Assembly: GCF_900120125.1 (NCBI RefSeq)
Contig: NZ_LT635546.1
Span: 361,228 to 425,227 of the forward strand
Reading direction: 5' to 3'
DNA: 64,000 nucleotides
Source: Gemella massiliensis
GTDB taxonomy: Bacteria; Bacillota; Bacilli; Staphylococcales; Gemellaceae
The number at the start of each line of letters is the position of its first letter. Position 1 is the first letter of the stretch. Positions 1 through 64,000 of the stretch are shown piece by piece. Both the position numbers and the translations under genes were made by a program. Below the pieces are notes generated by a model. That model saw nothing but the letters and a program-made list of their open reading frames with translations, was not told the origin of the DNA and ran no database searches.

Positions 1-222
1 GATGAAAATGATGTTATGGCAGGGCATGGTGCTTCTCTTGGAAGAATTGATGAGGAACAACTTTACTATTTGCAAAGTAGAGGATTATCAAAAAAAGAAT
101 CAAGTAGATTATTAGTTCATGGTTTTTTGTCACCGGTTATATCAGAACTAACAGTTAATTTTATCAAAGAAATGGCAACTGTACTTATCGATGAAAAAAT
201 AAATAATAATGAGAGTGAATAG
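1..222 (+). CDS. sufD: SufD, C-terminal fragment (Fe-S scaffold complex)
   Basis: Open from the first base in the frame that ends at the TAG at 220-222; the gene begins upstream of the window. The visible 73 residues carry the SufB/SufD C-terminal signature: an HGAS-x-GRIDEEQL segment, then YYLQSRGL, then a helical tail. SufB at 1907-3304 has the same element ([21 protein letters not shown]). SufD is the partner of SufB in the SufBC2D scaffold that assembles Fe-S clusters in the cytoplasm. SufS follows after 6 bases, so this is the suf operon in the Firmicute order with sufC expected just upstream. The function of the fragment is secure from the motif and the context. Confidence 0.93.
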   Translation, partial: DENDVMAGHGASLGRIDEEQLYYLQSRGLSKKESSRLLVHGFLSPVISELTVNFIKEMATVLIDEKINNNESE

Positions 223-228
223 TATAAT

Positions 229-1458
229 ATGGAAAAATTCAGCAGTGTTAGGGAAGATTTCCCTATTTTAAAGCGAAAAATTGGAGATAATAAGTTAGTA
301 TTTTTTGATAATGGTGCAACTACTCAAAAACCTATTCAGGTAATAGATGCTATAACAAATTATTATAAAAATTATAACTCAAATATTCATCGTTCGGTTT
401 ATACTTTAGGTGATGAATCAGAGAAAATTTATATGGAGTCAAAAGAACTCGTAAAAAATTTTATTAATGCTGAAAGTTATGAGGAAATAATCTATACAAG
501 TGGGACTACTGAGGGCTTAAACTTTGTTGCAAGAATGGTAGAACAAGAGTTAAACAGTGGTGATGAGATAATTCTTAGCTATATGGAACATCATGCTAAT
601 ATTGTACCGTGGCAACAACTTGCTAAACGAAAAAATCTTGTATTAAAGTATCTTGAACTAGATGAAAAAGGTAGAATAAGCATAAATCAACTGCAAGATT
701 ACATTACTGCTAAAACTAAGGTTGTTTCCCTTTGTCACGCTTCTAATGTATTAGGTAATATTAATCCTGTTTATAAAATAGGGGAATTGTTAAAAGATAA
801 AGATATTTATTTTATAGTAGATGCGGCACAATCGGCACCACACTTAACACTTGATGTTCAGAAAATGAACTGTGATTTTTTGACGTTTAGTGCTCATAAA
901 ATGTGCGGTCCTACCGGAATAGGGGTGCTTTATGGGAAAAAAGCATTATTAGAAAAATTTGATCCTGTTGAATTTGGTGGCGGTATGATTGGTATTGTTG
1001 AAGAACGTTCTGCGACATGGGCAGTTTTACCGGATAAGTTTGAAGCGGGAACGCCGTTATTAGCACAAGCTGCCGGTCTTGGTGCTACGATAAAATATTT
1101 AACTAATCTTAATTTAGAAAATATAGAAAAATATACTAAGGAATTGACTAAGTACCTTTATGATGAACTTTCTAAAATTGAAGATATAGATATATATGGT
1201 ACTGATAATATTAATGAGAAAGTATCATTGATTTCATTCAATTTAAGGGGTGTCCATCCACATGATTTAACGAGTTTCTTGGACGAAAAAGGTATATGTA
1301 TTCGTGCAGGACATCAATGTACCCAGTTGTTATTACAAAAATTAGGTGTTTACTCTGTTGCCAGAGTTAGTTTGTATTTTTATAATACAAAAGAGGAAGT
1401 TGATTTCTTTATTAAAACATTAAAAGAAACGAAGGAATTTTTTGATAATGAGTTTTAG
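229..1458 (+). CDS. sufS: Cysteine desulfurase SufS
   Basis: PLP enzyme that removes sulfur from cysteine as an enzyme persulfide and passes it to SufU. It has 409 residues, the usual length. The PLP lysine is K224 in TFSAHKMCGPTG, the cofactor-stacking histidine lies in the MEHHANIVPW segment (residues 119-128), and the catalytic cysteine is C364 in RAGHQCTQ. The RAGH-x-C context marks a group II (SufS) desulfurase rather than an IscS. The start is an ATG 6 bases after the sufD stop, preceded by GAGAGTG. The 3' end overlaps sufU, which points to coupled translation of the enzyme and its sulfur acceptor. Confidence 0.96.
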   Translation: MEKFSSVREDFPILKRKIGDNKLVFFDNGATTQKPIQVIDAITNYYKNYNSNIHRSVYTLGDESEKIYMESKELVKNFINAESYEEIIYTSGTTEGLNFVARMVEQELNSGDEIILSYMEHHANIVPWQQLAKRKNLVLKYLELDEKGRISINQLQDYITAKTKVVSLCHASNVLGNINPVYKIGELLKDKDIYFIVDAAQSAPHLTLDVQKMNCDFLTFSAHKMCGPTGIGVLYGKKALLEKFDPVEFGGGMIGIVEERSATWAVLPDKFEAGTPLLAQAAGLGATIKYLTNLNLENIEKYTKELTKYLYDELSKIEDIDIYGTDNINEKVSLISFNLRGVHPHDLTSFLDEKGICIRAGHQCTQLLLQKLGVYSVARVSLYFYNTKEEVDFFIKTLKETKEFFDNEF

Positions 1459-1882
1459 TGATTTAAAAGATTTATATAAACAAGTGATCTTGGATCACAG
1501 TAAGCACCCACGTAATTATGGAGTGATAGAGGATAGTTACAAATTGGAAATGCTCAATCCTTCGTGTGGTGACAAGATTACCGTCAGTATGTGTATTGAA
1601 AATAATATTATAACTGATATTAAATTTATTGGGACAGGTTGTTCTATTTCTCTTGCTTCTGCTTCCATGTTAACAGAAGAATTAAAAGGTCTTAGTGTAG
1701 AAAAGGCTAATGAAAAAATAAAAGATTTTTTAAATATGATTATGGGTATGGAGTATAATGCCGATAATCTTGAAGACAGTATTTCTTTAGAAAATATTTC
1801 AAAATTACCGGCACGTGTTAAATGTGCTACATTGGCATGGAAGATTACAGAAAAAATATTAGAAGAAAATAGAGATAGTTAA
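1448..1882 (+). CDS. sufU: Sulfur-relay/scaffold protein SufU
   Basis: SufU receives persulfide sulfur from SufS and stimulates it; it is a zinc protein related to IscU. From the ATG at 1448 it has 144 residues. The three zinc-ligand cysteines are C40 (NPSCGD), C65 (GTGCSIS) and C126 (VKCATLAW), and the conserved aspartate follows C40 at position 42. The insertion between C65 and C126 that distinguishes SufU from IscU is present. An in-frame TTG at 1442 would add two residues; the ATG with AAGGAA about 12 bases upstream is preferred. It overlaps the end of sufS by 11 bases. Confidence 0.95.
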   Translation: MSFSDLKDLYKQVILDHSKHPRNYGVIEDSYKLEMLNPSCGDKITVSMCIENNIITDIKFIGTGCSISLASASMLTEELKGLSVEKANEKIKDFLNMIMGMEYNADNLEDSISLENISKLPARVKCATLAWKITEKILEENRDS

Positions 1883-1906
1883 AGTGTAGAAAAAGGAGTG
1901 AGTGCA

Positions 1907-3304
1907 TTGAGTAAAAACGAAGAAATGTTTACCGATTATCAGTATGGATTTTCTGATGTTGATGTTTCAATATTTAAAACTGAAAAAGGTTTAACGAAAG
2001 AAATAGTTGAAACTATTTCAAAAAGAAAAAAAGAACCGGACTGGATGTTGGACTTTAGGTTGCATGCTTTGAAAGAATTTTATAGAATGCCAATGCCTAC
2101 ATGGGGTGGAGATTTATCCGAAATTGATTTTGAAGATTTAACCTATTATGTAAAACCATCTGAAAAAACAGAACGTTCTTGGGATGAAGTACCGACAGAA
2201 ATCAAAAATACATTCGAAAAACTTGGTATTCCGGAAGCGGAGCAAAAATATCTTGCCGGTGTATCGGCACAATATGAATCAGAAGTTGTTTATCATAATA
2301 TGCACAAAAAATTTGAAGAGTTGGGAATTATTTTTGAAGATACCGATACGGCACTAAAAAATCACGAAGAAATATTCAAACAATATTTTTCAAAAGCCGT
2401 GGATTATAACGATAATAAATTTGCAGCTTTAAATTCAGCAGTTTGGTCAGGCGGTTCATTTATTTATTGTCCTAAAAATGTTTCTATAGATGCACCATTA
2501 CAGGCATATTTTAGAATTAATAGTGAAAAGATGGGACAGTTCGAACGTACATTAATCATTATTGAGGAAAATTCTTCTGTACATTATGTAGAAGGTTGTA
2601 CAGCACCAACTTATTCTGCAAGTTCATTGCATGCAGCGGTTGTAGAGATATTTATTAAACCTAATGCACGTTTTAGATATACAACTATTCAAAACTGGTC
2701 AACAAATGTATATAATTTGGTAACAAAACGTGCTATCGTTGAACAAAACGGAACAATGGAATGGGTTGATGGAAATCTCGGCTCTAAGCTAACTATGAAA
2801 TATCCGGCATGTGTTCTAGTTGGAGAAGGTGCCAGCGGTAGTACATTGTCGATTGCTATGGCGAGTGAGGGACAGGTGCTTGATGCGGGTTCTAAGATGA
2901 TACATTTAGCACCAAGGACATCTTCTACGGTAGTATCTAAATCAATGTCACGTCGTGGCGGTAAAGTAAACTATCGTGGTTGGATACACTTTGGTAAAGA
3001 TTCTGAAGGCTCACGTTCTAATATTGAATGTGATACGTTGATTTTAGATGAGTATTCAACATCTGATACTATTCCGTATAATATTATTCAAAATTCTAAT
3101 GTATCATTAGAACATGAAGCCAAAGTATCAAAAGTTTCAGAGGAACAACTATTTTATTTAATGAGTCGAGGGCTAGATGAAGCACAAGCAACAGAGATGA
3201 TTGTTATGGGATTTATCGAACCATTTACAAAAGAATTACCTATGGAATATGCAGTTGAATTAAATAGATTAATTTCATTTGAAATGGAAGGCTCAATCGG
3301 TTAA
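1907..3304 (+). CDS. sufB: Fe-S cluster assembly scaffold SufB
   Basis: Core scaffold subunit of SufBC2D, on which clusters are built with SufC ATP hydrolysis. The 465 residues follow the Firmicute SufB pattern throughout: [12 protein letters not shown] near the start, [21 protein letters not shown], the beta-helix core, and the C-terminal motif [19 protein letters not shown] followed by [17 protein letters not shown]. Start choice: a GTG at 1898 is in frame but sits inside the Shine-Dalgarno sequence itself (AAAAGGAG at 1891-1898). The TTG at 1907 is 8 bases from that site and gives the normal N-terminus, so TTG is preferred. Last gene of the suf operon; no terminator lies directly after it. 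Confidence 0.95.
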
Positions 3305-3363
3305 TAATATGGTTATATAATAAATTTCAAAGAATTAAGATGTAAGACAAATAAGTTAATTAA

Positions 3364-3432
3364 GCTCTATGTTAAATAGTGGAGATAGAGAAAATTAGCC
3401 TCTGCAAAATGAGGCTCTGTGTCAAATACGGG
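3364..3432. repeat. Imperfect direct repeat with hairpin; possible IS-end remnant
   Basis: In the 386-base gap after sufB two 19-base words, 3364-3382 and 3414-3432, match at 15 of 19 positions (GCTCT-x-TGT-x-AAATA). Between them a 6-bp stem (AGCCTC at 3397-3402, GAGGCT at 3411-3416) abuts the second copy. Words of the type GGCTCT-TGTCAAAT recall, from memory, the terminal inverted repeats of ISL3-family elements in low-GC Firmicutes. There is no transposase reading frame here. At most it is a worn terminal fragment or a MITE-like relic. Apart from this repeat, a terminator and a promoter, the gap holds nothing recognisable. Confidence 0.35.
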
Positions 3433-3452
3433 CATGAGAAAAAAATAAAGAT

Positions 3453-3487
3453 AAAATGCTAAGTAACATTGTGTTGCTTGGCATTTT
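3453..3487 (+). terminator. Rho-independent terminator after the suf region
   Basis: The arms AATGCTAAGTAACA (from 3455) and TGTTGCTTGGCATT pair over 14 bp with two wobbles and a TTG loop, and run straight into a T tract (3483-3487). It lies about 150 bases after the sufB stop, beyond the repeat, and ends the upstream transcription unit. Confidence 0.85.
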
Positions 3488-3629
3488 TCAAATCACTCTT
3501 AAAAGAAATATTATTTTTATACTCAGAAACAAATAATCTGAAAACAACTAAAATGCGTAATCTAAAATTATTAGTTTCACATCTATTGTAACACTGCAAT
3601 AGTCAAAATATTTGATTGTAATAATCATT

Positions 3630-3659
3630 TTGTTTTTTAAGATATTGTGATATTATAAT
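3630..3659 (+). promoter_or_regulatory. Sigma-A promoter for the Asn/Tyr-rich membrane protein gene
   Basis: TTGTTT (3630-3635), an 18-base spacer, then TATAAT (3654-3659), 31 bases before the ATG at 3691. A TAGGAG Shine-Dalgarno lies between. Both boxes are near consensus, but in such AT-rich DNA chance matches are common. Confidence 0.5.
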
Positions 3660-3690
3660 ATTAAACAATGATTTTAGGAGAAATATAGTT

Positions 3691-4677
3691 ATGAATAAAA
3701 ATAATAAAGAACAATATAATAATGTAAATAATTATTCTGAATACAATCAGGATAATTATCAAAATCAAAATTTTAATGATGAAAATTATCAATATGATCA
3801 ATTTGGGAATTATAATACTGACTATCAGCATAATAAATTTAATAATGAACAATTCCAAGAAAATTATACAGATATACATCAAAATAACTATAATAACTTT
3901 AATGAAGAATATTACAAAGAAAAGCCTAAAAAGAAGAAAGGATTAATCACTTTTATTAGTGTAGTGATAATTTTAGTTTTAGGAGTTGGTGGTGTTTTCG
4001 GTTATAATTATTTTGTAAAAAATAAAACCATTACTGTTAATATGTCACAATATGATATTGAATTTGTTCCTTTTGGGACTGATGGAGACGGGAAACCGGA
4101 AGTGGATATAAAAAATATACCAACAGTAAATACAGATAGCGAAGATGTGAAAAAATTCTTACAAGAACCAACGATAACTTATAATAAAAATGATAATTTA
4201 AAAAATGGAGATAAAGTAGAAGTAATAATATCATTAAGTAAAACTTCTGCACAGGCAAAACATTTGGTACTTAAAGGGGAGTATAAAAGAACGTTTACTG
4301 TAAGAGGATTGAATGAAAAAACTAAAGAAAAAACAGTAATCGTAGGAGATAATCCATCATTAAGCGGAAAAATAAAAGAAGATCCTTTAATTGATACGAA
4401 AAAATTGTCAAAAGAACAAGTAGCCAAATGGGTAAAAGCATGTTATATAGAAAATAATACAGAATTAACAAATGATGATTTTATTGTTGATGTTTCGCTT
4501 GGAGAAGATAATTTAGTGTATGCTGTTTTAAGTAAAAATCCTAAATCATCTAAATTTAACTCACCTAAAGTGTTGGATCATCGATATAGAATAAATGCAC
4601 ATGGGGAACTGGAAATAAGCTCACGCTTGAAAGATGAGTGGACGATTATAAGTCGTGTATTCAAATATATAGAATAG
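3691..4677 (+). CDS. Membrane-anchored protein with Asn/Tyr/Gln-rich cytoplasmic segment and extracellular domain
   Basis: I do not recognise a named family with certainty. Of 328 residues, about 1-75 are a low-complexity segment dominated by Asn, Tyr, Gln, Asp and Glu. A KPKKKKG patch (79-84) follows, then one transmembrane helix (about 85-108), then an extracytoplasmic part of about 220 residues. The patch makes the N-terminus cytoplasmic by the positive-inside rule. The outer part contains VPFGTDGDGKPEVD, NLKNGDKVEV and a TFTVRGL segment. This resembles, from memory, beta-rich extracellular domains of uncharacterised Firmicute membrane proteins that often follow a zinc ribbon; no zinc ribbon is present here. 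It has its own promoter and a TAGGAG site 11 bases before the ATG, and stands alone before ackA. PrkC (45516-47363) has a similar Asn/Tyr-rich juxtamembrane stretch. Confidence 0.8.
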   Translation: MNKNNKEQYNNVNNYSEYNQDNYQNQNFNDENYQYDQFGNYNTDYQHNKFNNEQFQENYTDIHQNNYNNFNEEYYKEKPKKKKGLITFISVVIILVLGVGGVFGYNYFVKNKTITVNMSQYDIEFVPFGTDGDGKPEVDIKNIPTVNTDSEDVKKFLQEPTITYNKNDNLKNGDKVEVIISLSKTSAQAKHLVLKGEYKRTFTVRGLNEKTKEKTVIVGDNPSLSGKIKEDPLIDTKKLSKEQVAKWVKACYIENNTELTNDDFIVDVSLGEDNLVYAVLSKNPKSSKFNSPKVLDHRYRINAHGELEISSRLKDEWTIISRVFKYIE

Positions 4678-4784
4678 CGTAAAAATTTAACGGTAAAATA
4701 AATAAAGGTGGGAAGCCTATCATAAAATATAATTATCTTCTTACTTATCCGTATCGTTATTTTGTAAAATTTTTTAAATAGCAC

Positions 4785-4813
4785 TTGTAATTGTAAGCGA
4801 TTAGTGAGATAAT
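4785..4813 (+). promoter_or_regulatory. Probable ackA promoter with embedded cre site
   Basis: TTGTAA (4785-4790), 17 bases, GATAAT (4808-4813), followed by AAGAGGAG and the ackA ATG at 4858. A second TATAAT lies at 4820-4825 but has no good -35 partner. Confidence 0.55.
4791..4805 (+). promoter_or_regulatory. Putative CcpA-binding cre site upstream of ackA
   Basis: TTGTAAGCGATTAGT fits the cre consensus WTGNAANCGNWNNCW at every fixed position but one (G for C near the end). CcpA control of ackA is established in Bacillus subtilis, where the cre lies upstream of the promoter and activates. Here it falls in the spacer between the proposed -35 and -10 boxes, a place that would predict repression. 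Confidence 0.55.
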
Positions 4814-4857
4814 ATTTAATATAATGTAAAACAACAATTAAGAGGAGATAGGCACTT

Positions 4858-6042
4858 ATGACAAAGATATTAGCTATAAATTCGGGGAGTTCATCTCTTA
4901 AATTTCAATTATTTGAAATGCCTGAAGAAAAAGTTATTACCAAAGGATTAGTAGAAAGAATAGGAATTGAAAATAGTATCTTTACTATTGAGTTTAACGG
5001 AGAGAAAGATAAACAAATATTGGATATTCCTAATCATGATACAGCTATAGAAATGTTGCTGGAAAAATTAATATCGAAAGGGATAGTAAAAGATGTAAAA
5101 GAGATTGAAGGTGTAGGACACCGTGTTGTACATGGTGGAGAATTCTATGATTCATCTGTACTAGTAACTGATGAAGAACTGGCTAAAGTTGATTCAATTG
5201 AAGATTTAGCACCTTTACACAATCCGGCAAATATTAAAGGTGTACGCTCATTCCAAAAAGAATTACCGGGAGTTCCAAATGTATTAACATTTGATACAGC
5301 GTTCCACCAAAGTATGCCAAAATCTACTTACATGTATGCAGTACCTAGAGAGTTTTATGAAAAATATGGCGTTCGTAAATATGGGGCTCATGGAACAAGC
5401 CATAGATATATTGGACAAAAAGTTGCTGAAATTTTAGGTAAAGATCCTAAAGAATTAAAAACTATTTCTTGTCATATAGGAAACGGGGCATCAATCTGTG
5501 CTATTAAAAATGGTAAATCATTTGATACTTCTATGGGATTCACACCGCTTTCAGGCTTGGTTATGGGAACTAGAACAGGAGATATAGATCCGGCGACAAT
5601 ACCTTATATTGCACAAAAAACCGGTCTTTCATTAGAGGAAATCGTTCATATTTTCAATTTTGAATCAGGACTTAAAGGTGTTTCAGCTATCTCATCTGAT
5701 TTACGTGACGTAGAGGTTGCAAGAGATACTGATCCGCACGCAGCAGAAGCTATTGATGTATATATTACAAGAATTAAAGAATATATTGGGGCATATGCAG
5801 CAGCGATGAATGGTGTCGATGCTATCGTCTTTACCGCAGGTGTTGGAGAAAACGCAGCTTGGGTACGTGAAGAAGTTCTTGAGGGCGTATCATTCTTAGG
5901 GGTTGAGGTTGATAAAGAGAAAAACGGCGTACGTGGTAAAGTCGCAGAGATTTCTACACCGAATTCTAAAGTAAAAGCATTTGTTATTCCAACAGATGAA
6001 GAAGTAATGATTGCTAGAGACACTTATAACTTATCTAAATAA
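4858..6042 (+). CDS. ackA: Acetate kinase
   Basis: Interconverts acetyl-phosphate plus ADP and acetate plus ATP, the last, ATP-yielding step of acetate fermentation. The 394 residues show the ASKHA-fold signatures: INSGSSSLK at the N-terminus (N8), the substrate arginine R89 in GHRVVHGGE, D146 in FDTAFHQSMP, H178 in GAHGTSHRY, the phosphate loop CHIGNGAS, R238 in GTRTGDID, and AGVGENA. Pta is not in this window. The gene stands alone between its own promoter and a strong terminator, with a cre-like site upstream. The ATG is preceded by AAGAGGAG. A separate butyrate kinase at 19684-20751 belongs to the same superfamily. Confidence 0.97.
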   Translation: MTKILAINSGSSSLKFQLFEMPEEKVITKGLVERIGIENSIFTIEFNGEKDKQILDIPNHDTAIEMLLEKLISKGIVKDVKEIEGVGHRVVHGGEFYDSSVLVTDEELAKVDSIEDLAPLHNPANIKGVRSFQKELPGVPNVLTFDTAFHQSMPKSTYMYAVPREFYEKYGVRKYGAHGTSHRYIGQKVAEILGKDPKELKTISCHIGNGASICAIKNGKSFDTSMGFTPLSGLVMGTRTGDIDPATIPYIAQKTGLSLEEIVHIFNFESGLKGVSAISSDLRDVEVARDTDPHAAEAIDVYITRIKEYIGAYAAAMNGVDAIVFTAGVGENAAWVREEVLEGVSFLGVEVDKEKNGVRGKVAEISTPNSKVKAFVIPTDEEVMIARDTYNLSK

Positions 6043-6059
6043 ATAGCAAGGATTTTAGT

Positions 6060-6090
6060 AGGCTGGGGCTTCCACTCCGGCCTTTTAATT
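6060..6090 (+). terminator. Rho-independent terminator after ackA
   Basis: Nine-bp GC-rich stem with two wobbles (AGGCTGGGG at 6060-6068 with CTCCGGCCT at 6075-6083), a six-base loop, then TTTTAATTTT. It separates ackA from cca. Confidence 0.85.
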
Positions 6091-6116
6091 TTATAAATGT
6101 GAAAAGCAGGTGAATT

Positions 6117-7286
6117 GTGTTAGAATATAATAATGAATTATTTAAAGAAAAATTTAATACAGCTATTGAAATTCTTAAAACATTTGAAAACAACAACTTT
6201 AAAGCATATTTTGTAGGTGGTTGTGTTAGAGATTATATATTAAAAAAAGAATTTTCGGATATAGATATAACAACTAATGCATTGCCGGAAGAAATAAAAA
6301 CTATTTTCAATAGAACTATTGATACAGGAATCAAGCATGGGACTGTAACAATTTTCCATAAAGGTAATTATTATGAAGTTACAACTTTTAGAACGGAATT
6401 AGACTATACTAATCATCGTTCTCCGGATAAAGTAGAATTTGTTGGCAGTTTAGAAAAGGATTTAGAACGCCGTGATTTTACGATTAATGCAATGGCACTG
6501 GATTCAAGAGGACGACTTTATGATTTTCATAATGGGCTTAGCGATTTGAATTATAAAATCATTAAAACTGTAAATTCCCCAAATGAACGCTTTAATGAAG
6601 ATGCACTTAGAATGTTGCGGGCATTCCGGTTTTCTTCCAAATTAGAATTTAAAATAGAGGATGAAACTTATAATGCTATTGTGAAAAATAGAGAATTAAT
6701 TAAATTTGTTTCTATAGAAAGAGTAGTAGTTGAATTTAAAAAATTATTACATGAAAAAGGTAATAAAAATGCTTTAGAACAACTTATTAATAGCAAAATA
6801 GGCTGTTATATTCCTTTTATTAAATTTGTAAAAGAGTATACTGATTTTGCTAATTTTACTTTTTCTCAAGCATTATATTGGTTAATGTATTTTAATAATA
6901 TAGAGTTATTGGAGTTAAAAAAATTAAAACTTTCCAATAATGAAATAAATAAAATTAAAAAATATAAAAAAATAAAATTGGAATTTGACAAAAAAACTCC
7001 TATTGAAGTAATAATTTATGATTTTGGAAAAGAAGATGTTAAATTCATAGTGGACATATTTAAGATTATGTCAATTGAGAAATTAAATGATATTTCTCTA
7101 CCTATTTTAAACTTTTCTGAAATAGAAATAACATCAAAGGAAATAATAAAAATAATAAATAAAAAACCCGGATCATGGATAAAAGAAGTTAATAGGTTAA
7201 TTGAAGTAAATATTTTATTAAATAATCTACAAAATAGTAATAAAGAGATAATAGATTTTTTATTAAAATTAAAGGATAAAATATAG
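6117..7286 (+). CDS. cca: CCA tRNA nucleotidyltransferase
   Basis: Adds or repairs the 3' CCA of tRNAs. The 389 residues begin with a class II nucleotidyltransferase head: GGCVRD (34-39), the catalytic SDIDITT with D48 and D50, then RRDFTINAMALD and DALRMLRAFRF, the nucleotide-selecting motifs of bacterial CCA enzymes. The C-terminal half is a lysine- and asparagine-rich helical body. The start is a GTG with GCAGGTG about 6 bases upstream; no in-frame ATG fits the conserved N-terminus. The next gene is the DinG homologue, the usual neighbourhood in Bacilli. Confidence 0.94.
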   Translation: MLEYNNELFKEKFNTAIEILKTFENNNFKAYFVGGCVRDYILKKEFSDIDITTNALPEEIKTIFNRTIDTGIKHGTVTIFHKGNYYEVTTFRTELDYTNHRSPDKVEFVGSLEKDLERRDFTINAMALDSRGRLYDFHNGLSDLNYKIIKTVNSPNERFNEDALRMLRAFRFSSKLEFKIEDETYNAIVKNRELIKFVSIERVVVEFKKLLHEKGNKNALEQLINSKIGCYIPFIKFVKEYTDFANFTFSQALYWLMYFNNIELLELKKLKLSNNEINKIKKYKKIKLEFDKKTPIEVIIYDFGKEDVKFIVDIFKIMSIEKLNDISLPILNFSEIEITSKEIIKIINKKPGSWIKEVNRLIEVNILLNNLQNSNKEIIDFLLKLKDKI

Positions 7287-7328
7287 ATAGATAAAATTTA
7301 ATTTTGTAATGAAAGAGAGGTGAGTAAT

Positions 7329-9176
7329 TTGAAAAATAATAATTTTTGTATTGTGGATATAGAATTAACGGAAGAAAAAGAAATAATTCAATTAGCTGCA
7401 GTAAAACTGGATAGTAATTTTTTTGAAGTTGATAGTATGAACTATTATATAAAACCTGAAACAGGGTTATCCAATTTTGTTGTAGAATTTACAGGAATTA
7501 CTGATAAACAACTTAGTAATAAACCGAAATTCTCTGATATTTCAAATAAAATATATAATTTTATAAAAGATTCTATTTTAATTTGTCATGGTTTAGATTC
7601 CGATTATGGAATTTTATATAAGCATTTTATTAAAAACGGAATATATTATAAACCACCTAAAATGTTTGATACTGTTAAATTGTCACAATTATTCTTCCCA
7701 ATGGAAAGTAGTTATAGATTATCCGATTTAGCTAATTCATTAAATCTTTATAATGGAAATAATTATCACAATGCAAAGACGGATGTTATAGTCACATCTA
7801 ATTTATTAAAAAAAATAACAAAAAAAATATCTTCTCTTGAACAAGAAAATTATAATAAAATATTAAAAATATTAACAGCTGTTAAATCCGATATTATTTG
7901 GTTTATGAAATTTAGTAGAACAAAAAGAAAATTTGTGAAAAATAATATAGGGTATATTTTTTATGCCGGAGTAAAATTTAAAAAAATATATTATTCAAAT
8001 AAAAATAAAAATGTATCAGGAAAAATATTTTTTTCTGCAATTCCTGAAGAAGAATATGCTAAAATGTTTAAAATAAGAAACTATGAAATATTAAAAAATA
8101 AAAGTTCTTATGTTCCGCTTAATATATTTTCGCTCTTACCCAAGAAAAAAGATAATAATTTAGTCAATCTTAGAATAAAGTTAATTGTTTGGATATTGGA
8201 AACAAGTACGGGCGATTTTTCGGAATTAAATCTTTTAAATTCTGAAAAAGTATTTTTAGATGAAATTATGGATTACTTATCAAATAGCCATAAGTCTTAT
8301 TATTTTGATATAAGAAATAAAAAAGCACAGATGAGCAAAAATATTATTACAAATTATTCTAATATTTCAAATATTATTAAAAATATATATTTTAAAAATT
8401 ATAAGTTAATATTTGAAAATGCCAATGTACTGGGAAGAGAATTAAATTCTAAAAATATAAATTTCTATTTTTATAAAAATGTTATAACAGAGTTAAATAT
8501 TGCTATATCGCAAAATCCCAGCAATAAAAATTTAAAAAATATTCGTGATAATCTGGATAGTTTGGTTAAATTTTTAAATGAAATGTATATTTCCGAAAGT
8601 TTGTTTTTATATAACGATAGTATTTATTTTATTAAGCAGGATATAGGGATACTTAAAGATGAGGTAAGTAATAGTAAGTTGAAAATTCCTATAACCAAAA
8701 GTTTTATTTTAAATTTGGATAAGGCAATAATAAATGAAAAAAATAGTTTTAAATTTGATAATTTTACCCAAGAGAACAGCTTGTACTTAAAGATTGTTAA
8801 TGACAAAAATATAAAATATATAGTTAATTCTATTCATACAAAAAAATATTATTATTTAAATGTAAAAAACAGATTGAATATTAGTTACGTTTCCGATAAA
8901 AATGAGATATTGTTTAATAAAATACAAGGCAGAATTTTATATATTTTTGAAAGTAATAAATACCGTGACTTATATTTTAGTGAACGTGATAAAAAATCTT
9001 ATATAAAATATATTAATTTTTCGTCAACAGATAATTTTAGAGACTTATATATTGATCTAAATAAAAATAATCGTTTAATGTATGTTTGCTATGCTACTAA
9101 AGATATTTTAGAATATAATTGTTATTTAAAAAATATCTTTGATTCTATAGTTGTTTTAAAAAATTTAGAATATTAA
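7329..9176 (+). CDS. DinG homologue with intact exonuclease but degenerate helicase region
   Basis: Residues 1-165 form a DEDDh 3'-5' exonuclease like DNA polymerase III epsilon: D10 and E12 (VDIEL), D92, and H147/D152 (HNAKTD). The rest can be matched by eye to DinG: RIKLIVWILETSTGDFSELN (about 282-301) and KKAQMSKNIITNYSNI correspond to conserved DinG segments. However, no Walker A is present, the place of the DEAH box reads ENAN (8415-8426), and the Q-x-x-GR-x-IR motif near the C-terminus is missing. Length is 615 against about 900 for Bacillus DinG. It sits where dinG sits in Bacilli, upstream of asnS-dnaD-nth. Start: a GTG at 7320 lies inside the Shine-Dalgarno (GAGAGGTG), so TTG 7329 is preferred. 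The frame is uninterrupted for 1.8 kb, so it looks maintained rather than decayed. Confidence 0.8.
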   Translation: MKNNNFCIVDIELTEEKEIIQLAAVKLDSNFFEVDSMNYYIKPETGLSNFVVEFTGITDKQLSNKPKFSDISNKIYNFIKDSILICHGLDSDYGILYKHFIKNGIYYKPPKMFDTVKLSQLFFPMESSYRLSDLANSLNLYNGNNYHNAKTDVIVTSNLLKKITKKISSLEQENYNKILKILTAVKSDIIWFMKFSRTKRKFVKNNIGYIFYAGVKFKKIYYSNKNKNVSGKIFFSAIPEEEYAKMFKIRNYEILKNKSSYVPLNIFSLLPKKKDNNLVNLRIKLIVWILETSTGDFSELNLLNSEKVFLDEIMDYLSNSHKSYYFDIRNKKAQMSKNIITNYSNISNIIKNIYFKNYKLIFENANVLGRELNSKNINFYFYKNVITELNIAISQNPSNKNLKNIRDNLDSLVKFLNEMYISESLFLYNDSIYFIKQDIGILKDEVSNSKLKIPITKSFILNLDKAIINEKNSFKFDNFTQENSLYLKIVNDKNIKYIVNSIHTKKYYYLNVKNRLNISYVSDKNEILFNKIQGRILYIFESNKYRDLYFSERDKKSYIKYINFSSTDNFRDLYIDLNKNNRLMYVCYATKDILEYNCYLKNIFDSIVVLKNLEY

Positions 9177-9245
9177 GTATTATATAAATATAGAAGCATT
9201 TTGATTTGATATTATTCCGTTATTATTTAAAAAAATATTATTTTA

Positions 9246-9254
9246 TGTTATAAT
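9246..9254 (+). promoter_or_regulatory. Extended -10 promoter for asnS
   Basis: TGTTATAAT, an extended -10 element, lies 65 bases before the asnS start. No convincing -35 box is seen 17 bases upstream, which is tolerable with a TG extension. The 142-base gap is too short for a T-box and shows none of its conserved sequence. Confidence 0.45.
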
Positions 9255-9318
9255 TTTATTAGTTTTTATAATTAAAGATTGAAATATTTAAAAGTAATTT
9301 TTTAAGGAGGAGTTTAGT

Positions 9319-10605
9319 TTGAACATCAATAATTTAAAGGAAAAACTAGGTCAAAAAGTAACGATTGGTGCTTGGATTTCCAACAAAAGAAGTAGTGGAA
9401 AGATAGCATTTTTACAATTACGCTATGGTGCCGGATTTATTCAAGCTGTTGCATTAAAAGAGAGTTTAGGAGAAGAACGTTATCAACAATTACGTCATTT
9501 GCCTCAAGAATCTTCATTGAAAGTAACAGGATTAATTAAAGAAAATAATAGAGAGTTATCCGGTATTGAGTTGGAAATTGAAGATTTTACAATTATTTCG
9601 GAAGCAATTGATTATCCAATTACGCCAAAAGAACATGGAGTAGAGTTTTTAGCAGATAATCGTCATATTTGGATACGTTCTAAAAAACAACATGCTATTT
9701 TAATCGTTCGTAATCAAATTATCAAATCAACTTATGATTTCTTTGAAAAAGAAGGATTTTTAAAAACTGATCCTCCAATTTTAACTTCATCTGCTCCTGA
9801 GGGAACTACCGAATTATTTAATACAAAGTATTTTGACGAAGAAGCCTATCTTTCTCAGTCCGGTCAATTATATTTAGAAGCTACTGCTATGGCATTCGGT
9901 AAAGTATTTTCATTTGGGCCGACGTTCAGAGCGGAAAAATCTAAAACACGTCGTCATTTAATTGAATTTTGGATGATTGAAGCAGAAATGGCATTTTGTA
10001 ATCATAATGAAAGTTTAACATTACAAGAGGCTTACGTTAATCATTTAATTGCTGATGTTATTGAAAAATGCCCTGAACAACTAAAAATTCTTGGGCGTGA
10101 TTTAGAAACTTTAAACAATGCTCGTGGTGAATTTCCTCGTATTAAATATAAAGATGCTATTAAGTTGTTAAAAGATAATGGTTTTGATGATATTGAATAC
10201 GGTGACGATTTCGGTTCTCCACACGAAACATTTATAGCAAACAGTTATAATAAACCTGTATTTATTACTAATTGGCCAATAGACATTAAACCTTTCTATA
10301 TGATAGAAGATCCTGCTGGCCCGGGGACAGTATTATGTGCTGATCTTATTGCACCTGAGGGCTATGGAGAAATCATTGGTGGTTCGCAACGTATTGATGA
10401 TTATGATAAATTGCTGGAAAATATCAAAAAGCATGATTTAAACTTGGATGCTTACGGTTGGTATTTGGATCTTAGAAAATATGGTTCTGTTGAACATTCA
10501 GGTTTTGGTCTTGGATTGGAAAGAACTGTGGCATGGATTACAGGAAATGGTCATGTTCGTGAAACTATCCCATTCCCACGTCTATTAAATAGACTTACAC
10601 CTTAA
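9319..10605 (+). CDS. asnS: Asparaginyl-tRNA synthetase
   Basis: Charges tRNA-Asn. The 428 residues comprise an N-terminal OB-fold anticodon-binding domain (about 1-110, with [20 protein letters not shown]) and a class IIb catalytic core. Motif 2 is [19 protein letters not shown] and motif 3 is [13 protein letters not shown] near the C-terminus. [12 protein letters not shown] is typical of AsnRS. The start codon is TTG, decided by a strong AAGGAGG 8 bases upstream (9304-9310). dnaD begins 2 bases after its stop, as in other Bacilli. Confidence 0.95.
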
Positions 10606-10607
10606 TT

Positions 10608-11135
10608 ATGCTAAATGTTAACACTAATGGACTATTAGTTGATGCTGAATTTTTAATGAATTACAAAAATTATAATTTATCTGGAGAGGAAGCAATTTTT
10701 CTTCTTCAGATAAATTACTTAACAGAGCAAGGGGAGAAAATATTTTCTGTAAATTCATTTTCAGTAGCACTAAATATGCCTGAAAAAGATATATTTTCTA
10801 TGTTGGACAGTTTACTTAGAAAAAGAGTTATTAAATTAGCAAAAAATAATAGAATTAGTTTTATTATTTTTAATACTGAAGATAATTTTTATACTCTAAA
10901 AGAATTACTAAAATTAGTTGAGAGTATGGTTTCAAGAATGTTGACTTCGAGAGAAATTGATATTATTTCATCTTGGATTGACAGAAAATTTTTAAAAAGT
11001 GAAATAGATGAAGCCCTAAACATTTCAAAAAATATTAATTATGTAAATGGAATTTTAAATAATAAAATTAACAATGATATGATAAATTCGGAAGAAAGCG
11101 AGAATATTTTGGGATATGACTGGCTTAACAAATAA
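10608..11135 (+). CDS. dnaD: DnaD-family replication initiation protein
   Basis: DnaD helps load the replicative helicase at oriC and at restart sites. The 175 residues include an N-terminal winged-helix part (about 1-95, LLQINYLTEQGEKIFSVNSF) and a shortened C-terminal DnaB_2 domain (about 115-165). The family YxxxILxxW motif reads YVNGILNNK, so the tryptophan is missing. At 175 residues it is well short of Bacillus subtilis DnaD (232); the basic C-terminal tail is absent. It starts 2 bases after asnS without a visible Shine-Dalgarno sequence, so translation is probably coupled. Identity rests on weak sequence similarity plus the conserved asnS-dnaD-nth order. Confidence 0.8.
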   Translation: MLNVNTNGLLVDAEFLMNYKNYNLSGEEAIFLLQINYLTEQGEKIFSVNSFSVALNMPEKDIFSMLDSLLRKRVIKLAKNNRISFIIFNTEDNFYTLKELLKLVESMVSRMLTSREIDIISSWIDRKFLKSEIDEALNISKNINYVNGILNNKINNDMINSEESENILGYDWLNK

Positions 11136-11757
11136 AAAATTGAATGAAAAAGCTAAAAAAGTAAGTAAATATCTTGATAGAGTTTTTCCAAATGTTGAAT
11201 GTGAGCTTAATTTTTCTAATAATCTTGAATTAATTATTGCTGTATTATTATCGGCACAGTGTAAAGATGAGTACGTTAACCGTGCTACTGTTGGTTTATT
11301 TGAAAAATATAAAACTATTGATGATTATGCTGATTCCAAAGTTAATGATATAGAAAAATTAATTAAAAGTCTAGGATTATATAAGGCAAAATCAAAAAAC
11401 ATCGTGGGTATGGCAAATATGTTAAGGGATGTTTATGATTACAAAATACCACAAACACGTGAAGAGCTTATAAAGTTACCCGGTGTTGGTAGAAAAACAG
11501 CAAATGTTGTCCTTTCTGTTGGATTTGGGATACCGGCTATTGCTGTTGATACGCACGTAGAACGTGTTACAAAATTGATGGGGCTTGTTGATATGAATGC
11601 TACACCGCTGGAAGTAGAAAAGAAATTAATGGAGATATTTCCTATGAAAGATTGGGGGAAAATTCATCATCAGCTTATACATTTAGGTAGATATAAATTA
11701 CCTGCACGTGGTGAAAAAGACACAGATCCCGAGTTGGAAAGATTATTAATTGAATAA
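11116..11757 (+). CDS. nth: Endonuclease III lacking the Fe-S cluster
   Basis: Base-excision-repair glycosylase/AP lyase for oxidised pyrimidines. The 213 residues hold the helix-hairpin-helix LPGVGRKTANVV with the catalytic lysine K127 and the catalytic aspartate D145 in VDTHVERV, both intact. The usual C-terminal cluster loop (C-x6-C-x2-C-x5-C) is absent: the chain ends GRYKLPARGEKDTDPELERL and has no cysteine after position 49. The gene overlaps the end of dnaD by 20 bases. It is probably functional, since the catalytic residues are retained and cluster-free family members are known. Confidence 0.92.
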   Translation: MTGLTNKKLNEKAKKVSKYLDRVFPNVECELNFSNNLELIIAVLLSAQCKDEYVNRATVGLFEKYKTIDDYADSKVNDIEKLIKSLGLYKAKSKNIVGMANMLRDVYDYKIPQTREELIKLPGVGRKTANVVLSVGFGIPAIAVDTHVERVTKLMGLVDMNATPLEVEKKLMEIFPMKDWGKIHHQLIHLGRYKLPARGEKDTDPELERLLIE

Positions 11758-11776
11758 TTTGTAAGGAGAGTTCGAT

Positions 11777-12229
11777 ATGGTATATATTATTATTTTTTCA
11801 ATAATTTTTATTTTTTTAGATCAGCTTAGTAAATATTTTATTCTTAATGATATGAATTTAGGAGATAGTAAAGAAATCATAACTAACTTTTTTAATATTA
11901 CTTCTCATAGAAATCGTGGAGCAGCTTGGGGAATACTTCAAGACAGCAGGTACTTTTTTATAGTAACAACACTTATATTTTTAATTATTCTTTTTTATTA
12001 TATTTATAAACAAAGAGAAAAAATTACTAAATTTGATATTCTTACTTTTTCGCTGATTGTAGGTGGTGCAATTGGTAATTTTATTGATAGAATAATACGT
12101 CATGAAGTTGTTGACTTTTTAGATTTTGAATTATTCGGATATAATTTTCCAATTTTTAACCTTGCCGATACATTTATTTGTGTAGGGGTATTGTTTTTAC
12201 TTGTAAAAATATATAAAGAAGAAAATTAA
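11777..12229 (+). CDS. lspA: Lipoprotein signal peptidase II
   Basis: Membrane aspartyl protease that cleaves prolipoprotein signal peptides after lipidation. The 150 residues contain four transmembrane segments. Signatures are DQLSKYF (15-21), NRGAAWGI (46-53), the first catalytic aspartate in VVDFLDF (D113) and the second in FNLADTFI (D131). The ATG has AAGGAGAG upstream. In many Bacilli lspA is followed by an rluD-type gene; here it is followed by a terminator. Confidence 0.95.
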   Translation: MVYIIIFSIIFIFLDQLSKYFILNDMNLGDSKEIITNFFNITSHRNRGAAWGILQDSRYFFIVTTLIFLIILFYYIYKQREKITKFDILTFSLIVGGAIGNFIDRIIRHEVVDFLDFELFGYNFPIFNLADTFICVGVLFLLVKIYKEEN

Positions 12230-12240
12230 TAAAATATGAT

Positions 12241-12282
12241 AAAACAGTAAGGTAATAAAATTTTATTATCTTACTGCTTTTT
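12241..12282 (+). terminator. Rho-independent terminator after lspA
   Basis: A 16-bp, nearly loopless palindrome from CAGTAAG at 12245 to CTTACTG ending at 12276, with one G-T wobble, followed by CTTTTTT. It ends the cca-to-lspA stretch. Confidence 0.85.
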
Positions 12283-12360
12283 GATAACATAAAATATTTT
12301 GTGTAGATAAAATATTTAAAAGAAAATAAATTTATTATTATTCTTTTACTTGTAAAGTAT

Positions 12361-12389
12361 TTGAATTAAAAGTATAACATTGTTATAAT
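12361..12389 (+). promoter_or_regulatory. Sigma-A promoter for the CPBP-MFS pair
   Basis: TTGAAT (12361-12366), 17 bases, TATAAT (12384-12389) with a TG extension. It lies 31 bases before the ATG at 12421, with GGAGG between. Confidence 0.65.
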
Positions 12390-12420
12390 TGATATTATAG
12401 TTTTTATTTATGGAGGTAAT

Positions 12421-13116
12421 ATGAGAATTTCGTTTAAAAGAGGTAATATTAAATATTTATTAATTAGCGGTTTAATTTATTTTATGGCTGTATTTGTAAT
12501 ACCGAGTATTTTACCGACATCAATAAATGTTTACACAAGATTAAATATTGTTCTGGCTTTATCAATAGCTGCAACTATAATTTTAGGAATGTATAGCCGA
12601 AAAATAACGAACGACATAGAACATGATGGAAAAAGGTATAATTTTTTAATACTTTTTACAATAGGACTTATAGGGTTTATGGCAATGATGTTTTTACAGG
12701 GAGCTGTTAATTATATCTTGCAATATTTAGCGAAATTTTTTGAATTCCAGACTACAAGCAAAAATACCAGTCATGTAGTAGAAATTATAAAACGTATGCC
12801 AATTTTCGTGTTATATGTAACTGTATTAGGACCTATTATGGAAGAATTATTTTTTAGAAAAGCTGTTTTTGGATATTTTTATGATATTTTTCTTGGAAGT
12901 AAATCATGGATAAGATTTACTATACCTGCAGTAATAACAGGAGTAGTGTTCGCTTTACCGCACGACGGGTTTTCTCCGCTTATGTTAATTTATATCGTTA
13001 TGTCAATAGTATTTAGTTATTTATATACTTTAACAAAAAGTATTATTACTCCAATGGTTGCTCATATATTTATGAATATTTTAGTTGTTGTTGTTCAAAT
13101 ATTTTTAGGTGCATAG
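12421..13116 (+). CDS. CPBP-family intramembrane metalloprotease
   Basis: Member of the CAAX protease/bacteriocin-processing (Abi) family: 231 residues, mostly membrane helices. The conserved motifs are all present: E141 and E142 with R146 in the EExxxR motif (MEELFFRK), H181 in FALPHDGFSP, and H215/N219 in HIFMN. Such proteins act in prenyl-protein processing, bacteriocin self-immunity or control of sigma pathways; nothing nearby picks one. It shares a promoter and an 11-base gap with the MFS transporter that follows. Confidence 0.88.
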   Translation: MRISFKRGNIKYLLISGLIYFMAVFVIPSILPTSINVYTRLNIVLALSIAATIILGMYSRKITNDIEHDGKRYNFLILFTIGLIGFMAMMFLQGAVNYILQYLAKFFEFQTTSKNTSHVVEIIKRMPIFVLYVTVLGPIMEELFFRKAVFGYFYDIFLGSKSWIRFTIPAVITGVVFALPHDGFSPLMLIYIVMSIVFSYLYTLTKSIITPMVAHIFMNILVVVVQIFLGA

Positions 13117-13127
13117 AGGAGAGAAAT

Positions 13128-14273
13128 ATGTCATCAAAAACATGGTTATCCACAAATTATTTTTTACAATTTGCAGTAAATGGTGTATTTTTACCGTTTT
13201 GGATACTTTATTTAACGAGTGTAAAAAATATAACAGTTTTAGAGGCAAGTTCAATATTTTCAATGTTATATTTTGCCAGATTTCTTAGTGGTATTTTTGT
13301 AAGTCCCTATTTAGTAAAAAAATATAGTTTAGGTTTAACGTTGAAAATATCGGTTGCTGTGGGACTTGTACTTGCAATAAGTTATGGTTTTACAAATGAA
13401 AAAAGTATTTTAACTATAATAACATTTTTATTTGGAATGATTTATTTCACAGTATCACCATTGGTGGAAAGTCTTGCGTCACTATTTTTAAAAGAGGAAA
13501 ATATTGATTATGGTAAGGTTAGAACATATGGTTCTGTCAGTTTCACCTTGGTTGGAATATTAATTGGTGGTGTTATTGGTTATGTTGGTAACAATGCGCT
13601 ATACTATATTTTAGTATTTTTGGTATTGATATATTTGATTTTTATGTTTTTGCCACAACCAAAATTAGTAAGTAATCTTAAAGTAGAAAAGGAAGAAAAA
13701 AGAGAACAATTATATTCATGGGTAATAAAAGATAAAAATGCCTTATTTTTAATTATATCAATTTTTTTATATCAACTAGCTCATACAGCTTATAATAATT
13801 ATAATGCTATTTATTTAGAAAGTATGAATATATCTGCGAAATGGTTATCAGGAATAATCTTGAATATTTCTGTGATAGCTGAAATATTATTTTTTATTTT
13901 TTCAAAAAATATAATTAGTAAAGTAAAACCAACACATCTTTTTATTTTATCCGGAGTTGGTGGTGTAATACGTTGGGCAGTGTTGGGAACTTTTCATAAT
14001 ATTTATGTTTTTATTTCAATGCAATGTTTTCATGCAATAACATTTGCAATGTCACATATTGCTTTTATTTTGATTTTAAATAAAGGATTTAGCACAAAAA
14101 AAATTATTGATATGCAGAATTTATATATGGCTATAGGTTTTCAACTAAGCATGGCTGTAGGACTTTACCTTATGGGAGGATTATGGGATATTAGTACAAC
14201 ATATGTTTTTTATGCTTCGGCCGGAATAGCATTAGTTGGAACAATATTTGCAATGAAAATAAAAGAGAAGTAA
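13128..14273 (+). CDS. Major facilitator superfamily transporter
   Basis: An integral membrane protein of 381 residues with about 12 hydrophobic helices split by a charged loop near residues 185-200 (KVEKEEKREQ). The N-terminal pattern (YFLQFAVNGVFLPFWILYL) and the GKVRTYGSVSF segment after helix 4 resemble the LacY-like/nucleoside-permease group (MFS_1_like). The substrate cannot be told. The start ATG has GAGGAGAG directly upstream. It is second in an operon with the CPBP protease. Confidence 0.85.
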   Translation: MSSKTWLSTNYFLQFAVNGVFLPFWILYLTSVKNITVLEASSIFSMLYFARFLSGIFVSPYLVKKYSLGLTLKISVAVGLVLAISYGFTNEKSILTIITFLFGMIYFTVSPLVESLASLFLKEENIDYGKVRTYGSVSFTLVGILIGGVIGYVGNNALYYILVFLVLIYLIFMFLPQPKLVSNLKVEKEEKREQLYSWVIKDKNALFLIISIFLYQLAHTAYNNYNAIYLESMNISAKWLSGIILNISVIAEILFFIFSKNIISKVKPTHLFILSGVGGVIRWAVLGTFHNIYVFISMQCFHAITFAMSHIAFILILNKGFSTKKIIDMQNLYMAIGFQLSMAVGLYLMGGLWDISTTYVFYASAGIALVGTIFAMKIKEK

Positions 14274-14322
14274 AAAATAATTTTATCATATTATAAAATT
14301 TTAATACATAAATTAAGTTAGT

Positions 14323-14356
14323 AAAACCGAAAGACTATAGAAAGTCTTCCGGTTTT
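14323..14356. terminator. Bidirectional terminator between the MFS gene and recD2
   Basis: AAAACCG-x-AAGACT (from 14323) pairs with AGTCTT-x-CGGTTTT (ending 14356) around a short loop. The A run on one side and T run on the other let it work in both directions. Its right half lies inside the last codons of recD2 (stop at 14335-14337). Confidence 0.75.
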
Positions 14357-16662
14357 ATATCATTCATACCGATCATCGGGTCTATTATATTAATATTTTT
14401 AAAAGTTAGTATAGTATCCTCATTAAATTTATTATTAAATTCATTATCAGACGAATTATATCTAAAGAACCATTCTAAAGCTGTTTGTCGACTAATGGTA
14501 TTCGTCGGTTCTATAGATTTATAAAATACATTAGGATTTCCACAAAGAATTAATTTCTTTTTGGCACGGGTTACAGCAGTATATGTTAAATTTTTATTTA
14601 ACATAAAATTATAAGAATCTATAAAAGGTACTATTACATTATCAAATTCAGAACCTTGTGCCTTATGAATAGAAGAAGCATAAGCTAATGTTATTTGATT
14701 AAGTTCTTGTTTTTCATAGGTAACAAAATTTTCATCATAGTTGATTATAATTTTGAATTTTCCGTCTTCTTTTACTATATCATAGATATATCCAATATCA
14801 CCGTTAAAAATATTATCTTCCGGGCGATTAACAAGTTGCATAACTCTATCATCAATCTTGTAGATTAATTCTCCATATTCAATATAAACTTCATTTATAT
14901 TAAATATATTTTGGATAGTTTTATTAATTTCATTTATACCTACCATTCCTTTGTAAATAGGGGCAAGAATTTGTATTTTTTCTTTTCCGGATGTTTTTAA
15001 TAAGTTACTATAAGTTGTAACTATTACATCAAGAATCTCGTTTTTATTAGCCATTAGGAATTCTTTATCATCGAAATTTTCAAGTACATCAAATGGGATA
15101 TTATTTTTTATAGAATGGGATATATTTATAATACTAGAATTTTCACTTTGTCTGAAAATTCTATTCAATTTAACTGTTGATATTGTATTAGAGTTTATTA
15201 AATCGTTAAGAACATTACCGGGAGCGATTGAAGGAAGTTGATCATTATCTCCAACTAAAATAATTTTTGCATCAAAGTTGATTATTTTAAGAAGATTATA
15301 CATTAAAAAAACGTCAATCATACTGGCTTCATCAATAATAACAAGTTCAGATTTAATACTTTTATCGCTAATAAATTCTTCCATATTTTCATTTTCATTA
15401 GTCCAACCGATTGCTTTATGTATCGTTGAAGCGTAGAAACCGGTGCTTTCTGCCATTCGTTTAGCAGCCTTTCCGGTAGGTGCACAAAGGGTCAGAATAT
15501 TTTTATGTTCGTTTAATAGATCGCTAAGATCATAGTTTTTAATTTTTTGAAAAATTTTTATCACTGCAAGAATAATAGTTGTTTTTCCGGTACCGGGGCC
15601 TCCCGTTAAAATAGAAACATTGTTTAGGATAGAATTTTTTATTGCGGCAATTTGTACAATATCATATTTAATGTCTAATTCTTCTTCCACTTCTTCAATA
15701 TATGTTTCCAATAATTTATCATCTAAATTAATAGTGTTTTCTCGTTCTAAACGTTTTTCAATATCACTATAAATAGAATACTCTGAATAATATATTTCAG
15801 GTAAAAATATTTTATCATCAAGTTCAATAAGTTTTCCCAAATCAAGGGCATAGTTTAGAGAGTTTACAATATCTTCCTTAGCTAAAACTTCTTCACGTGA
15901 TGCATAAAGTGTATTAAAAGTGTTATAAAGCAAACTATTTTTCTTAATGTAAGTATTTCCGGTAGAAAAACAAAATGTGTTTATTGTATAAATAAAACCA
16001 TATAAAATACGCTCTTTATCATTAGCGGCTATCCCATTAATTTCGGCAATTTTATCAACAGTTTTAAAATTTATTCCTTTAATATCTCGAATAAGAGAAT
16101 ATGGTGTTTCGGTTATAGTTTTTATTGTATTATGTTTATAAAAATTATAGATTTTTAAAATTAAATTATTACTAAGATTATATTCATTAAGTTTTAAAAT
16201 AACATCTTGTGTTTGTTTATTAGTGATAATAGTAGAATAGATAATATCTTTTCGTTGTTTAGTGATACCCTTAATGTTATATAAAGAATCTTTATCATTA
16301 TAAATTTTGTCAAGTGCTTCAATACCGAGAGTATCAACAATATGTTCAGCAGTTTTTCTCCCGATACCTTGAAAAATAGAGCTTGATAAATAAGAAATTA
16401 TAGCTTCTTTATCTTTTTCAATAATGGGCTCGGCAACTATAGCGCTAAGTTGTTTACCATATTTTCGGTGTTCAATAATTTCTCCTTTAAACATATAAAG
16501 CACTTCATTTTCAAATTTAACATCGGGGAAAGTCCCAACAACACTGAAATAATCCCCATTAATAAAATCGTAATTATCATTTAAAAATATAGAAAGAATG
16601 TAATAATTGTTTTCTTTGTTATGGAAAATTATTTTATTTAAAAATCCTTCAACAGTTTTCAT
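14335..16662 (-). CDS. recD2: RecD2-type ATP-dependent DNA helicase
   Basis: Superfamily 1B 5'-3' helicase of the RecD2 class, which acts in repair without RecBC. The 775 residues run: an N-terminal OB-like region, a helix-hairpin-helix domain (about 95-210), then the helicase core. The motifs are complete: Walker A GGPGTGKTT (354-362), APTGKAAKRM, DEASMID, VGDNDQLPS, LNRIFRQ, SIHKAQGSEF and YTAVTRAKKKL. Length is typical of the family. On the minus strand AGGAGTTAGATA precedes the ATG. It is divergent from the LysR gene and convergent with the MFS gene. Confidence 0.94.
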   Translation of the reverse strand: MKTVEGFLNKIIFHNKENNYYILSIFLNDNYDFINGDYFSVVGTFPDVKFENEVLYMFKGEIIEHRKYGKQLSAIVAEPIIEKDKEAIISYLSSSIFQGIGRKTAEHIVDTLGIEALDKIYNDKDSLYNIKGITKQRKDIIYSTIITNKQTQDVILKLNEYNLSNNLILKIYNFYKHNTIKTITETPYSLIRDIKGINFKTVDKIAEINGIAANDKERILYGFIYTINTFCFSTGNTYIKKNSLLYNTFNTLYASREEVLAKEDIVNSLNYALDLGKLIELDDKIFLPEIYYSEYSIYSDIEKRLERENTINLDDKLLETYIEEVEEELDIKYDIVQIAAIKNSILNNVSILTGGPGTGKTTIILAVIKIFQKIKNYDLSDLLNEHKNILTLCAPTGKAAKRMAESTGFYASTIHKAIGWTNENENMEEFISDKSIKSELVIIDEASMIDVFLMYNLLKIINFDAKIILVGDNDQLPSIAPGNVLNDLINSNTISTVKLNRIFRQSENSSIINISHSIKNNIPFDVLENFDDKEFLMANKNEILDVIVTTYSNLLKTSGKEKIQILAPIYKGMVGINEINKTIQNIFNINEVYIEYGELIYKIDDRVMQLVNRPEDNIFNGDIGYIYDIVKEDGKFKIIINYDENFVTYEKQELNQITLAYASSIHKAQGSEFDNVIVPFIDSYNFMLNKNLTYTAVTRAKKKLILCGNPNVFYKSIEPTNTISRQTALEWFFRYNSSDNEFNNKFNEDTILTFKNINIIDPMIGMNDIKPEDFL

Positions 16663-16893
16663 TATCTAACTCCTAATAAACTAAGTAATAACACTATAAT
16701 AATACATAATAGACAAAAAGTCTATAAATAGCTAATAATGATAGTTGTAATTTTAATAGATATATTAAATTAAAGTATAAAAGGTAAAATATTAAAAGTA
16801 GTATGCAAAAAATGACATATAAAATTTTAAATTATATTAATAATATTGTAAGTATAGTTTAATGCTAAAACTAGTGGCGTATAAAAATATAAT

Positions 16894-16908
16894 TTGTTAT
16901 AATAACAA
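16894..16908 (+). promoter_or_regulatory. Perfect 7-bp palindrome over the -10 region of the LysR gene
   Basis: TTGTTAT-A-ATAACAA, 28 bases before the ATG. It contains a TATAAT (16898-16903) that can serve as the -10. A dyad placed there could be an autoregulatory operator; LysR proteins usually bind interrupted dyads, so this is only a suggestion. The rest of the 273-base divergent gap shows no other clear signal. Confidence 0.35.
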
Positions 16909-16935
16909 TGTAAAGAATAATAGGAGGGAGAATAT

Positions 16936-17814
16936 ATGGACATAAGACAGCTTAATTATTTTGTTACTGTAGCAGATAAAAAAAATTATTCATTGGCAGC
17001 TAAAGAACTTTATGTGACACAGCCTACATTATCGCTTGCTATACAAAAATTAGAAAAAGAATTTGAAACAGTGTTATTTAAACAAAGCAACAGACAGCTA
17101 ATACTTACTGAAAGTGGGAGAGTACTTTATGAAAGCGGAAAAGAGCTATTAAAAAACTATAATAAAGTTGTAGAGAAAATGAATGATTTTCATAATAGTA
17201 ATCAAACGGTATTAAAAGTAGGGCTTACTGTACTTTTTGCTATACAGTATATGGACGAAATTTCAAATTTTATTGCTACACAACCTAAGGTTGAGTTACG
17301 TTTAATACAACACGGTTCTAAAAAATTACAGCATATGGTTGTGAATGATGAATTGGATATCGGACTATTGTCATTTCCTCAATATGAGAATTCCATTATT
17401 ATGGAAAAAATAGAAAAGAAAAAAGGTTCATACAAGGCGGCGGTTGTACTTCCAAAAAATCACCATCTTTCTGAGAGAAGTTCATTATCTATAGCGGATT
17501 TTAAAAATCAAAAACTAAGTTCTTTATCTAAAAGTTATGTATTAGGTAATGAAATATATATTAAGTGTCGTGAATATGGTTTTGATCCTAATATAGTTTT
17601 TACTGATGATAATTGGACAGTGCTTGTAAAAAGTGTTCTTACGTTTAACAGTATGGTATTATTGCCGGCAGAATTTGAGGAAATTGGGAAATTTTCCGAT
17701 GTTAAGTGGATACCTTTGGAAGAGGATATAGAATATTTTATTGGTGTTGCACATAGAAAAGATAAAGAAATTTCTGAAATGGCAGAGTTGTTTATTGAAT
17801 CTATATTGAAGTAG
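16936..17814 (+). CDS. LysR-family transcriptional regulator
   Basis: The 292 residues begin with a winged helix-turn-helix (MDIRQLNYFVTVADKKNYSL, then AAKELYVTQPTLSLAIQKLE), followed by the linker helix and a two-lobed co-inducer-binding domain starting near LKVGLTVLF at residue 94. The sequence recalls regulators such as CidR or MleR, but the family is too broad for a target to be named. LysR genes are often divergent from their target; here the divergent gene is recD2, an unlikely target, while the DUF554 gene downstream has its own promoter. AGGAGGGAG precedes the ATG. Confidence 0.9.
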   Translation: MDIRQLNYFVTVADKKNYSLAAKELYVTQPTLSLAIQKLEKEFETVLFKQSNRQLILTESGRVLYESGKELLKNYNKVVEKMNDFHNSNQTVLKVGLTVLFAIQYMDEISNFIATQPKVELRLIQHGSKKLQHMVVNDELDIGLLSFPQYENSIIMEKIEKKKGSYKAAVVLPKNHHLSERSSLSIADFKNQKLSSLSKSYVLGNEIYIKCREYGFDPNIVFTDDNWTVLVKSVLTFNSMVLLPAEFEEIGKFSDVKWIPLEEDIEYFIGVAHRKDKEISEMAELFIESILK

Positions 17815-17919
17815 AAAATAAAAGAGAAATAATTTTTAATGTATAGATATTATTTACATAAAATAAATTACGTAAACATATATAATTTTTTTATTACTTA
17901 AAACTGACTTATAAAAATA

Positions 17920-17948
17920 TTGTTATCTTTTTTAATACGTGTTACAAT
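17920..17948 (+). promoter_or_regulatory. Sigma-A promoter for the DUF554 gene
   Basis: TTGTTA (17920-17925), 17 bases, TACAAT (17943-17948) with a TG extension, 44 bases before the ATG. Confidence 0.6.
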
Positions 17949-17992
17949 AGTAATTGTAAATAAGATTATTTAATATAGAAAAGAGGGGTAGT

Positions 17993-18721
17993 ATGCCGAT
18001 AGGAGTGTTAATCAACACAGCGGCAATTTTTCTTGGCGGTATAGTTGGGGTATTATTCGGAAATAAATTTTCTGAACATTTTAAAGAACAACTTAATCTA
18101 ATTTTTGGGTTATGCTCAATTGGAATGGGAATTTCAGCAATAGGACTTATGAAATATATGCCGGCAGTAATTTTTGCAATAATTCTCGGTACAATTTTGG
18201 GAATTATATTTCATCTTGGTGAATGGATATATCGAGGTTGTGCGCAATTACAAAAGGCAATGGTTAAAATTATACCTACACGTAAAAATACAATATCGGA
18301 AATAGAATCATTAACGGTGTTAATTACGGCGATTGTGCTTTTTTGTGCTAGTGGTACAGGTATATATGGTAGTCTTGATGAAGGAATGACGGGGGATGCC
18401 AGTTTACTGATTGCTAAATCTGTCCTAGATTTCTTTACAGCTGCAATTTTTGCTTGTAACCTTGGTTATATCGTATCACTTGTTGCGGTACCGCAATTAA
18501 TCATTTTTTCATGTTTATATTTTTCAGCTGGATTTATTGTACCGTTAACAACACCGGATATGGTTGCTGATTTTAAAGCATGTGGTGGTTTTTTGATGAT
18601 TGCGACAGGTTTTAGAATAATTAAAGTTAAAATGTTTCCGGTTGCTGATATGATACCGTCAATGGTTATTGTTATGCCGCTAAGTTGGTTGTGGGTTAAT
18701 GTGATTTTACACTTAATATGA
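17993..18721 (+). CDS. DUF554 membrane protein
   Basis: An integral membrane protein of 242 residues with about seven hydrophobic helices. It opens with PIGVLINTAAIFLGGIVGVL, the typical DUF554 start, and contains CASGTGIYGSLDEGMTGD in the middle. The family (YdfK-like) is widespread and probably transports a small solute, but no function is established. It is monocistronic, with its own promoter and a terminator shared with the convergent lipL-like gene. AGAGGGG precedes the ATG. Confidence 0.88.
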   Translation: MPIGVLINTAAIFLGGIVGVLFGNKFSEHFKEQLNLIFGLCSIGMGISAIGLMKYMPAVIFAIILGTILGIIFHLGEWIYRGCAQLQKAMVKIIPTRKNTISEIESLTVLITAIVLFCASGTGIYGSLDEGMTGDASLLIAKSVLDFFTAAIFACNLGYIVSLVAVPQLIIFSCLYFSAGFIVPLTTPDMVADFKACGGFLMIATGFRIIKVKMFPVADMIPSMVIVMPLSWLWVNVILHLI

Positions 18722-18740
18722 TTATGTATACATTGAAAAA

Positions 18741-18766
18741 ATGGACTTTTAAATCAGTTCATTTTT
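18741..18766. terminator. Terminator between the DUF554 and lipL-like genes
   Basis: ATGGACT (18741-18747) pairs with AGTTCAT (18756-18762) with one wobble, flanked by an A run and a T run, so it can serve both converging genes. Confidence 0.65.
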
Positions 18767-19586
18767 ATTTTTGCTTTAAAAAATATTCATTACGTTCTTT
18801 TGATTTAATAAAAATTTGTTCATAATTTTCTAACATTTCGGCAGTATAAATTCCTTCTTTTATAATAATGTTTAAAGAAGCTAAAACTTTATTAATACGT
18901 TTAAAAATATCTTCTACTGTTAAAGGAATTCCAAGTAAATTTTCTAAAGTATCCATACACTCAGGCTTAATAATGGGGTAGTTGTAGTTAATTTTTTGAT
19001 TAGAAATTCCGATGTCATAAAATTCTTTCATAATTCCAGCACGTCGGTTTTGATTGCCAAACAGGCTTATGTAAATAGAGATAATGACGGAATTTTTTAT
19101 TTTTCGTTGGGCAATACCTGCAAATTTTTTTCCGTTAATACTCAGATCAAAATCTCCCGGGCAATATGAGTTTTTAATTTCATATGCTTTTATTGATTTA
19201 CTTCCTTCGGGAAATATAGCTTTAATGAAATCAGTCATAAGAAAATAACCTTCATTAATTGAAAAATTTTCTTTGGGTTTTGTCATAATAATAGAAAAAT
19301 TTAAAATACCGGTATCAGCGATAATTCCAAGACCACCGATATTTCTAACAGCAGGAATCATATTATTTCTATAAAACGTAAAAAGCGATTTATAAAAGAA
19401 TGGAATTCTTGTATCAGGAATACCGATTATAGCTGAATTGGTTAATGTATATATGTGTAATATACATTCATTATCGGACAGTTCGGTTCTTAAAAACATC
19501 TCATCGGTTGCAATTGGAATAAGTGGGTTTACAATATTTATTGTTTTAAAAATATTAAATTTTTTATTTGTTAACAGTTTAAGCAT
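18765..19586 (-). CDS. LipL-like lipoyl/octanoyl protein transferase
   Basis: Member of the biotin/lipoate ligase-LipB fold. The 273 residues show RNIGGLGIIAD (81-91), then SYCPGDFDLS with C142, and the GKKFAGIAQRK motif with the invariant lysine K154. A cysteine in an SYCPGD context is the acyl-thioester residue of LipL/LipM-type transferases. In LipL this residue moves octanoyl or lipoyl groups from GcvH to E2 subunits. The position downstream of pdhC, whose E2 needs lipoylation, fits. A lipoate ligase cannot be excluded by sequence reading alone. GGAGTC precedes the ATG on the minus strand. It has its own promoter, embedded in the terminator of the upstream operon. Confidence 0.82.
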   Translation of the reverse strand: MLKLLTNKKFNIFKTINIVNPLIPIATDEMFLRTELSDNECILHIYTLTNSAIIGIPDTRIPFFYKSLFTFYRNNMIPAVRNIGGLGIIADTGILNFSIIMTKPKENFSINEGYFLMTDFIKAIFPEGSKSIKAYEIKNSYCPGDFDLSINGKKFAGIAQRKIKNSVIISIYISLFGNQNRRAGIMKEFYDIGISNQKINYNYPIIKPECMDTLENLLGIPLTVEDIFKRINKVLASLNIIIKEGIYTAEMLENYEQIFIKSKERNEYFLKQK

Positions 19587-19623
19587 AATGACTCCAAAAA
19601 TGAAATTATTGTGTTACTTACTT

Positions 19624-19652
19624 ATTATATCAAAAATAAAAAATCAAGCCAA
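19624..19652 (-). promoter_or_regulatory. Promoter of the lipL-like gene, inside the buk terminator
   Basis: On the minus strand, TTGGCT (19652-19647), 17 bases, TATAAT (19629-19624) with a TG extension. The -35 box lies in one arm of the buk terminator hairpin and the -10 in its U-rich tail. Confidence 0.6.
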
Positions 19653-19671
19653 TATAATTATTAGCCTGATT
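19626..19671 (-). terminator. Rho-independent terminator after buk
   Basis: On the minus strand AATCAGGCTAATA (from 19671) pairs with TATTGGCTTGATT over 13 bp with two G-U wobbles, followed by TTTTTTATTTTT. It closes the ptb-buk unit. Confidence 0.85.
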
Positions 19672-19683
19672 AAGATAAATAAT

Positions 19684-20751
19684 TTATTTTTCTTTAAAAA
19701 TTTGAGCTGTTTCTTCACCATTTAAAACACGTAGTGCACCGTTAGCGAGTGCTGACATTTCTTTTTCACCGGGGACGGTAAAAAACGGTGCAATAAATTT
19801 CACACGCTCATGTACTTCTTCTGCAATAAAACTAGAATGAGCAATTCCTCCTGTGAGTACAGTTGCATCTACATTACCTTTTAAAACAGTCGCTAATTCT
19901 CCAATAGCTTTAGCAATTTGATAAGCCATAGCTTTTAGAACCAATAACGCTTTTTCATCACCATTATTCATCAATTCATGTATTTTTCGTGCATCATTTG
20001 TGCCGAAATACGAAACAAGACCACCTTTTTTTCGAGTTAGTTCGGTAACGGTTTGTTTATCGTACATGTAACACAGTTTGATATATTGTTTCAAAGGAAT
20101 ACCGCCCGTACGTTCACTTGAGAACATTACTTCATCATCTGAAATAACATCTATCATACGTCCTTTTTTATGTGCACTTGCGCTGGCACCACCGCCAACA
20201 TGAACAACGATTATATTGCTTTCTTCATATGGTTTGTTAAGAGTTTTAGCTATCGTTCTGGCAACTGCACGCATATTCAATGCGTGGCCGGTGCTACTTC
20301 GTTCTATTAAAGAAGAACCGGAAATACGTGCAATATTGTCCATTTGATCGACAGTAACGGGATCATAAATAAATGATTTTGCAGATATAGAACCGAATTC
20401 CTTAGCAACTCTGTTTGCAAGAGCAGCACCAAGATTAGATGCATGTTCTAAGACCGGTCTGTTTTTTAAACAATCAATTAATTCATCGTTTACTTCTATA
20501 GCACCGGCTTCAACAGGTGGTAATAGTCCTCCGCGCCCAACGACAGCATCAAAGCTAATGTTCGTTAAATGTGTATTAATAATGTTTTTAATATCTTTAA
20601 AACGTAAATCAAGTTGTTCAAAAACTGTTTTAAATACTTTTAAATCATCAATATTATAAGTAAGTTCGGTTCCGAATACTTGTTGTTCATCTTCAAAATA
20701 AGCAACTTTAGTCGAAGTTGCACCGGGATTAATAACAAATATTTTTTTCAT
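19684..20751 (-). CDS. buk: Butyrate kinase
   Basis: Converts butyryl- or branched acyl-phosphate plus ADP to the free acid plus ATP. The 355 residues carry the ASKHA signatures of butyrate kinases: INPGATSTKVA (7-17), VVGRGGLLPPVE, the HVGGGASASAHKKGRMID phosphate loop, SSERTGGIP, and VLTGGIAHS. It is shorter and distinct from the acetate kinase at 4858-6042. It begins 2 bases after ptb with GGAGG upstream, so the two are coupled. In fermenters such a pair makes ATP from acyl-CoA. Confidence 0.95.
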   Translation of the reverse strand: MKKIFVINPGATSTKVAYFEDEQQVFGTELTYNIDDLKVFKTVFEQLDLRFKDIKNIINTHLTNISFDAVVGRGGLLPPVEAGAIEVNDELIDCLKNRPVLEHASNLGAALANRVAKEFGSISAKSFIYDPVTVDQMDNIARISGSSLIERSSTGHALNMRAVARTIAKTLNKPYEESNIIVVHVGGGASASAHKKGRMIDVISDDEVMFSSERTGGIPLKQYIKLCYMYDKQTVTELTRKKGGLVSYFGTNDARKIHELMNNGDEKALLVLKAMAYQIAKAIGELATVLKGNVDATVLTGGIAHSSFIAEEVHERVKFIAPFFTVPGEKEMSALANGALRVLNGEETAQIFKEK

Positions 20752-20753
20752 AT

Positions 20754-21659
20754 TTATTTACCTCCACTGACTAGTAATGCGAGTGCTAATGAATATTTTT
20801 TTTCTATTTCAGTAGCAGAACGTGATGTTAAAACAATAGGAACGGTTGCTCCAAGCACAAGACCTGCCATTTGAGCGTTTGCCATTAGAATAAGTGATTT
20901 AGATACAGCATTTCCTGAAACAATATCCGGTACCAGCAACACATCCGCATCACCTTGAATAACACCGGTATAGCCTTTTTCTTCAGCAATAGGTTTATCA
21001 AGTGATATATCTAGTGATAGAGGGCCCTCGACTATAATGTTTGTGTTACTTTTATATTGTTCGGCTATTTCAGCAGCTTCGACGGATGATTGCAGTTTAG
21101 GGTTAACTTTTTCAGCAGCTGATAATAAACTGATTTTTGTTTTTTTATATCCTAATTTTGTAAAAATATCAGTTACATCGGTAATAATTTGTTTTTTTTG
21201 TTCTATAGTCGGAAAAAGGAGCATACCACCATCGGTGATACCAAGCAGTTTATTGTAATTTGGAATATCCAAAAGTGCTAGATGGAAAAGTACATCATTA
21301 TTTCGAATACCTGTTTTACTGTTAACAACTTCACGAAGTAATGTTGCGGTATTAAGTTGACCTTTCATTAAAAAATCAGATTTTTTATTTTTGATTAATT
21401 CAACACCTTTCTTGGCAGCCAGCGTATCATCAGCCTCATCAATAATTTCATATGGAATATTTTCAGTATCAATAGAGGAAAGTATATTGATAATAGTTTC
21501 CTTAGAGTCGATTAAAATAGGAGTTAAATATCCTGCACGTGCAAACTCAAAAACACTCTGTAATGCGTGCTTTTGACCGGCTTTAACGACAACGATTTTT
21601 TTTGGAGTTGCTACATTTTTTTTTAATAATTCATCAATTTCTTTAAAATTTTTTATCAT
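20754..21659 (-). CDS. ptb: Phosphate butyryltransferase
   Basis: Exchanges CoA for phosphate on butyryl-CoA or branched-chain acyl-CoAs, feeding butyrate kinase. The 301 residues match the Ptb/Pta fold: KIVVVKAGQKHALQSVFEFA near the N-terminus, LMKGQLNTATLLREVV, LGITDGGM, VEGPLSLDIS and the C-terminal LVLGATVPIVLTSRS. Start: an upstream in-frame ATG at 21686 would place AAGGAG inside the gene. The ATG at 21659 lies 8 bases from that site and gives the normal N-terminus (MIKNFKEIDELL). A terminator-like hairpin sits directly before the Shine-Dalgarno. Confidence 0.94.
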   Translation of the reverse strand: MIKNFKEIDELLKKNVATPKKIVVVKAGQKHALQSVFEFARAGYLTPILIDSKETIINILSSIDTENIPYEIIDEADDTLAAKKGVELIKNKKSDFLMKGQLNTATLLREVVNSKTGIRNNDVLFHLALLDIPNYNKLLGITDGGMLLFPTIEQKKQIITDVTDIFTKLGYKKTKISLLSAAEKVNPKLQSSVEAAEIAEQYKSNTNIIVEGPLSLDISLDKPIAEEKGYTGVIQGDADVLLVPDIVSGNAVSKSLILMANAQMAGLVLGATVPIVLTSRSATEIEKKYSLALALLVSGGK

Positions 21660-21675
21660 ACATAAATCTCCTTGT

Positions 21676-21722
21676 AAAAAATGCACCTAATAAAACAGAA
21701 TTTATTGTTGTTATTAGGTGCA
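21676..21722 (-). terminator. Terminator or attenuator hairpin between the EIIC-like gene and ptb
   Basis: On the minus strand TGCACCTAATAA (from 21722) pairs perfectly over 12 bp with TTATTAGGTGCA (ending 21682) across a 17-base loop, then TTTTTT. Only two bases separate the T run from the ptb Shine-Dalgarno. A TATAAT at 21732-21727 (minus) upstream of the hairpin could start a ptb-buk transcript beginning with this structure, though no good -35 was found. The element may thus be an attenuator rather than a plain terminator. Confidence 0.75.
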
Positions 21723-21727
21723 ATATA

Positions 21728-22777
21728 TTATAAATTAATTTTATAGTCTTCTTCTTTAATAATAGGGATAATTTTTGTAAATAACTTAACAAAGAAATAT
21801 CCTGTGATAATTGGTACTCCTGCAAAAATCAGAAAGGCTTTAATTATCTCAAAAATTCCTCCATTAGTAGTGCTTAGGTGTGCTAGTGGCCCTACAAATC
21901 CACTAAAACCGAAACCTGCACTCATTGCAGTACCTTTAATATTAAAAAATGTTGCTAGAACACCGGTGCATGCGGCACTGCATATAGCAGGGAGCATAAT
22001 TTTTGGTTTAGCAAGAACATTTGCCATTGAAATTTTCGGCGAACCGATAAAATGTGCTAAGCTAATACCTTTACTATTAACATACCATCCTGCAATTGCA
22101 AGGGTAAAACCACAAGCACAAATACCAAGGTTAGCAGCACCGGAAGCAATACCGTCAATATTAATAGCAAGTGCAACACCAACAGAAGTAATCGGTGTTA
22201 CTATTAAACAAGCGAAGATAATAGCAATTAGAATTGTTAGTAAAATCGGTTGAAGTGTTAATAAATGTTTAATACCGTCTCCGAGAATTCTAGTCAATTC
22301 TGAAAAGAAAGGCAGTGTATATCTACCAATACCGCCGACGCCAACTAATGTCAATGGCGGTAGTATTAATACCGCATAATTCTTAGTTTTATCACCGATT
22401 AATAGTATAAAAGCGGTAGCTAATGCTGCTGTAAAAATCATAGTAACAATGTCACCGGCACCTTTTAACATAAGTCCCGTTTTATCAGGTGTTAAAACAA
22501 TAGAACCGCTTGCGTAAAGTGTAGCTAATCCGATGGAAATAGATTGTATAGGTGTAAACTTAAACATCATCCCTATAATAACACCGGATGCAAGCCCGAT
22601 AACGGCATTAGATATTGTTGTTGACATTGATAAAAACGATAAACTTGGATATGCTTTGACTAAGGGTTTTAATAATTCACCTAGTAATGCGCCGGGTATT
22701 AAGCAAATAACAGTACCTAAAGCAATACCATTAAGTACATTCATAATAAATGTTTTAAACGTTACTTTTTCTTCCAT
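21728..22777 (-). CDS. PTS EIIC-like membrane transporter
   Basis: Integral membrane protein of 349 residues with about eight to ten hydrophobic, glycine- and alanine-rich segments and no attached EIIA, EIIB or phosphorylation-site domain. It matches the pattern of the PTS_EIIC_2 family (GIALGTVICLIPGALLGELL, TTISNAVIGLASG). These proteins stand alone in Firmicute genomes and their substrate is unknown. It lies between the pdh genes and ptb-buk but has its own promoter, a strong AAGGAGG site, and terminators on both sides, so it may be separately regulated. A role in moving an organic acid is only a guess from the neighbours. Confidence 0.8.
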   Translation of the reverse strand: MEEKVTFKTFIMNVLNGIALGTVICLIPGALLGELLKPLVKAYPSLSFLSMSTTISNAVIGLASGVIIGMMFKFTPIQSISIGLATLYASGSIVLTPDKTGLMLKGAGDIVTMIFTAALATAFILLIGDKTKNYAVLILPPLTLVGVGGIGRYTLPFFSELTRILGDGIKHLLTLQPILLTILIAIIFACLIVTPITSVGVALAINIDGIASGAANLGICACGFTLAIAGWYVNSKGISLAHFIGSPKISMANVLAKPKIMLPAICSAACTGVLATFFNIKGTAMSAGFGFSGFVGPLAHLSTTNGGIFEIIKAFLIFAGVPIITGYFFVKLFTKIIPIIKEEDYKINL

Positions 22778-22825
22778 TATAGTAACCTCCTTATAAATAT
22801 TTAGTAGTAAAAATACTTGTTAAAT

Positions 22826-22854
22826 ATTATAAAACAAATTAGTATTTTTGTATA
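22826..22854 (-). promoter_or_regulatory. Probable promoter of the EIIC-like gene
   Basis: On the minus strand TATACA (22854-22849), 17 bases, TATAAT (22831-22826), 49 bases before the start. An inverted repeat AAGTTT-ACAT-AAACTT at 22878-22893, just upstream, could be a regulator site. Confidence 0.5.
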
Positions 22855-22913
22855 AAATTTGTAATAAATATACCATGAAGTTTACATAAACTTATTTATA
22901 TTAATTATGCAAT

Positions 22914-22937
22914 AAAGAGAAGGGGGGATAATCCCCC
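22914..22937 (-). terminator. Rho-independent terminator after lpdA
   Basis: GGGGGA-TTA-TCCCCC hairpin, read on the minus strand from 22937, 14 bases after the lpdA stop, followed by a pyrimidine/T-rich run (CTTCTCTTT). It ends the pdhA-pdhB-pdhC-lpdA unit. Confidence 0.7.
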
Positions 22938-22950
22938 TCAATCTCCGGAG

Positions 22951-24360
22951 TTATCCATGGATGGCTTTTTTCAATATCATATCTGCTGCTTCAACAACTA
23001 CTTCATTTAATGACGGATGACCATGTATAGTTAAGGAAATATCATCAACGGTTAATCCTTGTTCTATTGCTATAGATAATTCTGCAATTAAATCACTGGC
23101 ACCGGGACCAACAATAGCCGCACCTAATAGCTTGTTGGTATCTTTTAGTGCAATTATGCGGACGAATCCCTGATTTTGTCCAATGGATAATGCACGACCG
23201 TTGTGACCGAATGGATATTGACCGACAACAACATCATAACCATGTTCTTTAGCTTGTTCTTTAGTATATCCGACAAGTGCTATTTCCGGCGTAGTGAAAC
23301 ATACAGTAGGAATACTGAAATAATCTACAACAGCGGTGCTGTCCCCAACTAGTGCTTCAGCAGCTATTTTTGCTTCATACATAGCTTTATGTGCAAGTGT
23401 AGGACCGGGAACAATGTCACCGATAGCGAAAATATGTTTTACAGTGGTACGGCGTTGCTCATCGACACGTATTAAACCTTTACTATCTAATTCTATACCT
23501 GCATATTCCAAACCTAATTCTTCAAAGTTGGGTTTTCTTCCGACAGAAACGAGGACATAATCTGCTGAAATGGAGTATTTCTCATTACCTATTGAATAAT
23601 TAACGAGGGCAGATGTATCACTACTTTCTGCATTTTCAGCATGAGCGTTGGTAATAATTTCCACACCTTTTGATTTGAGATTATTTATAACAACATTGGC
23701 AATATCATCTTCAAAGACGCGTAATATCTTATCTGTTCCTTCAAGTATCGTTACTTTTGTGCCAAGTGTAGCATATGCTCCTGCCAGTTCAATTCCGATA
23801 TATCCTCCACCTATAACAACAAGTGAACTCGGAATTTCGGTTAAATTTAATACTTCTGTTGAACTGAGAATACGATCTTTAAACTTAAATCCTTTTATTT
23901 CAATAGGTTCAGTTCCTGTTGCAATAATAGCATTTTTGAAATGATAGGTATTATTGTGGAATTCATCTAAAATAACACTGACGGTATTATCATTAACAAA
24001 ATTAACTTCACCGTAGACTACTTCTACACCATTTTTCTTTAATAAATTCTTAACACCATTATGTAACAAACCTATTACTTCTTCATTTTTCCATTGTTGT
24101 GTAAGTGAAAAATCAATAGTAACATTATCAGCTTTAATACCTCTTGAAGTGTTTTTAGTATTCTCGTATTGGTGGCCGACTGAAATTAATGCTTTAGAGG
24201 GGATACATCCACAGTGTAAGCATGTACCGCCAACTTTATTTTTTTCAAAGAGAGTAACTTTTTTCCCAAGTTGTGCAAGACGAATAGCAGCCACATATCC
24301 ACCGGGGCCTCCACCTATAACGATTGTTTCTAATTCTTGAATAAAATTTCCAACTACCAT
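22951..24360 (-). CDS. lpdA: Dihydrolipoyl dehydrogenase (E3)
   Basis: FAD enzyme that reoxidises the lipoyl group of the 2-oxoacid dehydrogenase complex with NAD. The 469 residues show the FAD motif VIGGGPGGYVAA (14-25), the redox disulfide C47/C52 in GGTCLHCGCIPSK, the NAD motif VVIGGGYIGIELAG, and the C-terminal His-Glu dyad in HGHPSLNEVV. The active-site loop has an extra cysteine, C50, where most E3 proteins have V, N or R. There is no fused lipoyl domain. Two bases separate it from pdhC, and GGAGGGATAAGT precedes the ATG. The N-terminus is about 8 residues longer than in many E3 proteins. Confidence 0.95.
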   Translation of the reverse strand: MVVGNFIQELETIVIGGGPGGYVAAIRLAQLGKKVTLFEKNKVGGTCLHCGCIPSKALISVGHQYENTKNTSRGIKADNVTIDFSLTQQWKNEEVIGLLHNGVKNLLKKNGVEVVYGEVNFVNDNTVSVILDEFHNNTYHFKNAIIATGTEPIEIKGFKFKDRILSSTEVLNLTEIPSSLVVIGGGYIGIELAGAYATLGTKVTILEGTDKILRVFEDDIANVVINNLKSKGVEIITNAHAENAESSDTSALVNYSIGNEKYSISADYVLVSVGRKPNFEELGLEYAGIELDSKGLIRVDEQRRTTVKHIFAIGDIVPGPTLAHKAMYEAKIAAEALVGDSTAVVDYFSIPTVCFTTPEIALVGYTKEQAKEHGYDVVVGQYPFGHNGRALSIGQNQGFVRIIALKDTNKLLGAAIVGPGASDLIAELSIAIEQGLTVDDISLTIHGHPSLNEVVVEAADMILKKAIHG

Positions 24361-24362
24361 AC

Positions 24363-25670
24363 TTATCCCTCCACCAATAATAATTCAGGATTAGCTAAGT
24401 ATTCTTTAATTGTATTTAATGCACGTTGTGCTGTACCGCCATCTATTATACGATGATCAAATGAGAATGATAGTTTTAACATAGGAACAAGTTTTGGTTG
24501 TTTGTTTTCATCGGGAATAAATGTTTCTTCAAAACGTCCAAAACCTAAAATTGCCACTTCCGGTTGATTAATAATTGGAGTTGCCCATACTCCGCTGGTA
24601 GCGATTGATCCAACATTAGTTATAGTCATTGATCCATCAGTTTGAACGTCACGGCCCAATTTACCTGCATGTGCTAATTCTGTGTTTTTTTCCAGTTCAC
24701 GAGCTATAGTAAATAAACTCTTATGGTTGGTATCTTTAATATTTGGAACAAATAATCCATGTTGAGTATCCGTAGCTACACCAACATTAATATAGTTCTT
24801 ATAAATAATTTCCTGTTTTTCATTATCAATAGAAACATTCAATTCCGGGAATTTTGTCAATGTAGCGGCAACAGCTTTAATAAAATATGCCGTATATGTT
24901 AATTTTATTTCTCTATCTTGAGCGAGTGGTTTTATTGAATTTCTATGCTCTACCAATCGTTCAACATTAACTTGATCCAACACTGTTACATGAGGAGAAA
25001 TTGTCTTACTTGAAACCATTGCTTTGGCAATTACTTTACGAATACCGGACATCGGAACACGTGTGATGCGTTCTTTATGCGTAGGAATAGTAGAAATTTG
25101 TGGCTGTATATCTTCTTGAGCAGCAGGTTTTATATCTTCAATAACGGCTTCCGGACTAATATCTACTATTGAATGTTTATCTATTGTTACTTGGTTAGTG
25201 CCGCTTAAATAATTATCAATATCTTTAATTGTAACTAGCCCACGTCTACCGGTTGGGGATACTAAGCGTATATCTACACCTTTTTCGCGTGCATATTTTC
25301 TAACACGAGGAATGGCTAACAAACGGATATCAATATCATTATTATTTTCTTTTTTAGATGATACCGGAGTAGGAATATTTATTTTTTCTTCTGTATTACT
25401 TTGTTTTTCTTTTGGGGAATCATTAGGTACATGTTCAGTTTCTATATCAACGATAACCGAACCTACCTTAGCAATATCTCCTTCTTTTGCATATATTGTT
25501 TTAATAGTACCGGTGACAGGTGATGGTAAACCGATAACAGCTTTATCACTTTGTATTTCTACTAAAATATCGTCTTCTTTGACCGTTTCACCTTCTTTGA
25601 ATCCCCATAATATAATTTCACTTTCATGTAATCCTTCACCGCTATCCGGTAAAATAAATGAATAAATCAT
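24363..25670 (-). CDS. pdhC: Dihydrolipoamide acyltransferase (E2)
   Basis: Core of the 2-oxoacid dehydrogenase complex; moves the acyl group from lipoate to CoA. The 435 residues divide into one lipoyl domain (1-77, lipoyl-lysine K43 in QSDKAV), a linker, a peripheral-subunit-binding domain (about 110-150, [15 protein letters not shown]), a second linker, and the catalytic domain ending with [10 protein letters not shown], which holds the His and Asp. Start: a TTG at 25688 (minus) is in frame but precedes the Shine-Dalgarno AAGGAGGG; the ATG at 25670 follows it by 6-7 bases. Sequence alone does not separate pyruvate from branched-chain specificity. Confidence 0.93.
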
Positions 25671-25688
25671 AATTTTCCCTCCTTTCAA

Positions 25689-26666
25689 CTAAAAATCGTA
25701 TATTTCCTTAGCTTTTGCTATAATATCTTCCGGAGTAGGTAGCCAGTAATCTTCTGCTAAACCGAACGCAAATGTTGTATCCGGTGATGTAACACGACCA
25801 ACAGGAGCATCTAAATACATAAATGCACGTTCAGCAATTTCAGATAACAGTTGACCTGCAACCCCTGCCTGACGTTGTGATTCTTGAACAACTATGACAC
25901 GACCGGTTTTTTTCACGGAGGTGATAACAGTTTCCATATCAATAGGAGATACTGTACGTAAATCAACAACTTCTACTGAAATACCTTGTTTTTCCAATTC
26001 TTCAGCTGCTTGCAAGCTGTAATGAACCATTAATCCATAAGTGATAATAGACACATCAGTACCTTTTCTTACAACACTTGCTTTGTCTAATGGAACACGA
26101 TAAGCTTCTTCCGGAACGTCGCCTTTAATTGAACGATACATTTTCAGATGTTCTAAAAAAACAACAGGGTCGTTACTTTCGATGGCAGAAATCAGCAAGC
26201 CTTTTGCATCATAGGGGTTGCTTGGCACAACAACACGTAATCCGGGGATTTGTGCTAATAAACCGTCTAAGCTATCAGAGTGTAATTCCGGAGTATGTAC
26301 AGGACCTCCAAAAGTGGAACGGATAGTTACCGGCATATTACGAGTATTTCCTGAACGATATCTAAAACGTGATAATTGAGAGTAAACTGCATCAAATCCT
26401 TCTAAAATAAAACTTAAAAACTGAATTTCAGGAATGGGTCTAAATCCTTCTGCGGCAAGCCCTATAGATAATCCTAAAATTCCTGACTCTGCAAGTGGGG
26501 TATCAAGAACACGTTTATCACCATATTTTGCTTGCAAACCGTCTGTGATACGGAACACGCCACCATTTTTACCTACATCTTCTCCAAAGATAATAGTTTT
26601 ATCATCGGTTGCTAATTTATAATCTAATGCTTCTGTTACAGCTTGTGCAATAGTTTTTTCAGTCAT
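25689..26666 (-). CDS. pdhB: Pyruvate (2-oxoacid) dehydrogenase E1 beta subunit
   Basis: Beta half of the thiamine-diphosphate-dependent decarboxylase. The 325 residues begin [14 protein letters not shown] and include [39 protein letters not shown] and the C-terminal transketolase domain ([28 protein letters not shown]). Start: the ATG at 26666 is preceded by GGAGGCGGG, which lies inside the end of the alpha subunit gene; an upstream in-frame start at 26699 would put that site within the gene. One base separates the pdhA stop from this ATG, so translation is coupled, as suits a 1:1 heterotetramer. Confidence 0.95.
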
Positions 26667-26667
26667 G

Positions 26668-27774
26668 TTATCCCGCCTCCCTTTGTTTATAAATTTCAAT
26701 TTGTTCTTTAATATTTTGAGTCGGTACTTCGAACATATACTCTAAGAATGTTGATATTTTTTGTTTTTCCGCTTTGTTAATGTTAACCATAGCTTCTTTA
26801 ATTTGACGTTTTACATCTTCAACAGTTTCTTCTTCCATCGTTTCGTTCCATAATCCTTTTTTCGCAAGATATTTTCTTAATCTTATAAGCGGATCTTTTT
26901 TTTGCCATTCGGCTACTTCTTCATCACTACGATAACGAGTAGGATCATCTGACATGGTATGTGGTCCTAAACGGTACGTATATGCTTCTATTAATACCGG
27001 CCCATTCTCAATGGCATATTCACGTGCTTTTAATACAGCAGAATACATTGTCAGCGGATCCATTCCGTCTACTTTAATACAAGCGATACCGGCAGCAACA
27101 CCTTTTTGTGCAAAGGTAAGTGCTTTTGTTTGTTTTGATGTTGGAGTTGAAATACCGTAACCGTTATTTTGTAGAATAGTTATTAATGGCGCATTATAAA
27201 CACCTGCAAAATTTAAACCTTCGTAGAAATCTCCTTGCGATGAACCGCCATCACCACAAAATGCTAATACAACATTTTTTTCACCTTTTAAACGTTTACC
27301 GAATGCTACCCCGGTCGCATGTGGCATTTGACCACCTACGATAACTTGTGGAGAAAATGCAGTAATGCTTTCTGGATATTGATTTGATCTAATATGACCT
27401 TTATACCATAAAAATGCTTGTTCAAGAGTTAGTCCACGTAATAATAACGGAGGAATATCACGGTAGGTAGGTACTAAAAAATCATTATCCTGTAACGCAA
27501 ATGTCGTAGCAAGCTGACTTGCTTCTTGACCACCGGCAGGCGGATAATTACCTAATGCACCTTGTCGATTAAGAATAATGACGCGTTCGTCATATGTTCT
27601 TCCGAAAATCAATACTTTCATCAATTCAACAAGCTTTTCATCACTTACATCAGGAAATAAATCGGGATTAACAATTTCTCCATCTTCATTTAAAACCTGA
27701 TACATTGGAAACAGTTTCGCTGCTTGTGTGATTGAATCTTCAAAAGCAAAAGTTCCTTTGTTTACAATTTTCAT
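26668..27774 (-). CDS. pdhA: Pyruvate (2-oxoacid) dehydrogenase E1 alpha subunit
   Basis: Alpha half of E1, which decarboxylates the 2-oxoacid on thiamine diphosphate and reductively acylates the E2 lipoate. The 368 residues contain [20 protein letters not shown], the thiamine-diphosphate motif [13 protein letters not shown] ending in QNNGYGIST, and the phosphorylation-loop equivalent [15 protein letters not shown]. The pattern is close to PdhA of Bacillus and Staphylococcus. Start: the GTG at 27783 falls in the Shine-Dalgarno (AAAGGAGTG); the ATG at 27774 is 8 bases from AGGAG. First gene of the pdh operon, with a cre site in its leader. Confidence 0.94.
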
Positions 27775-27796
27775 AATGCTCACTCCTTTGTTATAT

Positions 27797-27811
27797 TTGA
27801 AAACGATTCCT
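27797..27811 (-). promoter_or_regulatory. Consensus cre (CcpA) site in the pdh leader
   Basis: Read on the plus strand, TTGAAAACGATTCCT matches WTGNAANCGNWNNCW at every fixed position. It lies 23-37 bases before the pdhA ATG, just downstream of the proposed transcription start, where bound CcpA would block elongation (roadblock repression). Confidence 0.7.
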
Positions 27812-27820
27812 TATATCTTT

Positions 27821-27849
27821 ATTATATTTTATTTATATAAAAATTTCTA
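27821..27849 (-). promoter_or_regulatory. Probable promoter of the pdh operon
   Basis: On the minus strand TAGAAA (27849-27844), 17 bases, TATAAT (27826-27821), 47 bases before the pdhA ATG. The -35 box is only four of six. Confidence 0.5.
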
Positions 27850-28260
27850 ATTGCATTTTTTAATATAAGTATTAATAAAATTAATAGTTCTTATAATTAA
27901 AAATATATTATATATTAGGTCTAAGAAGTGTTATATATAAATAGACAGTTAAATATTTTTAAAAAATTTAATATTTATATGTATTAAATTTTCTTAACTT
28001 AATAGATAAAATTTATACTTTATGGATATATTTTTTAACATGTTTAATTTCCTTGTTTAACATATGTATCTTTTGTGCCTAAAATTTATACTTTTTCCAT
28101 TAGTTGTTTTAAGTAATATAATTATAAAAAATGTTATTGAGGTATATGAAATTTATTTTTTAAATAATTATAAAACGATAAAAATTTTAGTTTCTAGTAT
28201 TTTTAATTTCTTCCTAAATATTAGTATTCTTTTGTATTATTGTTTTTCTGAAAAGAAAAC
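27850..28260. other. AT-rich spacer without a supported gene
   Basis: Over 400 bases of about 80% A+T between the pdh promoter and the next gene. A plus-strand frame at 28064-28276 encodes 70 hydrophobic residues but has no ribosome-binding site and a composition expected of random AT-rich DNA. No hairpin, repeat or RNA gene was recognised. Confidence 0.5.
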
Positions 28261-28292
28261 GGTTTATTTGTTATAATATAGTTGAATAGTTT

Positions 28293-28745
28293 ATGAAGGA
28301 ATTGACAAATGATGAAAATTTAAGAATAATCGCTAAACAAATAGGTAGAAATTTTGTAATGCAAGTTTTTATTAGTGAATTAAGAAAAGATGAGAGAGCA
28401 AAGGTCTATAAATGGCAAGAGTTGGTTGATAAAGTAAACTCTATAAATACAAATAATATAGGTGTTAATATTTCTGGGCTGAGTGTTTTCAGTGAGGTTG
28501 TTCCGGAAAGTGAAATAAGTATTAAAGGGGCAGCATCAGCAGTTTATGATTTTGCAGCCTCACGTACTGAAAGGTTCTACTTACATTCTAAGGAACATAA
28601 TTCTCATGAAGAATTAGGGATTGGACATGAAAAATTATCAGAAAGACTTTATTGGTCGTTTGCAGCAGTTCAAGATCCAAAAGGTCTTGATGCAGGGGTA
28701 ACACAAAATAAAGAAATTTATATTATAGAGTATAGATTTTTTTAA
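28293..28745 (+). CDS. Hypothetical protein, unknown family
   Basis: I do not recognise this protein. It has 150 residues, is soluble, has no signal peptide or membrane segment, and is fairly acidic. Notable stretches are the helical N-terminus (KELTNDENLRIIAKQIGRNF), an Asn-rich turn near residue 52, and ASRTERFYLHSKEHNSHEEL in the second half. Codon usage and frame length are like the neighbours, so it is probably real. An extended -10 (TGTTATAAT, 28269-28277) lies only about 15 bases before the ATG, and no Shine-Dalgarno is seen, so the message may have almost no leader. It is followed by the ruvA promoter, so it is probably monocistronic. Confidence 0.65.
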   Translation: MKELTNDENLRIIAKQIGRNFVMQVFISELRKDERAKVYKWQELVDKVNSINTNNIGVNISGLSVFSEVVPESEISIKGAASAVYDFAASRTERFYLHSKEHNSHEELGIGHEKLSERLYWSFAAVQDPKGLDAGVTQNKEIYIIEYRFF

Positions 28746-28767
28746 AAAATGCATTTTACCTAAATAC

Positions 28768-28796
28768 TTGAGATTTTTTAAGTTTAAATTTATAAT
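28768..28796 (+). promoter_or_regulatory. Sigma-A promoter for ruvAB
   Basis: TTGAGA (28768-28773), 17 bases, TATAAT (28791-28796), 29 bases before the ruvA ATG at 28825. No LexA-type inverted repeat was seen around it. Confidence 0.65.
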
Positions 28797-28824
28797 AAAA
28801 TAATTAAAGATGGAGTGTGAAAAA

Positions 28825-29400
28825 ATGTACGCATACATAAAAGGAAATATAGCGGAAATAAATCCTACTAATATAATAATTGAAAATAATGGTATTGGTT
28901 ATGAAATTATTGTAGCCAATCCTTATGAATATAAACTTAATAGTGAAATGACAGTTTACATTAATCAGCAGGTAAGGGAAGATTCAAATACATTGTACGG
29001 TTTTTTAAGTAAAGAACAAAAAAAAGTATTTTTGTTATTACTAAAAGTAAAAGGTGTTGGTCCGAAAAGTGCTTTAGCTATTCTTGCCGGTGCGACAAGT
29101 GATGAAATTATTTCAGCAATAGAAAAACAAGATGTCGTTTACTTAATGAAATTTCCGGGAGTTGGCAAAAAATCAGCACAACAAATTATTTTGGATCTAC
29201 AAGGGAAAATAGATTTTAATGTAGCAAATTCAAAAATATCAACAACAGATATTTATTTAAAAGATGCGTTACTAGCGTTGGAAGCATTAGGATACAGTAA
29301 ACGAGAATTAACAAAAATTGAAAAAAAACTCTCTACATTTGGATACGACGGTGTTGACGAATATGTAAAACAAGGATTAAAATTATTAATGAGTGTTTAG
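28825..29400 (+). CDS. ruvA: Holliday junction DNA helicase subunit RuvA
   Basis: Binds four-way junctions and loads RuvB. The 191 residues consist of an N-terminal OB domain (MYAYIKGNIAEI), two helix-hairpin-helix motifs (LLKVKGVGPKSALAIL and LMKFPGVGKKSAQQII), and a C-terminal helical RuvB-binding domain. Start: an in-frame ATG at 28810 contains the Shine-Dalgarno GGAG itself; the ATG at 28825 is 9 bases from it and gives the normal N-terminus. ruvB follows after 9 bases. Confidence 0.96.
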   Translation: MYAYIKGNIAEINPTNIIIENNGIGYEIIVANPYEYKLNSEMTVYINQQVREDSNTLYGFLSKEQKKVFLLLLKVKGVGPKSALAILAGATSDEIISAIEKQDVVYLMKFPGVGKKSAQQIILDLQGKIDFNVANSKISTTDIYLKDALLALEALGYSKRELTKIEKKLSTFGYDGVDEYVKQGLKLLMSV

Positions 29401-29409
29401 GAGAATAAT

Positions 29410-30408
29410 ATGGAAGAAAGAATAGTTTCTGCCGGACAAAATAGCGGAGAAGAAAGAGAAGAACAGTCTTTGCGTCCAAAATTTTTAAGCCAGTACATAG
29501 GACAAAATCAAATAAAAGATAATTTAAAAATATTTATTGAAGCGGCAAAATTACGTGATGAAGTATTGGATCATTGTTTGTTGTACGGTCCTCCCGGGCT
29601 TGGGAAAACAACGTTAGCAACGATTATTGCTAATGAAATGGGCGTAAATATAAAATATACCTCCGGACCGGCAATAGAAAAATCCGGAGATCTTGCAGCA
29701 ATTCTTACCAGTTTAGAACCCGGTGATGTATTATTTATTGACGAAATACATCGTATTAGCCGTTCAATAGAAGAAATACTTTATTCTGCAATGGAAGATT
29801 TTTATTTAGATATTGTAATTGGAAAAGGAGATGAATCACGCAGTATTCGTATTGATTTGCCGCCATTTACTTTGGTTGGAGCTACAACACGTGCAGGAGC
29901 GTTAACTGCTCCGTTAAGAGATCGTTTTGGAGTACATTGTCGTTTAGAATTTTACAATATTGATGACTTACAACACATAATAAACAGAACCGCAGCTATT
30001 TTCGATTGCCAAATTGATGAGCAAAGCGGTTATGAGATTGCTATGCGATCACGAGGAACACCACGTATAGCAAATAGACTTCTTAAGCGAGTTAGAGATT
30101 TTGCTCAGGTAAAAAATGATGGAACTATAACACAAGACTTAGCAATAAATTCACTTGATTTACTTCAAGTTGATGCAAAAGGGCTTGATAGTGTTGATTA
30201 TAAAATCCTTGAGTGTTTAGTAAAACGTTACGACGGGAGGGCGGTTGGATTAGAAACAATAGCCGTGACGATAGGAGAAGAAAGCATTACAATAGAAGAT
30301 GTTTATGAACCGTATCTGGTAAAAGAAGGATTTATAGAAAGAACTCCACGAGGACGTCGTGCAACAATTAAAGCGTATAAACATTTGAATATAGAATATA
30401 AACAGTAG
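29410..30408 (+). CDS. ruvB: Holliday junction branch-migration ATPase RuvB
   Basis: Hexameric AAA+ motor that drives branch migration with RuvA. The 332 residues include [11 protein letters not shown], Walker [12 protein letters not shown], Walker B LFIDEIHR, sensor 1 [20 protein letters not shown], and the C-terminal winged helix ([17 protein letters not shown]). AGGAG lies 7 bases before the ATG. It is co-transcribed with ruvA and closed by a long hairpin. RuvC is not expected in Firmicutes, where RecU replaces it. Confidence 0.97.
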
Positions 30409-30420
30409 TTTTATATTATT

Positions 30421-30476
30421 AAATTTCCGTTATAATAGACATTTTTAAAAATGTCCGTTAAAATGGAAATTTTTTA
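30421..30476 (+). terminator. Two-tier hairpin terminator after ruvB
   Basis: An outer 8-bp stem (AAATTTCC at 30421-30428 with GGAAATTT at 30465-30472) and an inner stem (GACATTTTT with AAAAATGTC), separated by an internal loop, then T residues. The -10 of the next gene follows within 20 bases. Confidence 0.65.
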
Positions 30477-30483
30477 TAGTATA

Positions 30484-30492
30484 TGATATAAT
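30484..30492 (+). promoter_or_regulatory. Extended -10 promoter for the satD-like gene
   Basis: TGATATAAT, an extended -10, 23 bases before the TTG start. No clear -35 box. Confidence 0.4.
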
Positions 30493-30514
30493 AATTTTAA
30501 AAGAGGTGGTTAAA

Positions 30515-31174
30515 TTGTATATAGCAATAATAGGAGATATTATAGCATCAAAGAAAATAATAGATAGGGATACTGCTCAAAAAAAATTATATACTTTATT
30601 AGATAAAATTAATATTAAATATAAAGAACAATTATATTCTCCATTTACAATAACGGCAGGTGATGAATTTCAAGCCTTATTTATACCTAATACTTATATA
30701 TTTCAGATAATAGATGAGATTTCATTGGCTTTTATGCCGTATGAAATACGATTCGGTATCGGTGTAGGAACAATGTTAACCAAAATTGACAGAACCATAA
30801 GTATAGGTTCAGATGGACCGGCTTATTGGCGAGCACGTAAAGCAATTAATTTTATACATTCTAATAATGATTATGGAATGAACAGAATAGCTGTTTCCAT
30901 AGAGAACAAAGCTACGGAAGAAGTAATTAACACTATACTTTCTGCTTGTGCTTTTATTCAATCAAAGTGGATAAAAACACAGCGAATAATCTTAAAACAA
31001 CTAATTATTGAAAATAATTACAGTGAATATTTTTCAAATAAAAATTTAGCTAAATCATTGGAACTAACACCAAGTGCATTTAATAAAAGATTGAAAGCAA
31101 GTGGTATAAAAATTTATCTACGTAATAAAAATATTGCAATGAATATGTTACTTAATGAAACGAGGGAGGAATAG
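30515..31174 (+). CDS. SatD-family protein with C-terminal helix-turn-helix
   Basis: The 219 residues match the SatD family, named from the Streptococcus mutans acid-tolerance locus; its biochemistry is not established. The N-terminal 115 residues contain GDIIASK (7-13), TAGDEFQALF (47-56), RFGIGVG (79-85) and GPAYWRARKA (101-110). Their order and spacing recall the GGDEF/class III cyclase fold; this is my reading, not known family annotation. The C-terminus has a helix-turn-helix (about 172-197, NKNLAKSLELTPSAFNKRLK). Start: a GTG at 30506 is inside the Shine-Dalgarno AAGAGGTGG; TTG 30515 is preferred. The DUF3307 gene follows after 5 bases, a pairing I recall from other Firmicutes. Confidence 0.85.
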   Translation: MYIAIIGDIIASKKIIDRDTAQKKLYTLLDKINIKYKEQLYSPFTITAGDEFQALFIPNTYIFQIIDEISLAFMPYEIRFGIGVGTMLTKIDRTISIGSDGPAYWRARKAINFIHSNNDYGMNRIAVSIENKATEEVINTILSACAFIQSKWIKTQRIILKQLIIENNYSEYFSNKNLAKSLELTPSAFNKRLKASGIKIYLRNKNIAMNMLLNETREE

Positions 31175-31179
31175 TAAAC

Positions 31180-31911
31180 ATGAATATTTTTTTCTTAGGT
31201 ATATCAAATATGTTATTATATAACCCTATAGTATTAATTACATTATTAGTACATATATTATCGGATTTTCAGTTTCAAAGTGAAAAAATATCATCGCTAA
31301 AAACAACTAAATTAACATATTTACTTAAGCATCTAATAATTGTAGGATTACCACTTATACTATTGGTTATTATTTTCCCGATAAATATAACGTATTTTTT
31401 ACTGGTATGGCTTAGTCATATAATAATAGATAGCATGAAATATAGTTTAAACACATACATTAGTAAAAATAAATTGGAACGCATAGCATTTGTAATTGAT
31501 CAAATATTTCATATATGTTGCATTGTGTGTTTATATTATTTAGTTGGTTTTAATGATGAAAAATTAAATTCAGTTGGCAATATTTTACGTCTTATACTGT
31601 TTTTTGCTATATTAGGAAAACCTATTAATATTGTTTTTAAAATACTATTCTCTAAATATCAAGTTGTAGAAAATAATTCAGGTACTATTGCGGGGGCGGG
31701 AGCAATAATCGGCGTCTTAGAACGATATATTATCGGAATATGTGTATTATTAGGTCAATATGCATCAATTGGATTAATATTTGCAGCAAAATCAGTGGCA
31801 CGTTATAATAAAATATCGGAAAACCAATCATTTGCTGAATATTATTTAATCGGTTCGCTATTTAGTATAATTTGCGTCTTGGTTACTCATATCGTTTTAT
31901 TTATGCTATAA
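31180..31911 (+). CDS. DUF3307 membrane protein
   Basis: Integral membrane protein of 243 residues with about six to seven hydrophobic helices. DUF3307 signatures are the polar motifs within membrane segments: LLVHILSDFQFQSEK (near residue 22), WLSHIIIDSMKY (near 85) and DQIFH (near 107). The paired His and Asp residues look like a metal site or catalytic cluster, but no activity is established. It is co-transcribed with the satD-like gene (GGGAGGAA about 9 bases before the ATG). A second in-frame ATG at 31213 is possible but less well supported. Confidence 0.85.
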   Translation: MNIFFLGISNMLLYNPIVLITLLVHILSDFQFQSEKISSLKTTKLTYLLKHLIIVGLPLILLVIIFPINITYFLLVWLSHIIIDSMKYSLNTYISKNKLERIAFVIDQIFHICCIVCLYYLVGFNDEKLNSVGNILRLILFFAILGKPINIVFKILFSKYQVVENNSGTIAGAGAIIGVLERYIIGICVLLGQYASIGLIFAAKSVARYNKISENQSFAEYYLIGSLFSIICVLVTHIVLFML

Positions 31912-31967
31912 TATTAATTGCTTGAACAAGATTGTAATAAATTTACGAATTTATAGAAAGGTTTTAC

Positions 31968-32732
31968 ATGATAGATAGTAAACAATTTATAAACACACGG
32001 CATAAAAATCAAAAAATAAATTATGATAATATACTAAAAAAACTTATTGAAGAATGGAAAAAAATTAATTTTAGACCTAAGATACTTATTCATTCATGTT
32101 GTGCTCCATGTAGTACATATGTGCTTGAATATTTATCCGAATTTAGTGATATAACTATTTTCTTTTCTAATTCAAATATTCATCCTAAAGAAGAGTATGT
32201 TAAACGAATGTTGGTTCAAAAAGATTTTGTAGAAAAATTTAATAAACGTAATAAAACTAAAATAACATTTCTAGCTGATGAATATGCACCGAGTAAATTT
32301 ATAAAAGCTGTTAAAGGACATGAAGAGGATAGAGAAGGTGGAGAAAGATGTCATATTTGTTATGAAATGCGTCTTGATACTTCAGCATTAAAAGCATTAG
32401 AATTAGGTTATGATTATTTCGCATCGGCACTAACTATCAGTCCAAAGAAAAATGCACAGGTAATTAATGAAACGGGTTATATTCTTCAAGAAAAAGTTTC
32501 TATTTATTATTTACCATCAGATTTTAAAAAAAATAATGGATATAAACGCTCTGTAGAAATGTGTAATGACTACAATATATATCGTCAATGCTACTGTGGA
32601 TGTGTTTTTGCAGCAACAGATCAAGGTATTAACTTGAGAGAAATTAATCAGAATGCAAAAGAATTTAACAGAAATCATGAAGATTACGAACGTTTTAAGT
32701 CATTAATTAAAGTGGGAGGTAAGTTAATATAA
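31968..32732 (+). CDS. queH: Epoxyqueuosine reductase QueH
   Basis: Catalyses the last step of queuosine synthesis in tRNA, reducing epoxyqueuosine. QueH is the non-cobalamin alternative to QueG. The 254 residues carry the family cysteine motifs: HSCCAPCS with C44, C45 and C48, ERCHICYEMR, and QCYCGC near the C-terminus. These hold a [4Fe-4S] cluster and an adjacent metal. AGAAAGG precedes the ATG. It lies alone after the SatD/DUF3307 pair. No other queuosine genes are in the window, so the substrate may come from salvage. Confidence 0.93.
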   Translation: MIDSKQFINTRHKNQKINYDNILKKLIEEWKKINFRPKILIHSCCAPCSTYVLEYLSEFSDITIFFSNSNIHPKEEYVKRMLVQKDFVEKFNKRNKTKITFLADEYAPSKFIKAVKGHEEDREGGERCHICYEMRLDTSALKALELGYDYFASALTISPKKNAQVINETGYILQEKVSIYYLPSDFKKNNGYKRSVEMCNDYNIYRQCYCGCVFAATDQGINLREINQNAKEFNRNHEDYERFKSLIKVGGKLI

Positions 32733-33000
32733 AGATTTAATAGATGTGGTTTAGTTAAAAACTAAAAATTCTAATAGAATTTACTGATTACCAGATGGAG
32801 GAAGTTGTTCATTAGATTTGGGAAAAGTTTTTAATAAGTATTATATAATTAATATATAATTTATTTAATAAAATTATATAAATATTTCATTTTCATTCTA
32901 TTTTCATAAAATATTACATACGTATAAAATAATCTAATGAAACTGTTATCTTTACTGGATATTAAAAGAAAAATTGCAATTGTAACTTTATATAAAATAC
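32733..33000. other. AT-rich spacer between queH and ptsH
   Basis: About 270 bases with no supported reading frame. A weak AT-only hairpin (TTTAGTT with AACTAAA, 32750-32766) follows queH but lacks a T run. The 3' end leads into the ptsH promoter. No riboswitch or RNA gene was recognised. Confidence 0.4.
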
Positions 33001-33029
33001 TTGTAAATATTGTTTTCATGTGGTATTAT
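33001..33029 (+). promoter_or_regulatory. Sigma-A promoter for ptsHI
   Basis: TTGTAA (33001-33006), 17 bases, TATTAT (33024-33029) with a TG extension, 41 bases before the ptsH ATG. Confidence 0.65.
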
Positions 33030-33070
33030 GTGTCTGTAAATATTTTTTTAAATCAAAGGAGAATATAACT

Positions 33071-33334
33071 ATGGTACAAAAAGAATTTAAAGTAATTGAT
33101 GAAACAGGAATTCATGCCAGACCGGCCACTTTATTAGTCCAAGCCGCTTCTAAATTCCAATCTAATATTGAGTTGGAGTACAATGGACGTAAAGTAAACT
33201 TAAAATCAATCATGGGTGTTATGAGCCTTGGTGTCGGTAAAGATGCCGATATAGTAATTTATGCTGATGGATCTGATGAGACAGAAGCATTAGCTGTAAT
33301 AGAAGAAACAATGAAGAAAGAAGGATTAGCATAA
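33071..33334 (+). CDS. ptsH: Phosphocarrier protein HPr
   Basis: Carries phosphate from Enzyme I to sugar-specific EIIA proteins. The 87 residues contain H15 in GIHARPAT, the site phosphorylated by Enzyme I, and S46 in [12 protein letters not shown], the site of HPr kinase in Firmicutes. HPr(Ser-P) is the co-effector of CcpA, which ties this gene to the cre sites at 4791-4805 and 27797-27811. Start: a longer frame from 33020 exists, but AAAGGAG lies 9 bases before the ATG at 33071 and gives the standard N-terminus. ptsI follows after one base. Confidence 0.97.
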
Positions 33335-33335
33335 G

Positions 33336-35048
33336 ATGTTACAACTAAAAGGTATAGCAGCTTCTCAAGGTATATCTTTTGCTAAAGCGTATATATTAGT
33401 AGAACCTAATTTAACAGTAAAAGAAATTAAAATTCAAGATGTAGATGCTGAAATTAAACGTTTTGAAAATGCAATTGAAGTATCAAAAAAAGAATTAACG
33501 ATTATTAAGGAAAAAGCATTAGAAAATCTTGGTGCGGACAAAGCTGCTATCTTTGAGGCTCACCTGTTAATTTTAGAAGATCCTGAGTTTATGGGAACTG
33601 TTAAAACTGATATTGAGTCAAAAGTAATTAATGCGGAATATGCATTAAAAGAAACAAGCGATATGTTTGTTTCCATGTTTGAGGCTATGGATAATGAATA
33701 TATGAAAGAACGTGCTGCGGATATTCGTGATGTTTCCAAACGTATTTTGGCGCATCTGTTAGGAGAAGATTTGCCTAATCCAAGCCTTATTGATGAAGAA
33801 GTGATTATTATTGCAGAAGACTTGACGCCGTCGGATACTGCACAATTAAATAAACAGTTTGTAAAAGGTTTTGCAACTAATATCGGCGGGCGTACTTCGC
33901 ACTCCGCTATTATGGCACGTTCATTAGAGATACCGGCTGTTGTAGGTACTAGTACGATTACTGAAGAAGTAAAAAATGGCGATATTTTAATTCTTGACGG
34001 ATTGGATGGTATGGTACTGGTGAATCCGGATGACGTTACCATGGCTGAATATAAAGAAAAACATGCTAAATTTGAAGCTAAAAAAGCGGAGTGGGCTAAG
34101 TTGGTGACCGAAAAATCTGTTACAAAAGATGGTCATGAAGTTATTTTAGCTGCCAATATCGGTACTCCAGCCGACTTAGATGGTGTAAATAATAACGGAG
34201 GAGAGGCTGTCGGTTTATATCGTACAGAGTTTTTATATATGGGACGTGATCAACTGCCAACAGAAGAAGAGCAGTTTGAAGCGTACAAATCCGTTTTAGA
34301 AGGAATGGGAGATAGATCGGTTGTTGTGCGTACTCTTGACATAGGTGGAGATAAAGAACTGCCTTACTTGGATCTTCCTAAAGAAATGAATCCATTCCTA
34401 GGTTTTAGAGCGATTAGATTGTGCTTAGAAGAAAAGGATTTATTTAGAACTCAATTAAGAGCGTTATTACGTGCATCTGTTTATGGAAAATTATGTGTAA
34501 TGTTTCCTATGATTGCAACTATTCAGGAATTTCGTTCGGCTAAAGCATTATTCTTAGAAGAAAAAGAAAAATTAGTTGCAGAAGGTGTTGCAGTAAGTAA
34601 TAACATTGAATTAGGTATCATGGTTGAAATTCCATCAACAGCTGTTATTGCAGATGTTTTTGCAAAAGAAGTGGACTTCTTTTCAATCGGAACCAACGAT
34701 CTTGTGCAATATACAATGGCGGCAGATCGTATGAGCGAAAAAGTATCTTATTTATATCAACCCTACAATCCTGCTATTTTACGCCTTGTAAAAAATGTTA
34801 TTGAAGCATCTCACAAGGAAGGTAAATGGACCGGTATGTGTGGAGAAATGGCAGGCGATAGTTTGGCAATTCCGCTGCTTTTAGGTATCGAATTAGATGA
34901 ATTTTCAATGTCGGCAACATCAATACTTCAGGCAAGAAGTCAAATTAAAAACTTATCATTAGATAAAATGAAAGAATTAGTTAATAAAGCAATTAATTGC
35001 TCAACAACAGAAGAAGTATTAGTTCTAGTTGAAGAATATACTAAATAG
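33336..35048 (+). CDS. ptsI: PTS Enzyme I (phosphoenolpyruvate-protein phosphotransferase)
   Basis: First enzyme of the phosphotransferase system; autophosphorylates from phosphoenolpyruvate and passes phosphate to HPr. The 570 residues show the HPr-binding N-terminal domain, the phosphorylated H189 in [13 protein letters not shown], the PEP-binding [14 protein letters not shown] and [10 protein letters not shown], and the catalytic cysteine in GMCGEMAGD. Full length. AAGGA inside the end of ptsH serves as ribosome-binding site. The two genes form one unit ended by a terminator. Confidence 0.97.
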
Positions 35049-35058
35049 CAAGATTAAG

Positions 35059-35092
35059 AAACTCATAGTTTATGTTTAAACTGTGAGTTTTA
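35059..35092 (+). terminator. Rho-independent terminator after ptsHI
   Basis: AAACTCATAGTTTA (from 35059) pairs with TAAACTGTGAGTTT (ending 35090) over 14 bp with one mismatch or wobble, then TT; the T tract is short. Confidence 0.7.
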
Positions 35093-35166
35093 AATTTATA
35101 TACTTTAATTATTAATAAATATAATAAATAAATTTTTTTATTTTTTCTCATAAATATCAAAGTTTA

Positions 35167-35175
35167 TGATATAAT
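35167..35175 (+). promoter_or_regulatory. Extended -10 promoter for the cutC-com operon
   Basis: TGATATAAT, 32 bases before the cutC ATG; the only promoter-like signal found ahead of the comE genes. No competence-type (ComK or ComX) box was recognised. Confidence 0.45.
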
Positions 35176-35207
35176 TAATTTAAAATAATAAGGAGATTTA
35201 TAAGGAT

Positions 35208-35948
35208 ATGTTTATAGTGGAAGTTTGTGCAAATAGTGTTCGTGATTGTTTAATATCTCAGACGGAGGGAGCAGGAAGAATTGAACTCGTTGGTGCAACA
35301 AATATAGGAGGATTAACTCCGACAACAACAACGCTTGATATGGCACTTGAGCGGGGAGTTACCATTCCTATAATATGTATGGTAAGACCCCGTGGGGGAG
35401 GATTTTGTTATACAGAATTAGAGAAAGAACAAATGTTTAGAGAAGCGAGAGAATTATTAAAACACGGTGCCAGCGGTATTGCGTTTGGATTTTTAACAGA
35501 AGATAGAAGGATAGATTGGCAAGCAACTGAAAAAATGATAGAGCTATGTGATTCGTTTGGAGCGGAGAGCGTTTTTCATCGTGCATATGATGTTGCAAAA
35601 AATCCGGAACACAATATTCAAAGACTGGTAGGGTTAGGTTGTACCAGAATTTTAACCAGCGGATTAGGAGAAACAGTGGAGCAAGGAGCTAGTATGCTAC
35701 GTTATCTTCAAGAAAAATATGGTCGTCATATAGAAATTTTAGCGGGTGCCGGTGTTAATTCAAATAACATAAAGAGTATAGTAGAACAAACGGGTGTAAC
35801 ACAAATTCACGGAACATTTAAAACTTGGGGGATAGATCCTACAACAACCGGAGAAAAAGTTTCCTATATTTATAGTAATGAAGGTCATTATGAAGAAACA
35901 AGTCCGGAAGTATTAAATAGGGTAGTAGAACTTTTACAAGAACAATAA
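35208..35948 (+). CDS. cutC: CutC family protein
   Basis: TIM-barrel protein of 246 residues. Family signatures are the N-terminal EVCANSVRDCL, RIELVG followed by LTPTTTTLDMAL, IICMVRPRGGGFCY, FHRAYDVAKNPE and LTSGLGETVEQG. CutC was first linked to copper tolerance in Escherichia coli, but its true biochemical role is unsettled. The stop is 21 bases before comEA, which has its own ribosome-binding site, so cutC probably leads a transcript that includes the competence genes. The ATG is preceded by AAGGAG at a longish spacing. Confidence 0.93.
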   Translation: MFIVEVCANSVRDCLISQTEGAGRIELVGATNIGGLTPTTTTLDMALERGVTIPIICMVRPRGGGFCYTELEKEQMFREARELLKHGASGIAFGFLTEDRRIDWQATEKMIELCDSFGAESVFHRAYDVAKNPEHNIQRLVGLGCTRILTSGLGETVEQGASMLRYLQEKYGRHIEILAGAGVNSNNIKSIVEQTGVTQIHGTFKTWGIDPTTTGEKVSYIYSNEGHYEETSPEVLNRVVELLQEQ

Positions 35949-35969
35949 AGGGTCTTTAGGGAGAATATT

Positions 35970-36599
35970 ATGAAAGTAGATAAAGATGAAATAATTGTTT
36001 TTTTAAAACAAAATAGTAAAACAATGCTTTGGGCTCTAACAATCAGTATTATTTTAGTTTGTGGAGCGGTTTACTTTTTGGGAGGTAGCAAAACTGAAGA
36101 TTATAGTGATACAAACTTTGCAAAAGAAGCTAAGGAAATATCACAAGAAAAAACTTCAGAAGTTTCAAAAAAGATTTTTGTTGATGTAAAAGGTGCTGTT
36201 AAAAAACCGGGAGTGTACGAAACAACAAATGAAAAAAGAATAAAAGATATTATTGATGAAGCCGGCGGATTATTAGAGGGTGCAGATACTTCAAATATTA
36301 ATCTTAGTCAAAAACTAAAAGATCAAATGGTTATTAATATACTCAAAAAAGGTGAAAAATCGAAAAATAAGGATAATTCAACAGATAATTTTCAAAATGA
36401 AAATAAAGAAATAATTAATATCAATACAGCCGATAAAGATCAACTCATGAAAATTTCCGGAGTAGGAAAAACAAAAGCGGAAGCGATAATTTCTTATCGT
36501 GAAAAAAATGGAGAATTTAAAAATAAAGAAGAAATAACAAAAGTAAAAGGTATAGGGAAAGCAACCTACGAAAAAATAAAAGAAAATATAGAGGTATAA
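35970..36599 (+). CDS. comEA: Competence DNA receptor ComEA
   Basis: Membrane-anchored receptor that binds incoming double-stranded DNA at the cell surface. The 209 residues have a transmembrane helix (about 17-36), a spacer, an SLBB domain (about 70-125, IFVDVKGAVKKPGVYE), a short low-complexity linker, and a C-terminal double helix-hairpin-helix (ININTADKDQLMKISGVGKT and EEITKVKGIGKATYEKI) that binds DNA. The domain order is that of Firmicute ComEA. GGGAG precedes the ATG. comEB and comEC follow in tight order. Confidence 0.95.
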   Translation: MKVDKDEIIVFLKQNSKTMLWALTISIILVCGAVYFLGGSKTEDYSDTNFAKEAKEISQEKTSEVSKKIFVDVKGAVKKPGVYETTNEKRIKDIIDEAGGLLEGADTSNINLSQKLKDQMVINILKKGEKSKNKDNSTDNFQNENKEIININTADKDQLMKISGVGKTKAEAIISYREKNGEFKNKEEITKVKGIGKATYEKIKENIEV

Positions 36600-36604
36600 A
36601 AGTT

Positions 36605-37069
36605 ATGGAAAGAATTAGTTGGGATGAATATTTTATGGCACAAAGCCATCTCTTATCACTTCGTTCTACTTGTAGTAGATTAGCGGTTGGTGCAACAATA
36701 GTAAAAGATAAAAGAATAGTATCCGGCGGATATAATGGATCTATAAAAGGGGATGAACATTGTATTGATGTTGGTTGTAAAGTAGTAGAAGGTCATTGTG
36801 TGAGAACCATTCATGCGGAAATTAATGCGATCCTTCAATGTTCTAAATTTGGCGTTGGAACAGAAGGCGCAACTATTTATGTGACACATTTTCCATGTTT
36901 AAACTGTACAAAATCAATTATTCAAGCTGGTATTAAAGAAATTTGTTATGCAAATGATTATAGAAATAATGAATATGCAAAAGAATTATTAGAAAAATCA
37001 GGTGTTATAGTTCGTAAGGTGGATTATGACGTTCAAGCGGTAGTAGAAAGGTTATTAAATAAAGAATAA
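36605..37069 (+). CDS. comEB: ComEB/dCMP deaminase family protein
   Basis: Zinc-dependent deoxycytidylate deaminase fold, converting dCMP to dUMP for thymidylate synthesis. The 154 residues contain the zinc site: HAE at 70-72 and PCLNC with C98 and C101. An N-terminal cluster (C53, C58, C65 in EHCIDVGCKVVEGHC) is typical of dCMP deaminases. It lies between comEA and comEC as in Bacillus subtilis, where it is not required for transformation. Its stop overlaps the comEC start by one base. Confidence 0.94.
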   Translation: MERISWDEYFMAQSHLLSLRSTCSRLAVGATIVKDKRIVSGGYNGSIKGDEHCIDVGCKVVEGHCVRTIHAEINAILQCSKFGVGTEGATIYVTHFPCLNCTKSIIQAGIKEICYANDYRNNEYAKELLEKSGVIVRKVDYDVQAVVERLLNKE

Positions 37070-39000
37070 TGTTTTATTTACAATTAGTTTTACTAGCGTT
37101 AATAGGTATATTATTAAACTATAATATACAAATCGCTTTAATGCTAACGGCTATTTTTCTGATAATACTTATGAAAAATAAAAATTTAAACGCTAGGAAA
37201 ACTATCTGTTGTTTGATAGTCTTCTTAGTGTTCTTTGTGCGTGGTGTGCATATTCAAAAAACAAATATTACTCATCTTAATAATTCAAATTCTCAAGAAA
37301 TTATGCTAAATGTAGATGATATGGTAGCTATTAATGGTAATTATTTAAAGGGAATTGCTACTATAGATAATGAAAAAGTATTGTTTAATTATACTTTGAA
37401 AACCAAAACGGAGAAAGATTTTTTTAAAGAAAATTTTACTATCGGAAGAATCTATGCAATAGGAAGTATAGAAGATTTGAAAGATCGAAATAATTTTTAT
37501 TCATTTGATTATAAAAATTATAATAAAAATAAAGGAATTTTCAAACAAATAACTCTAAAAAATATAGAAAAAATTGAAGATAGTGAAAATATTTTATCAA
37601 AATTAAAAGAAATTAGAATAAAACTTATTAAAAAAATAGATAAAGATATTACTTTTGACAAAAGCGGATACTTCCAAGCACTAATATTTGGAGATAAGAG
37701 TTACATGCAAAAAGATGATGTTATAAGTTATAAAAATTTGGGGACGAGTCACCTTCTTGCAATATCAGGACTTCATCTTGGGGTATTAGTAGGATTAATT
37801 TATTACGTGCTGGGTAAGATGAGGGTAAGTGTTGAAATTATAGAAAAAATAATTTTTCTTGTTTTACCGTTTTATATTTTTATTAGTGGGCTAAGCCCTT
37901 CAATTTTAAGAGCCGGTGGAACGATTTTAATTTTTATTTTATTGAGAAAAAATGATAAAAGTAAAGTTGAGTCTTTATGTATAACATGTATAATTTTATT
38001 AGCACTAAAACCTCTTTATGTATTTGATATAGGGTTTGAACTTTCATTTTTTATTGCTTTTAGTCTTTTGATGTCCGGAGATTATATAAAAAGTTCTAAA
38101 AATCCGCTACAAAAAGCTTTTAAAATCAGCTTAATTTCAAGTATGGCAAGTTTTCCAATATTAGCAGCTAATTTTTATACGTTTTCTTATATTTCGCTAA
38201 TAAGTAATATTATTTTAGTCCCAATATTTAGTTTAATAATTTTTCCAATAGTATTGATAAGTTACACTGTTTCTTTAATAAATTTATCTCTTTTTAAAAT
38301 GTTGTTTAAACCTATATTAAACATTATATTCAATGTTTATGATAAAATTCAAGAATTATTTGGTATTTTTAAACCCATAGTAATAGGCAAACAAAAAATT
38401 ATAACATTAATAACTTTATTTTTATTAGTATTATTTATTTTAGCTAATCTAAATAAACGTAACAATAAGTTAGTTATCATTAATTTAATAATTTTGACTT
38501 TTATAATAGGCAGCCTTAATTTTTTTAATTATGAATACAAATTTGAAAAATTAATTATCGCAGGAAAAGAAGTTTATTATTTAAGAGAAAAAAATAAAAC
38601 TTTGTTAATAAATACTTCAAATAATATTAAAAATTTTTATACAGATTTTAGAAAAAAAGATAGTGAATATGATATAATGGACGAGTATCATTTACTGTTA
38701 AATCATGAATCAAAGAGAAATTTTGATTATTTATTAATAACGAGTTCTAATACCAATATTAGCGGTTATGCAAATGAAATAGCAGGTCATAATTTAGTGA
38801 AAAATATTATAATTTTAGATAATCAGGACGAAAAAACAAAAGAATTGGTAAAACTGGCTAAATTTAAAAATATAAAAATCGAAAAATTAGAAAAATATAG
38901 AGGAATAAAACTAGGTGAAGTGGATATTTATTATGAAGCAGATAAAATAATAATAAATAAAAACAGTAATAAGTTTGAGATTAAACTAGAGGATAAATAA
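37069..39000 (+). CDS. comEC: Competence DNA channel ComEC with degenerate nuclease-like domain
   Basis: Forms the channel through which single-stranded DNA enters the cytoplasm. The 643 residues comprise two N-terminal helices, an OB/DUF4131-like region (to about 190), and the competence domain (about 200-480), with FGDKSYMQ and the hallmark LGTSHLLAISGLHLGVLVG. The C-terminal part (about 500-643) matches the metallo-beta-lactamase-like domain by position and outline, but its metal ligands are lost: where ComEC has THPHxDHxGG this protein reads TSSNTNISGY (from residue 558), and the LDVGQGD strand reads IIAGKEVYYL. It overlaps comEB and holA by one base each. Confidence 0.9.
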   Translation: MFYLQLVLLALIGILLNYNIQIALMLTAIFLIILMKNKNLNARKTICCLIVFLVFFVRGVHIQKTNITHLNNSNSQEIMLNVDDMVAINGNYLKGIATIDNEKVLFNYTLKTKTEKDFFKENFTIGRIYAIGSIEDLKDRNNFYSFDYKNYNKNKGIFKQITLKNIEKIEDSENILSKLKEIRIKLIKKIDKDITFDKSGYFQALIFGDKSYMQKDDVISYKNLGTSHLLAISGLHLGVLVGLIYYVLGKMRVSVEIIEKIIFLVLPFYIFISGLSPSILRAGGTILIFILLRKNDKSKVESLCITCIILLALKPLYVFDIGFELSFFIAFSLLMSGDYIKSSKNPLQKAFKISLISSMASFPILAANFYTFSYISLISNIILVPIFSLIIFPIVLISYTVSLINLSLFKMLFKPILNIIFNVYDKIQELFGIFKPIVIGKQKIITLITLFLLVLFILANLNKRNNKLVIINLIILTFIIGSLNFFNYEYKFEKLIIAGKEVYYLREKNKTLLINTSNNIKNFYTDFRKKDSEYDIMDEYHLLLNHESKRNFDYLLITSSNTNISGYANEIAGHNLVKNIIILDNQDEKTKELVKLAKFKNIKIEKLEKYRGIKLGEVDIYYEADKIIINKNSNKFEIKLEDK

Positions 39001-39992
39001 TGAAAAATATATATGTAATCTATGGAGAAAATAAAGAAGCTGTAAATGACTATGAAAAAAAAATAGCGAAAAATTATTTAAAAATATTAGATGAATTTAA
39101 TTATATAAAAATAAATATGAATGAAAATACGATTGAGTCATTAATTTATGAATGTAGGAGTAGCGGTTTGTTTGGTAATGAAAAAGTTGTTATTGCCGAA
39201 AATTGTAATTTTTTATTATCAAGACCTAAAAAAATAAAAATAGAACATAATATTGATGTTTTAGAAAAATATTTAGAGAATATCAATGATGATGTTGTTT
39301 TAATATTAAAATCTTCTGAAAAAATTGATAATAGGAAAAAAATTGTAAAAATCTTGAAGACACAAGGGGAGTTAAAGGAATTTTCTAATTTTAATGAGAG
39401 AGAGCTTGTAGATTTTATTGTTAAAGAAGTTAAAAATTATAACATAAAAATTACTAAGGAAAATGCACAATTTTTAGTAAATTATACTAGATTTGATTTT
39501 TCAAATATTAAGCGTGAACTTGAAAAGTTGATACTATACTGTGAATCTAAAGGTAGTATAAAAAAAGAAGATATAGAGTTACTGTCTACCAGAAGTTTGG
39601 AATATGATGTTTTTGCTTTGACTAATGAGCTTTTTAATAAAAATTATGATAAATTAAGAGAAGTATATTCGGCTTTAGTATTAAATAAGGAAGATTCCAC
39701 ATTTTTACTTTTGTTAATAGCCGGTCAGTTGAGAATTTATTATAAAGTAAAAACACTTTTAAATGAACAATATTCTCAAAAAGAAATAGCGAAAAATTTA
39801 GGTCTTCATCCTTATAGAGTTCAATTGGCGGTACAAGGTGTGGTCCATTATGATATTGAGAAAATAATGAAAACATTAGTTCTTGCGGCAGAATATGATA
39901 AAATGTTGAAAACATCTTATATAGATAAGTATTTAATTTTAGATTTATTTATTAATAAACTAATAGAAGAATTTAAAATAAGCACTAATTAA
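39000..39992 (+). CDS. holA: DNA polymerase III delta subunit
   Basis: Clamp-loader subunit that opens the beta clamp. The 330 residues begin KNIYVIYGENKEAVNDYEKK, the family start, followed by an AAA+-like fold without Walker residues, as expected for delta, and a C-terminal collar domain (FINKLIEEFKIS at the end). Position after comEC is conserved in Bacilli. In many of these genomes rpsT follows; here a C-S lyase gene follows instead. The start ATG overlaps the comEC stop. Confidence 0.9.
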   Translation: MKNIYVIYGENKEAVNDYEKKIAKNYLKILDEFNYIKINMNENTIESLIYECRSSGLFGNEKVVIAENCNFLLSRPKKIKIEHNIDVLEKYLENINDDVVLILKSSEKIDNRKKIVKILKTQGELKEFSNFNERELVDFIVKEVKNYNIKITKENAQFLVNYTRFDFSNIKRELEKLILYCESKGSIKKEDIELLSTRSLEYDVFALTNELFNKNYDKLREVYSALVLNKEDSTFLLLLIAGQLRIYYKVKTLLNEQYSQKEIAKNLGLHPYRVQLAVQGVVHYDIEKIMKTLVLAAEYDKMLKTSYIDKYLILDLFINKLIEEFKISTN

Positions 39993-40080
39993 GTAAATTT
40001 TACTAATATTTTCAGCTTTTAGGTTAGTTTAAATGACAGAAAAAACAATATAAAAGTATGCAAATAAGGAGATAAAACTT

Positions 40081-41256
40081 ATGGATATAGAAAAATTTGT
40101 TAAAAAGTATAGTGTAGAACGTCGAAATACCGATTCATTGAAATGGGATGCCTTAGAAGAAAAATTTGGTAACTCAAATTTATTAGCGTTATGGGTAGCC
40201 GATATGGAGTTTAAAACACCGGAGTGTGTAAGAAAAACCCTGAAAAATAGGGTAGAGCATGGTGTATTTGGTTATACAAAATTAAGTGAAAGTTATTATA
40301 CCGAATATATAAAATGGCATAAAGAGCGTCATAACTACACGATAGAAAAAGAATGGATAAGATTTGCTCCCGGTATAGTTCAAGCTATATTGTGGATATT
40401 ACACGCTTATACGAAAGAAGATGATAGTGTTGTTATTATGCCGCCTGTTTATTATCCTTTTTCTTTAATGATAAAAAATAGTAAGAGAAAACTAGTAGAA
40501 GCAAATTTACTAGAAAAAAACGGAAAATTTAAAATAGATTTTGAAACTTTTGAGAAAGTCATAAAAGAAAACAATGTTAAATTATATATTCATTGTTCTC
40601 CACATAATCCGATTGGAAGAGTTTGGACATTAGAAGAGCAAATGAGAGTATTTGAAATTTGTGAAAAATATAACGTTCTTGTATTATCAGATGAAATTCA
40701 TCAAGATTTTGTTTATAAACCACATAAACAAATAGCAACACTATCGCTTGAAAATGGGAAATACATCGATAGATTAATTGTTGCAAATTCCGGTTCAAAA
40801 AGCTTTAATTTAGCTTCATTATGCCATTCTTCCATAATAATTGCTGATGAAACTTTACGAAAAAGATTTGATGATTTCGGTAAAAAATATTTAGCTGTAG
40901 AATCGAGTTATTTAGGGCAAATAGCATTAGAATCAGCCTATCGCGAGGGAAAAGAGTGGTTGGAAAACCTTAAAGAAGTAATTGAGTATAATTATAAAAT
41001 GTTGTACAATGAATTTAAAAAGTATTTACCGACTGTAACAGTTTATCCGTTGGAAGGAACCTATTTAGCGTTTGTCAATTTAAAAAGTATATTAAACGGT
41101 AGAACAATAAAGGAATTTATTCAAGATGAATGTAGCCTTGCAATAGATTATGGAGAATGGTTTGGGAAAAACTATAAAGAATATATTAGAATAAATTTAG
41201 CAACGACACCGGAAAATATAAAAGAAGCTATAAGTCGAATAATAGAAAGAGCATAA
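40081..41256 (+). CDS. PatB/MalY-type PLP C-S lyase (cystathionine beta-lyase family)
   Basis: Fold type I aminotransferase-like enzyme that cleaves carbon-sulfur bonds in cystathionine or cysteine, releasing thiols or H2S. The 391 residues show ALWVADMEFKTPE near the N-terminus, typical of PatB/MalY, N176 in SPHNPIGR, D204 in LSDEIHQDF, and the PLP lysine K240 in SGSKSFNLA. It stands alone between holA and fmt. AAGGAG precedes the ATG, and a terminator follows. The exact substrate cannot be told from sequence. Confidence 0.9.
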   Translation: MDIEKFVKKYSVERRNTDSLKWDALEEKFGNSNLLALWVADMEFKTPECVRKTLKNRVEHGVFGYTKLSESYYTEYIKWHKERHNYTIEKEWIRFAPGIVQAILWILHAYTKEDDSVVIMPPVYYPFSLMIKNSKRKLVEANLLEKNGKFKIDFETFEKVIKENNVKLYIHCSPHNPIGRVWTLEEQMRVFEICEKYNVLVLSDEIHQDFVYKPHKQIATLSLENGKYIDRLIVANSGSKSFNLASLCHSSIIIADETLRKRFDDFGKKYLAVESSYLGQIALESAYREGKEWLENLKEVIEYNYKMLYNEFKKYLPTVTVYPLEGTYLAFVNLKSILNGRTIKEFIQDECSLAIDYGEWFGKNYKEYIRINLATTPENIKEAISRIIERA

Positions 41257-41280
41257 GTGAGAATACATTATGAAATAGAG

Positions 41281-41310
41281 CGAATTTGATATTGTCAATT
41301 CGTTTTATTT
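41281..41310 (+). terminator. Rho-independent terminator after the C-S lyase gene
   Basis: CGAATTTGA (from 41281) pairs with TCAATTCG (ending 41302) with one bulged T, followed by TTTTATTT. Confidence 0.75.
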
Positions 41311-41357
41311 GTTTAAGAGTATTTTACTATTTGATAATAGAACAATAATTTAAAGTA

Positions 41358-41366
41358 TGGTATAAT
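41358..41366 (+). promoter_or_regulatory. Extended -10 promoter for the fmt operon
   Basis: TGGTATAAT, 31 bases before the fmt ATG, with no good -35 at the usual distance. The only promoter-like signal seen for fmt-rsmB-rlmN-stp-prkC. Confidence 0.45.
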
Positions 41367-41397
41367 TAATAAGATTAAGTTGTGATAGGAGAAATAA

Positions 41398-42357
41398 ATG
41401 AGTAAGAAAAAAATAGTATTTATGGGTACACCTAAATTTGCTGTTCCAATATTAGAAATGTTAATAGAAAATTTTGGTGTAGAGTTGGTTATTACTCAAC
41501 CGGATAAAAGAGTTGGAAGAAAAAAGGTATTAACTGCTCCGCCGGTGAAGGCCATTGCTGAAAAAAATAATATTCCGGTGTTACAACCGGAAAAAATATC
41601 TAATGATAAAGAAATATTAAATGCACTAAAAAAAATAAATCCGGATATAATAATTACAGCGGCTTATGGTCAACTAGTGCCGGATAGCATATTGGAAATA
41701 CCTAAGTACAAATGTATAAATGTTCATGGTTCTTTACTTCCAAAATTACGAGGCGGGGCACCGATTCAGTATGCGATATTAGAAGATCACCGAAAAACAG
41801 GAGTGACAATAATGTACATGGTAAAAAAATTAGATGCCGGGGATATGATTTCAAAGGTTGAAATTGATATTTTTGATAGCGATAATTATGAAACACTTCA
41901 TGACAAATTGTCATATGCGGGTTGTGAACTATTAAAAGAAACTTTACCAAAAATATTTTCAGGAGATATTTCTCCACAAAAACAAGATAATTCTATGGCA
42001 ACTTTTGCTAGAAATATTCTTCATGATGATGAAAAAATATCTTGGGAGGAAAATGCAAGAGTGATTTTTAATAAAGTTCGCGCATTAGATCCTAATGTTG
42101 GAGCATTTACATATTTAGATAAAAATATTTTAAAAATTTGGAGTGCAGAAGAGATAATTGTTAAAGAAAATTATAATAAAAAAGTTGGTACAATAGTAAA
42201 ACAAGATAAAAAATTTTTATATGTACTTTGCGGAAACAATACGATACTTAAAATTAAAGAATTACAAATTGCCGGAAAAAAAAGAATGCCCGTTGTAAAC
42301 TTTTTATCTAATATGAAAGATTATGTCGGAATAACTTTTGGTGATAATAATGACTAA
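41398..42357 (+). CDS. fmt: Methionyl-tRNA formyltransferase
   Basis: Formylates initiator Met-tRNA. The 319 residues open with VFMGTPKFAVPILE and contain the catalytic block INVHGSLLPKLRGGAPIQ with N108 and H110, and the catalytic aspartate in KKLDAGDM, followed by the C-terminal tRNA-binding domain. In many Bacilli def and priA precede it; here a C-S lyase gene does. ATAGGAGA precedes the ATG. rsmB overlaps its 3' end. Confidence 0.96.
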   Translation: MSKKKIVFMGTPKFAVPILEMLIENFGVELVITQPDKRVGRKKVLTAPPVKAIAEKNNIPVLQPEKISNDKEILNALKKINPDIIITAAYGQLVPDSILEIPKYKCINVHGSLLPKLRGGAPIQYAILEDHRKTGVTIMYMVKKLDAGDMISKVEIDIFDSDNYETLHDKLSYAGCELLKETLPKIFSGDISPQKQDNSMATFARNILHDDEKISWEENARVIFNKVRALDPNVGAFTYLDKNILKIWSAEEIIVKENYNKKVGTIVKQDKKFLYVLCGNNTILKIKELQIAGKKRMPVVNFLSNMKDYVGITFGDNND

Positions 42358-43675
42358 GATTGATGCAAGAAAAATCACTTATAAAGTATTATATGATATT
42401 ATATTAGAAGAAGGATATAGTAATATCACATTAAATAAATATTTTAAACAAAATTCTTTAGATGAGCAGGACAGAAGATTTATTAGTGAGATAGTTTATG
42501 GAACTATAAAAAATAAAATTTATTTAGAATATATAATTAAACATTATTCAAAGGGGAGAATAAAGCCAAAGGTAAAAATAATTTTGTTAATGGGTGTTTA
42601 CCAGTTGTTGTTTATGGATAAAACCCCGAATTTCGCTATTATTAATGAAAGTGTAAAACTTACAAAAGATGTTGCAGGAAATATTACCGGAAAGTTTGTT
42701 AATGGGATACTTAGAAATATAGAACGTACTTTTAATAAAGATAATTTAAAATATAGAAATTTAGATGAACAATTTATTATTGAAAAAAGTTGCCCTAAAG
42801 TATTATTTGACATATTGGTAAAACAGTATGGAAAAGAAAAGGCAAAAAGCATAATTTTATCTTTTAATACGAAAAGTGAAAACAGTATCCGTTATAATCC
42901 GTTAAAAATATCTAAAGATGATTTATTAGAATTATTAGGTAATAACCCAAGAAAAAGTTATATTTGCGAAGATAATTTAATATTAACTAAGCAAAATTTA
43001 GATAATGAATATTTTAAAAAAGGTTACTATATTGTTCAAGATGAGGCTAGTTCTTTAGTGGCCTGCTCAATAACTGAAGACGAGAAGAAAAATTATAAAA
43101 TTTTAGATACGTGTGCCGCACCGGGCGGCAAAAGCATACATATCGCCACTAAGTATTTTAATTCGACTTTAATTTCATGTGATAAATATATACATAAGTT
43201 AAGGCTAATTGATGAAAATATAGAAAAACTTGGCATAAAAAATGTTGTAACATTAGAACAAGATGCAACTGTTAGTAATGATAACTTTGTGGATAATTTT
43301 GATATAGTAATTTGTGATGTTCCTTGTTCCGGAATGGGCGTAATAAAGAATAAACCGGAAATAAAATATAAAATTACTGATAAATACATTGAAGATATCG
43401 CAAAATTTCAATATAAAATTTTAGAAATTAGTAAAAACTACGTAAAGGACGGTGGAATACTTATGTACTCTACCTGTACAATAGATAAAAGGGAAAACAT
43501 TGAAAATATAAAAAGATTTTTAATGAAAAATAAAAATTTTAAATTAGAACAAATAACTCTAAAAAATAGTATAGTGAAGACGACCGTGTATGGTGTTTTA
43601 GAAATATTACCCGATGAGTATAATTGCGACGGGTTCTTTATTGCAAAATTAAGAAAAGTGGAGGAAAAATGTTAA
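42350..43675 (+). CDS. rsmB: 16S rRNA (cytosine-967-C5)-methyltransferase RsmB
   Basis: Methylates C967 of 16S rRNA. The 441 residues contain an N-terminal NusB-like RNA-binding domain (about 1-130) and a SAM-dependent methyltransferase domain: [27 protein letters not shown] with the catalytic cysteine, and [11 protein letters not shown] with the second cysteine. Start: ATG 42350 with GGTGA upstream; the in-frame GTG at 42338 is not needed. It overlaps fmt by 8 bases and rlmN by 7, so the operon is tightly coupled. Confidence 0.94.
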
Positions 43676-44802
43676 TTTCGGATTTTAAAGGTTACAAGAA
43701 GTCAAGATGGCTTAAAGATTTTGAGAAAATGTCAATTTATTCTTTGAGATTAGATCAATTAGAAGAGTATTTTCTTAGTATTGGTGAAAAAAAATTTAGA
43801 GCTAAACAAGTATTTGATTGGCTATACAAAAAAAGAGTTACTGATTTTTCCTTAATGAAAAATTTACCTAAAAATTTGCAAGAAAAGTTAAATGAAGAAT
43901 TTCAAATAACAACCTTGAAAACTATTATTAAGCAAGAATCAACAGATGGAACAATGAAATTTTTATTTGAACTACAAGACAAATATACTATCGAAAGTGT
44001 TTTAATGAAAAATAAATATGGTAATTCTCTATGTGTAACAACACAGGTGGGATGTCGAATTGGTTGTACTTTTTGTGCTTCAACTCTAGGTGGCTTAAAA
44101 CGAAACTTGGAGGCCGGTGAAATTGTTTCTCAAGTATTAAAGGTTCAAAAAGAACTTGATAAACGTGGTGAACGAATTTCGAGCATAGTGATTATGGGTA
44201 TTGGAGAACCGTTTGAGAACTATTCTGAAATGATGGATTTTATTAAAATAATTAATAGTAATGAGAGTTTTAATATTGGAGCAAGACATATTACAGTTTC
44301 TACGTCAGGTATTGTTCCTAAAATATACGATTTTGCGAATGAAAATATTCAAATTAATTTTGCCGTTTCACTTCATGCACCGACAAATGAATTAAGAAGT
44401 AAGATAATGCCGGTAAATAGAGCATATAGTATTGATAAATTAATGGAAGCATTAAAGTATTATCAAAAAACAACAAATCGTCGAATAACTTTTGAGTATG
44501 GGCTTATGGGTAGAGTTAATGACCAAAAAGAACATGCGGAAAAATTATCAGAAATAATTAGAGAATTAAACTGTCATGTCAATTTAATTCCAATAAATTA
44601 TGTTCCGGAAAGAAATTATGTAAGAACAAGTAAAAATGATATTTTTGCTTTTGAAAAAGTATTGAAGAAAAATAGGGTTAATGTAACGATAAGAAGAACT
44701 CAAGGAGATGATATTGACGCTGCTTGTGGTCAATTACGTGCAAAAGAACGTAAAGATGAGGTAGAAGGAGGAATCCCAGATGCCACTAGTATATTCGTAT
44801 AA
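43669..44802 (+). CDS. rlmN: 23S rRNA/tRNA adenine-C2-methyltransferase RlmN
   Basis: Radical-SAM enzyme methylating A2503 of 23S rRNA and A37 of some tRNAs. The 377 residues show the cluster motif GCRIGCTFC (C129, C133, C136), [13 protein letters not shown], the [13 protein letters not shown] segment and, near the C-terminus, the catalytic cysteine in [10 protein letters not shown]. Start: a longer frame begins at 43624 inside rsmB, but GGAGG lies 5-6 bases before the ATG at 43669. The N-terminus carries about 20 extra residues before the usual [10 protein letters not shown]. It overlaps the stp start by 23 bases. Confidence 0.95.
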
Positions 44803-45523
44803 TAGTAATAAGGGTAGAAAAACAAAAAATGAAGATGCCGTAAGTGTTGTAAAGAATAGTAAAGGTGATGCATTAGCTATTATTTGTGACGGTGTCGGTA
44901 GCCATAGTAATGCTGCATATTCCAGCAATTATATTGTCACAACTTTGGAAAAAGAGTGGCAAAATATGTCTTTTGCTAATTTTAAAAATATGAAAAATTG
45001 GCTTTATGATAAAATTGAAAAATTAAATATAGAGTTATATACAAAATCTAAAAAAAGTAGTAAAAAAATGGGAACAACTATTGTTGTAGTAGCTACTTTC
45101 AAAGAAGAAGTTGTAGTTTATAATATCGGTGATAGTAGAGCATATGGTGTAACAATAGATAATGATATGAAATTATTGACTATAGATGATTCTTTTGTCG
45201 GTGCATTAATTAATGCCGGAGCAATTACAGAAGAAGAGGCAAAAAATCATCCGGAAAAACATATTTTAACACAAGCTTTGGCAACAAGAGAAAAGATAAA
45301 TCTCCATACTTATACTGATACATTAGAAAAATTCGATTATTTTTTAATATGTTCTGATGGGTTATCTAATATGATAGAAACTGATGAAATAAAAAATATA
45401 ATTAGAAATGAAGAATTATCTGACAGCATAGAGAAATTAATTAATTTAAGTGTAGAACGTGGTGGCATTGATAATATTTCAGTGGCAATCATAAAAAATC
45501 TAAGGGGTGGCAATAATGATTAA
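44780..45523 (+). CDS. stp: PP2C-type serine/threonine phosphatase Stp
   Basis: Metal-dependent phosphatase that reverses PrkC phosphorylation. The 247 residues have the PP2C motifs: [18 protein letters not shown] (family usually DGMGGH; D37 kept), [32 protein letters not shown] with [22 protein letters not shown] and [11 protein letters not shown]. The usual DGMGGH motif is altered at two positions, but both metal-binding residues remain. GAAGGAGG precedes the ATG inside rlmN. It overlaps the kinase gene by 8 bases, the standard pairing. Confidence 0.95.
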
Positions 45524-47363
45524 TAAAATGATATGCAATCGCTACAAAGTATTGGATCATCTCGGAACCGGAGGAATGGCAACTGTTTGGCTAGGTTACG
45601 ATACAATTTTAGATCGTCAAGTTGCGATTAAAACTTTTAAAATAGATGCAAACGACAAAGATGCGGTAAAAAGATTTAATAGGGAAGCGAAGGCTGTTAC
45701 CAGTTTATCACATCCTAATATCGTTTCGATATATGATGTAGAAAATGAAGGCGATTTTTATTATTTAATGCTTGAATATGTAGAAGGTATGACTTTGAAA
45801 GATTATATGATGAAAAATCCGAAAATACCGATTGATACGATTATTTATATTGCTAAGCAAATTGCTGACGGATTAAGCCACGCTCATCAAAACGGCATTA
45901 TTCATCGTGATATTAAACCGCAAAATATACTCATGAAACCGGATCTTACATGTAAAATTACAGATTTTGGAATAGCACGTGCTTATGGAGATACTACACT
46001 TACTCAAACTAATCAAATGTTAGGTACAGTTTATTATCTTTCACCGGAGCAAGCGCGGGGTAATGTAGCAACAGCACAAAGTGATATTTATTCTCTTGGT
46101 ATTCTAATTTTCGAGATGATAACAGGACAAATTCCATTTAAAGGTGAGTCAGCGGTTGCGATAGCACTTAAACATCTTCAAGAGGAACTTCCGGATATTG
46201 ATAAATATCGTGATAATGTACCGCAAAGTGTAAAAAATATTGTCCTTCAAGCTACAATGAAAAATCCTAACGAACGCTATATTAGTTCTAAAGAATTAGC
46301 ACAGGATATTTCTACTTGCCTGAGCCCTGAAAGATTAAATGAAAATAAGTATGTCGGATTTAAAATTCCAACTGATGAAAATCAACATTTTAATCAAACC
46401 CAGTATATTGACAGTAGAAACATAGAACCTTACTATGAAGAACAATATCAACCGGATGAATATTATGATAATTATGAAGATGACAACAGAACTAATCATA
46501 ATAATAAAAAAAATAGCTATAATAATGTTGGAAAAAATAAAAAAGAATCATCTAAAGGGAAGCATATTATTCTGGCGTTATTAGCAATAATACTTATAGC
46601 TGTAGGTTCATTTTTTGCTTATAATTATATAGTAGGTGCAGACAGTGTTTCAGCACCCGATGTTAAAAATCAAACATTAGATGAAGCAAAAGTTACAATA
46701 GAAAAAGCCGGCTTGGAAGTTGGAGATATAACAAAGGTAGCCAGTGATGAAATTAAAGAAAATACGGTAATTGACAGTGATCCTAAAGCCGGTAAAAAAG
46801 TTAGAAAAGGTACGAAAGTGGATTTACGGGTTTCTTCGGGAAAAACTACGGTTGATATGCCGAATTTTATCGGAATGGATGAAGAAACGGTTAAACGTAA
46901 TGTATCAAAATTAGGCTTTAAGAATGTCACCGTAGAAAAAGTAGCAAGCGACAGGTATGATAGTGGCAAAGTCGTTGCACAAAGTATTCCTGCCGGAACA
47001 CAAATAGTTCCGAAAGAAAAAGAGCTTATTATTCAAGTATCAACAGGTAAGAAAAAAGTTAGTATGCCTAATTTAGTAGGTATTTCGCGTGCTGAGGCAA
47101 AAAGTATTATTGATACTTATGGTTTTAGAAGTGTTTCTTATAAAGAAGAATATTCAGATAAAGAGAAAGAAGGCACAGTTATTTCTCAAAGTATTCGAAG
47201 TGGTTCAAGCATTATTCCAAGTGAGGAAATATTAGAGATTATTGTTTCAAAAGGAAAAGAAGAAACTAATAAAGGTAATAATATTTCAGATCAGAATAAT
47301 AAAAATAATAATAACTCGGAAAATTCAAATAATACTCCAGGGAATAATTCATCGGGTAATTAA
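45516..47363 (+). CDS. prkC: PASTA-domain serine/threonine kinase PrkC/Stk
   Basis: Membrane kinase that senses peptidoglycan fragments or lipid II and controls cell wall metabolism. The 615 residues run: kinase domain (about 5-265; GTGGMATVWLG, VAIKTFK, HRDIKPQNIL, DFGIARAYGD), an Asn/Tyr-rich cytoplasmic stretch (about 290-340), a basic patch, one transmembrane helix (about 347-368), three PASTA domains (about 375-580), and a Ser/Asn tail (KGNNISDQNNKNNNN). Start: the GTG at 45507 is part of the Shine-Dalgarno AAGGGGTGG, so ATG 45516 is chosen. rsgA and rpe, which follow in Bacillus, are absent; a terminator comes next. Confidence 0.94.
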   Translation: MINKMICNRYKVLDHLGTGGMATVWLGYDTILDRQVAIKTFKIDANDKDAVKRFNREAKAVTSLSHPNIVSIYDVENEGDFYYLMLEYVEGMTLKDYMMKNPKIPIDTIIYIAKQIADGLSHAHQNGIIHRDIKPQNILMKPDLTCKITDFGIARAYGDTTLTQTNQMLGTVYYLSPEQARGNVATAQSDIYSLGILIFEMITGQIPFKGESAVAIALKHLQEELPDIDKYRDNVPQSVKNIVLQATMKNPNERYISSKELAQDISTCLSPERLNENKYVGFKIPTDENQHFNQTQYIDSRNIEPYYEEQYQPDEYYDNYEDDNRTNHNNKKNSYNNVGKNKKESSKGKHIILALLAIILIAVGSFFAYNYIVGADSVSAPDVKNQTLDEAKVTIEKAGLEVGDITKVASDEIKENTVIDSDPKAGKKVRKGTKVDLRVSSGKTTVDMPNFIGMDEETVKRNVSKLGFKNVTVEKVASDRYDSGKVVAQSIPAGTQIVPKEKELIIQVSTGKKKVSMPNLVGISRAEAKSIIDTYGFRSVSYKEEYSDKEKEGTVISQSIRSGSSIIPSEEILEIIVSKGKEETNKGNNISDQNNKNNNNSENSNNTPGNNSSGN

Positions 47364-47469
47364 AAAAGAAGTGACCTAGAAAAAACATTCATAATTTAAT
47401 TTAGGTACAGCAGTTTATCAGTGTTCAAATTTATTTTTCAAATATTTTTGAATATCTTATAAATCTTAC

Positions 47470-47530
47470 GGGAGTGACTTTTAAAAAATTATTTTTTGAA
47501 ATCATGATTTTAAAGGCGCTCCCATTTTTA
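47470..47530 (+). terminator. Long hairpin terminator after prkC
   Basis: GGGAGTGACTTTTAAAA (from 47470) pairs with TTTTAAAGGCGCTCCC (ending 47523) with one wobble, one mismatch and one bulge, around a 20-base loop, then ATTTTTAAAAA. It sits 24 bases before the uvrC Shine-Dalgarno. Confidence 0.7.
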
Positions 47531-47554
47531 AAAATAAAATTTTATGGTGAAAAA

Positions 47555-49300
47555 ATGAATACAACATTAGAAAAAAAATTAGAGTTGCTTCCTAATAATC
47601 CGGGGTGTTATTTATATAAAAATAATATTGGAGAGATTATTTACGTAGGAAAAGCAAAAAATTTGAAAAATAGAGTGAAAAGTTATTTTACAGGAAGTCA
47701 TAATAAGAAAACTCAGATGTTGGTAGCTAAGATAGATGATTTAGAATATATAATCGTTAACTCTGAAAAAGAGGCATTGCTTCTGGAAAACAATTTAATA
47801 AAAAAATATAAACCATATTTCAATATTCGTTTAAAAGATGATAAAACTTATCCATATCTTATGATAACAAAAGAAGAACATCCACGCTTGGTGTTAACTA
47901 GAAAATATAAAAAAAATAATAAAAATATTTATTTCGGTCCATATGTTGATATAAAATCAGCAACACAAGTAAAAAAAATTCTTGATAAAATATATCCATT
48001 ACGTAAATGTAATCCTGTTGGGAAACGACCTTGTATGTATTATCAAATAGGGGAATGTATAGGCCCGTGTGCAAAATATGTAAGTCAAGAAGAATACAAA
48101 GAGCAAATATCTAAAATAAAATTATTTTTACAGGGAAATACTAAAGAAATATTAACGATATTAAACGAAAAAATGCAGAATTACATCACAAATCTTGAAT
48201 TTGAGAATGCAGAAAAAATTCATAATTACATTAACTCGATTCAAGTGTCAATTCAAAATCAAATTGTTGCAGATGTAAATAATGTGGATAAAGATTATGT
48301 AGGATATTGTTATAACGAAGAATATATATGTATTCAAATATTTTTATCACGCTTAGGGAATATAATTGAGCGTAAAGTAGAATATTTTACCTTATATGAT
48401 ACCCCGGAGGAAATATTATATTCATATTTACTTCAGTATTATACATTTAATAAAGTACCGAAAGAAATTTATATAAACAACATTAATATTGAATTACTTT
48501 CTAAAGTTATTGAAACCAAAATTATTACTCCTAAAAGAGGTAATAATAAAAAACTTTTAACGATTGTAGAGGATAATGCTAACTATTTTTTAGAAAATAA
48601 TTTAAAAATAGAAGAACAAAAAGAAATAAAATTACAGGAAACACTTAAAAATCTTGCAAAAAAAATCGGAGTAAAAAGTATCAATAGTATAGATGCTTTT
48701 GATAATTCAAATATTATGGGAATTGATGCTGTATCGGTTAAGGTGAATTTCACAAATGGAAAAAAGAATACTTATAATTATAGAAAATTTAAAATTAAGG
48801 AAACCGTAGGAATAAATGATATAAAAACGATGAAAGAAGTTTTATATAAAAATTATAAAGATAAGGTTACAGATACCGAACTCATCGTTATTGACGGCGG
48901 AAAAAATCATGTTAGTGCCGCTATTGAAATTATTCATGATAATCTAAATTTAGATATAAAAATAATAGGTTTAGCAAAAAACGATAAGCACGTAACAGAA
49001 TATATTGTAACTGATGATTTTGAAATTATAGAATTGGATAAACGTTCATCAGAATATTTATTTTTAAAGCAAATTCAAGATGAAGTACATAGATTTGCAA
49101 TTACATATCATCGTGCAACAAAAACTAAAAATATGTTTACATCAAAACTTGACAGTATTTCCGGAATAGGGAAAGTTAGGAAAAAGGTATTGTTAGAAAC
49201 CTTTTCTTCATTGGAGGAAATAAAAAACTGCTCTTGTGAAAAACTTTATGATCTTGGAATTCCTAAGGAAGTTATAAAAAGAATAAAAGAGGAATTGTAA
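47555..49300 (+). CDS. uvrC: Excinuclease ABC subunit C
   Basis: Nuclease of nucleotide excision repair that cuts both sides of a lesion marked by UvrAB. The 581 residues comprise a GIY-YIG domain (GCYLYKNNIGEIIYVGKAKN), a cysteine-containing segment (RKCNPVGKRPCMYYQIGECIG), the UVR domain (about 200-235), the RNase H-like C-terminal nuclease (DAFDNSNIMGIDAVSVKV, VIDGGKNHV) and a helix-hairpin-helix pair. Start: a longer frame from 47474 runs through the terminator hairpin; ATG 47555 with GGTGA upstream gives the normal N-terminus. Confidence 0.95.
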   Translation: MNTTLEKKLELLPNNPGCYLYKNNIGEIIYVGKAKNLKNRVKSYFTGSHNKKTQMLVAKIDDLEYIIVNSEKEALLLENNLIKKYKPYFNIRLKDDKTYPYLMITKEEHPRLVLTRKYKKNNKNIYFGPYVDIKSATQVKKILDKIYPLRKCNPVGKRPCMYYQIGECIGPCAKYVSQEEYKEQISKIKLFLQGNTKEILTILNEKMQNYITNLEFENAEKIHNYINSIQVSIQNQIVADVNNVDKDYVGYCYNEEYICIQIFLSRLGNIIERKVEYFTLYDTPEEILYSYLLQYYTFNKVPKEIYINNINIELLSKVIETKIITPKRGNNKKLLTIVEDNANYFLENNLKIEEQKEIKLQETLKNLAKKIGVKSINSIDAFDNSNIMGIDAVSVKVNFTNGKKNTYNYRKFKIKETVGINDIKTMKEVLYKNYKDKVTDTELIVIDGGKNHVSAAIEIIHDNLNLDIKIIGLAKNDKHVTEYIVTDDFEIIELDKRSSEYLFLKQIQDEVHRFAITYHRATKTKNMFTSKLDSISGIGKVRKKVLLETFSSLEEIKNCSCEKLYDLGIPKEVIKRIKEEL

Positions 49301-49364
49301 AAAAATAAAAAGTACGGATATCTTAATTTTTTGATTTAATACTATGGTATATTTTAAAAAATTA

Positions 49365-49373
49365 TGATATAAT
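49365..49373 (+). promoter_or_regulatory. Extended -10 promoter for the FAH-recA transcript
   Basis: TGATATAAT, 36 bases before the FAH-family ATG. No LexA-type SOS box was found between here and recA. Confidence 0.5.
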
Positions 49374-49408
49374 ACTATAAAAGATTAACGGTATTTAGGA
49401 GGCAGACT

Positions 49409-50323
49409 ATGAAATTTTTATCTTTTAGATATGAAGATAGAGAATTGTACGGAGTAAAAGTAAAACGTGAAGAAAACGCTTGGAATTTAATTAAAATATT
49501 AAAAGAATTTGATAATGTTGATACAGTTCCAAAAATTTTAAGGGAAGCTATTGAAATTTATGGAGTTTCCTTTATAGAAAAAGTAAGAAAAGTGTTAAAA
49601 CACGTTGAAAAATTAGAAACAGCTGAGGATTATAAAATTCCACTTGATAAAATTATCTGGCGTTCTCCTATAACAAGAACTCCGAAAAATATATTATGTG
49701 TAGGTCATAACTATGCAACTCACGTCAATGAACTTGGAGATGAATTAGCAAAAACTCCTAAAGATGTCCTTATATTTACAAAATCTACTACAGCCTTGGC
49801 AGGTAATAATGAAGTTGTCCCGTCTCATAAAGATATTACAGATAGTCTTGATTTTGGAGGAGAGCTGGCAGTAGTTATTGCAAAAAATGGTAAAAATATT
49901 TTACGTCCGCTAGTATTGGATTATATTTTCGGATATACAATTATGAATGATATTACGGCTACGGATCTTCAGTATAAACATGGTCAGTTTTTCTTAGGAA
50001 AATCATTGGAGAAATCTGCAGTTGTTGGACCATATCTTGTAACTAAAGACGAAGTAAGTTCACCGGAATCTATGAATATTGTTACTAAAGTAAATGGTGA
50101 AATTAAACAAAATGCTATGACTTCGGAAATGTTATTTAGAGTTGATGATGTTCTTGCCGAAATTAGTAAAATTATTGAGTTGGAAGCAGGGGATATTATA
50201 GCAACCGGAACTCCGGCAGGAGTAGGACAAGCACAAAAACCGCCACGCTTTTTAAAAGAAGGCGATGAGGTGAAGATAACCGTAGAAGGTATAGGAACAT
50301 TGACAACCATTATAGGAGAATAA
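49409..50323 (+). CDS. Fumarylacetoacetate hydrolase family protein
   Basis: Member of the FAH superfamily, which includes acylpyruvate hydrolases and oxaloacetate-processing enzymes. The 304 residues have a short N-terminal domain and the FAH barrel from about residue 95: ILCVGHNYATHVNELG, FTKSTTALAG, DSLDFGGELAVVI with the metal ligands E and E, YTIMNDITATDLQ with the third ligand D, and IIATGTPAGVGQ. The substrate is unknown. GGAGG precedes the ATG. recA starts 15 bases after its stop, so the two are probably co-transcribed, an uncommon neighbour for recA. Confidence 0.9.
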   Translation: MKFLSFRYEDRELYGVKVKREENAWNLIKILKEFDNVDTVPKILREAIEIYGVSFIEKVRKVLKHVEKLETAEDYKIPLDKIIWRSPITRTPKNILCVGHNYATHVNELGDELAKTPKDVLIFTKSTTALAGNNEVVPSHKDITDSLDFGGELAVVIAKNGKNILRPLVLDYIFGYTIMNDITATDLQYKHGQFFLGKSLEKSAVVGPYLVTKDEVSSPESMNIVTKVNGEIKQNAMTSEMLFRVDDVLAEISKIIELEAGDIIATGTPAGVGQAQKPPRFLKEGDEVKITVEGIGTLTTIIGE

Positions 50324-50338
50324 GAAAGGAAATGAGTT

Positions 50339-51466
50339 ATGGCAAAGGCTAAATCTAAAATAAAAGATAAAGTTACCAGAATTGATAGAGAAGATACAAA
50401 AGGAAGACAAGAAGCAATAGCTAATGCGATAAAAGCTATTGAAAAAGAATTTGGGAAAGGTGCAATAATGGATCTTTCTAAAGATAATCCCATAAAAGTT
50501 GAATCAATTTCTTCAGGCTCGCTGGCGATTGATTCGGCTCTTGGCATAGGTGGCTATCCGAAAGGGCGTATTGTTGAAGTATTCGGACCGGAGTCATCCG
50601 GAAAAACTACAATTGCATTACATGCTATTGCAGAAGTACAAAAACAAGGGGGTATAGCTGCGTTTATTGATGCGGAAAATGCGTTGGATATAGAGTATGC
50701 TAAAGCGTTAGGTGTTGATTTTTCACCCGGGAAATTCTTTTTATCACAACCCGATAGTGGAGAACAAGCATTAGATATTGCAGAAAAATTAATTTTATCC
50801 GGTGCTATCGATATTATTGTTATAGATTCAGTTGCCGCTTTGGTTCCACAAGCGGAGATTGATGGAGTAATGGGTGCCTCACACGTCGGTCTTCAAGCAC
50901 GTTTGATGTCACAAGCACTTAGAAAATTAACAGGAAACATTAACAAAACTAATACAATTGCATTATTTATCAATCAACTTCGTGAAAAAGTTGGGGTAAC
51001 CTATGGAAATCCTGAGGTAACAACAGGAGGACGAGCACTAAAATTTTATTCATCTATTCGTTTGGAAGTGCGTAAAATTTCTGCAATTAAAAATTCCGGA
51101 GAGAATGTAATAGGTAACAGAACAAAAATTAAAATAGTTAAAAATAAAGTAGCACCACCATTCAAACAAGTAGAAGTCGATATTATGTTTGGAGAGGGTA
51201 TTTCTAAACTTGGAGAGTTAATTGATTTTGGTGTTGAACTTGATATTGTAAATAAATCGGGTTCATGGTTCTCTTATAATGGAGAAAAATTAGGACAAGG
51301 CAAGGAGAATGCAAAAAAAGTTTTAGAAGAAAACCAAGAACTATACCAAGAAATTCGTGATGCGGTAAGAGCAGAACTTATGAATACAGAATCGGAAAAA
51401 ACAAAAGAGCTTATAAATTCGAGTAATGATGAAGAAAATGAATTGTTAGAGGAAATAGATGAATAA
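50339..51466 (+). CDS. recA: Recombinase RecA
   Basis: Strand-exchange protein central to recombination, repair and natural transformation. The 375 residues include Walker [10 protein letters not shown], the [19 protein letters not shown] strand, the L1 loop ([20 protein letters not shown]), the L2 region [17 protein letters not shown], and an acidic C-terminal tail (ELLEEIDE). The N-terminus has about 20 more residues than E. coli RecA. AAAGGAAATGAG precedes the ATG. A 31-codon membrane peptide gene overlaps its last codons. No SOS box is visible upstream. Confidence 0.97.
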
Positions 51467-51554
51467 AAAAGTATTTAAAATAGTATTATGGGTAATGATA
51501 TTTGCAATGCTAATTGGTGGTTTTGCTTCAGCTATTGCAATATTTCTAAGATAA
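51459..51554 (+). CDS. Small single-pass membrane peptide, Prli42/DUF4044-like
   Basis: A 31-codon ORF, ATG at 51459, TAA at 51552-51554. It starts inside the last codons of recA in the -1 frame (8-base overlap). The peptide is [11 protein letters not shown] followed by a hydrophobic helix (about residues 8-30) and a final Arg. A lysine-rich N-terminus and one helix in about 31 residues is the layout of Prli42, the peptide that anchors the stressosome in Listeria, and of the related DUF4044 peptides. AGAGGA lies about 7 bases before the ATG. The assignment rests on size, topology and composition; no stressosome gene lies in this window. Confidence 0.6.
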
Positions 51555-51619
51555 AAAATACCACAATATAAAATAATATTAATAGCTATAATTTGTTAAT
51601 AATTATTAGTAAATTATAC

Positions 51620-51670
51620 GGGGGTGAGTGGACGTTAGTGTAATACTTTCAACCTCACCTCTTTCTTTTT
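51620..51670 (+). terminator. Hairpin and T-run between recA and pcrA (terminator or leader element)
   Basis: GGGGGTGAG (51620-51628) pairs with CTCACCTCT (51654-51662) around a 25-base loop, followed by TTCTTTTT. A TATAAT at 51587-51592 lies just upstream, so the hairpin could instead act in the leader of a pcrA transcript. Confidence 0.6.
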
Positions 51671-51697
51671 ATGATATAAGTATAGGAGAATAAAATC

Positions 51698-53881
51698 GTG
51701 AATTTAATTCAAAATATGAATAATAATCAACTAAAAGCTATTTTAAAAACAGATGGTGCAGTTATGGTTATAGCAGGAGCCGGAAGTGGTAAAACTAGGG
51801 TGCTTACTAACCGAATAGCATATTTAATTTCAGAAAAAAATGTGTTAGAAAGTAATATTCTTGCTATTACGTTTACAAATAAAGCGGCAAAAGAAATGAA
51901 AGAAAGAATTTATTCACTAGTAGGAGAAACGGCTAAATTTATTTGGATAAATACCTTTCACTCAATGTGTGTACGTATTCTAAGGAAACATATTGATTTA
52001 TTAGGTTATAATAAGACATTTACAATCTTAGATACCGGTGAGCAAAAAACTGTAATAAAAAATATAATCAAAGAATCAAATTTACCGGAAGATTCTTATC
52101 AACCAAATAGCATATTAAAAATTATTTCTAATGCAAAAAATAAAATGGTTACCTCTAAAGAAATGAGAGAAACATCAAAATTCGGATTTATGAAAAATGT
52201 AGCAGAAATATATTGTCAATATGAAAGATATTTGAAAAAAAATAGTGTTTTAGATTTTGATGATTTAATGCTGAAAACTATAGAATTATTTGAAAAAAAT
52301 AAAGATATATTAAGTATTTACCAAAATAAATTCGAATACATCCATGTTGATGAATATCAAGATACCAATGTAATACAATATAAGTTAATAAAGATGTTAA
52401 CAGCGATTCATAAAAATATTTGTGTTGTTGGAGATGATGATCAAAGTATTTACAGTTGGCGTGGTGCGTGTAGTGATAATATTATAAATTTTGAAAAAGA
52501 TTTTGATAATGTAGAAATTATTTTTTTAGATCAAAATTATCGTTCAAATTCGATAATATTAGATGTAGCAAATTCAGTTATTAAAAACAATACTGATAGA
52601 AAAGAAAAGGCACTCTGGTCTGAGAATAAGGGCGGCGAAAAAATAACAGTTTATGCTGCATTAAATGATAGAGATGAAACCGATGATATTGCTAAGAAAA
52701 TCACAGAGTTAAAACTTCAAGGAAATTCATATAAAGATATAGCAATACTGTATCGAGCAAACTATCTGTCTCGTTCTTTAGAAAACTCTTGTGTATCATT
52801 CGGTATACCGTACAAGCTGATTGGTTCATTAAAATTCTTACAACGACAAGAAATTAGAGATATATTATCTTACATGAATGTTTTGGTAAACCCAAATGAT
52901 GAATTTAGTCTAAGAAGAATTATTAATACCCCTAAACGTGGTATAGGTGCCAGTTCCATAGAAAAAATAGAAAATTATGCTAGTGAGAACAATATTTCAT
53001 TATTTCAAGCGCTTAAAGAAATTGAAAATATAAAACTTTCTAAGAAAATATCTACAAATGTTAAGTTGTTTATAAAACTGTTTGATAAATATTCGCAAGT
53101 AGAAGATTATACCATTGAAGAGTTAATTATAGGAATTTATAAAGATTCAGGATATGAAAGTATGTTAAAAGAATCTGCTGATGTCTATGCTGAAAGTAGA
53201 ATAGAAAACATTTCAGAATTAGTATCATCAGCAAAACAGTTTTCAAGTATGAATGACAATTTAATTGATTTTATTTCTGAAATGTCGCTTACTTCTGATT
53301 CTGATGATGAAAATGAAGATGATGCTGTAACATTATCTACAGTTCATGCAGCTAAAGGTCTTGAGTATAAAGTGGTATTTATTATGGGACTTGAGGAAAA
53401 TCTTTTTCCTTCTATTCGTGATGCCGATAGTTCAGAAGATGAAAAAAATAAAATGGAAGAAGAAAGACGCTTAGCTTATGTAGCTATAACTCGAGCAAAA
53501 GAAAAATTATTTATGTCATATGCCAATAGGCGTATGCAATTTGGTAATATAAAAATGAATAAACGCTCCAGATTTTTAGATGAAGTTCCCGGTAATTTAG
53601 TGAACTTTGAATCATCGTTTGGAGATTTGGAAAACACTAATGATAAAATACAAAGTGTAAATAAATTTGTAAGTAAACTTAGTCCAAAAATAAAAATTGA
53701 TGACAAGCCAAAAATTAGTGCCAAAAGTGCGAATTATTCCGTTGGCGATAAGGTTAATCATAAAAAATTTGGAGATGGTGTAGTGGTAGAAATAAAACAT
53801 GATAGTGTTAAAGTGAATTTCGAAGAAGTTGGGGTTAAGATACTTCTTATAGAATATGTGAAGTTGACAAGAAAGGGATAA
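51698..53881 (+). CDS. pcrA: ATP-dependent DNA helicase PcrA
   Basis: Superfamily 1A 3'-5' helicase for repair and for clearing replication conflicts. The 727 residues contain Walker A AGAGSGKTRVL, TFTNKAAKEMKER, the Walker B region HVDEYQDTN, VGDDDQSIYSWRGA, LDQNYRSN, TVHAAKGLEYK and LAYVAITRAKEKL, and a C-terminal Tudor-like RNA polymerase-binding region (KVNHKKFGDGVVVEI). The start is GTG with TAGGAG 10 bases upstream. ligA begins 3 bases after its stop, the usual pcrA-ligA pair. Confidence 0.95.
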   Translation: MNLIQNMNNNQLKAILKTDGAVMVIAGAGSGKTRVLTNRIAYLISEKNVLESNILAITFTNKAAKEMKERIYSLVGETAKFIWINTFHSMCVRILRKHIDLLGYNKTFTILDTGEQKTVIKNIIKESNLPEDSYQPNSILKIISNAKNKMVTSKEMRETSKFGFMKNVAEIYCQYERYLKKNSVLDFDDLMLKTIELFEKNKDILSIYQNKFEYIHVDEYQDTNVIQYKLIKMLTAIHKNICVVGDDDQSIYSWRGACSDNIINFEKDFDNVEIIFLDQNYRSNSIILDVANSVIKNNTDRKEKALWSENKGGEKITVYAALNDRDETDDIAKKITELKLQGNSYKDIAILYRANYLSRSLENSCVSFGIPYKLIGSLKFLQRQEIRDILSYMNVLVNPNDEFSLRRIINTPKRGIGASSIEKIENYASENNISLFQALKEIENIKLSKKISTNVKLFIKLFDKYSQVEDYTIEELIIGIYKDSGYESMLKESADVYAESRIENISELVSSAKQFSSMNDNLIDFISEMSLTSDSDDENEDDAVTLSTVHAAKGLEYKVVFIMGLEENLFPSIRDADSSEDEKNKMEEERRLAYVAITRAKEKLFMSYANRRMQFGNIKMNKRSRFLDEVPGNLVNFESSFGDLENTNDKIQSVNKFVSKLSPKIKIDDKPKISAKSANYSVGDKVNHKKFGDGVVVEIKHDSVKVNFEEVGVKILLIEYVKLTRKG

Positions 53882-55873
<1,992 letters not shown>

Positions 55874-55875
55874 CT

Positions 55876-56166
55876 ATGGATAATAAATTACCTTATAAAA
55901 TTTTTGGTCTAGTAATTTTATTTGTATCTATAATAACATTTTTTATAATGAATTATAACTCAGTTCCTGTTTCATTTATATTTTTTACTGTAAAATTACC
56001 GCTAACATTATTATTTTTTATATGCTTTTTTATCGGGATAGGAATAGCTAGTTTTTATTGGTATTCAAAATATAAAACATTAGAAAAAAAATGGGAAAGA
56101 ACAGAAAAATTATTATTTTCAAAAGAAAAATTGGAAGATGACTCTAATGATAAAAATAATAATTAA
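55876..56166 (+). CDS. LapA-domain (DUF1049) membrane protein
   Basis: Small protein of 96 residues with two transmembrane helices (about 9-28 and 40-63), the motif NYNSVPVSFIFFTVKLPLTLL between them, and a charged cytoplasmic tail that may form a coiled coil. This fits the LapA/DUF1049 domain, named from lipopolysaccharide assembly in Gram-negatives. In Firmicutes its role is unknown. It lies between ligA (2 bases) and recJ (15 bases) in an operon. Confidence 0.82.
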   Translation: MDNKLPYKIFGLVILFVSIITFFIMNYNSVPVSFIFFTVKLPLTLLFFICFFIGIGIASFYWYSKYKTLEKKWERTEKLLFSKEKLEDDSNDKNNN

Positions 56167-56181
56167 AGAGGTACAGCTAAT

Positions 56182-58449
56182 ATGGGATTGAAGTATAATT
56201 GGATTTATCCACAATATAATGAAAAATTTTTAGAAGAAGTTGTATCCTATAACATTTCAAATAATATCGGTAAAATATTAAATGCAAGAGGTGTTTCGAC
56301 AATCGAAGATGTAAAAAAATATTTTTCTGATGAATATGAAGAAGGATATGATCCATTTTTGATTTATGATATGAAAAAAGCTGTTGATAGAATAAATCAA
56401 GCAATAAGTAATGAAGAAAAAATATTAGTCTATGGTGACTATGATGCTGACGGTATTACATCAACAGTACTTTTAGTAGAAACATTGATTTCTATGGGGG
56501 CTGATGTTTCTTCTTACATTCCTAATCGTTTTGATGAAGGGTACGGGCCTAACAAAGAAGCATTTAAAAAAATAATAGAATCAGGTATTACTCTTATTAT
56601 AACAGTAGATAATGGGATAGCCGGCATAGAAGAAGTAGATTTTGCCAATAAATTAGACTGTGATATCATTATTACTGATCATCATAAAATTCAAGATACA
56701 TTACCGAATGCTTATGCAATAATCCATCCGGAGCACCCTAAAGGAACATATCCTTTTAAAAAGTTGGCAGGAGTGGGAGTTGCATTTAAATTGGCACATG
56801 CACTCTTAGAGATTTATCCGGATTTTTTATTAGATTTAGTTGCCATAGGGACGGTTGCAGATATGGTTCCTATGGTTGATGAAAATAGAATTTTTGTAAA
56901 ACAAGGTTTGGAATTATTAAATGAAGATTTGCGAATTGGAATAAAAATGTTGCTAGAATTATCCGGTATTACAACAAAAATTGATGAACAAACGATTGGT
57001 TTTTATATTGCACCAAAGTTAAATTCTATCGGAAGGATGGATAGCGCAAAACTGGGACTATCATTTTTAATGACGGAAGACATTGAACAAGCTAGACAAT
57101 TAGCACGAAGAATAGAAGAGTACAATATAAATCGAAAAACAGTAACTGAAACAATTATCAAAGATGTTATTAATCAAATAGAAACAACAGGTAAAAAAGA
57201 TAAAAATATACTTATGATAGCAAGTGAAAAATATCATGAGGGAGTTCTCGGTATAGTCGCTTCAAAAATTACTGAATTATACAATAAACCCGCTCTTGTT
57301 ATGAAAGATAATGGGGGTATTTTAAAAGGATCGGCACGAAGTGTTTATGATTTTAATATTTATGATGCTATAAATAAAATAGGAAACTTATTTAATGCTT
57401 ATGGCGGCCATACACTTGCAGCCGGATTTTCATTTGAAAAGAATAATTTTGAACTAATAGAACAAGGATTAGATAAAAAATATAAAGAATATGTTAGCAC
57501 TCATGAATTAAAGTTAGATAAAAAAATTGATATTGTCACCCATTTAGAAGAAGTAAGTTATCAATTTTTAAGTTCATTGGATACACTTAAGCCGTATGGA
57601 ATGGATTTTGAAAAACCGACTGTATTGCTGGAAAATGTCAATGTTATAGACAAGGTATATTTTGGTAAAGATAAACAGTATTTACGTTTAATTATATCAG
57701 ATGAAACAAGTACCTTAGAATGCGTTAGTTTTAAAGATAATTCTTTATTTAGATTTGTTGAAAAAAATGATATAATTGATTTACTTTGTACACTGGATAA
57801 AAATAATTTTAACGGTCATACAAAGTTGCAAGCACAAATTATTGATTTAGAAATAAAAGAATTTTTATTTGAAGACTTAAGAAATACAACGTTCAACATT
57901 GATAATATTGAGACTGATAGTTTGAAAATATCTAAAAAACTGGATAATCCACAGAATAATTACTTTAAATATAAAGATATTTCCAATATAAATGGAGTAT
58001 TTGATAATATATATTTACTTGATGTTCCACAATCAAGAGGTCAAATTCTGGAGCTATTAAAATTACAACCTAAAAAAATATATGTTGTATGTAAAGAAAA
58101 ACAAATAATGTCAGATTATTATAAAATAGATAAAGCTAGATTGATTAAGTTATTTAATTTATTAATTCGTACTAAAGAAAAGAAAATTAATATAACAAAA
58201 ACTTTGCAGAAATTATTGAATTTATTGGAAACAAATGTTGATAGTTTAAAAATAATGATACAAATTTTTCAAGAACTTGAATTAATACAAGTTATAAATA
58301 ATACTATTATCTTAAATTCAAATTATGCAACAGTTAATTTAAGACAATCACCAAGTTTTGTTTCAATGGAAAATATTTTCGAAATGGAGAAATTATTTTT
58401 AAAAGAAAATATAATGATAATAAATAAAAAATTTGAAAATATATTATAA
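56182..58449 (+). CDS. recJ: Single-stranded-DNA exonuclease RecJ
   Basis: 5'-3' exonuclease of the DHH family acting in recombination and repair. The 755 residues carry DYDADGITSTVLL, TVDNGIAG, TDHHKIQDTLPNAY and HPEHPKG, then the DHHA1 domain (YGGHTLAAGFS) and an OB domain (about 470-570). The C-terminal 180 residues form the extra domain seen in Firmicute RecJ. Full length. AAAGAGGTACAG precedes the ATG. Confidence 0.94.
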   Translation: MGLKYNWIYPQYNEKFLEEVVSYNISNNIGKILNARGVSTIEDVKKYFSDEYEEGYDPFLIYDMKKAVDRINQAISNEEKILVYGDYDADGITSTVLLVETLISMGADVSSYIPNRFDEGYGPNKEAFKKIIESGITLIITVDNGIAGIEEVDFANKLDCDIIITDHHKIQDTLPNAYAIIHPEHPKGTYPFKKLAGVGVAFKLAHALLEIYPDFLLDLVAIGTVADMVPMVDENRIFVKQGLELLNEDLRIGIKMLLELSGITTKIDEQTIGFYIAPKLNSIGRMDSAKLGLSFLMTEDIEQARQLARRIEEYNINRKTVTETIIKDVINQIETTGKKDKNILMIASEKYHEGVLGIVASKITELYNKPALVMKDNGGILKGSARSVYDFNIYDAINKIGNLFNAYGGHTLAAGFSFEKNNFELIEQGLDKKYKEYVSTHELKLDKKIDIVTHLEEVSYQFLSSLDTLKPYGMDFEKPTVLLENVNVIDKVYFGKDKQYLRLIISDETSTLECVSFKDNSLFRFVEKNDIIDLLCTLDKNNFNGHTKLQAQIIDLEIKEFLFEDLRNTTFNIDNIETDSLKISKKLDNPQNNYFKYKDISNINGVFDNIYLLDVPQSRGQILELLKLQPKKIYVVCKEKQIMSDYYKIDKARLIKLFNLLIRTKEKKINITKTLQKLLNLLETNVDSLKIMIQIFQELELIQVINNTIILNSNYATVNLRQSPSFVSMENIFEMEKLFLKENIMIINKKFENIL

Positions 58450-58500
58450 TATAATATAAGAACTGAGAAATAAAATGAGATTTATTGAGGAAAACAGATT

Positions 58501-58863
58501 ATGACAAAAGAAGAACGTGCAATAAAGTGGTTTCGTAATATACCTAATGCAGAATTACTTGATATGAAAACAAAAATGAATATATGTAGTAAAGTTGCAA
58601 AGAAAGTGATTATTATATTTTTGATATTATTTGCAGTGGAGTTCATTTTATTATTTATGATAAGTGACGGTGAAATTTTCAGTATCATGACAAATTTTCT
58701 TAATAATATTTCGGAGGGTAGTTCTACAAGAAATCGTTATAGAAGAGTAGCTTTTATAGGAGGGCTTATATGTTTACCTGTCGTAATGTTACCTTTAATT
58801 ATTGCTCTGATATATAAGAATAAATCTCTTAAATCTGAAACAGCTAAAGCTACCGATCCCTAA
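58501..58863 (+). CDS. Small two-helix membrane protein, unknown function
   Basis: I do not recognise a named family. Of 120 residues, the first 40 are soluble and charged (MTKEERAIKWFRNIPNAELL), then come two hydrophobic helices (about 40-60 and 85-108) separated by a polar loop with STRNRYRR, and a short polar tail. The start has GAGGAAA about 11 bases upstream. It follows recJ by 51 bases and ends inside a strong terminator, so it may be the last gene of the pcrA-ligA-lapA-recJ operon. Confidence 0.7.
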   Translation: MTKEERAIKWFRNIPNAELLDMKTKMNICSKVAKKVIIIFLILFAVEFILLFMISDGEIFSIMTNFLNNISEGSSTRNRYRRVAFIGGLICLPVVMLPLIIALIYKNKSLKSETAKATDP

Positions 58864-58891
58864 AACTTGGACAAGTTTTAGGGGCTATTTT
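58858..58891 (+). terminator. Rho-independent terminator after the pcrA-recJ operon
   Basis: Perfect 11-bp stem CCCTAAAACTT/AAGTTTTAGGG (58858-58883) with a four-base loop, then GCTATTTT. The stop codon of the preceding gene lies in the stem. Confidence 0.85.
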
Positions 58892-59042
58892 AATGAAATT
58901 AACAAATAAAAATAGAGTACAAAACATAGTAAAATAATACAAAACGGTCAATAGTTTTTATTTTTGGAACAACCTTTATATTTTACAAAAATTGAAAATG
59001 GTTGAGTTGGGGATTTTTATTTGGTTTTACAACTTGGTAAAT

Positions 59043-59071
59043 TTGAAAAAAATGCGATTTTATCGTATAAT
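59043..59071 (+). promoter_or_regulatory. Sigma-A promoter for ylxM-ffh
   Basis: TTGAAA (59043-59048), 17 bases, TATAAT (59066-59071), 45 bases before the ylxM start; close to consensus. The 150 bases between the previous terminator and this promoter hold a long imperfect hairpin (CAACC near 58969 with GGTTG near 59000) of unknown meaning and no reading frame. Confidence 0.7.
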
Positions 59072-59115
59072 ATAGTGATATAGAAATATACTTTTAAATT
59101 GGATGGAGGGCAGTT

Positions 59116-59439
59116 GTGGAGATAGAAAAAATTATTCAAATTACACAACTATATGATTTTTATTCTGAATTACTTAGTGAAAAACAAAAACAGTATCTTA
59201 ACGATTATTTTTTTTATGATTTATCACTAACAGAAATTTCAGAAAATTATTCAATATCGAAACAAGCTGTTTCGAATAATATTAAAAGAACGGTAGCTGA
59301 ATTAGAACAATTTGAAGAAAAATTAAATTTAATTAAATTAAACAATGAACGATTATTTTTATTAAATGAAATAAAAAAAATAACTGATAACAAGGATATT
59401 TTAGATTACATTTATCAGTTAGAAAAACTTGAAAATTAG
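59116..59439 (+). CDS. ylxM: YlxM family SRP-associated DNA-binding-like protein
   Basis: The 107 residues are mostly a sigma-70 region 4-like helix-turn-helix: YDFYSELLSEKQKQYLNDYF, then LSLTEISENYSISKQAVSNN, followed by a coiled-coil-forming tail. YlxM is encoded next to ffh across Firmicutes and binds or modulates the signal recognition particle. The start is GTG with GGAGGG 6 bases upstream. ffh follows after 11 bases. Confidence 0.92.
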   Translation: MEIEKIIQITQLYDFYSELLSEKQKQYLNDYFFYDLSLTEISENYSISKQAVSNNIKRTVAELEQFEEKLNLIKLNNERLFLLNEIKKITDNKDILDYIYQLEKLEN

Positions 59440-59450
59440 GAGCAAAAATT

Positions 59451-60803
59451 ATGGCATTTGAAAATTTGTCGGAAAGACTACAAAATACAATAGCTAAATT
59501 GACCGGTAAAGGGAAAGTTTCTGAGGCGGATGTTAAAGAAATGATGCGAGAAGTTCGTCTTGCGTTATTGGAAGCTGACGTTAATTTTAAAGTTGTAAAG
59601 AGTTTTGTAAAAAAAATTAGTGAGCGGGCTGTGGGTACGGAAGTTATGAAATCACTGACACCGGCTCAACAAATTGTAAAAATTGTTAATGAAGAATTGG
59701 TTGAATTGTTAGGTGGCTCTAATGTTGAATTAAATCAAGGCGGGAAAATCACAACCGTTATGATGGTTGGACTACAAGGTGCAGGTAAAACGACAACCGC
59801 CGGGAAATTAGCGTTAAAAGTTAAAAAAACGATGAAGAAAAAACCGTTGCTTATTGCAGCCGATGTTTATCGTCCGGCTGCTGTTCAACAATTACGAACA
59901 CTGGGAAAACAATTGGATATAGAAGTGTTTTATGTTGATAAAGATCCTGTTGATATTGTAAAAGAAGGATTGGAATATGCCAAAGAGCATTATTTTAACT
60001 ATGTAATTGTTGATACTGCCGGTCGTTTACATATTGATGAACTATTAATGGATGAATTAAAAAATATTAAACAAGCTGTTACACCGGACGAAATTTTACT
60101 TGTTGTTGATTCGATGATAGGGCAAGAAGCTGTCAATATAGCTACATCATTTGACGAACAACTTGATATTACAGGTTTAGTATTAACAAAACTGGACGGT
60201 GATACTCGTGGTGGTGCTGCTTTGTCTATTAAATCTATTACCGGAAAACCGATAAAATTGGTTGGTATGGGTGAGAAGATGAATGATCTTGAATTATTCC
60301 ATCCGGAACGTATGGCATCACGTATATTGGGGATGGGTGATGTATTGACATTGATAGAAAAGGCACAAGCGTCTATTGATGAAGATGAAGCAAAAAAAAT
60401 GCAAGAAAAAATGATGAATCAAAGTTTCACATTTGAAGATTTTCTAACACAACTTGAACAAGTAAAAAAACTTGGTAGTATTAAAGATATATTAGGTATG
60501 CTACCGGGTATGGGTAAAATAAAAAATATAAATCTTGATTCTGTTGATGAAAAACAATTTGTTTATGTTGAAGCGATTATTAAATCAATGACACCGGAAG
60601 AACGTCAAAATCCTGATATTATCAGTGTTCCACGCAGAAAACGTATAGCACAAGGTAGTGGACGACCGATAAGTGAAGTACATAAGTTAATTAAACAATT
60701 TGAAGAGATGCGTAAAATGATGAAACAATTTGGCGGTATTATGAATGATAAATCAAAAAGAAAGGGACTTGGAAAAATGTTTGGTGGCAAACTTCCATTT
60801 TAG
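59451..60803 (+). CDS. ffh: Signal recognition particle protein Ffh
   Basis: SRP54 GTPase that targets nascent membrane proteins. The 450 residues contain the N domain (1-90), the G domain (GLQGAGKTTTAGKLA, ADVYRPAAVQQLRTL, DTAGRLHID, TKLDGDTRGGAAL) and the methionine-rich M domain (about 310-450, with KKMQEKMMNQSFTFEDFLTQ and the RRKRIAQGSGRPISEVHKL signal-sequence/RNA-binding helix). Full length. GGAGCAAAAATT precedes the ATG. Confidence 0.97.
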   Translation: MAFENLSERLQNTIAKLTGKGKVSEADVKEMMREVRLALLEADVNFKVVKSFVKKISERAVGTEVMKSLTPAQQIVKIVNEELVELLGGSNVELNQGGKITTVMMVGLQGAGKTTTAGKLALKVKKTMKKKPLLIAADVYRPAAVQQLRTLGKQLDIEVFYVDKDPVDIVKEGLEYAKEHYFNYVIVDTAGRLHIDELLMDELKNIKQAVTPDEILLVVDSMIGQEAVNIATSFDEQLDITGLVLTKLDGDTRGGAALSIKSITGKPIKLVGMGEKMNDLELFHPERMASRILGMGDVLTLIEKAQASIDEDEAKKMQEKMMNQSFTFEDFLTQLEQVKKLGSIKDILGMLPGMGKIKNINLDSVDEKQFVYVEAIIKSMTPEERQNPDIISVPRRKRIAQGSGRPISEVHKLIKQFEEMRKMMKQFGGIMNDKSKRKGLGKMFGGKLPF

Positions 60804-60809
60804 AAAAGT

Positions 60810-61283
60810 ATGAATCATATAGTTTTATTTCAACCGGAAATTCCAGCTAATACCGGAAATATTGCACGTACATGCGTCGGAACAAATACACGATTACATC
60901 TTATAAGACCGCTCGGTTTTTCTATTGATGATAAGGATGTAAAACGTGCAGGTCTTGACTATTGGAAAGATTTAGATTTAGTCGTTTGGGACAGTTTTGA
61001 AGAATTTTTAGCTGCTACCGATGATAAATGTTATTATCTTATAACAAAATTCGGAGAGAAAATATATTCTGATTTTAATTTTTCCAACAGGAAGAATAAA
61101 GATATTTACTTTATTTTCGGGCGTGAAACGAAAGGGTTACCCAAAGATTTCAGAGAATTATATCACAAGCAAACTTTAAGAATTCCTATGAGTGATAATG
61201 TCAGATCTCTTAATCTTTCAAACACAGCAGCACTAATTATATATGAAGCATTAAGACAACAAAATTTTAATGAATTACATTAA
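60810..61283 (+). CDS. trmL: tRNA (cytidine/uridine-34-2'-O)-methyltransferase TrmL
   Basis: SPOUT-fold methyltransferase acting on the wobble base of tRNA-Leu. The 157 residues include [49 protein letters not shown] and [20 protein letters not shown], the trefoil-knot SAM site. The length is typical of single-domain TrmL. It starts 6 bases after ffh without an obvious strong Shine-Dalgarno, so translation is probably coupled. Confidence 0.94.
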
Positions 61284-61292
61284 GGAGATACT

Positions 61293-61766
61293 ATGAGTTT
61301 TGTAGATATTATTGATAATAATAATTTGATTGAAGATAGTATAAAAGAAATGCTATTGTCACTTTTAGACACGGCTGCCGAATATGAAAATATAAATACC
61401 GATATTGCTGATATGTCACTTACGTTTGTTAATAAAGATGAAATTCAATATATAAATCGTGAATATCGTGGAAAAGATGTTCCCACTGATGTTATTTCAT
61501 TCGCTTTAAATGATGAAGTCGAAGACGAAATTAATATTATCGGTTTAGAAAATGAAATCAACTCCCTTGGCGATGTTATTATTTGTGTTGATATTGCTAA
61601 GGAACAAGCATTGGAATATAATCATAGTTTTGATAGAGAAATAGGATTTCTAGCAGTTCACGGTTTCTTACATCTTTTAGGATATGATCATATGAATAAA
61701 GATGATGAAAAAGAAATGTTTGAGAAACAGGAAATTATTTTAGAAAAATTTGGATTGAGGAGATAA
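61293..61766 (+). CDS. ybeY: Endoribonuclease YbeY
   Basis: Zinc-dependent RNase for 16S rRNA 3' maturation and 70S quality control. The 157 residues contain NREYRGKDVPTDVISFAL, LGDVIICVD and the metal site HGFLHLLGYDH with three histidines. It precedes era, as in most bacteria; the usual phoH and dgkA/cdd genes are not between. AAGGAGATA precedes the ATG. Confidence 0.96.
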   Translation: MSFVDIIDNNNLIEDSIKEMLLSLLDTAAEYENINTDIADMSLTFVNKDEIQYINREYRGKDVPTDVISFALNDEVEDEINIIGLENEINSLGDVIICVDIAKEQALEYNHSFDREIGFLAVHGFLHLLGYDHMNKDDEKEMFEKQEIILEKFGLRR

Positions 61767-61768
61767 GT

Positions 61769-62680
61769 ATGTTGCCAATAGAAAAGGTTAAAACCGGTTT
61801 TGTAACAATTATAGGTAGACCTAATGCAGGAAAATCAACGTTATTAAATAATATTCTTAAACAAAAAATAGCTATTATGTCAGATAAACCGCAAACGACT
61901 CGTAATATTATTAATGGCGTTTATACCGATGAAGATTCTCAAATCGTTTTTATTGATACACCGGGTATTCATAAACCAAGGCATAGATTAGGTGATTATA
62001 TGATGAAGTTGGCTAATAGCGCCATTAAAGATTCAGAAATAGTTTATTTAATAATTAATGCTAATGAAAAATTCGGTAGTGGTGATCAACATATTATTAA
62101 TATTATAAAAGAACTTAATGTTCCGACCTTTTTATTAATAAATAAAATAGATTTAATTAGTCCGGAAAATATAATAGAAATTATAGAATTTTATAGAAAT
62201 TTGCATGATTTTGTAGAGATTGTTCCTATTTCAGCTTTGAAATCTATTAATGTTGATAATTTATTAAAGACAACTAAAAAATATTTAATTCCAAGCATAA
62301 AAATGTATCCTGATGACGTCATTACAGATTCTCCCGAATATTTTGTTATTTCTGAATTTATTCGTGAAAAAGTTTTGCAACTTACTGAACAGGAAATTCC
62401 ACATTCTATTGCGGTTGTTATTGATAAAATTTCAAAAGAAAAAGGTAAGAAAAAAAATATTATAGCTACAATAGTTGTTGAACGAAAATCACAAAAAGGT
62501 ATGATTATTGGAAAACAGGGGAAAATGATAAAAGAGATTGGTATTCGTGCTAGAAAAGATATTGAAATACTACTTGGAGAAAGGGTATTTCTTGAGTTAT
62601 GGGTAAAAGTAATTGATAATTGGCGTTCAAAACCTAATTTAATCCGTGATTTAGGCTATAGGGATGATGTCTTTGACTAG
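61769..62680 (+). CDS. era: GTPase Era
   Basis: Small-subunit assembly GTPase. The 303 residues have the G motifs GRPNAGKST (G1), PQTTRNIINGVY (G2), DTPGIHKPRHRLGDYMM (G3), NKID (G4) and SALK (G5), and a C-terminal KH domain (about 205-300, GMIIGKQGKMIKEIG). It begins 2 bases after ybeY. The end overlaps recO by 17 bases. Confidence 0.97.
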   Translation: MLPIEKVKTGFVTIIGRPNAGKSTLLNNILKQKIAIMSDKPQTTRNIINGVYTDEDSQIVFIDTPGIHKPRHRLGDYMMKLANSAIKDSEIVYLIINANEKFGSGDQHIINIIKELNVPTFLLINKIDLISPENIIEIIEFYRNLHDFVEIVPISALKSINVDNLLKTTKKYLIPSIKMYPDDVITDSPEYFVISEFIREKVLQLTEQEIPHSIAVVIDKISKEKGKKKNIIATIVVERKSQKGMIIGKQGKMIKEIGIRARKDIEILLGERVFLELWVKVIDNWRSKPNLIRDLGYRDDVFD

Positions 62681-63395
62681 AAATAATTATGTAACAGGTA
62701 TAATAATAAAAAAAATAAAATATCGTGATTATCATGAGATACTTCATGTTTTAACCGAACATGGATGTATTGAAAGCTTTTTTTATGAAAATGTTTATAA
62801 GAATAAAAAAAAATTAAAGGTAAATATCCCATACAAAGTTTTGATTAATTATTTTCCAACAGGTGGGATGAATAAAATAATAGCATTGGAAATAGAAAAT
62901 ATGTATAACACCATAATTTATGATGTTATGAAAAATGCGTATGCCACTAACATAATAGAGTATATCGCGTATAGCAATGATACATATTTAAACATATATA
63001 AGCTTCTTGGTAAGTGTTTAGATTACATGAATCGTAACATATCTGAACGTTTAGTTACGATTTATTGCTTAATTAATTTATTAAAAGTACACGGTTTTAA
63101 TTTTAAATATCAAAAAACAGATTTAGAATATGTGGCATATAGTTTTAGATACAGTATTTTTGTAGATAAAAATCATTTAGACCAAGGATGTTATACCATA
63201 AATAACAGTCTTGTAAAGTTGGTTTATTACTTTAGCATAAAACCGATAAATTTTTTAGAAACATTGGATATTAGCGATAGAGAATTAGTTTCCTTATTTG
63301 AATTTTGCAATTTATTGTTTAAGGAATATGTTGGAATTGAAACAAAATCATACCCAAAAATAATAGAGTTGGAGAAATTACTTAACTCTATTTAG
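62664..63395 (+). CDS. recO: DNA repair protein RecO without zinc finger
   Basis: Mediator that loads RecA at gaps with RecR. The 243 residues match RecO by an N-terminal OB fold (GIIIKKIKYRDYHEILHVLTEHG), a helical middle and the C-terminal end (FEFCNLLFKEYVGIETKSYP), and by its place directly after era. The four-cysteine zinc finger of Bacillus RecO is missing: the matching region (about 145-180) has only one cysteine. ATG codons at 62664 and 62667 are both possible; neither has a well-spaced Shine-Dalgarno. It overlaps era by 17 bases. Confidence 0.85.
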   Translation: MMSLTRNNYVTGIIIKKIKYRDYHEILHVLTEHGCIESFFYENVYKNKKKLKVNIPYKVLINYFPTGGMNKIIALEIENMYNTIIYDVMKNAYATNIIEYIAYSNDTYLNIYKLLGKCLDYMNRNISERLVTIYCLINLLKVHGFNFKYQKTDLEYVAYSFRYSIFVDKNHLDQGCYTINNSLVKLVYYFSIKPINFLETLDISDRELVSLFEFCNLLFKEYVGIETKSYPKIIELEKLLNSI

Positions 63396-63413
63396 TAGAA
63401 AGGATTTTATAAA

Positions 63414-64000
63414 ATGAGTGCTATAGGAGTTTTTGATAGCGGTGTAGGTGGTTTAACAGTTGCTAGAGAAATTATGAGGCAACTGCCAAATGAAACTATC
63501 TATTATTTTGGTGATGTGAAAAATTGCCCATATGGAGATAGAAAAAAAGAAGAAATTATTAAGTACACAGAAAAAGCTGTGAAGTTTTTAATTAGTAAAG
63601 GCGTTAAGATGATTGTTTTAGCGTGCAATACTGCGACTGCGGCAGCTCTTGATCATTTGCATGATAAATATGAACTTCCGATAATCGGGGTAGTTCAACC
63701 GGGTGCAAGGCGTGCTATTCAGGCATCGCAAAACAACAAAGTATTAGTATTGGGAACACGTTTTACCGCACAGTCTAAAGTATATAATAACGAAATCGAT
63801 AATATTAATCCGGAAATGACGGTATATAATAAAGCATGTCCGACGTTTTGTCCTTTTATTGAAGCTGAAGGTAATCTTATTCCTCATGCTACCGAAAATC
63901 TATTAAAAGAAGCATTGGATGAAACAAAAAAACTGGACATGGATACTGTTGTTCTTGGTTGTACACATTACCCTATATTAAAAAAAGAAATAGAAAAATT
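63414..64000 (+). CDS. murI: Glutamate racemase, N-terminal part
   Basis: Makes D-glutamate for peptidoglycan. The gene runs off the window end; 195 full codons are visible of about 265-270. Motifs: IGVFDSGVGGLTVAREI near the start, NCPYGDRKKEEI, the first catalytic cysteine in LACNTATAAA and the second in GCTHYP. The ATG is at 63414 with AGAAAGGA about 9 bases upstream. The gene starts 18 bases after recO. Confidence 0.95.
   Translation, partial: MSAIGVFDSGVGGLTVAREIMRQLPNETIYYFGDVKNCPYGDRKKEEIIKYTEKAVKFLISKGVKMIVLACNTATAAALDHLHDKYELPIIGVVQPGARRAIQASQNNKVLVLGTRFTAQSKVYNNEIDNINPEMTVYNKACPTFCPFIEAEGNLIPHATENLLKEALDETKKLDMDTVVLGCTHYPILKKEIEK

Follow-up and report, generated by a model that had tools for sequence, protein, structure and literature searches.

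A DinG orthologue of Gemellaceae that has lost the helicase motor motifs and probably acts as an ATP-independent exonuclease

The gene at positions 7329 to 9176 of the window (the whole stretch of 64,000 nucleotides from Gemella massiliensis that was analyzed; dinG with its parts and its neighbors described below lie on its plus strand) encodes a degenerate ExoDinG protein, which is an ExoDinG by descent but not a helicase by its working parts. Homology to full-length ExoDinG proteins is retained, every ATPase motif is lost, the predicted fold is conserved, the form is fixed throughout the family Gemellaceae, and the gene is under purifying selection. With the motor parts lost and the exonuclease site and a folded remnant kept, the protein is therefore probably an exonuclease that works without ATP and for which the former motor serves as a clamp. 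We assign a probability of roughly 75% to this reading, in which an ancestral loss of the motor turned the Gemellaceae orthologue of ExoDinG into an ATP-independent 3′-5′ exonuclease with a pseudo-helicase clamp.

The dinG gene and its exonuclease domain

Counted from the GTG codon at position 7320, the dinG open reading frame spans positions 7320 to 9176 (+). This GTG is located within a Shine-Dalgarno-like stretch, AGAGAGGTGAG (approximate position, 7313 to 7323), and a stretch of the GAGGTGAG type is kept across the genus Gemella just ahead of the TTG or ATG start of dinG. Because the GTG lies inside the stretch and the members of the genus start with TTG or ATG after it, the TTG at 7329 is likely to be the start codon, as the first-pass annotation (made from the sequence alone) had also assumed. 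The gene then comprises 615 codons and ends with TAA, and an orthologue is present in each of the 15 Gemellaceae genomes; residue numbers used here follow alignment A1, in which residue 2 corresponds to the TTG at 7329. The upstream neighbor is cca (6117 to 7286), a member of the tRNA nucleotidyltransferase/poly(A) polymerase family, in an order that is common to the relatives. Downstream follows asnS (9319 to 10605; asparaginyl-tRNA synthetase, identified by eye), which is also found downstream of the full-length dinG in Staphylococcus. The dinG gene of the window shares 95% identity with its counterpart in G. bergeri ATCC 700627. Elsewhere in the window, an open reading frame of 328 residues (3691 to 4677, +) with an Asn/Tyr/Gln-rich low-complexity N terminus (MNKNNKEQYNNVNNYSEYNQDNYQNQNF...) and without a Pfam match is flanked by the suf genes and the acetate kinase gene.

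The N-terminal part (7329 to 7820) constitutes a DEDDh 3′-5′ exonuclease domain (Pfam RNase_T, 2e-22); the best match with a solved structure is S. aureus DinG (8zef, 1.3e-27). The first-pass annotation had described all catalytic positions as present, and the alignment bears this out: D10, E12, D95, H149 and D154, as well as the substrate-threading H90 (S. aureus numbering), are kept in 14 of 14 aligned Gemellaceae members. The metal-binding and catalytic roles of these residues and the threading role of H90 were assigned from S. aureus DinG (PMC12345164). Given the conserved residues and the published mutants of relatives, we infer that the Gemella exonuclease would be active. The N-terminal DEDDh domain with its full set of catalytic residues agrees with membership in ExoDinG. 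It separates the protein from the pExoDinG class, which is defined by an incomplete exonuclease active site, and from the sDinG class, in which a DinG fold carries neither ATP-binding residues nor an exonuclease. A phmmer match to the kinetochore protein Spc24 (E of about 0.02) was treated as chance.

Predicted fold of the C-terminal part and loss of the motor motifs

Walker A, DEAH, SGTL (motif III) and QxxGRxxR (motif VI) were found in none of the 14 Gemellaceae DinG sequences, whereas the full-length outgroup proteins carry DE[A/S]H and motif VI in 15 of 15 cases and the Walker A pattern in 14 of 15 (the exception reads AIGKT). The place of the Q-motif and Walker A (7983 to 8021) is marked by an alignment gap: a segment of about 70 residues, roughly residues 228 to 298 of S. 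aureus DinG (Sa; boundaries approximate), is absent downstream of the linker hairpin, ahead of the strand of motif Ia, and the P-loop pattern occurs in 0 of 14 members. At the place of motif II stands LIFENANVL (8406 to 8432), and the Gemellaceae consensus at this site is E[N/D]K. A complete motor domain 2 with motif VI and Helicase_C_2 is likewise missing, with PF13307 found nowhere in the genome or the family. The first-pass annotation had placed LIFENANVL at the DEAH position and had found neither Walker A nor the C-terminal helicase motifs; both observations hold for the family alignment.

Despite these losses, common descent with ExoDinG is evident from the remaining sequence. With the exonuclease removed, a profile of the 14 Gemellaceae sequences was compared by hhalign with a profile of 15 full-length ExoDinGs from Staphylococcales, and residues of approximately 252 to 386 matched with an E value of 1.1e-15. 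Two segments that had been aligned by eye to DinG in the first-pass annotation both fall inside this region. The C-terminal part by itself is also matched by TIGR01407 (1.4e-12). When the ExoDinG family models (TIGR01407, NF005981 and NF005569) were considered, the curated cutoffs were not reached: TIGR01407 gave 164 bits versus 547.7, PRK08074 gave 153 versus 789, and PRK07246 gave 130 versus 794. For residues 388 to 616, hhalign detected no significant sequence match to the Arch domain and motor domain 2 of full-length DinG. As the sequence alignment fails beyond residue 388, the last approximately 230 residues were assigned by structure prediction only. For the last 130 residues, the position given by MAFFT was not trusted, and a structural alignment ending at Sa 804/807 was used instead.

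AlphaFold2 models were built from shallow alignments of Gemellaceae sequences alone. The whole protein was modelled with a pLDDT of 87.6 and a pTM of 0.80, and the best solved match of this model is S. aureus DinG (Foldseek, 8.8e-29; VIA Z 30.9, 502 residues, rmsd 5.7). When the C-terminal 412 residues were modelled alone (pLDDT 87.3, pTM 0.84), S. aureus DinG again came first in Foldseek (E of 2.3e-13). The 27 best matches of this C-terminal model, reaching to an E value of about 7e-3, were all DinG/XPD proteins or complexes holding XPD, and unrelated helicases and ATPases entered the list only from 0.03. The structural alignment of the C-terminal model spans Sa residues 205/206 to 804/807 (Z of 11.5 and 10.2); the rmsd to S. 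aureus DinG is high (7 to 8 Å), so that the domains are either differently arranged, possibly through domain movement, or misplaced in parts. The models thus suggest that the Gemella protein has the architecture of S. aureus DinG as far as Sa residue 804 or so. This agrees with the proposal of the first-pass annotation that the C-terminal part is a pseudo-helicase; the prediction did not give the outcome that it had named as refuting, a C-terminal part with no RecA-like fold.

The individual parts can be followed along the gene. Behind the exonuclease lies a helical, fast-evolving linker (7821 to 7940; mean pairwise identity, 27%), which is followed by a predicted β-hairpin (7953 to 7982; AlphaFold2 strands at residues 210 to 219) at the place where S. 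aureus DinG has the hairpin between exonuclease and motor domain 1, the C-terminal model aligning from Sa 206. The block homologous to motor domain 1 of ExoDinG (8079 to 8483; hhalign, 1.1e-15) begins behind motif Ia, includes the pseudo-FeS region and reaches as far as motif II. It contains, by alignment, a pseudo-FeS-like helical segment (8154 to 8246; VWILETSTGDFSELNL), whose TGDxxELNL block is retained in Gemellaceae. The same block carries lysines (8094 to 8102) that align with K336 and K338 of S. aureus DinG, with K in 13 of 14 members and K or R in 12 of 14. In S. aureus DinG, these two residues belong to the DNA channel of motor domain 1 and are needed for helicase activity (PMC12345164). 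AlphaFold2 places a helical region (8472 to 8735) where the Arch domain would be expected; it carries the family-specific motifs TELN and HEMYISES and has no detectable sequence homology. The same holds for sequence homology in the predicted α/β remnant of motor domain 2 (8931 to 9158), which in the structural alignment ends at Sa K801 to F804, the half with motif VI being absent. F804, F823, R858 and Y864 of S. aureus DinG are contacts of motor domain 2 to single-stranded DNA that are essential for helicase activity (PMC12345164). Since the Gemella frame stops at about Sa K801 to F804, these contacts are gone, and any clamp would therefore be weaker or different.

Spread in the family, selection and competing explanations

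The motor-less form of dinG was present in all 15 Gemellaceae genomes examined, which cover two genera. In 13 of them the gene is in one open frame, and the copies of G009 and G014 are located at contig ends. Copies not cut by contig ends encode 615 to 620 amino acids at identities down to 35 to 40%, and neither broken-frame nor exonuclease-only copies were seen among the 15 genomes. In one of them (G010; L012), a TGA stop is found a few residues before the end of the other members, and the alignment runs briefly beyond it. Helicase_C_2 is absent from 15 of 15 Gemellaceae, whereas all 137 other Staphylococcales genomes of at least 95% completeness have it. In a tree based on the regions shared with full-length ExoDinG, the Gemellaceae form one clade with 100/100 support. 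Because the form is family-wide, the sequences constitute one clade and the order cca-dinG-asnS is conserved within the family, the data are most simply read as one ancestral change followed by vertical descent. The longest branch (1.54) belongs to a full-length ExoDinG from another family of the order (L037; genome G016), which has the unusual motif I APTAIGKT and DESH for DEAH; this could mark the beginning of the same decay or be no more than divergence. Another genome of the order (G458, genus g5) has a Helicase_C_2 match split over two frames (contig 31, 395507 to 395990), and its dinG may be frameshifted near the end.

Among 398 sampled Bacilli, in which some families are thinly represented, no second case of a similarly shortened ExoDinG was detected among the matches listed. 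Within these, Bacilli without a strong TIGR01407 match had PolC, small exonucleases or DinG-type frames lacking the exonuclease. Four genomes of one Bacilli family (G082, G100, G113 and G126) contain DinG-type frames of 746 to 842 amino acids in which the TIGR01407 match starts only behind the exonuclease (position 244 onward), representing either the converse loss of a domain or proteins resembling YpvA.

Selection was tested on two close pairs of Gemellaceae dinG genes only, because synonymous sites are saturated in distant pairs. For these closest pairs, pN/pS was 0.112 (Fisher P = 1e-17) and 0.073 (P = 7e-22) in the pseudo-helicase part and 0.158 and 0.046 in the exonuclease part. The divergence of the homologous block relative to the exonuclease was 1.19 in Gemellaceae versus 1.18 in active ExoDinGs and thus gives no sign of relaxed selection on the pseudo-helicase block. 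The first-pass annotation had spoken of a maintained open frame and had named a complete DinG helicase in orthologues, marking this copy as a recent frameshifted pseudogene, as what would refute it; the frame is indeed under purifying selection, and a complete orthologue exists in 0 of 15 Gemellaceae genomes. The gene is poor in GC (20.6% versus 0.292 for the window), and its GC content at codon positions 1 and 2 (0.232) is the lowest among the listed window genes. Two genes at 37069 to 39992 of the window are similarly GC poor (0.226 and 0.230 overall). The net charge of the C-terminal part varies from +20 to 0 across Gemellaceae and is strongly basic in most members of the genus, but low GC inflates Lys and Asn, so that arguments from charge are weak.

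These data bear on several other explanations. A pseudogene, or a sequencing or assembly artifact of a normal dinG, might be suspected from the short length and the broken motifs. We regard it as ruled out, since the same form occurs in 15 of 15 genomes from two genera, with an intact frame wherever no contig end intervenes, the purifying selection is significant and the predicted fold is confident. A recent pseudogene would be marked by a disrupted frame or relaxed selection and by complete orthologues in close relatives; the Gemella gene shows none of these. It is also very improbable that a rewired site still allows the protein to bind or hydrolyze ATP, or that another subunit in trans enables it to act as a helicase: the model of the motor domain 1 remnant keeps some RecA-like strands, but Walker A, DEAH and motifs III and VI are all missing. 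Moreover, a second DinG/XPD motor was found in the Gemella genome neither by PF13307 nor by PF06733, the latter being weak evidence as this model also misses several control genomes positive for PF13307. Redundancy with an intact DinG/XPD elsewhere in the genome was rejected on the same grounds.

A slow decay, in which only the exonuclease is useful and the rest, passively tolerated because it keeps the protein soluble or stable, is being lost, would fit the low GC content at codon positions 1 and 2, the fast-evolving linker and the two large deletions that have already happened. We nevertheless consider it unlikely, as the C-terminal pN/pS is as low as that of the exonuclease, no relaxation is visible in comparison with active helicases, the length is nearly identical across two genera and no member has been reduced to the exonuclease. 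A more serious rival is that the C-terminal part does not hold nucleic acid but is a protein-protein module docking a partner, such as the replisome, the RNA processing machinery or an unwinding helicase. It has to be taken seriously because the Arch-like region carries family-specific motifs: TELN and HEMYISES are invariant in Gemellaceae and have no counterpart in full-length ExoDinG. In addition, motor domain 2 has lost the half that contacts DNA, and a study of B. subtilis DinG reports an interaction with RecA (PMC12525004). The retained K336/K338 channel pair and the strongly basic C-terminal part of most genus members argue against docking, and no candidate partner was identified; we rate it as a tentative alternative.

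The preferred reading of a pseudo-helicase clamp can be outlined as follows. An ancestral deletion accompanied by motif decay would have removed the ATPase/helicase motor before the Gemellaceae radiated, and the exonuclease would have been kept together with a folded part of the helicase body that is mostly basic. The present protein would then most likely degrade single-stranded DNA and/or RNA from 3′ to 5′ without ATP. What is left of the helicase, namely, motor domain 1 lacking the P-loop, the pseudo-FeS segment, the Arch-like helices and half of motor domain 2, would passively clamp or guide the substrate strand. Both the binding of nucleic acid by the remnant and the choice of the cellular substrate are inferred.

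Relation to known DinG proteins and biological meaning

The closest known system is S. aureus DinG (PDB 8zef and 9ii8; PMC12345164), which is the best match of the Gemella protein in sequence and structure. Both share the DEDDh exonuclease, the hairpin linker, the pseudo-FeS region, Arch-like helices, the first half of motor domain 2 and the place of the gene before asnS. The Gemella protein is shorter by about 280 residues; missing from it are the Walker A segment, DEAH, motifs III and VI and the second half of motor domain 2 with its DNA contacts. As a helicase, S. aureus DinG depends on ATP and works in the 5′-3′ direction, and high ATP inhibits its exonuclease (PMC12345164); such ATP-driven properties cannot be expected of the Gemella protein. 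In S. aureus DinG, 4 nt are bound by the exonuclease and 7 nt by motor domain 2 (PMC12345164), and degradation by B. subtilis DinG ends at 11 ± 2 nt when the enzyme is limiting (PMC12525004).

A disabled motor next to an intact exonuclease is known from laboratory mutants. The Walker A variant K290A of B. subtilis DinG (PMC12525004) and the DEAH variant E465A of L. monocytogenes DinG (PMC12774634) retain 3′-5′ exonuclease activity, and degradation by these enzymes does not need ATP (PMC12525004, PMC12774634). Likewise, the toxicity of overproduced B. subtilis DinG needs the exonuclease but not ATP hydrolysis (PMC12525004). As mutants of this kind keep the exonuclease, they provide a direct precedent for an ATP-independent exonuclease in Gemella. 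They are single substitutions in a whole helicase, whereas the Gemella loss is natural, fixed in the family and accompanied by large deletions. The new functional state of the family proposed in the first-pass annotation is therefore best understood as the natural, fixed counterpart of one that mutants of Bacillus and Listeria DinG had already reached (PMC12525004, PMC12774634).

Two classes described in a review are related to the Gemella form in part (PMC11981726). Cyanobacterial sDinG resembles it in being DinG-like, with a predicted loss of ATP binding and a retained fold, but has no exonuclease domain, keeps a modelled contact of motor domain 2 to DNA and belongs to another phylum. The pExoDinG proteins of Caulobacter and others have also lost one of the two fused activities while keeping the domain; they are the mirror image, with a dead exonuclease site and a helicase thought to be alive. 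The consulted sections of this review define no class that combines a live exonuclease with a dead helicase, and the review does not name Gemella. A literature search for Gemella and DinG returned only unrelated microbiome papers.

RecC and AddB also contain a defunct helicase fold beside a nuclease, which holds and reads nucleic acid; they belong to superfamily 1, have an unrelated origin and act within multisubunit motors. Their likeness to Gemella DinG is one of concept alone, namely, a pseudo-helicase beside a nuclease.

If true, an exonuclease-active pseudo-helicase would add a new state to the XPD/DinG family. It appears likely that the DinG of a whole bacterial family has naturally become a nuclease that does without ATP, with a pseudo-helicase body that selection keeps as a nucleic acid clamp or docking platform. 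Whether ExoDinG is mainly a nuclease or mainly a helicase is unsettled in the literature: helicase activity of S. aureus DinG was absent in older work and found in newer work. Data from B. subtilis and Listeria point to an ATP-independent exonuclease, and Listeria DinG trims unprocessed rRNA. Crosslink repair and resistance in S. aureus need both activities. A natural lineage without the motor, in which nuclease and body are under selection, separates the two activities of ExoDinG. The conserved function in Gemellaceae is thus predicted to be the ATP-independent one, for example, the trimming of unprocessed rRNA or of 3′ ends, and a coupled, ATP-driven function in crosslink repair would be beyond the Gemella protein. 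Gemella DinG also offers a compact, naturally occurring construct with which the contribution of a helicase body to an exonuclease can be studied.

Follow-up and report, generated by a model that had tools for sequence, protein, structure and literature searches.

A SatD and membrane protein cassette of Gemella massiliensis with a predicted palm fold and a candidate operator array

SatD and DUF3307 are named Pfam families, yet they are uncharacterised, although records in which a 'SatD family protein' stands beside 'DUF3307' are already visible. In many streptococci SatD is annotated as 'unknown', and in Streptococcus pyogenes satD is an unexplained gene that is both essential and accessory. 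What does SatD do, and what is its relation to the membrane protein encoded next to it? The question is raised by the window analyzed here, a stretch of 64,000 nucleotides from Gemella massiliensis (contig NZ_LT635546.1, positions 361,228 to 425,227), in which the two genes are flanked by ruvB (named by eye) and queH (named by Pfam). A sequence-only reading of this DNA had proposed that a nucleotide-binding or nucleotide-making protein with a DNA-binding tail is paired with a membrane protein, and our analysis of the fold and the strict linkage of the genes found this to be largely right. The predicted enzyme fold, a partner domain with seven invariant residues and an operator make the question of SatD directly testable.

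Results

The locus

The genome of G. massiliensis (1.80 Mb, 7 contigs) contains one SatD and one partner domain. The SatD of the window matched the Pfam family SatD (PF16264) with an E value of 3.9e-91 (304.8 bits, cut-off 29), and its partner matched DUF3307 (PF11750) with an E value of 7.3e-23 (81.4 bits, cut-off 23), the latter over residues 18–130 only. The membrane protein gene had been placed 5 bases downstream of satD, and the coordinates confirm this gap (31174 to 31180; Table 1).

Table 1. Coordinates of genes, domains and candidate operator sites in the window
Feature	Position	Strand	Description
satD	30515..31174	+	TTG start, AGAGGTGG before start; 219 aa, predicted palm fold and C-terminal HTH
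SatD palm domain	30515..30907	+	Residues 1–131
SatD metal-site candidates	D8 30536–30538; G49-D50-E51 30659–30667	+	Predicted
SatD helix-turn-helix region	30974..31102	+	Residues ~154–196, from profiles and model
Membrane partner gene	31180..31911	+	243 aa, all-helical model
Partner DUF3307 domain	31231..31569	+	Residues 18–130; H51, H80, Q108 and H111 conserved
Partner C-terminal membrane domain	31651..31905	+	Residues 158–242, common to all partners
Operator copy 1	30424..30441	.	TTTCCGTTATAATAGACA, palindrome TKTCYRTTATAAYRGAMA, 0 mismatches
Operator copy 2	30452..30469	.	TGTCCGTTAAAATGGAAA, 1 mismatch, 28 bp after copy 1

Linkage of satD and its partner

Among 348 genomes of the phylum, SatD (PF16264) was found in 58 and DUF3307 in 56. 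The two co-occurred in 47 genomes, compared with 9.3 expected, and all 47 co-occurring pairs adjoined on one strand with SatD first. A search with the C-terminal domain of the partner gave matches in 59 of the 348 genomes. After removal of the hits in G028 and G140 (E > 1e-4) and of the lower-scoring second hits in G064 and G075, 55 of 57 partner domains adjoined satD (51 downstream, 4 upstream), as did all 52 full-length partners; the alignments used were built from paired loci, and very divergent orphans could be missed in these counts. The two partner domains standing elsewhere, a 53-amino-acid frame and a stretch with a stop, were both from genomes without SatD. Seen from the other gene, 11 of 66 SatD places had no partner, some being fragments or at contig ends; this count leaves aside matches weaker than 8e-13, nearly all of them limited to the HTH (G241:C14 at 1.5e-11 included), and one further HTH-only match (G283:C1:2568002, 2.7e-13). 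The genome-wide linkage check had been set beforehand, and given its outcome we regard satD and its partner as almost certainly an obligate pair. In Streptococcus minor both genes are intact and about 17 kb apart, and SatD is therefore wanted in trans.

Beyond the pair we found no widely common neighbor, except for an ABC-type cluster (c2, 14 loci) and small sets in close relatives, and a housekeeping neighborhood was rejected. Two loci had unusual layouts: in one (L101, genome G217) the partner has a SatD on one side and an additional, partial SatD, in opposite orientation, on the other, and in another (L229, 1944–3470) the SatD frame is 508 amino acids long, possibly through an N-terminal extension or a fusion.

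Predicted fold of SatD

The AlphaFold2 model of SatD, computed from an alignment of 55 sequences, had a pLDDT of 93.5 and a pTM of 0.90. Its chain consists of a strand (residues 2–9), a helix (18–35), two hairpin strands (40–47 and 51–56), a helix (62–72), a strand (78–85), a helix (102–116) and a strand (125–128), followed by helices to the end. The segments GDIIASK, TAGDEFQALF, RFGIGVG and GPAYWRARKA, which had been recognized in the sequence as following the order of nucleotide cyclase motifs, do fall on the matching palm elements of the model: D8 ends strand 1, A48-G49-D50-E51-F52 lies in the strand 2/3 hairpin, RFGIGVG is on strand 4 and GPAYWRARKA on the next helix. Columns D8, S12, G49, D50, E51, Q53, G81, G83, G85 and G101 were at least 90% conserved in the 55-row alignment, and the motifs are thus beyond chance. 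The positions of D8 and of G49-D50-E51 are the places of the metal ligands in the cyclase superfamily.

A structural comparison with GGDEF domains and class III cyclases, also set beforehand, found the palm fold with both Foldseek and VIA-align. Foldseek gave 13 matches at E ≤ 0.001, mostly to class III cyclases; after these come GGDEF domains, mCpol, Cya2 and Thg1, the mCpol structures 9mnr and 9pd0 having probabilities of 0.99–1.00 and E values of 0.004–0.012. In VIA-align the top match was GTP cyclohydrolase III (Z 13.9, rmsd 2.2 Å over 112 residues), followed by class III cyclases, Cmr2 and GGDEF domains with Z of about 10.6–11.5, and a Z of 8 was reached by 296 of 997 chains. With the model as its basis, a nucleotide-cyclase/palm fold for SatD is predicted with near certainty.

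The likeness to GGDEF proteins that had been seen in the letters stood for the fold and failed for the sequence profiles. An hhalign alignment of the palm domain with 29 GGDEF domains (taken from 30 loci, as L296 yielded no frame) had a probability of 12% and the wrong register, and we rejected membership of SatD in that family. The window SatD had no match to PF00990 at E values up to 10, and the genome of the window contained no match to this GGDEF model at E ≤ 0.001. Searches with the single sequence found no solved relatives, and the SatD alignment had no credible match over the palm domain among solved structures. The mCpol family did not match the window SatD and was absent from the matches listed (25 of 80 families) for the 55 members; GGDEF_2 matched 3 of the 55, all weakly (best E 0.017). 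The kinship of SatD and GGDEF is at the level of the fold, not of a sequence family.

The candidate metal site is retained in paired SatDs. Among 132 of these, a set including five SatDs beside a broken partner and the S. minor SatD in trans, S12 and D50 were present in all 132 and D8 and E51 in 131 each, the row without D8 having its start missing. Among eight unpaired SatDs, D8 was kept in one and D50 in one. Seven of the eight are second copies from one family, in genomes that also have an intact pair, and the loss of the two aspartates may be a single event; the eighth has both aspartates and has lost E51. A locus with a remnant partner (L113) was left out of both groups. The second copies (L117, L118, L119 and L146–L149) have lost D8 and D50 and have no membrane partner, and those of L117–L119 have a gene of PHP type nearby (cluster c26, identified by eye). 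They are perhaps a repurposed DNA-binding protein.

The C-terminal helix-turn-helix and a candidate operator array

The C-terminal helix-turn-helix noted in the sequence-only reading was backed by two lines of evidence: residues ~155–197 had profile matches to known HTH proteins, a 'CAP REPEAT' chain being ranked first, and Sigma70_r4 models matched up to 19 of the 55 SatD members. The putative operator sites lie across the promoter of the pair. The right half of copy 1 is a −35-like TAGACA (30436–30441) and the center of copy 2 a −10-like TAAAAT (30459–30464); with a 17-base spacer between the two, the array straddles a promoter-like pair and overlaps the satD promoter. Copy 1 is the sole site without mismatches in the 1.8-Mb genome.

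Upstream of satD, 79 regions were scanned: that of the window, those of two others of its genus and of 75 named loci, and that of S. minor. The palindrome TGTCYRTTATAAYRGACA occurred with up to three mismatches in 66 of them, compared with 2 of 1,580 mononucleotide shuffles; the pattern was derived from the upstream regions tested, and the remainder of the same loci is the better control. In that comparison, sites with up to two mismatches numbered 136 within 200 bases upstream of satD and 30 in the rest of 642,201 bases, and 25 of these 30 (counted by eye) again fell at satD, either in its promoter when a different start is chosen or next to a broken copy of the gene. Adjacent sites were spaced by 28 bp in 113 of 119 pairs (78 loci). 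In S. minor, satD has moved away from ffh and the operator has moved along with it. A search for a second target in the genome at up to two mismatches gave 17 matches per strand and 16 in the reversed control, none of which stands out.

In other lineages, inverted repeats were found in 17 of 57 upstream regions and in 4 of 55 control regions (p ≤ 0.05), which is at most suggestive. Two haloarchaeal satD promoters (L236 and L302) contain several inverted repeats of GTTCGG/CCGAAC, unlike the streptococcal operator and possibly a lineage-specific operator array. At a further locus (L063), the palindrome AAATCAAGGTTATAACCTTGATTT occurs twice upstream of satD in near copies with a spacing of ~29 bp, TTATAA being once more their center. 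The simplest reading of the window is that the HTH of SatD would bind the operator, while a different regulator is also conceivable; SatD probably autoregulates its operon.

The membrane partner

The model of the partner is all-helical (pLDDT 91.7). Conserved residues inside its helices had been singled out earlier, and part of this stood: the columns with at least 90% conservation across 50 rows include H51, H80, Q108 and H111. Conservation is strongest in residues 158–242, beyond the DUF3307 part, where G178, E181, R182, K204, R208, G225 and S229 (window numbering) are invariant in 121 of 121 partner rows. Five partners beside satD (L108–L112) have no Pfam DUF3307 match and keep the C-terminal domain, which no Pfam model matches in these five; the first half of the Arthrobacter partner differs. 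The plasmid partners of Agrobacterium and Sphingomonas, which stand beside satD and have at most 145 and 138 amino acids, hold little beyond the C-terminal domain. Because of these, the universal part of the partner is, as judged from the alignments, an unnamed C-terminal domain and not DUF3307. We infer that SatD acts on this domain and that the half which precedes it is an attachment that can be exchanged.

Matches to DUF3307 at places where Pfam detected no adjacent satD were mostly short (G245, G055, G126:C20, G210, G075:C108, G313, G085, G341:C109, G260, G336, G038 and G156), and the one in G245 proved to be paired with a SatD. Foldseek found no fold relatives of the partner at E ≤ 0.001. 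The best Z values in VIA, to the pore regions of TRPV2 and NavAb, were at most 5.0 and below noise, too low to suggest a pore, in a search whose absences prove nothing. BFVD yielded only short DUF3307 phage proteins, from Ralstonia phage RP12 and a Podoviridae, and a phiKZ Orf197-like one, all at E values of 1.2–9.0. No profile kinship was found between SatD and its partner. The all-helical model has no soluble nucleotide-binding domain, for which the 138 amino acids of the Sphingomonas partner leave little room. For the partner, the evidence is better matched by an effector under restraint than by the 'sensor or enzyme' suggested earlier.

Gain, loss and damage of the cassette

Of nine genomes of the genus, three have both genes and six have neither, with ruvB directly adjoining queH in all six; satD and its partner come and go as one unit. 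The window and one relative of its genus have RuvB proteins of 89% identity, compared with 59% for SatD and 44% for the partner. The SatD tree groups the window protein as sister with the Streptococcus anginosus one (100/96), which is also slightly nearer by identity (61% vs. 59% for that own-genus relative), and this suggests transfer of the cassette between genera. Plasmid-borne pairs were found in the archaea Haloplanus and Halorientalis and in Agrobacterium (four records), Sphingomonas and Arthrobacter. One on an Agrobacterium pAt plasmid (L238, 5499–8447) lies near an antitoxin, a nucleotidyltransferase-HEPN protein and a HipA gene. Neither gene had a match in 50,697 phage records, nor in IMG/VR, where the short search patterns limit the result. 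Nothing credible was found in the PADLOC defence library (best E 0.0094) or in NCBIfam (best E 0.042).

Damage was surveyed in the best 80 of 562 named relatives, ORF-end differences (L176, L213 and L233) and divergent first halves (L216 and L234) being treated as intact. satD sequence lay beside 78 of the 80 partners, the exceptions being a damaged locus of S. equinus (L194) and that of S. minor (L220), which has its intact SatD elsewhere. A broken partner with an intact SatD was seen at five loci (L156, L174, L182, L188 and L231) and a broken SatD with an intact partner at two (L212, a draft, and L222, a MAG). The cassette is present twice in S. equinus ATCC 9812 (L194 and L198), both copies damaged and ~13 kb from each other on one contig. 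The direction of damage is as expected for an antidote with a harmful partner; it is, however, only mildly lopsided, and five against two in draft genomes decides nothing.

Discussion

In S. pyogenes, according to a reanalysis of nine Tn-seq data sets, satD is the sole accessory gene of 609 in the top essentiality quarter; it is present in 178 of 249 genomes and absent from 29% (PMC11323703). Being essential where present and absent from so many genomes looks like the behavior of an antidote. If satD adjoins its partner in S. pyogenes and both are lost together, the partner is accessory too and so not essential. The locus tags of satD (SPy1171) and of UPF0122 (SPy1201), which we take to be YlxM, indicate that S. 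pyogenes satD may lie outside the ffh operon. In the main text of some Tn-seq studies we found no mention of sat genes. A non-polar satD mutant of S. mutans, from the work of Kremer in 2001, is reportedly viable, which counts against essentiality everywhere.

We propose that satD and its partner would form one autoregulated cassette. SatD, predicted with high confidence to combine a palm fold of the cyclase superfamily with a C-terminal HTH, would bind the tandem palindromes over its own promoter and repress the operon, a step well supported by the sequence. It would make a signal nucleotide from NTPs with a metal held by D8 and D50, and this nucleotide, or SatD itself, would keep the partner inactive via the invariant C-terminal domain. 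Were SatD or its product lost, for example because a phage brings a nucleotide sponge or a nuclease, the partner would act on the membrane and stop or kill the cell. This guard logic would be that of Panoptes (OptS/OptE), assembled from another palm protein and another, all-helical membrane protein, with the repressor built in; in Panoptes it is through its product that the palm enzyme serves as an antidote (PMC12657218 and PMC12657230). We give a probability of roughly 0.45 to the reading that SatD represses the operon, probably makes a nucleotide and restrains a harmful membrane effector, its enzymatic activity and the toxicity of the partner being the conjectural parts. For the single step of nucleotide synthesis by SatD, the chances appear somewhat better than even. 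The SatD fold, the catalytic residues, the linkage, the operator, the behavior as a cassette, the essentiality in S. pyogenes and the precedent of Panoptes support the antidote model. Against it we count that the partner has no OptE-like soluble nucleotide-binding domain and resembles no solved structure, that the damage is only mildly lopsided, that the aspartates were lost in a single family of unpaired SatDs, that an S. mutans mutant is reportedly viable and that the phage records contained neither gene.

SatD could instead be a nucleotide-sensing repressor without enzymatic activity, whose palm binds a ligand and a metal, whose HTH represses and whose essentiality comes only from the overexpression of a harmful partner. 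The HTH and the operator array agree with this, as do the weak matches to GGDEF_2, the ligand-sensing domain of PucR/CdaR-type regulators, and the Foldseek matches to Rv2242 and BAD_0249, which presumably hold a GGDEF_2-type domain and an HTH. Yet paired SatDs hardly ever vary at the two metal-site aspartates or in the GDE hairpin, a constancy beyond what ligand sensing usually demands, and degenerate sensing domains tend to drop metal-site residues; we consider a pure sensor unlikely.

A housekeeping stress operon, in which the target of SatD regulation is a membrane enzyme or a transporter required at low pH, would explain the name 'secretion and acid tolerance', which comes from the sat operon of S. 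mutans, and the conserved His/Asp of DUF3307, which suggest an intramembrane enzyme site. It becomes improbable in view of the patchy presence of SatD, the gain and loss of the pair as a unit, its carriage on plasmids and the partners that lack DUF3307. That a palm-fold synthase is always together with a membrane protein would also suit the activation logic of CBASS or type III CRISPR, in which a quiet SatD makes its nucleotide on infection or stress and switches the partner on. An activating synthase should, however, be dispensable in unstressed cells, in conflict with the essentiality of satD in the S. pyogenes Tn-seq data (PMC11323703), and we find this logic quite improbable.

Under the antidote reading, SatD and its partner may be a second, independent invention of inverse nucleotide signaling, with a self-repressing synthase whose constitutive product silences an all-helical killer; this stronger claim is tentative, and we would bet against it. 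If true, it would extend over streptococci, Clostridia, Fusobacteria, Alphaproteobacteria, Actinobacteria and haloarchaea, and the essentiality of satD in those S. pyogenes strains that carry it, though other strains lack it, would be accounted for. Inhibitory nucleotide signaling would then be far wider than Panoptes alone and would have been built more than once. In the open-access literature (PMC CC), which leaves most subscription journals outside its scope, we found no text treating SatD together with DUF3307 or GGDEF and nothing relevant on SatC/SatD/SatE; each of the two families was named by itself in one paper. For the cyclase fold, the strict linkage of the pair, the C-terminal partner domain, the operator array and the guard hypothesis we found no trace in the literature so searched, and they appear to be new here.

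Several known systems resemble parts of the cassette. The folds closest to SatD are GTP cyclohydrolase III and the class III nucleotidyl cyclases, from which it differs by its HTH and membrane partner, with no match seen at the level of a sequence family. With GGDEF diguanylate cyclases SatD has in common the palm fold, the order of elements and the AGDEF hairpin; it differs in that the first Gly is usually replaced and the profiles do not align. PucR/CdaR-type regulators (GGDEF_2 and HTH) likewise combine a palm-like domain and an HTH in one protein, whereas SatD keeps the metal site, has a fixed membrane partner and only in a few members resembles GGDEF_2. Type II toxin–antitoxin systems, too, have two overlapping or abutting genes, an upstream gene with an HTH, an operator at the promoter and a gene that is essential yet accessory, and the partner gene is not kept without satD, as the adjacency of all full-length partners indicates; in contrast, the presumed antidote SatD has an enzyme fold and may sit at another locus, as in S. 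minor. Panoptes (OptS mCpol and OptE 2TM-beta) is likewise a two-gene operon of a palm-fold protein and a membrane protein, and the antidote-like essentiality of satD fits it. The two acidic metal-site residues, D8 and D50 in SatD, compare with Asp6 and Asp57 of KpOptS (PMC12657218). SatD differs from Panoptes in that no profile match to mCpol was seen, that its all-helical partner contains neither a beta-barrel nor a CARF or SAVED domain, and that SatD has an HTH and an operator array.
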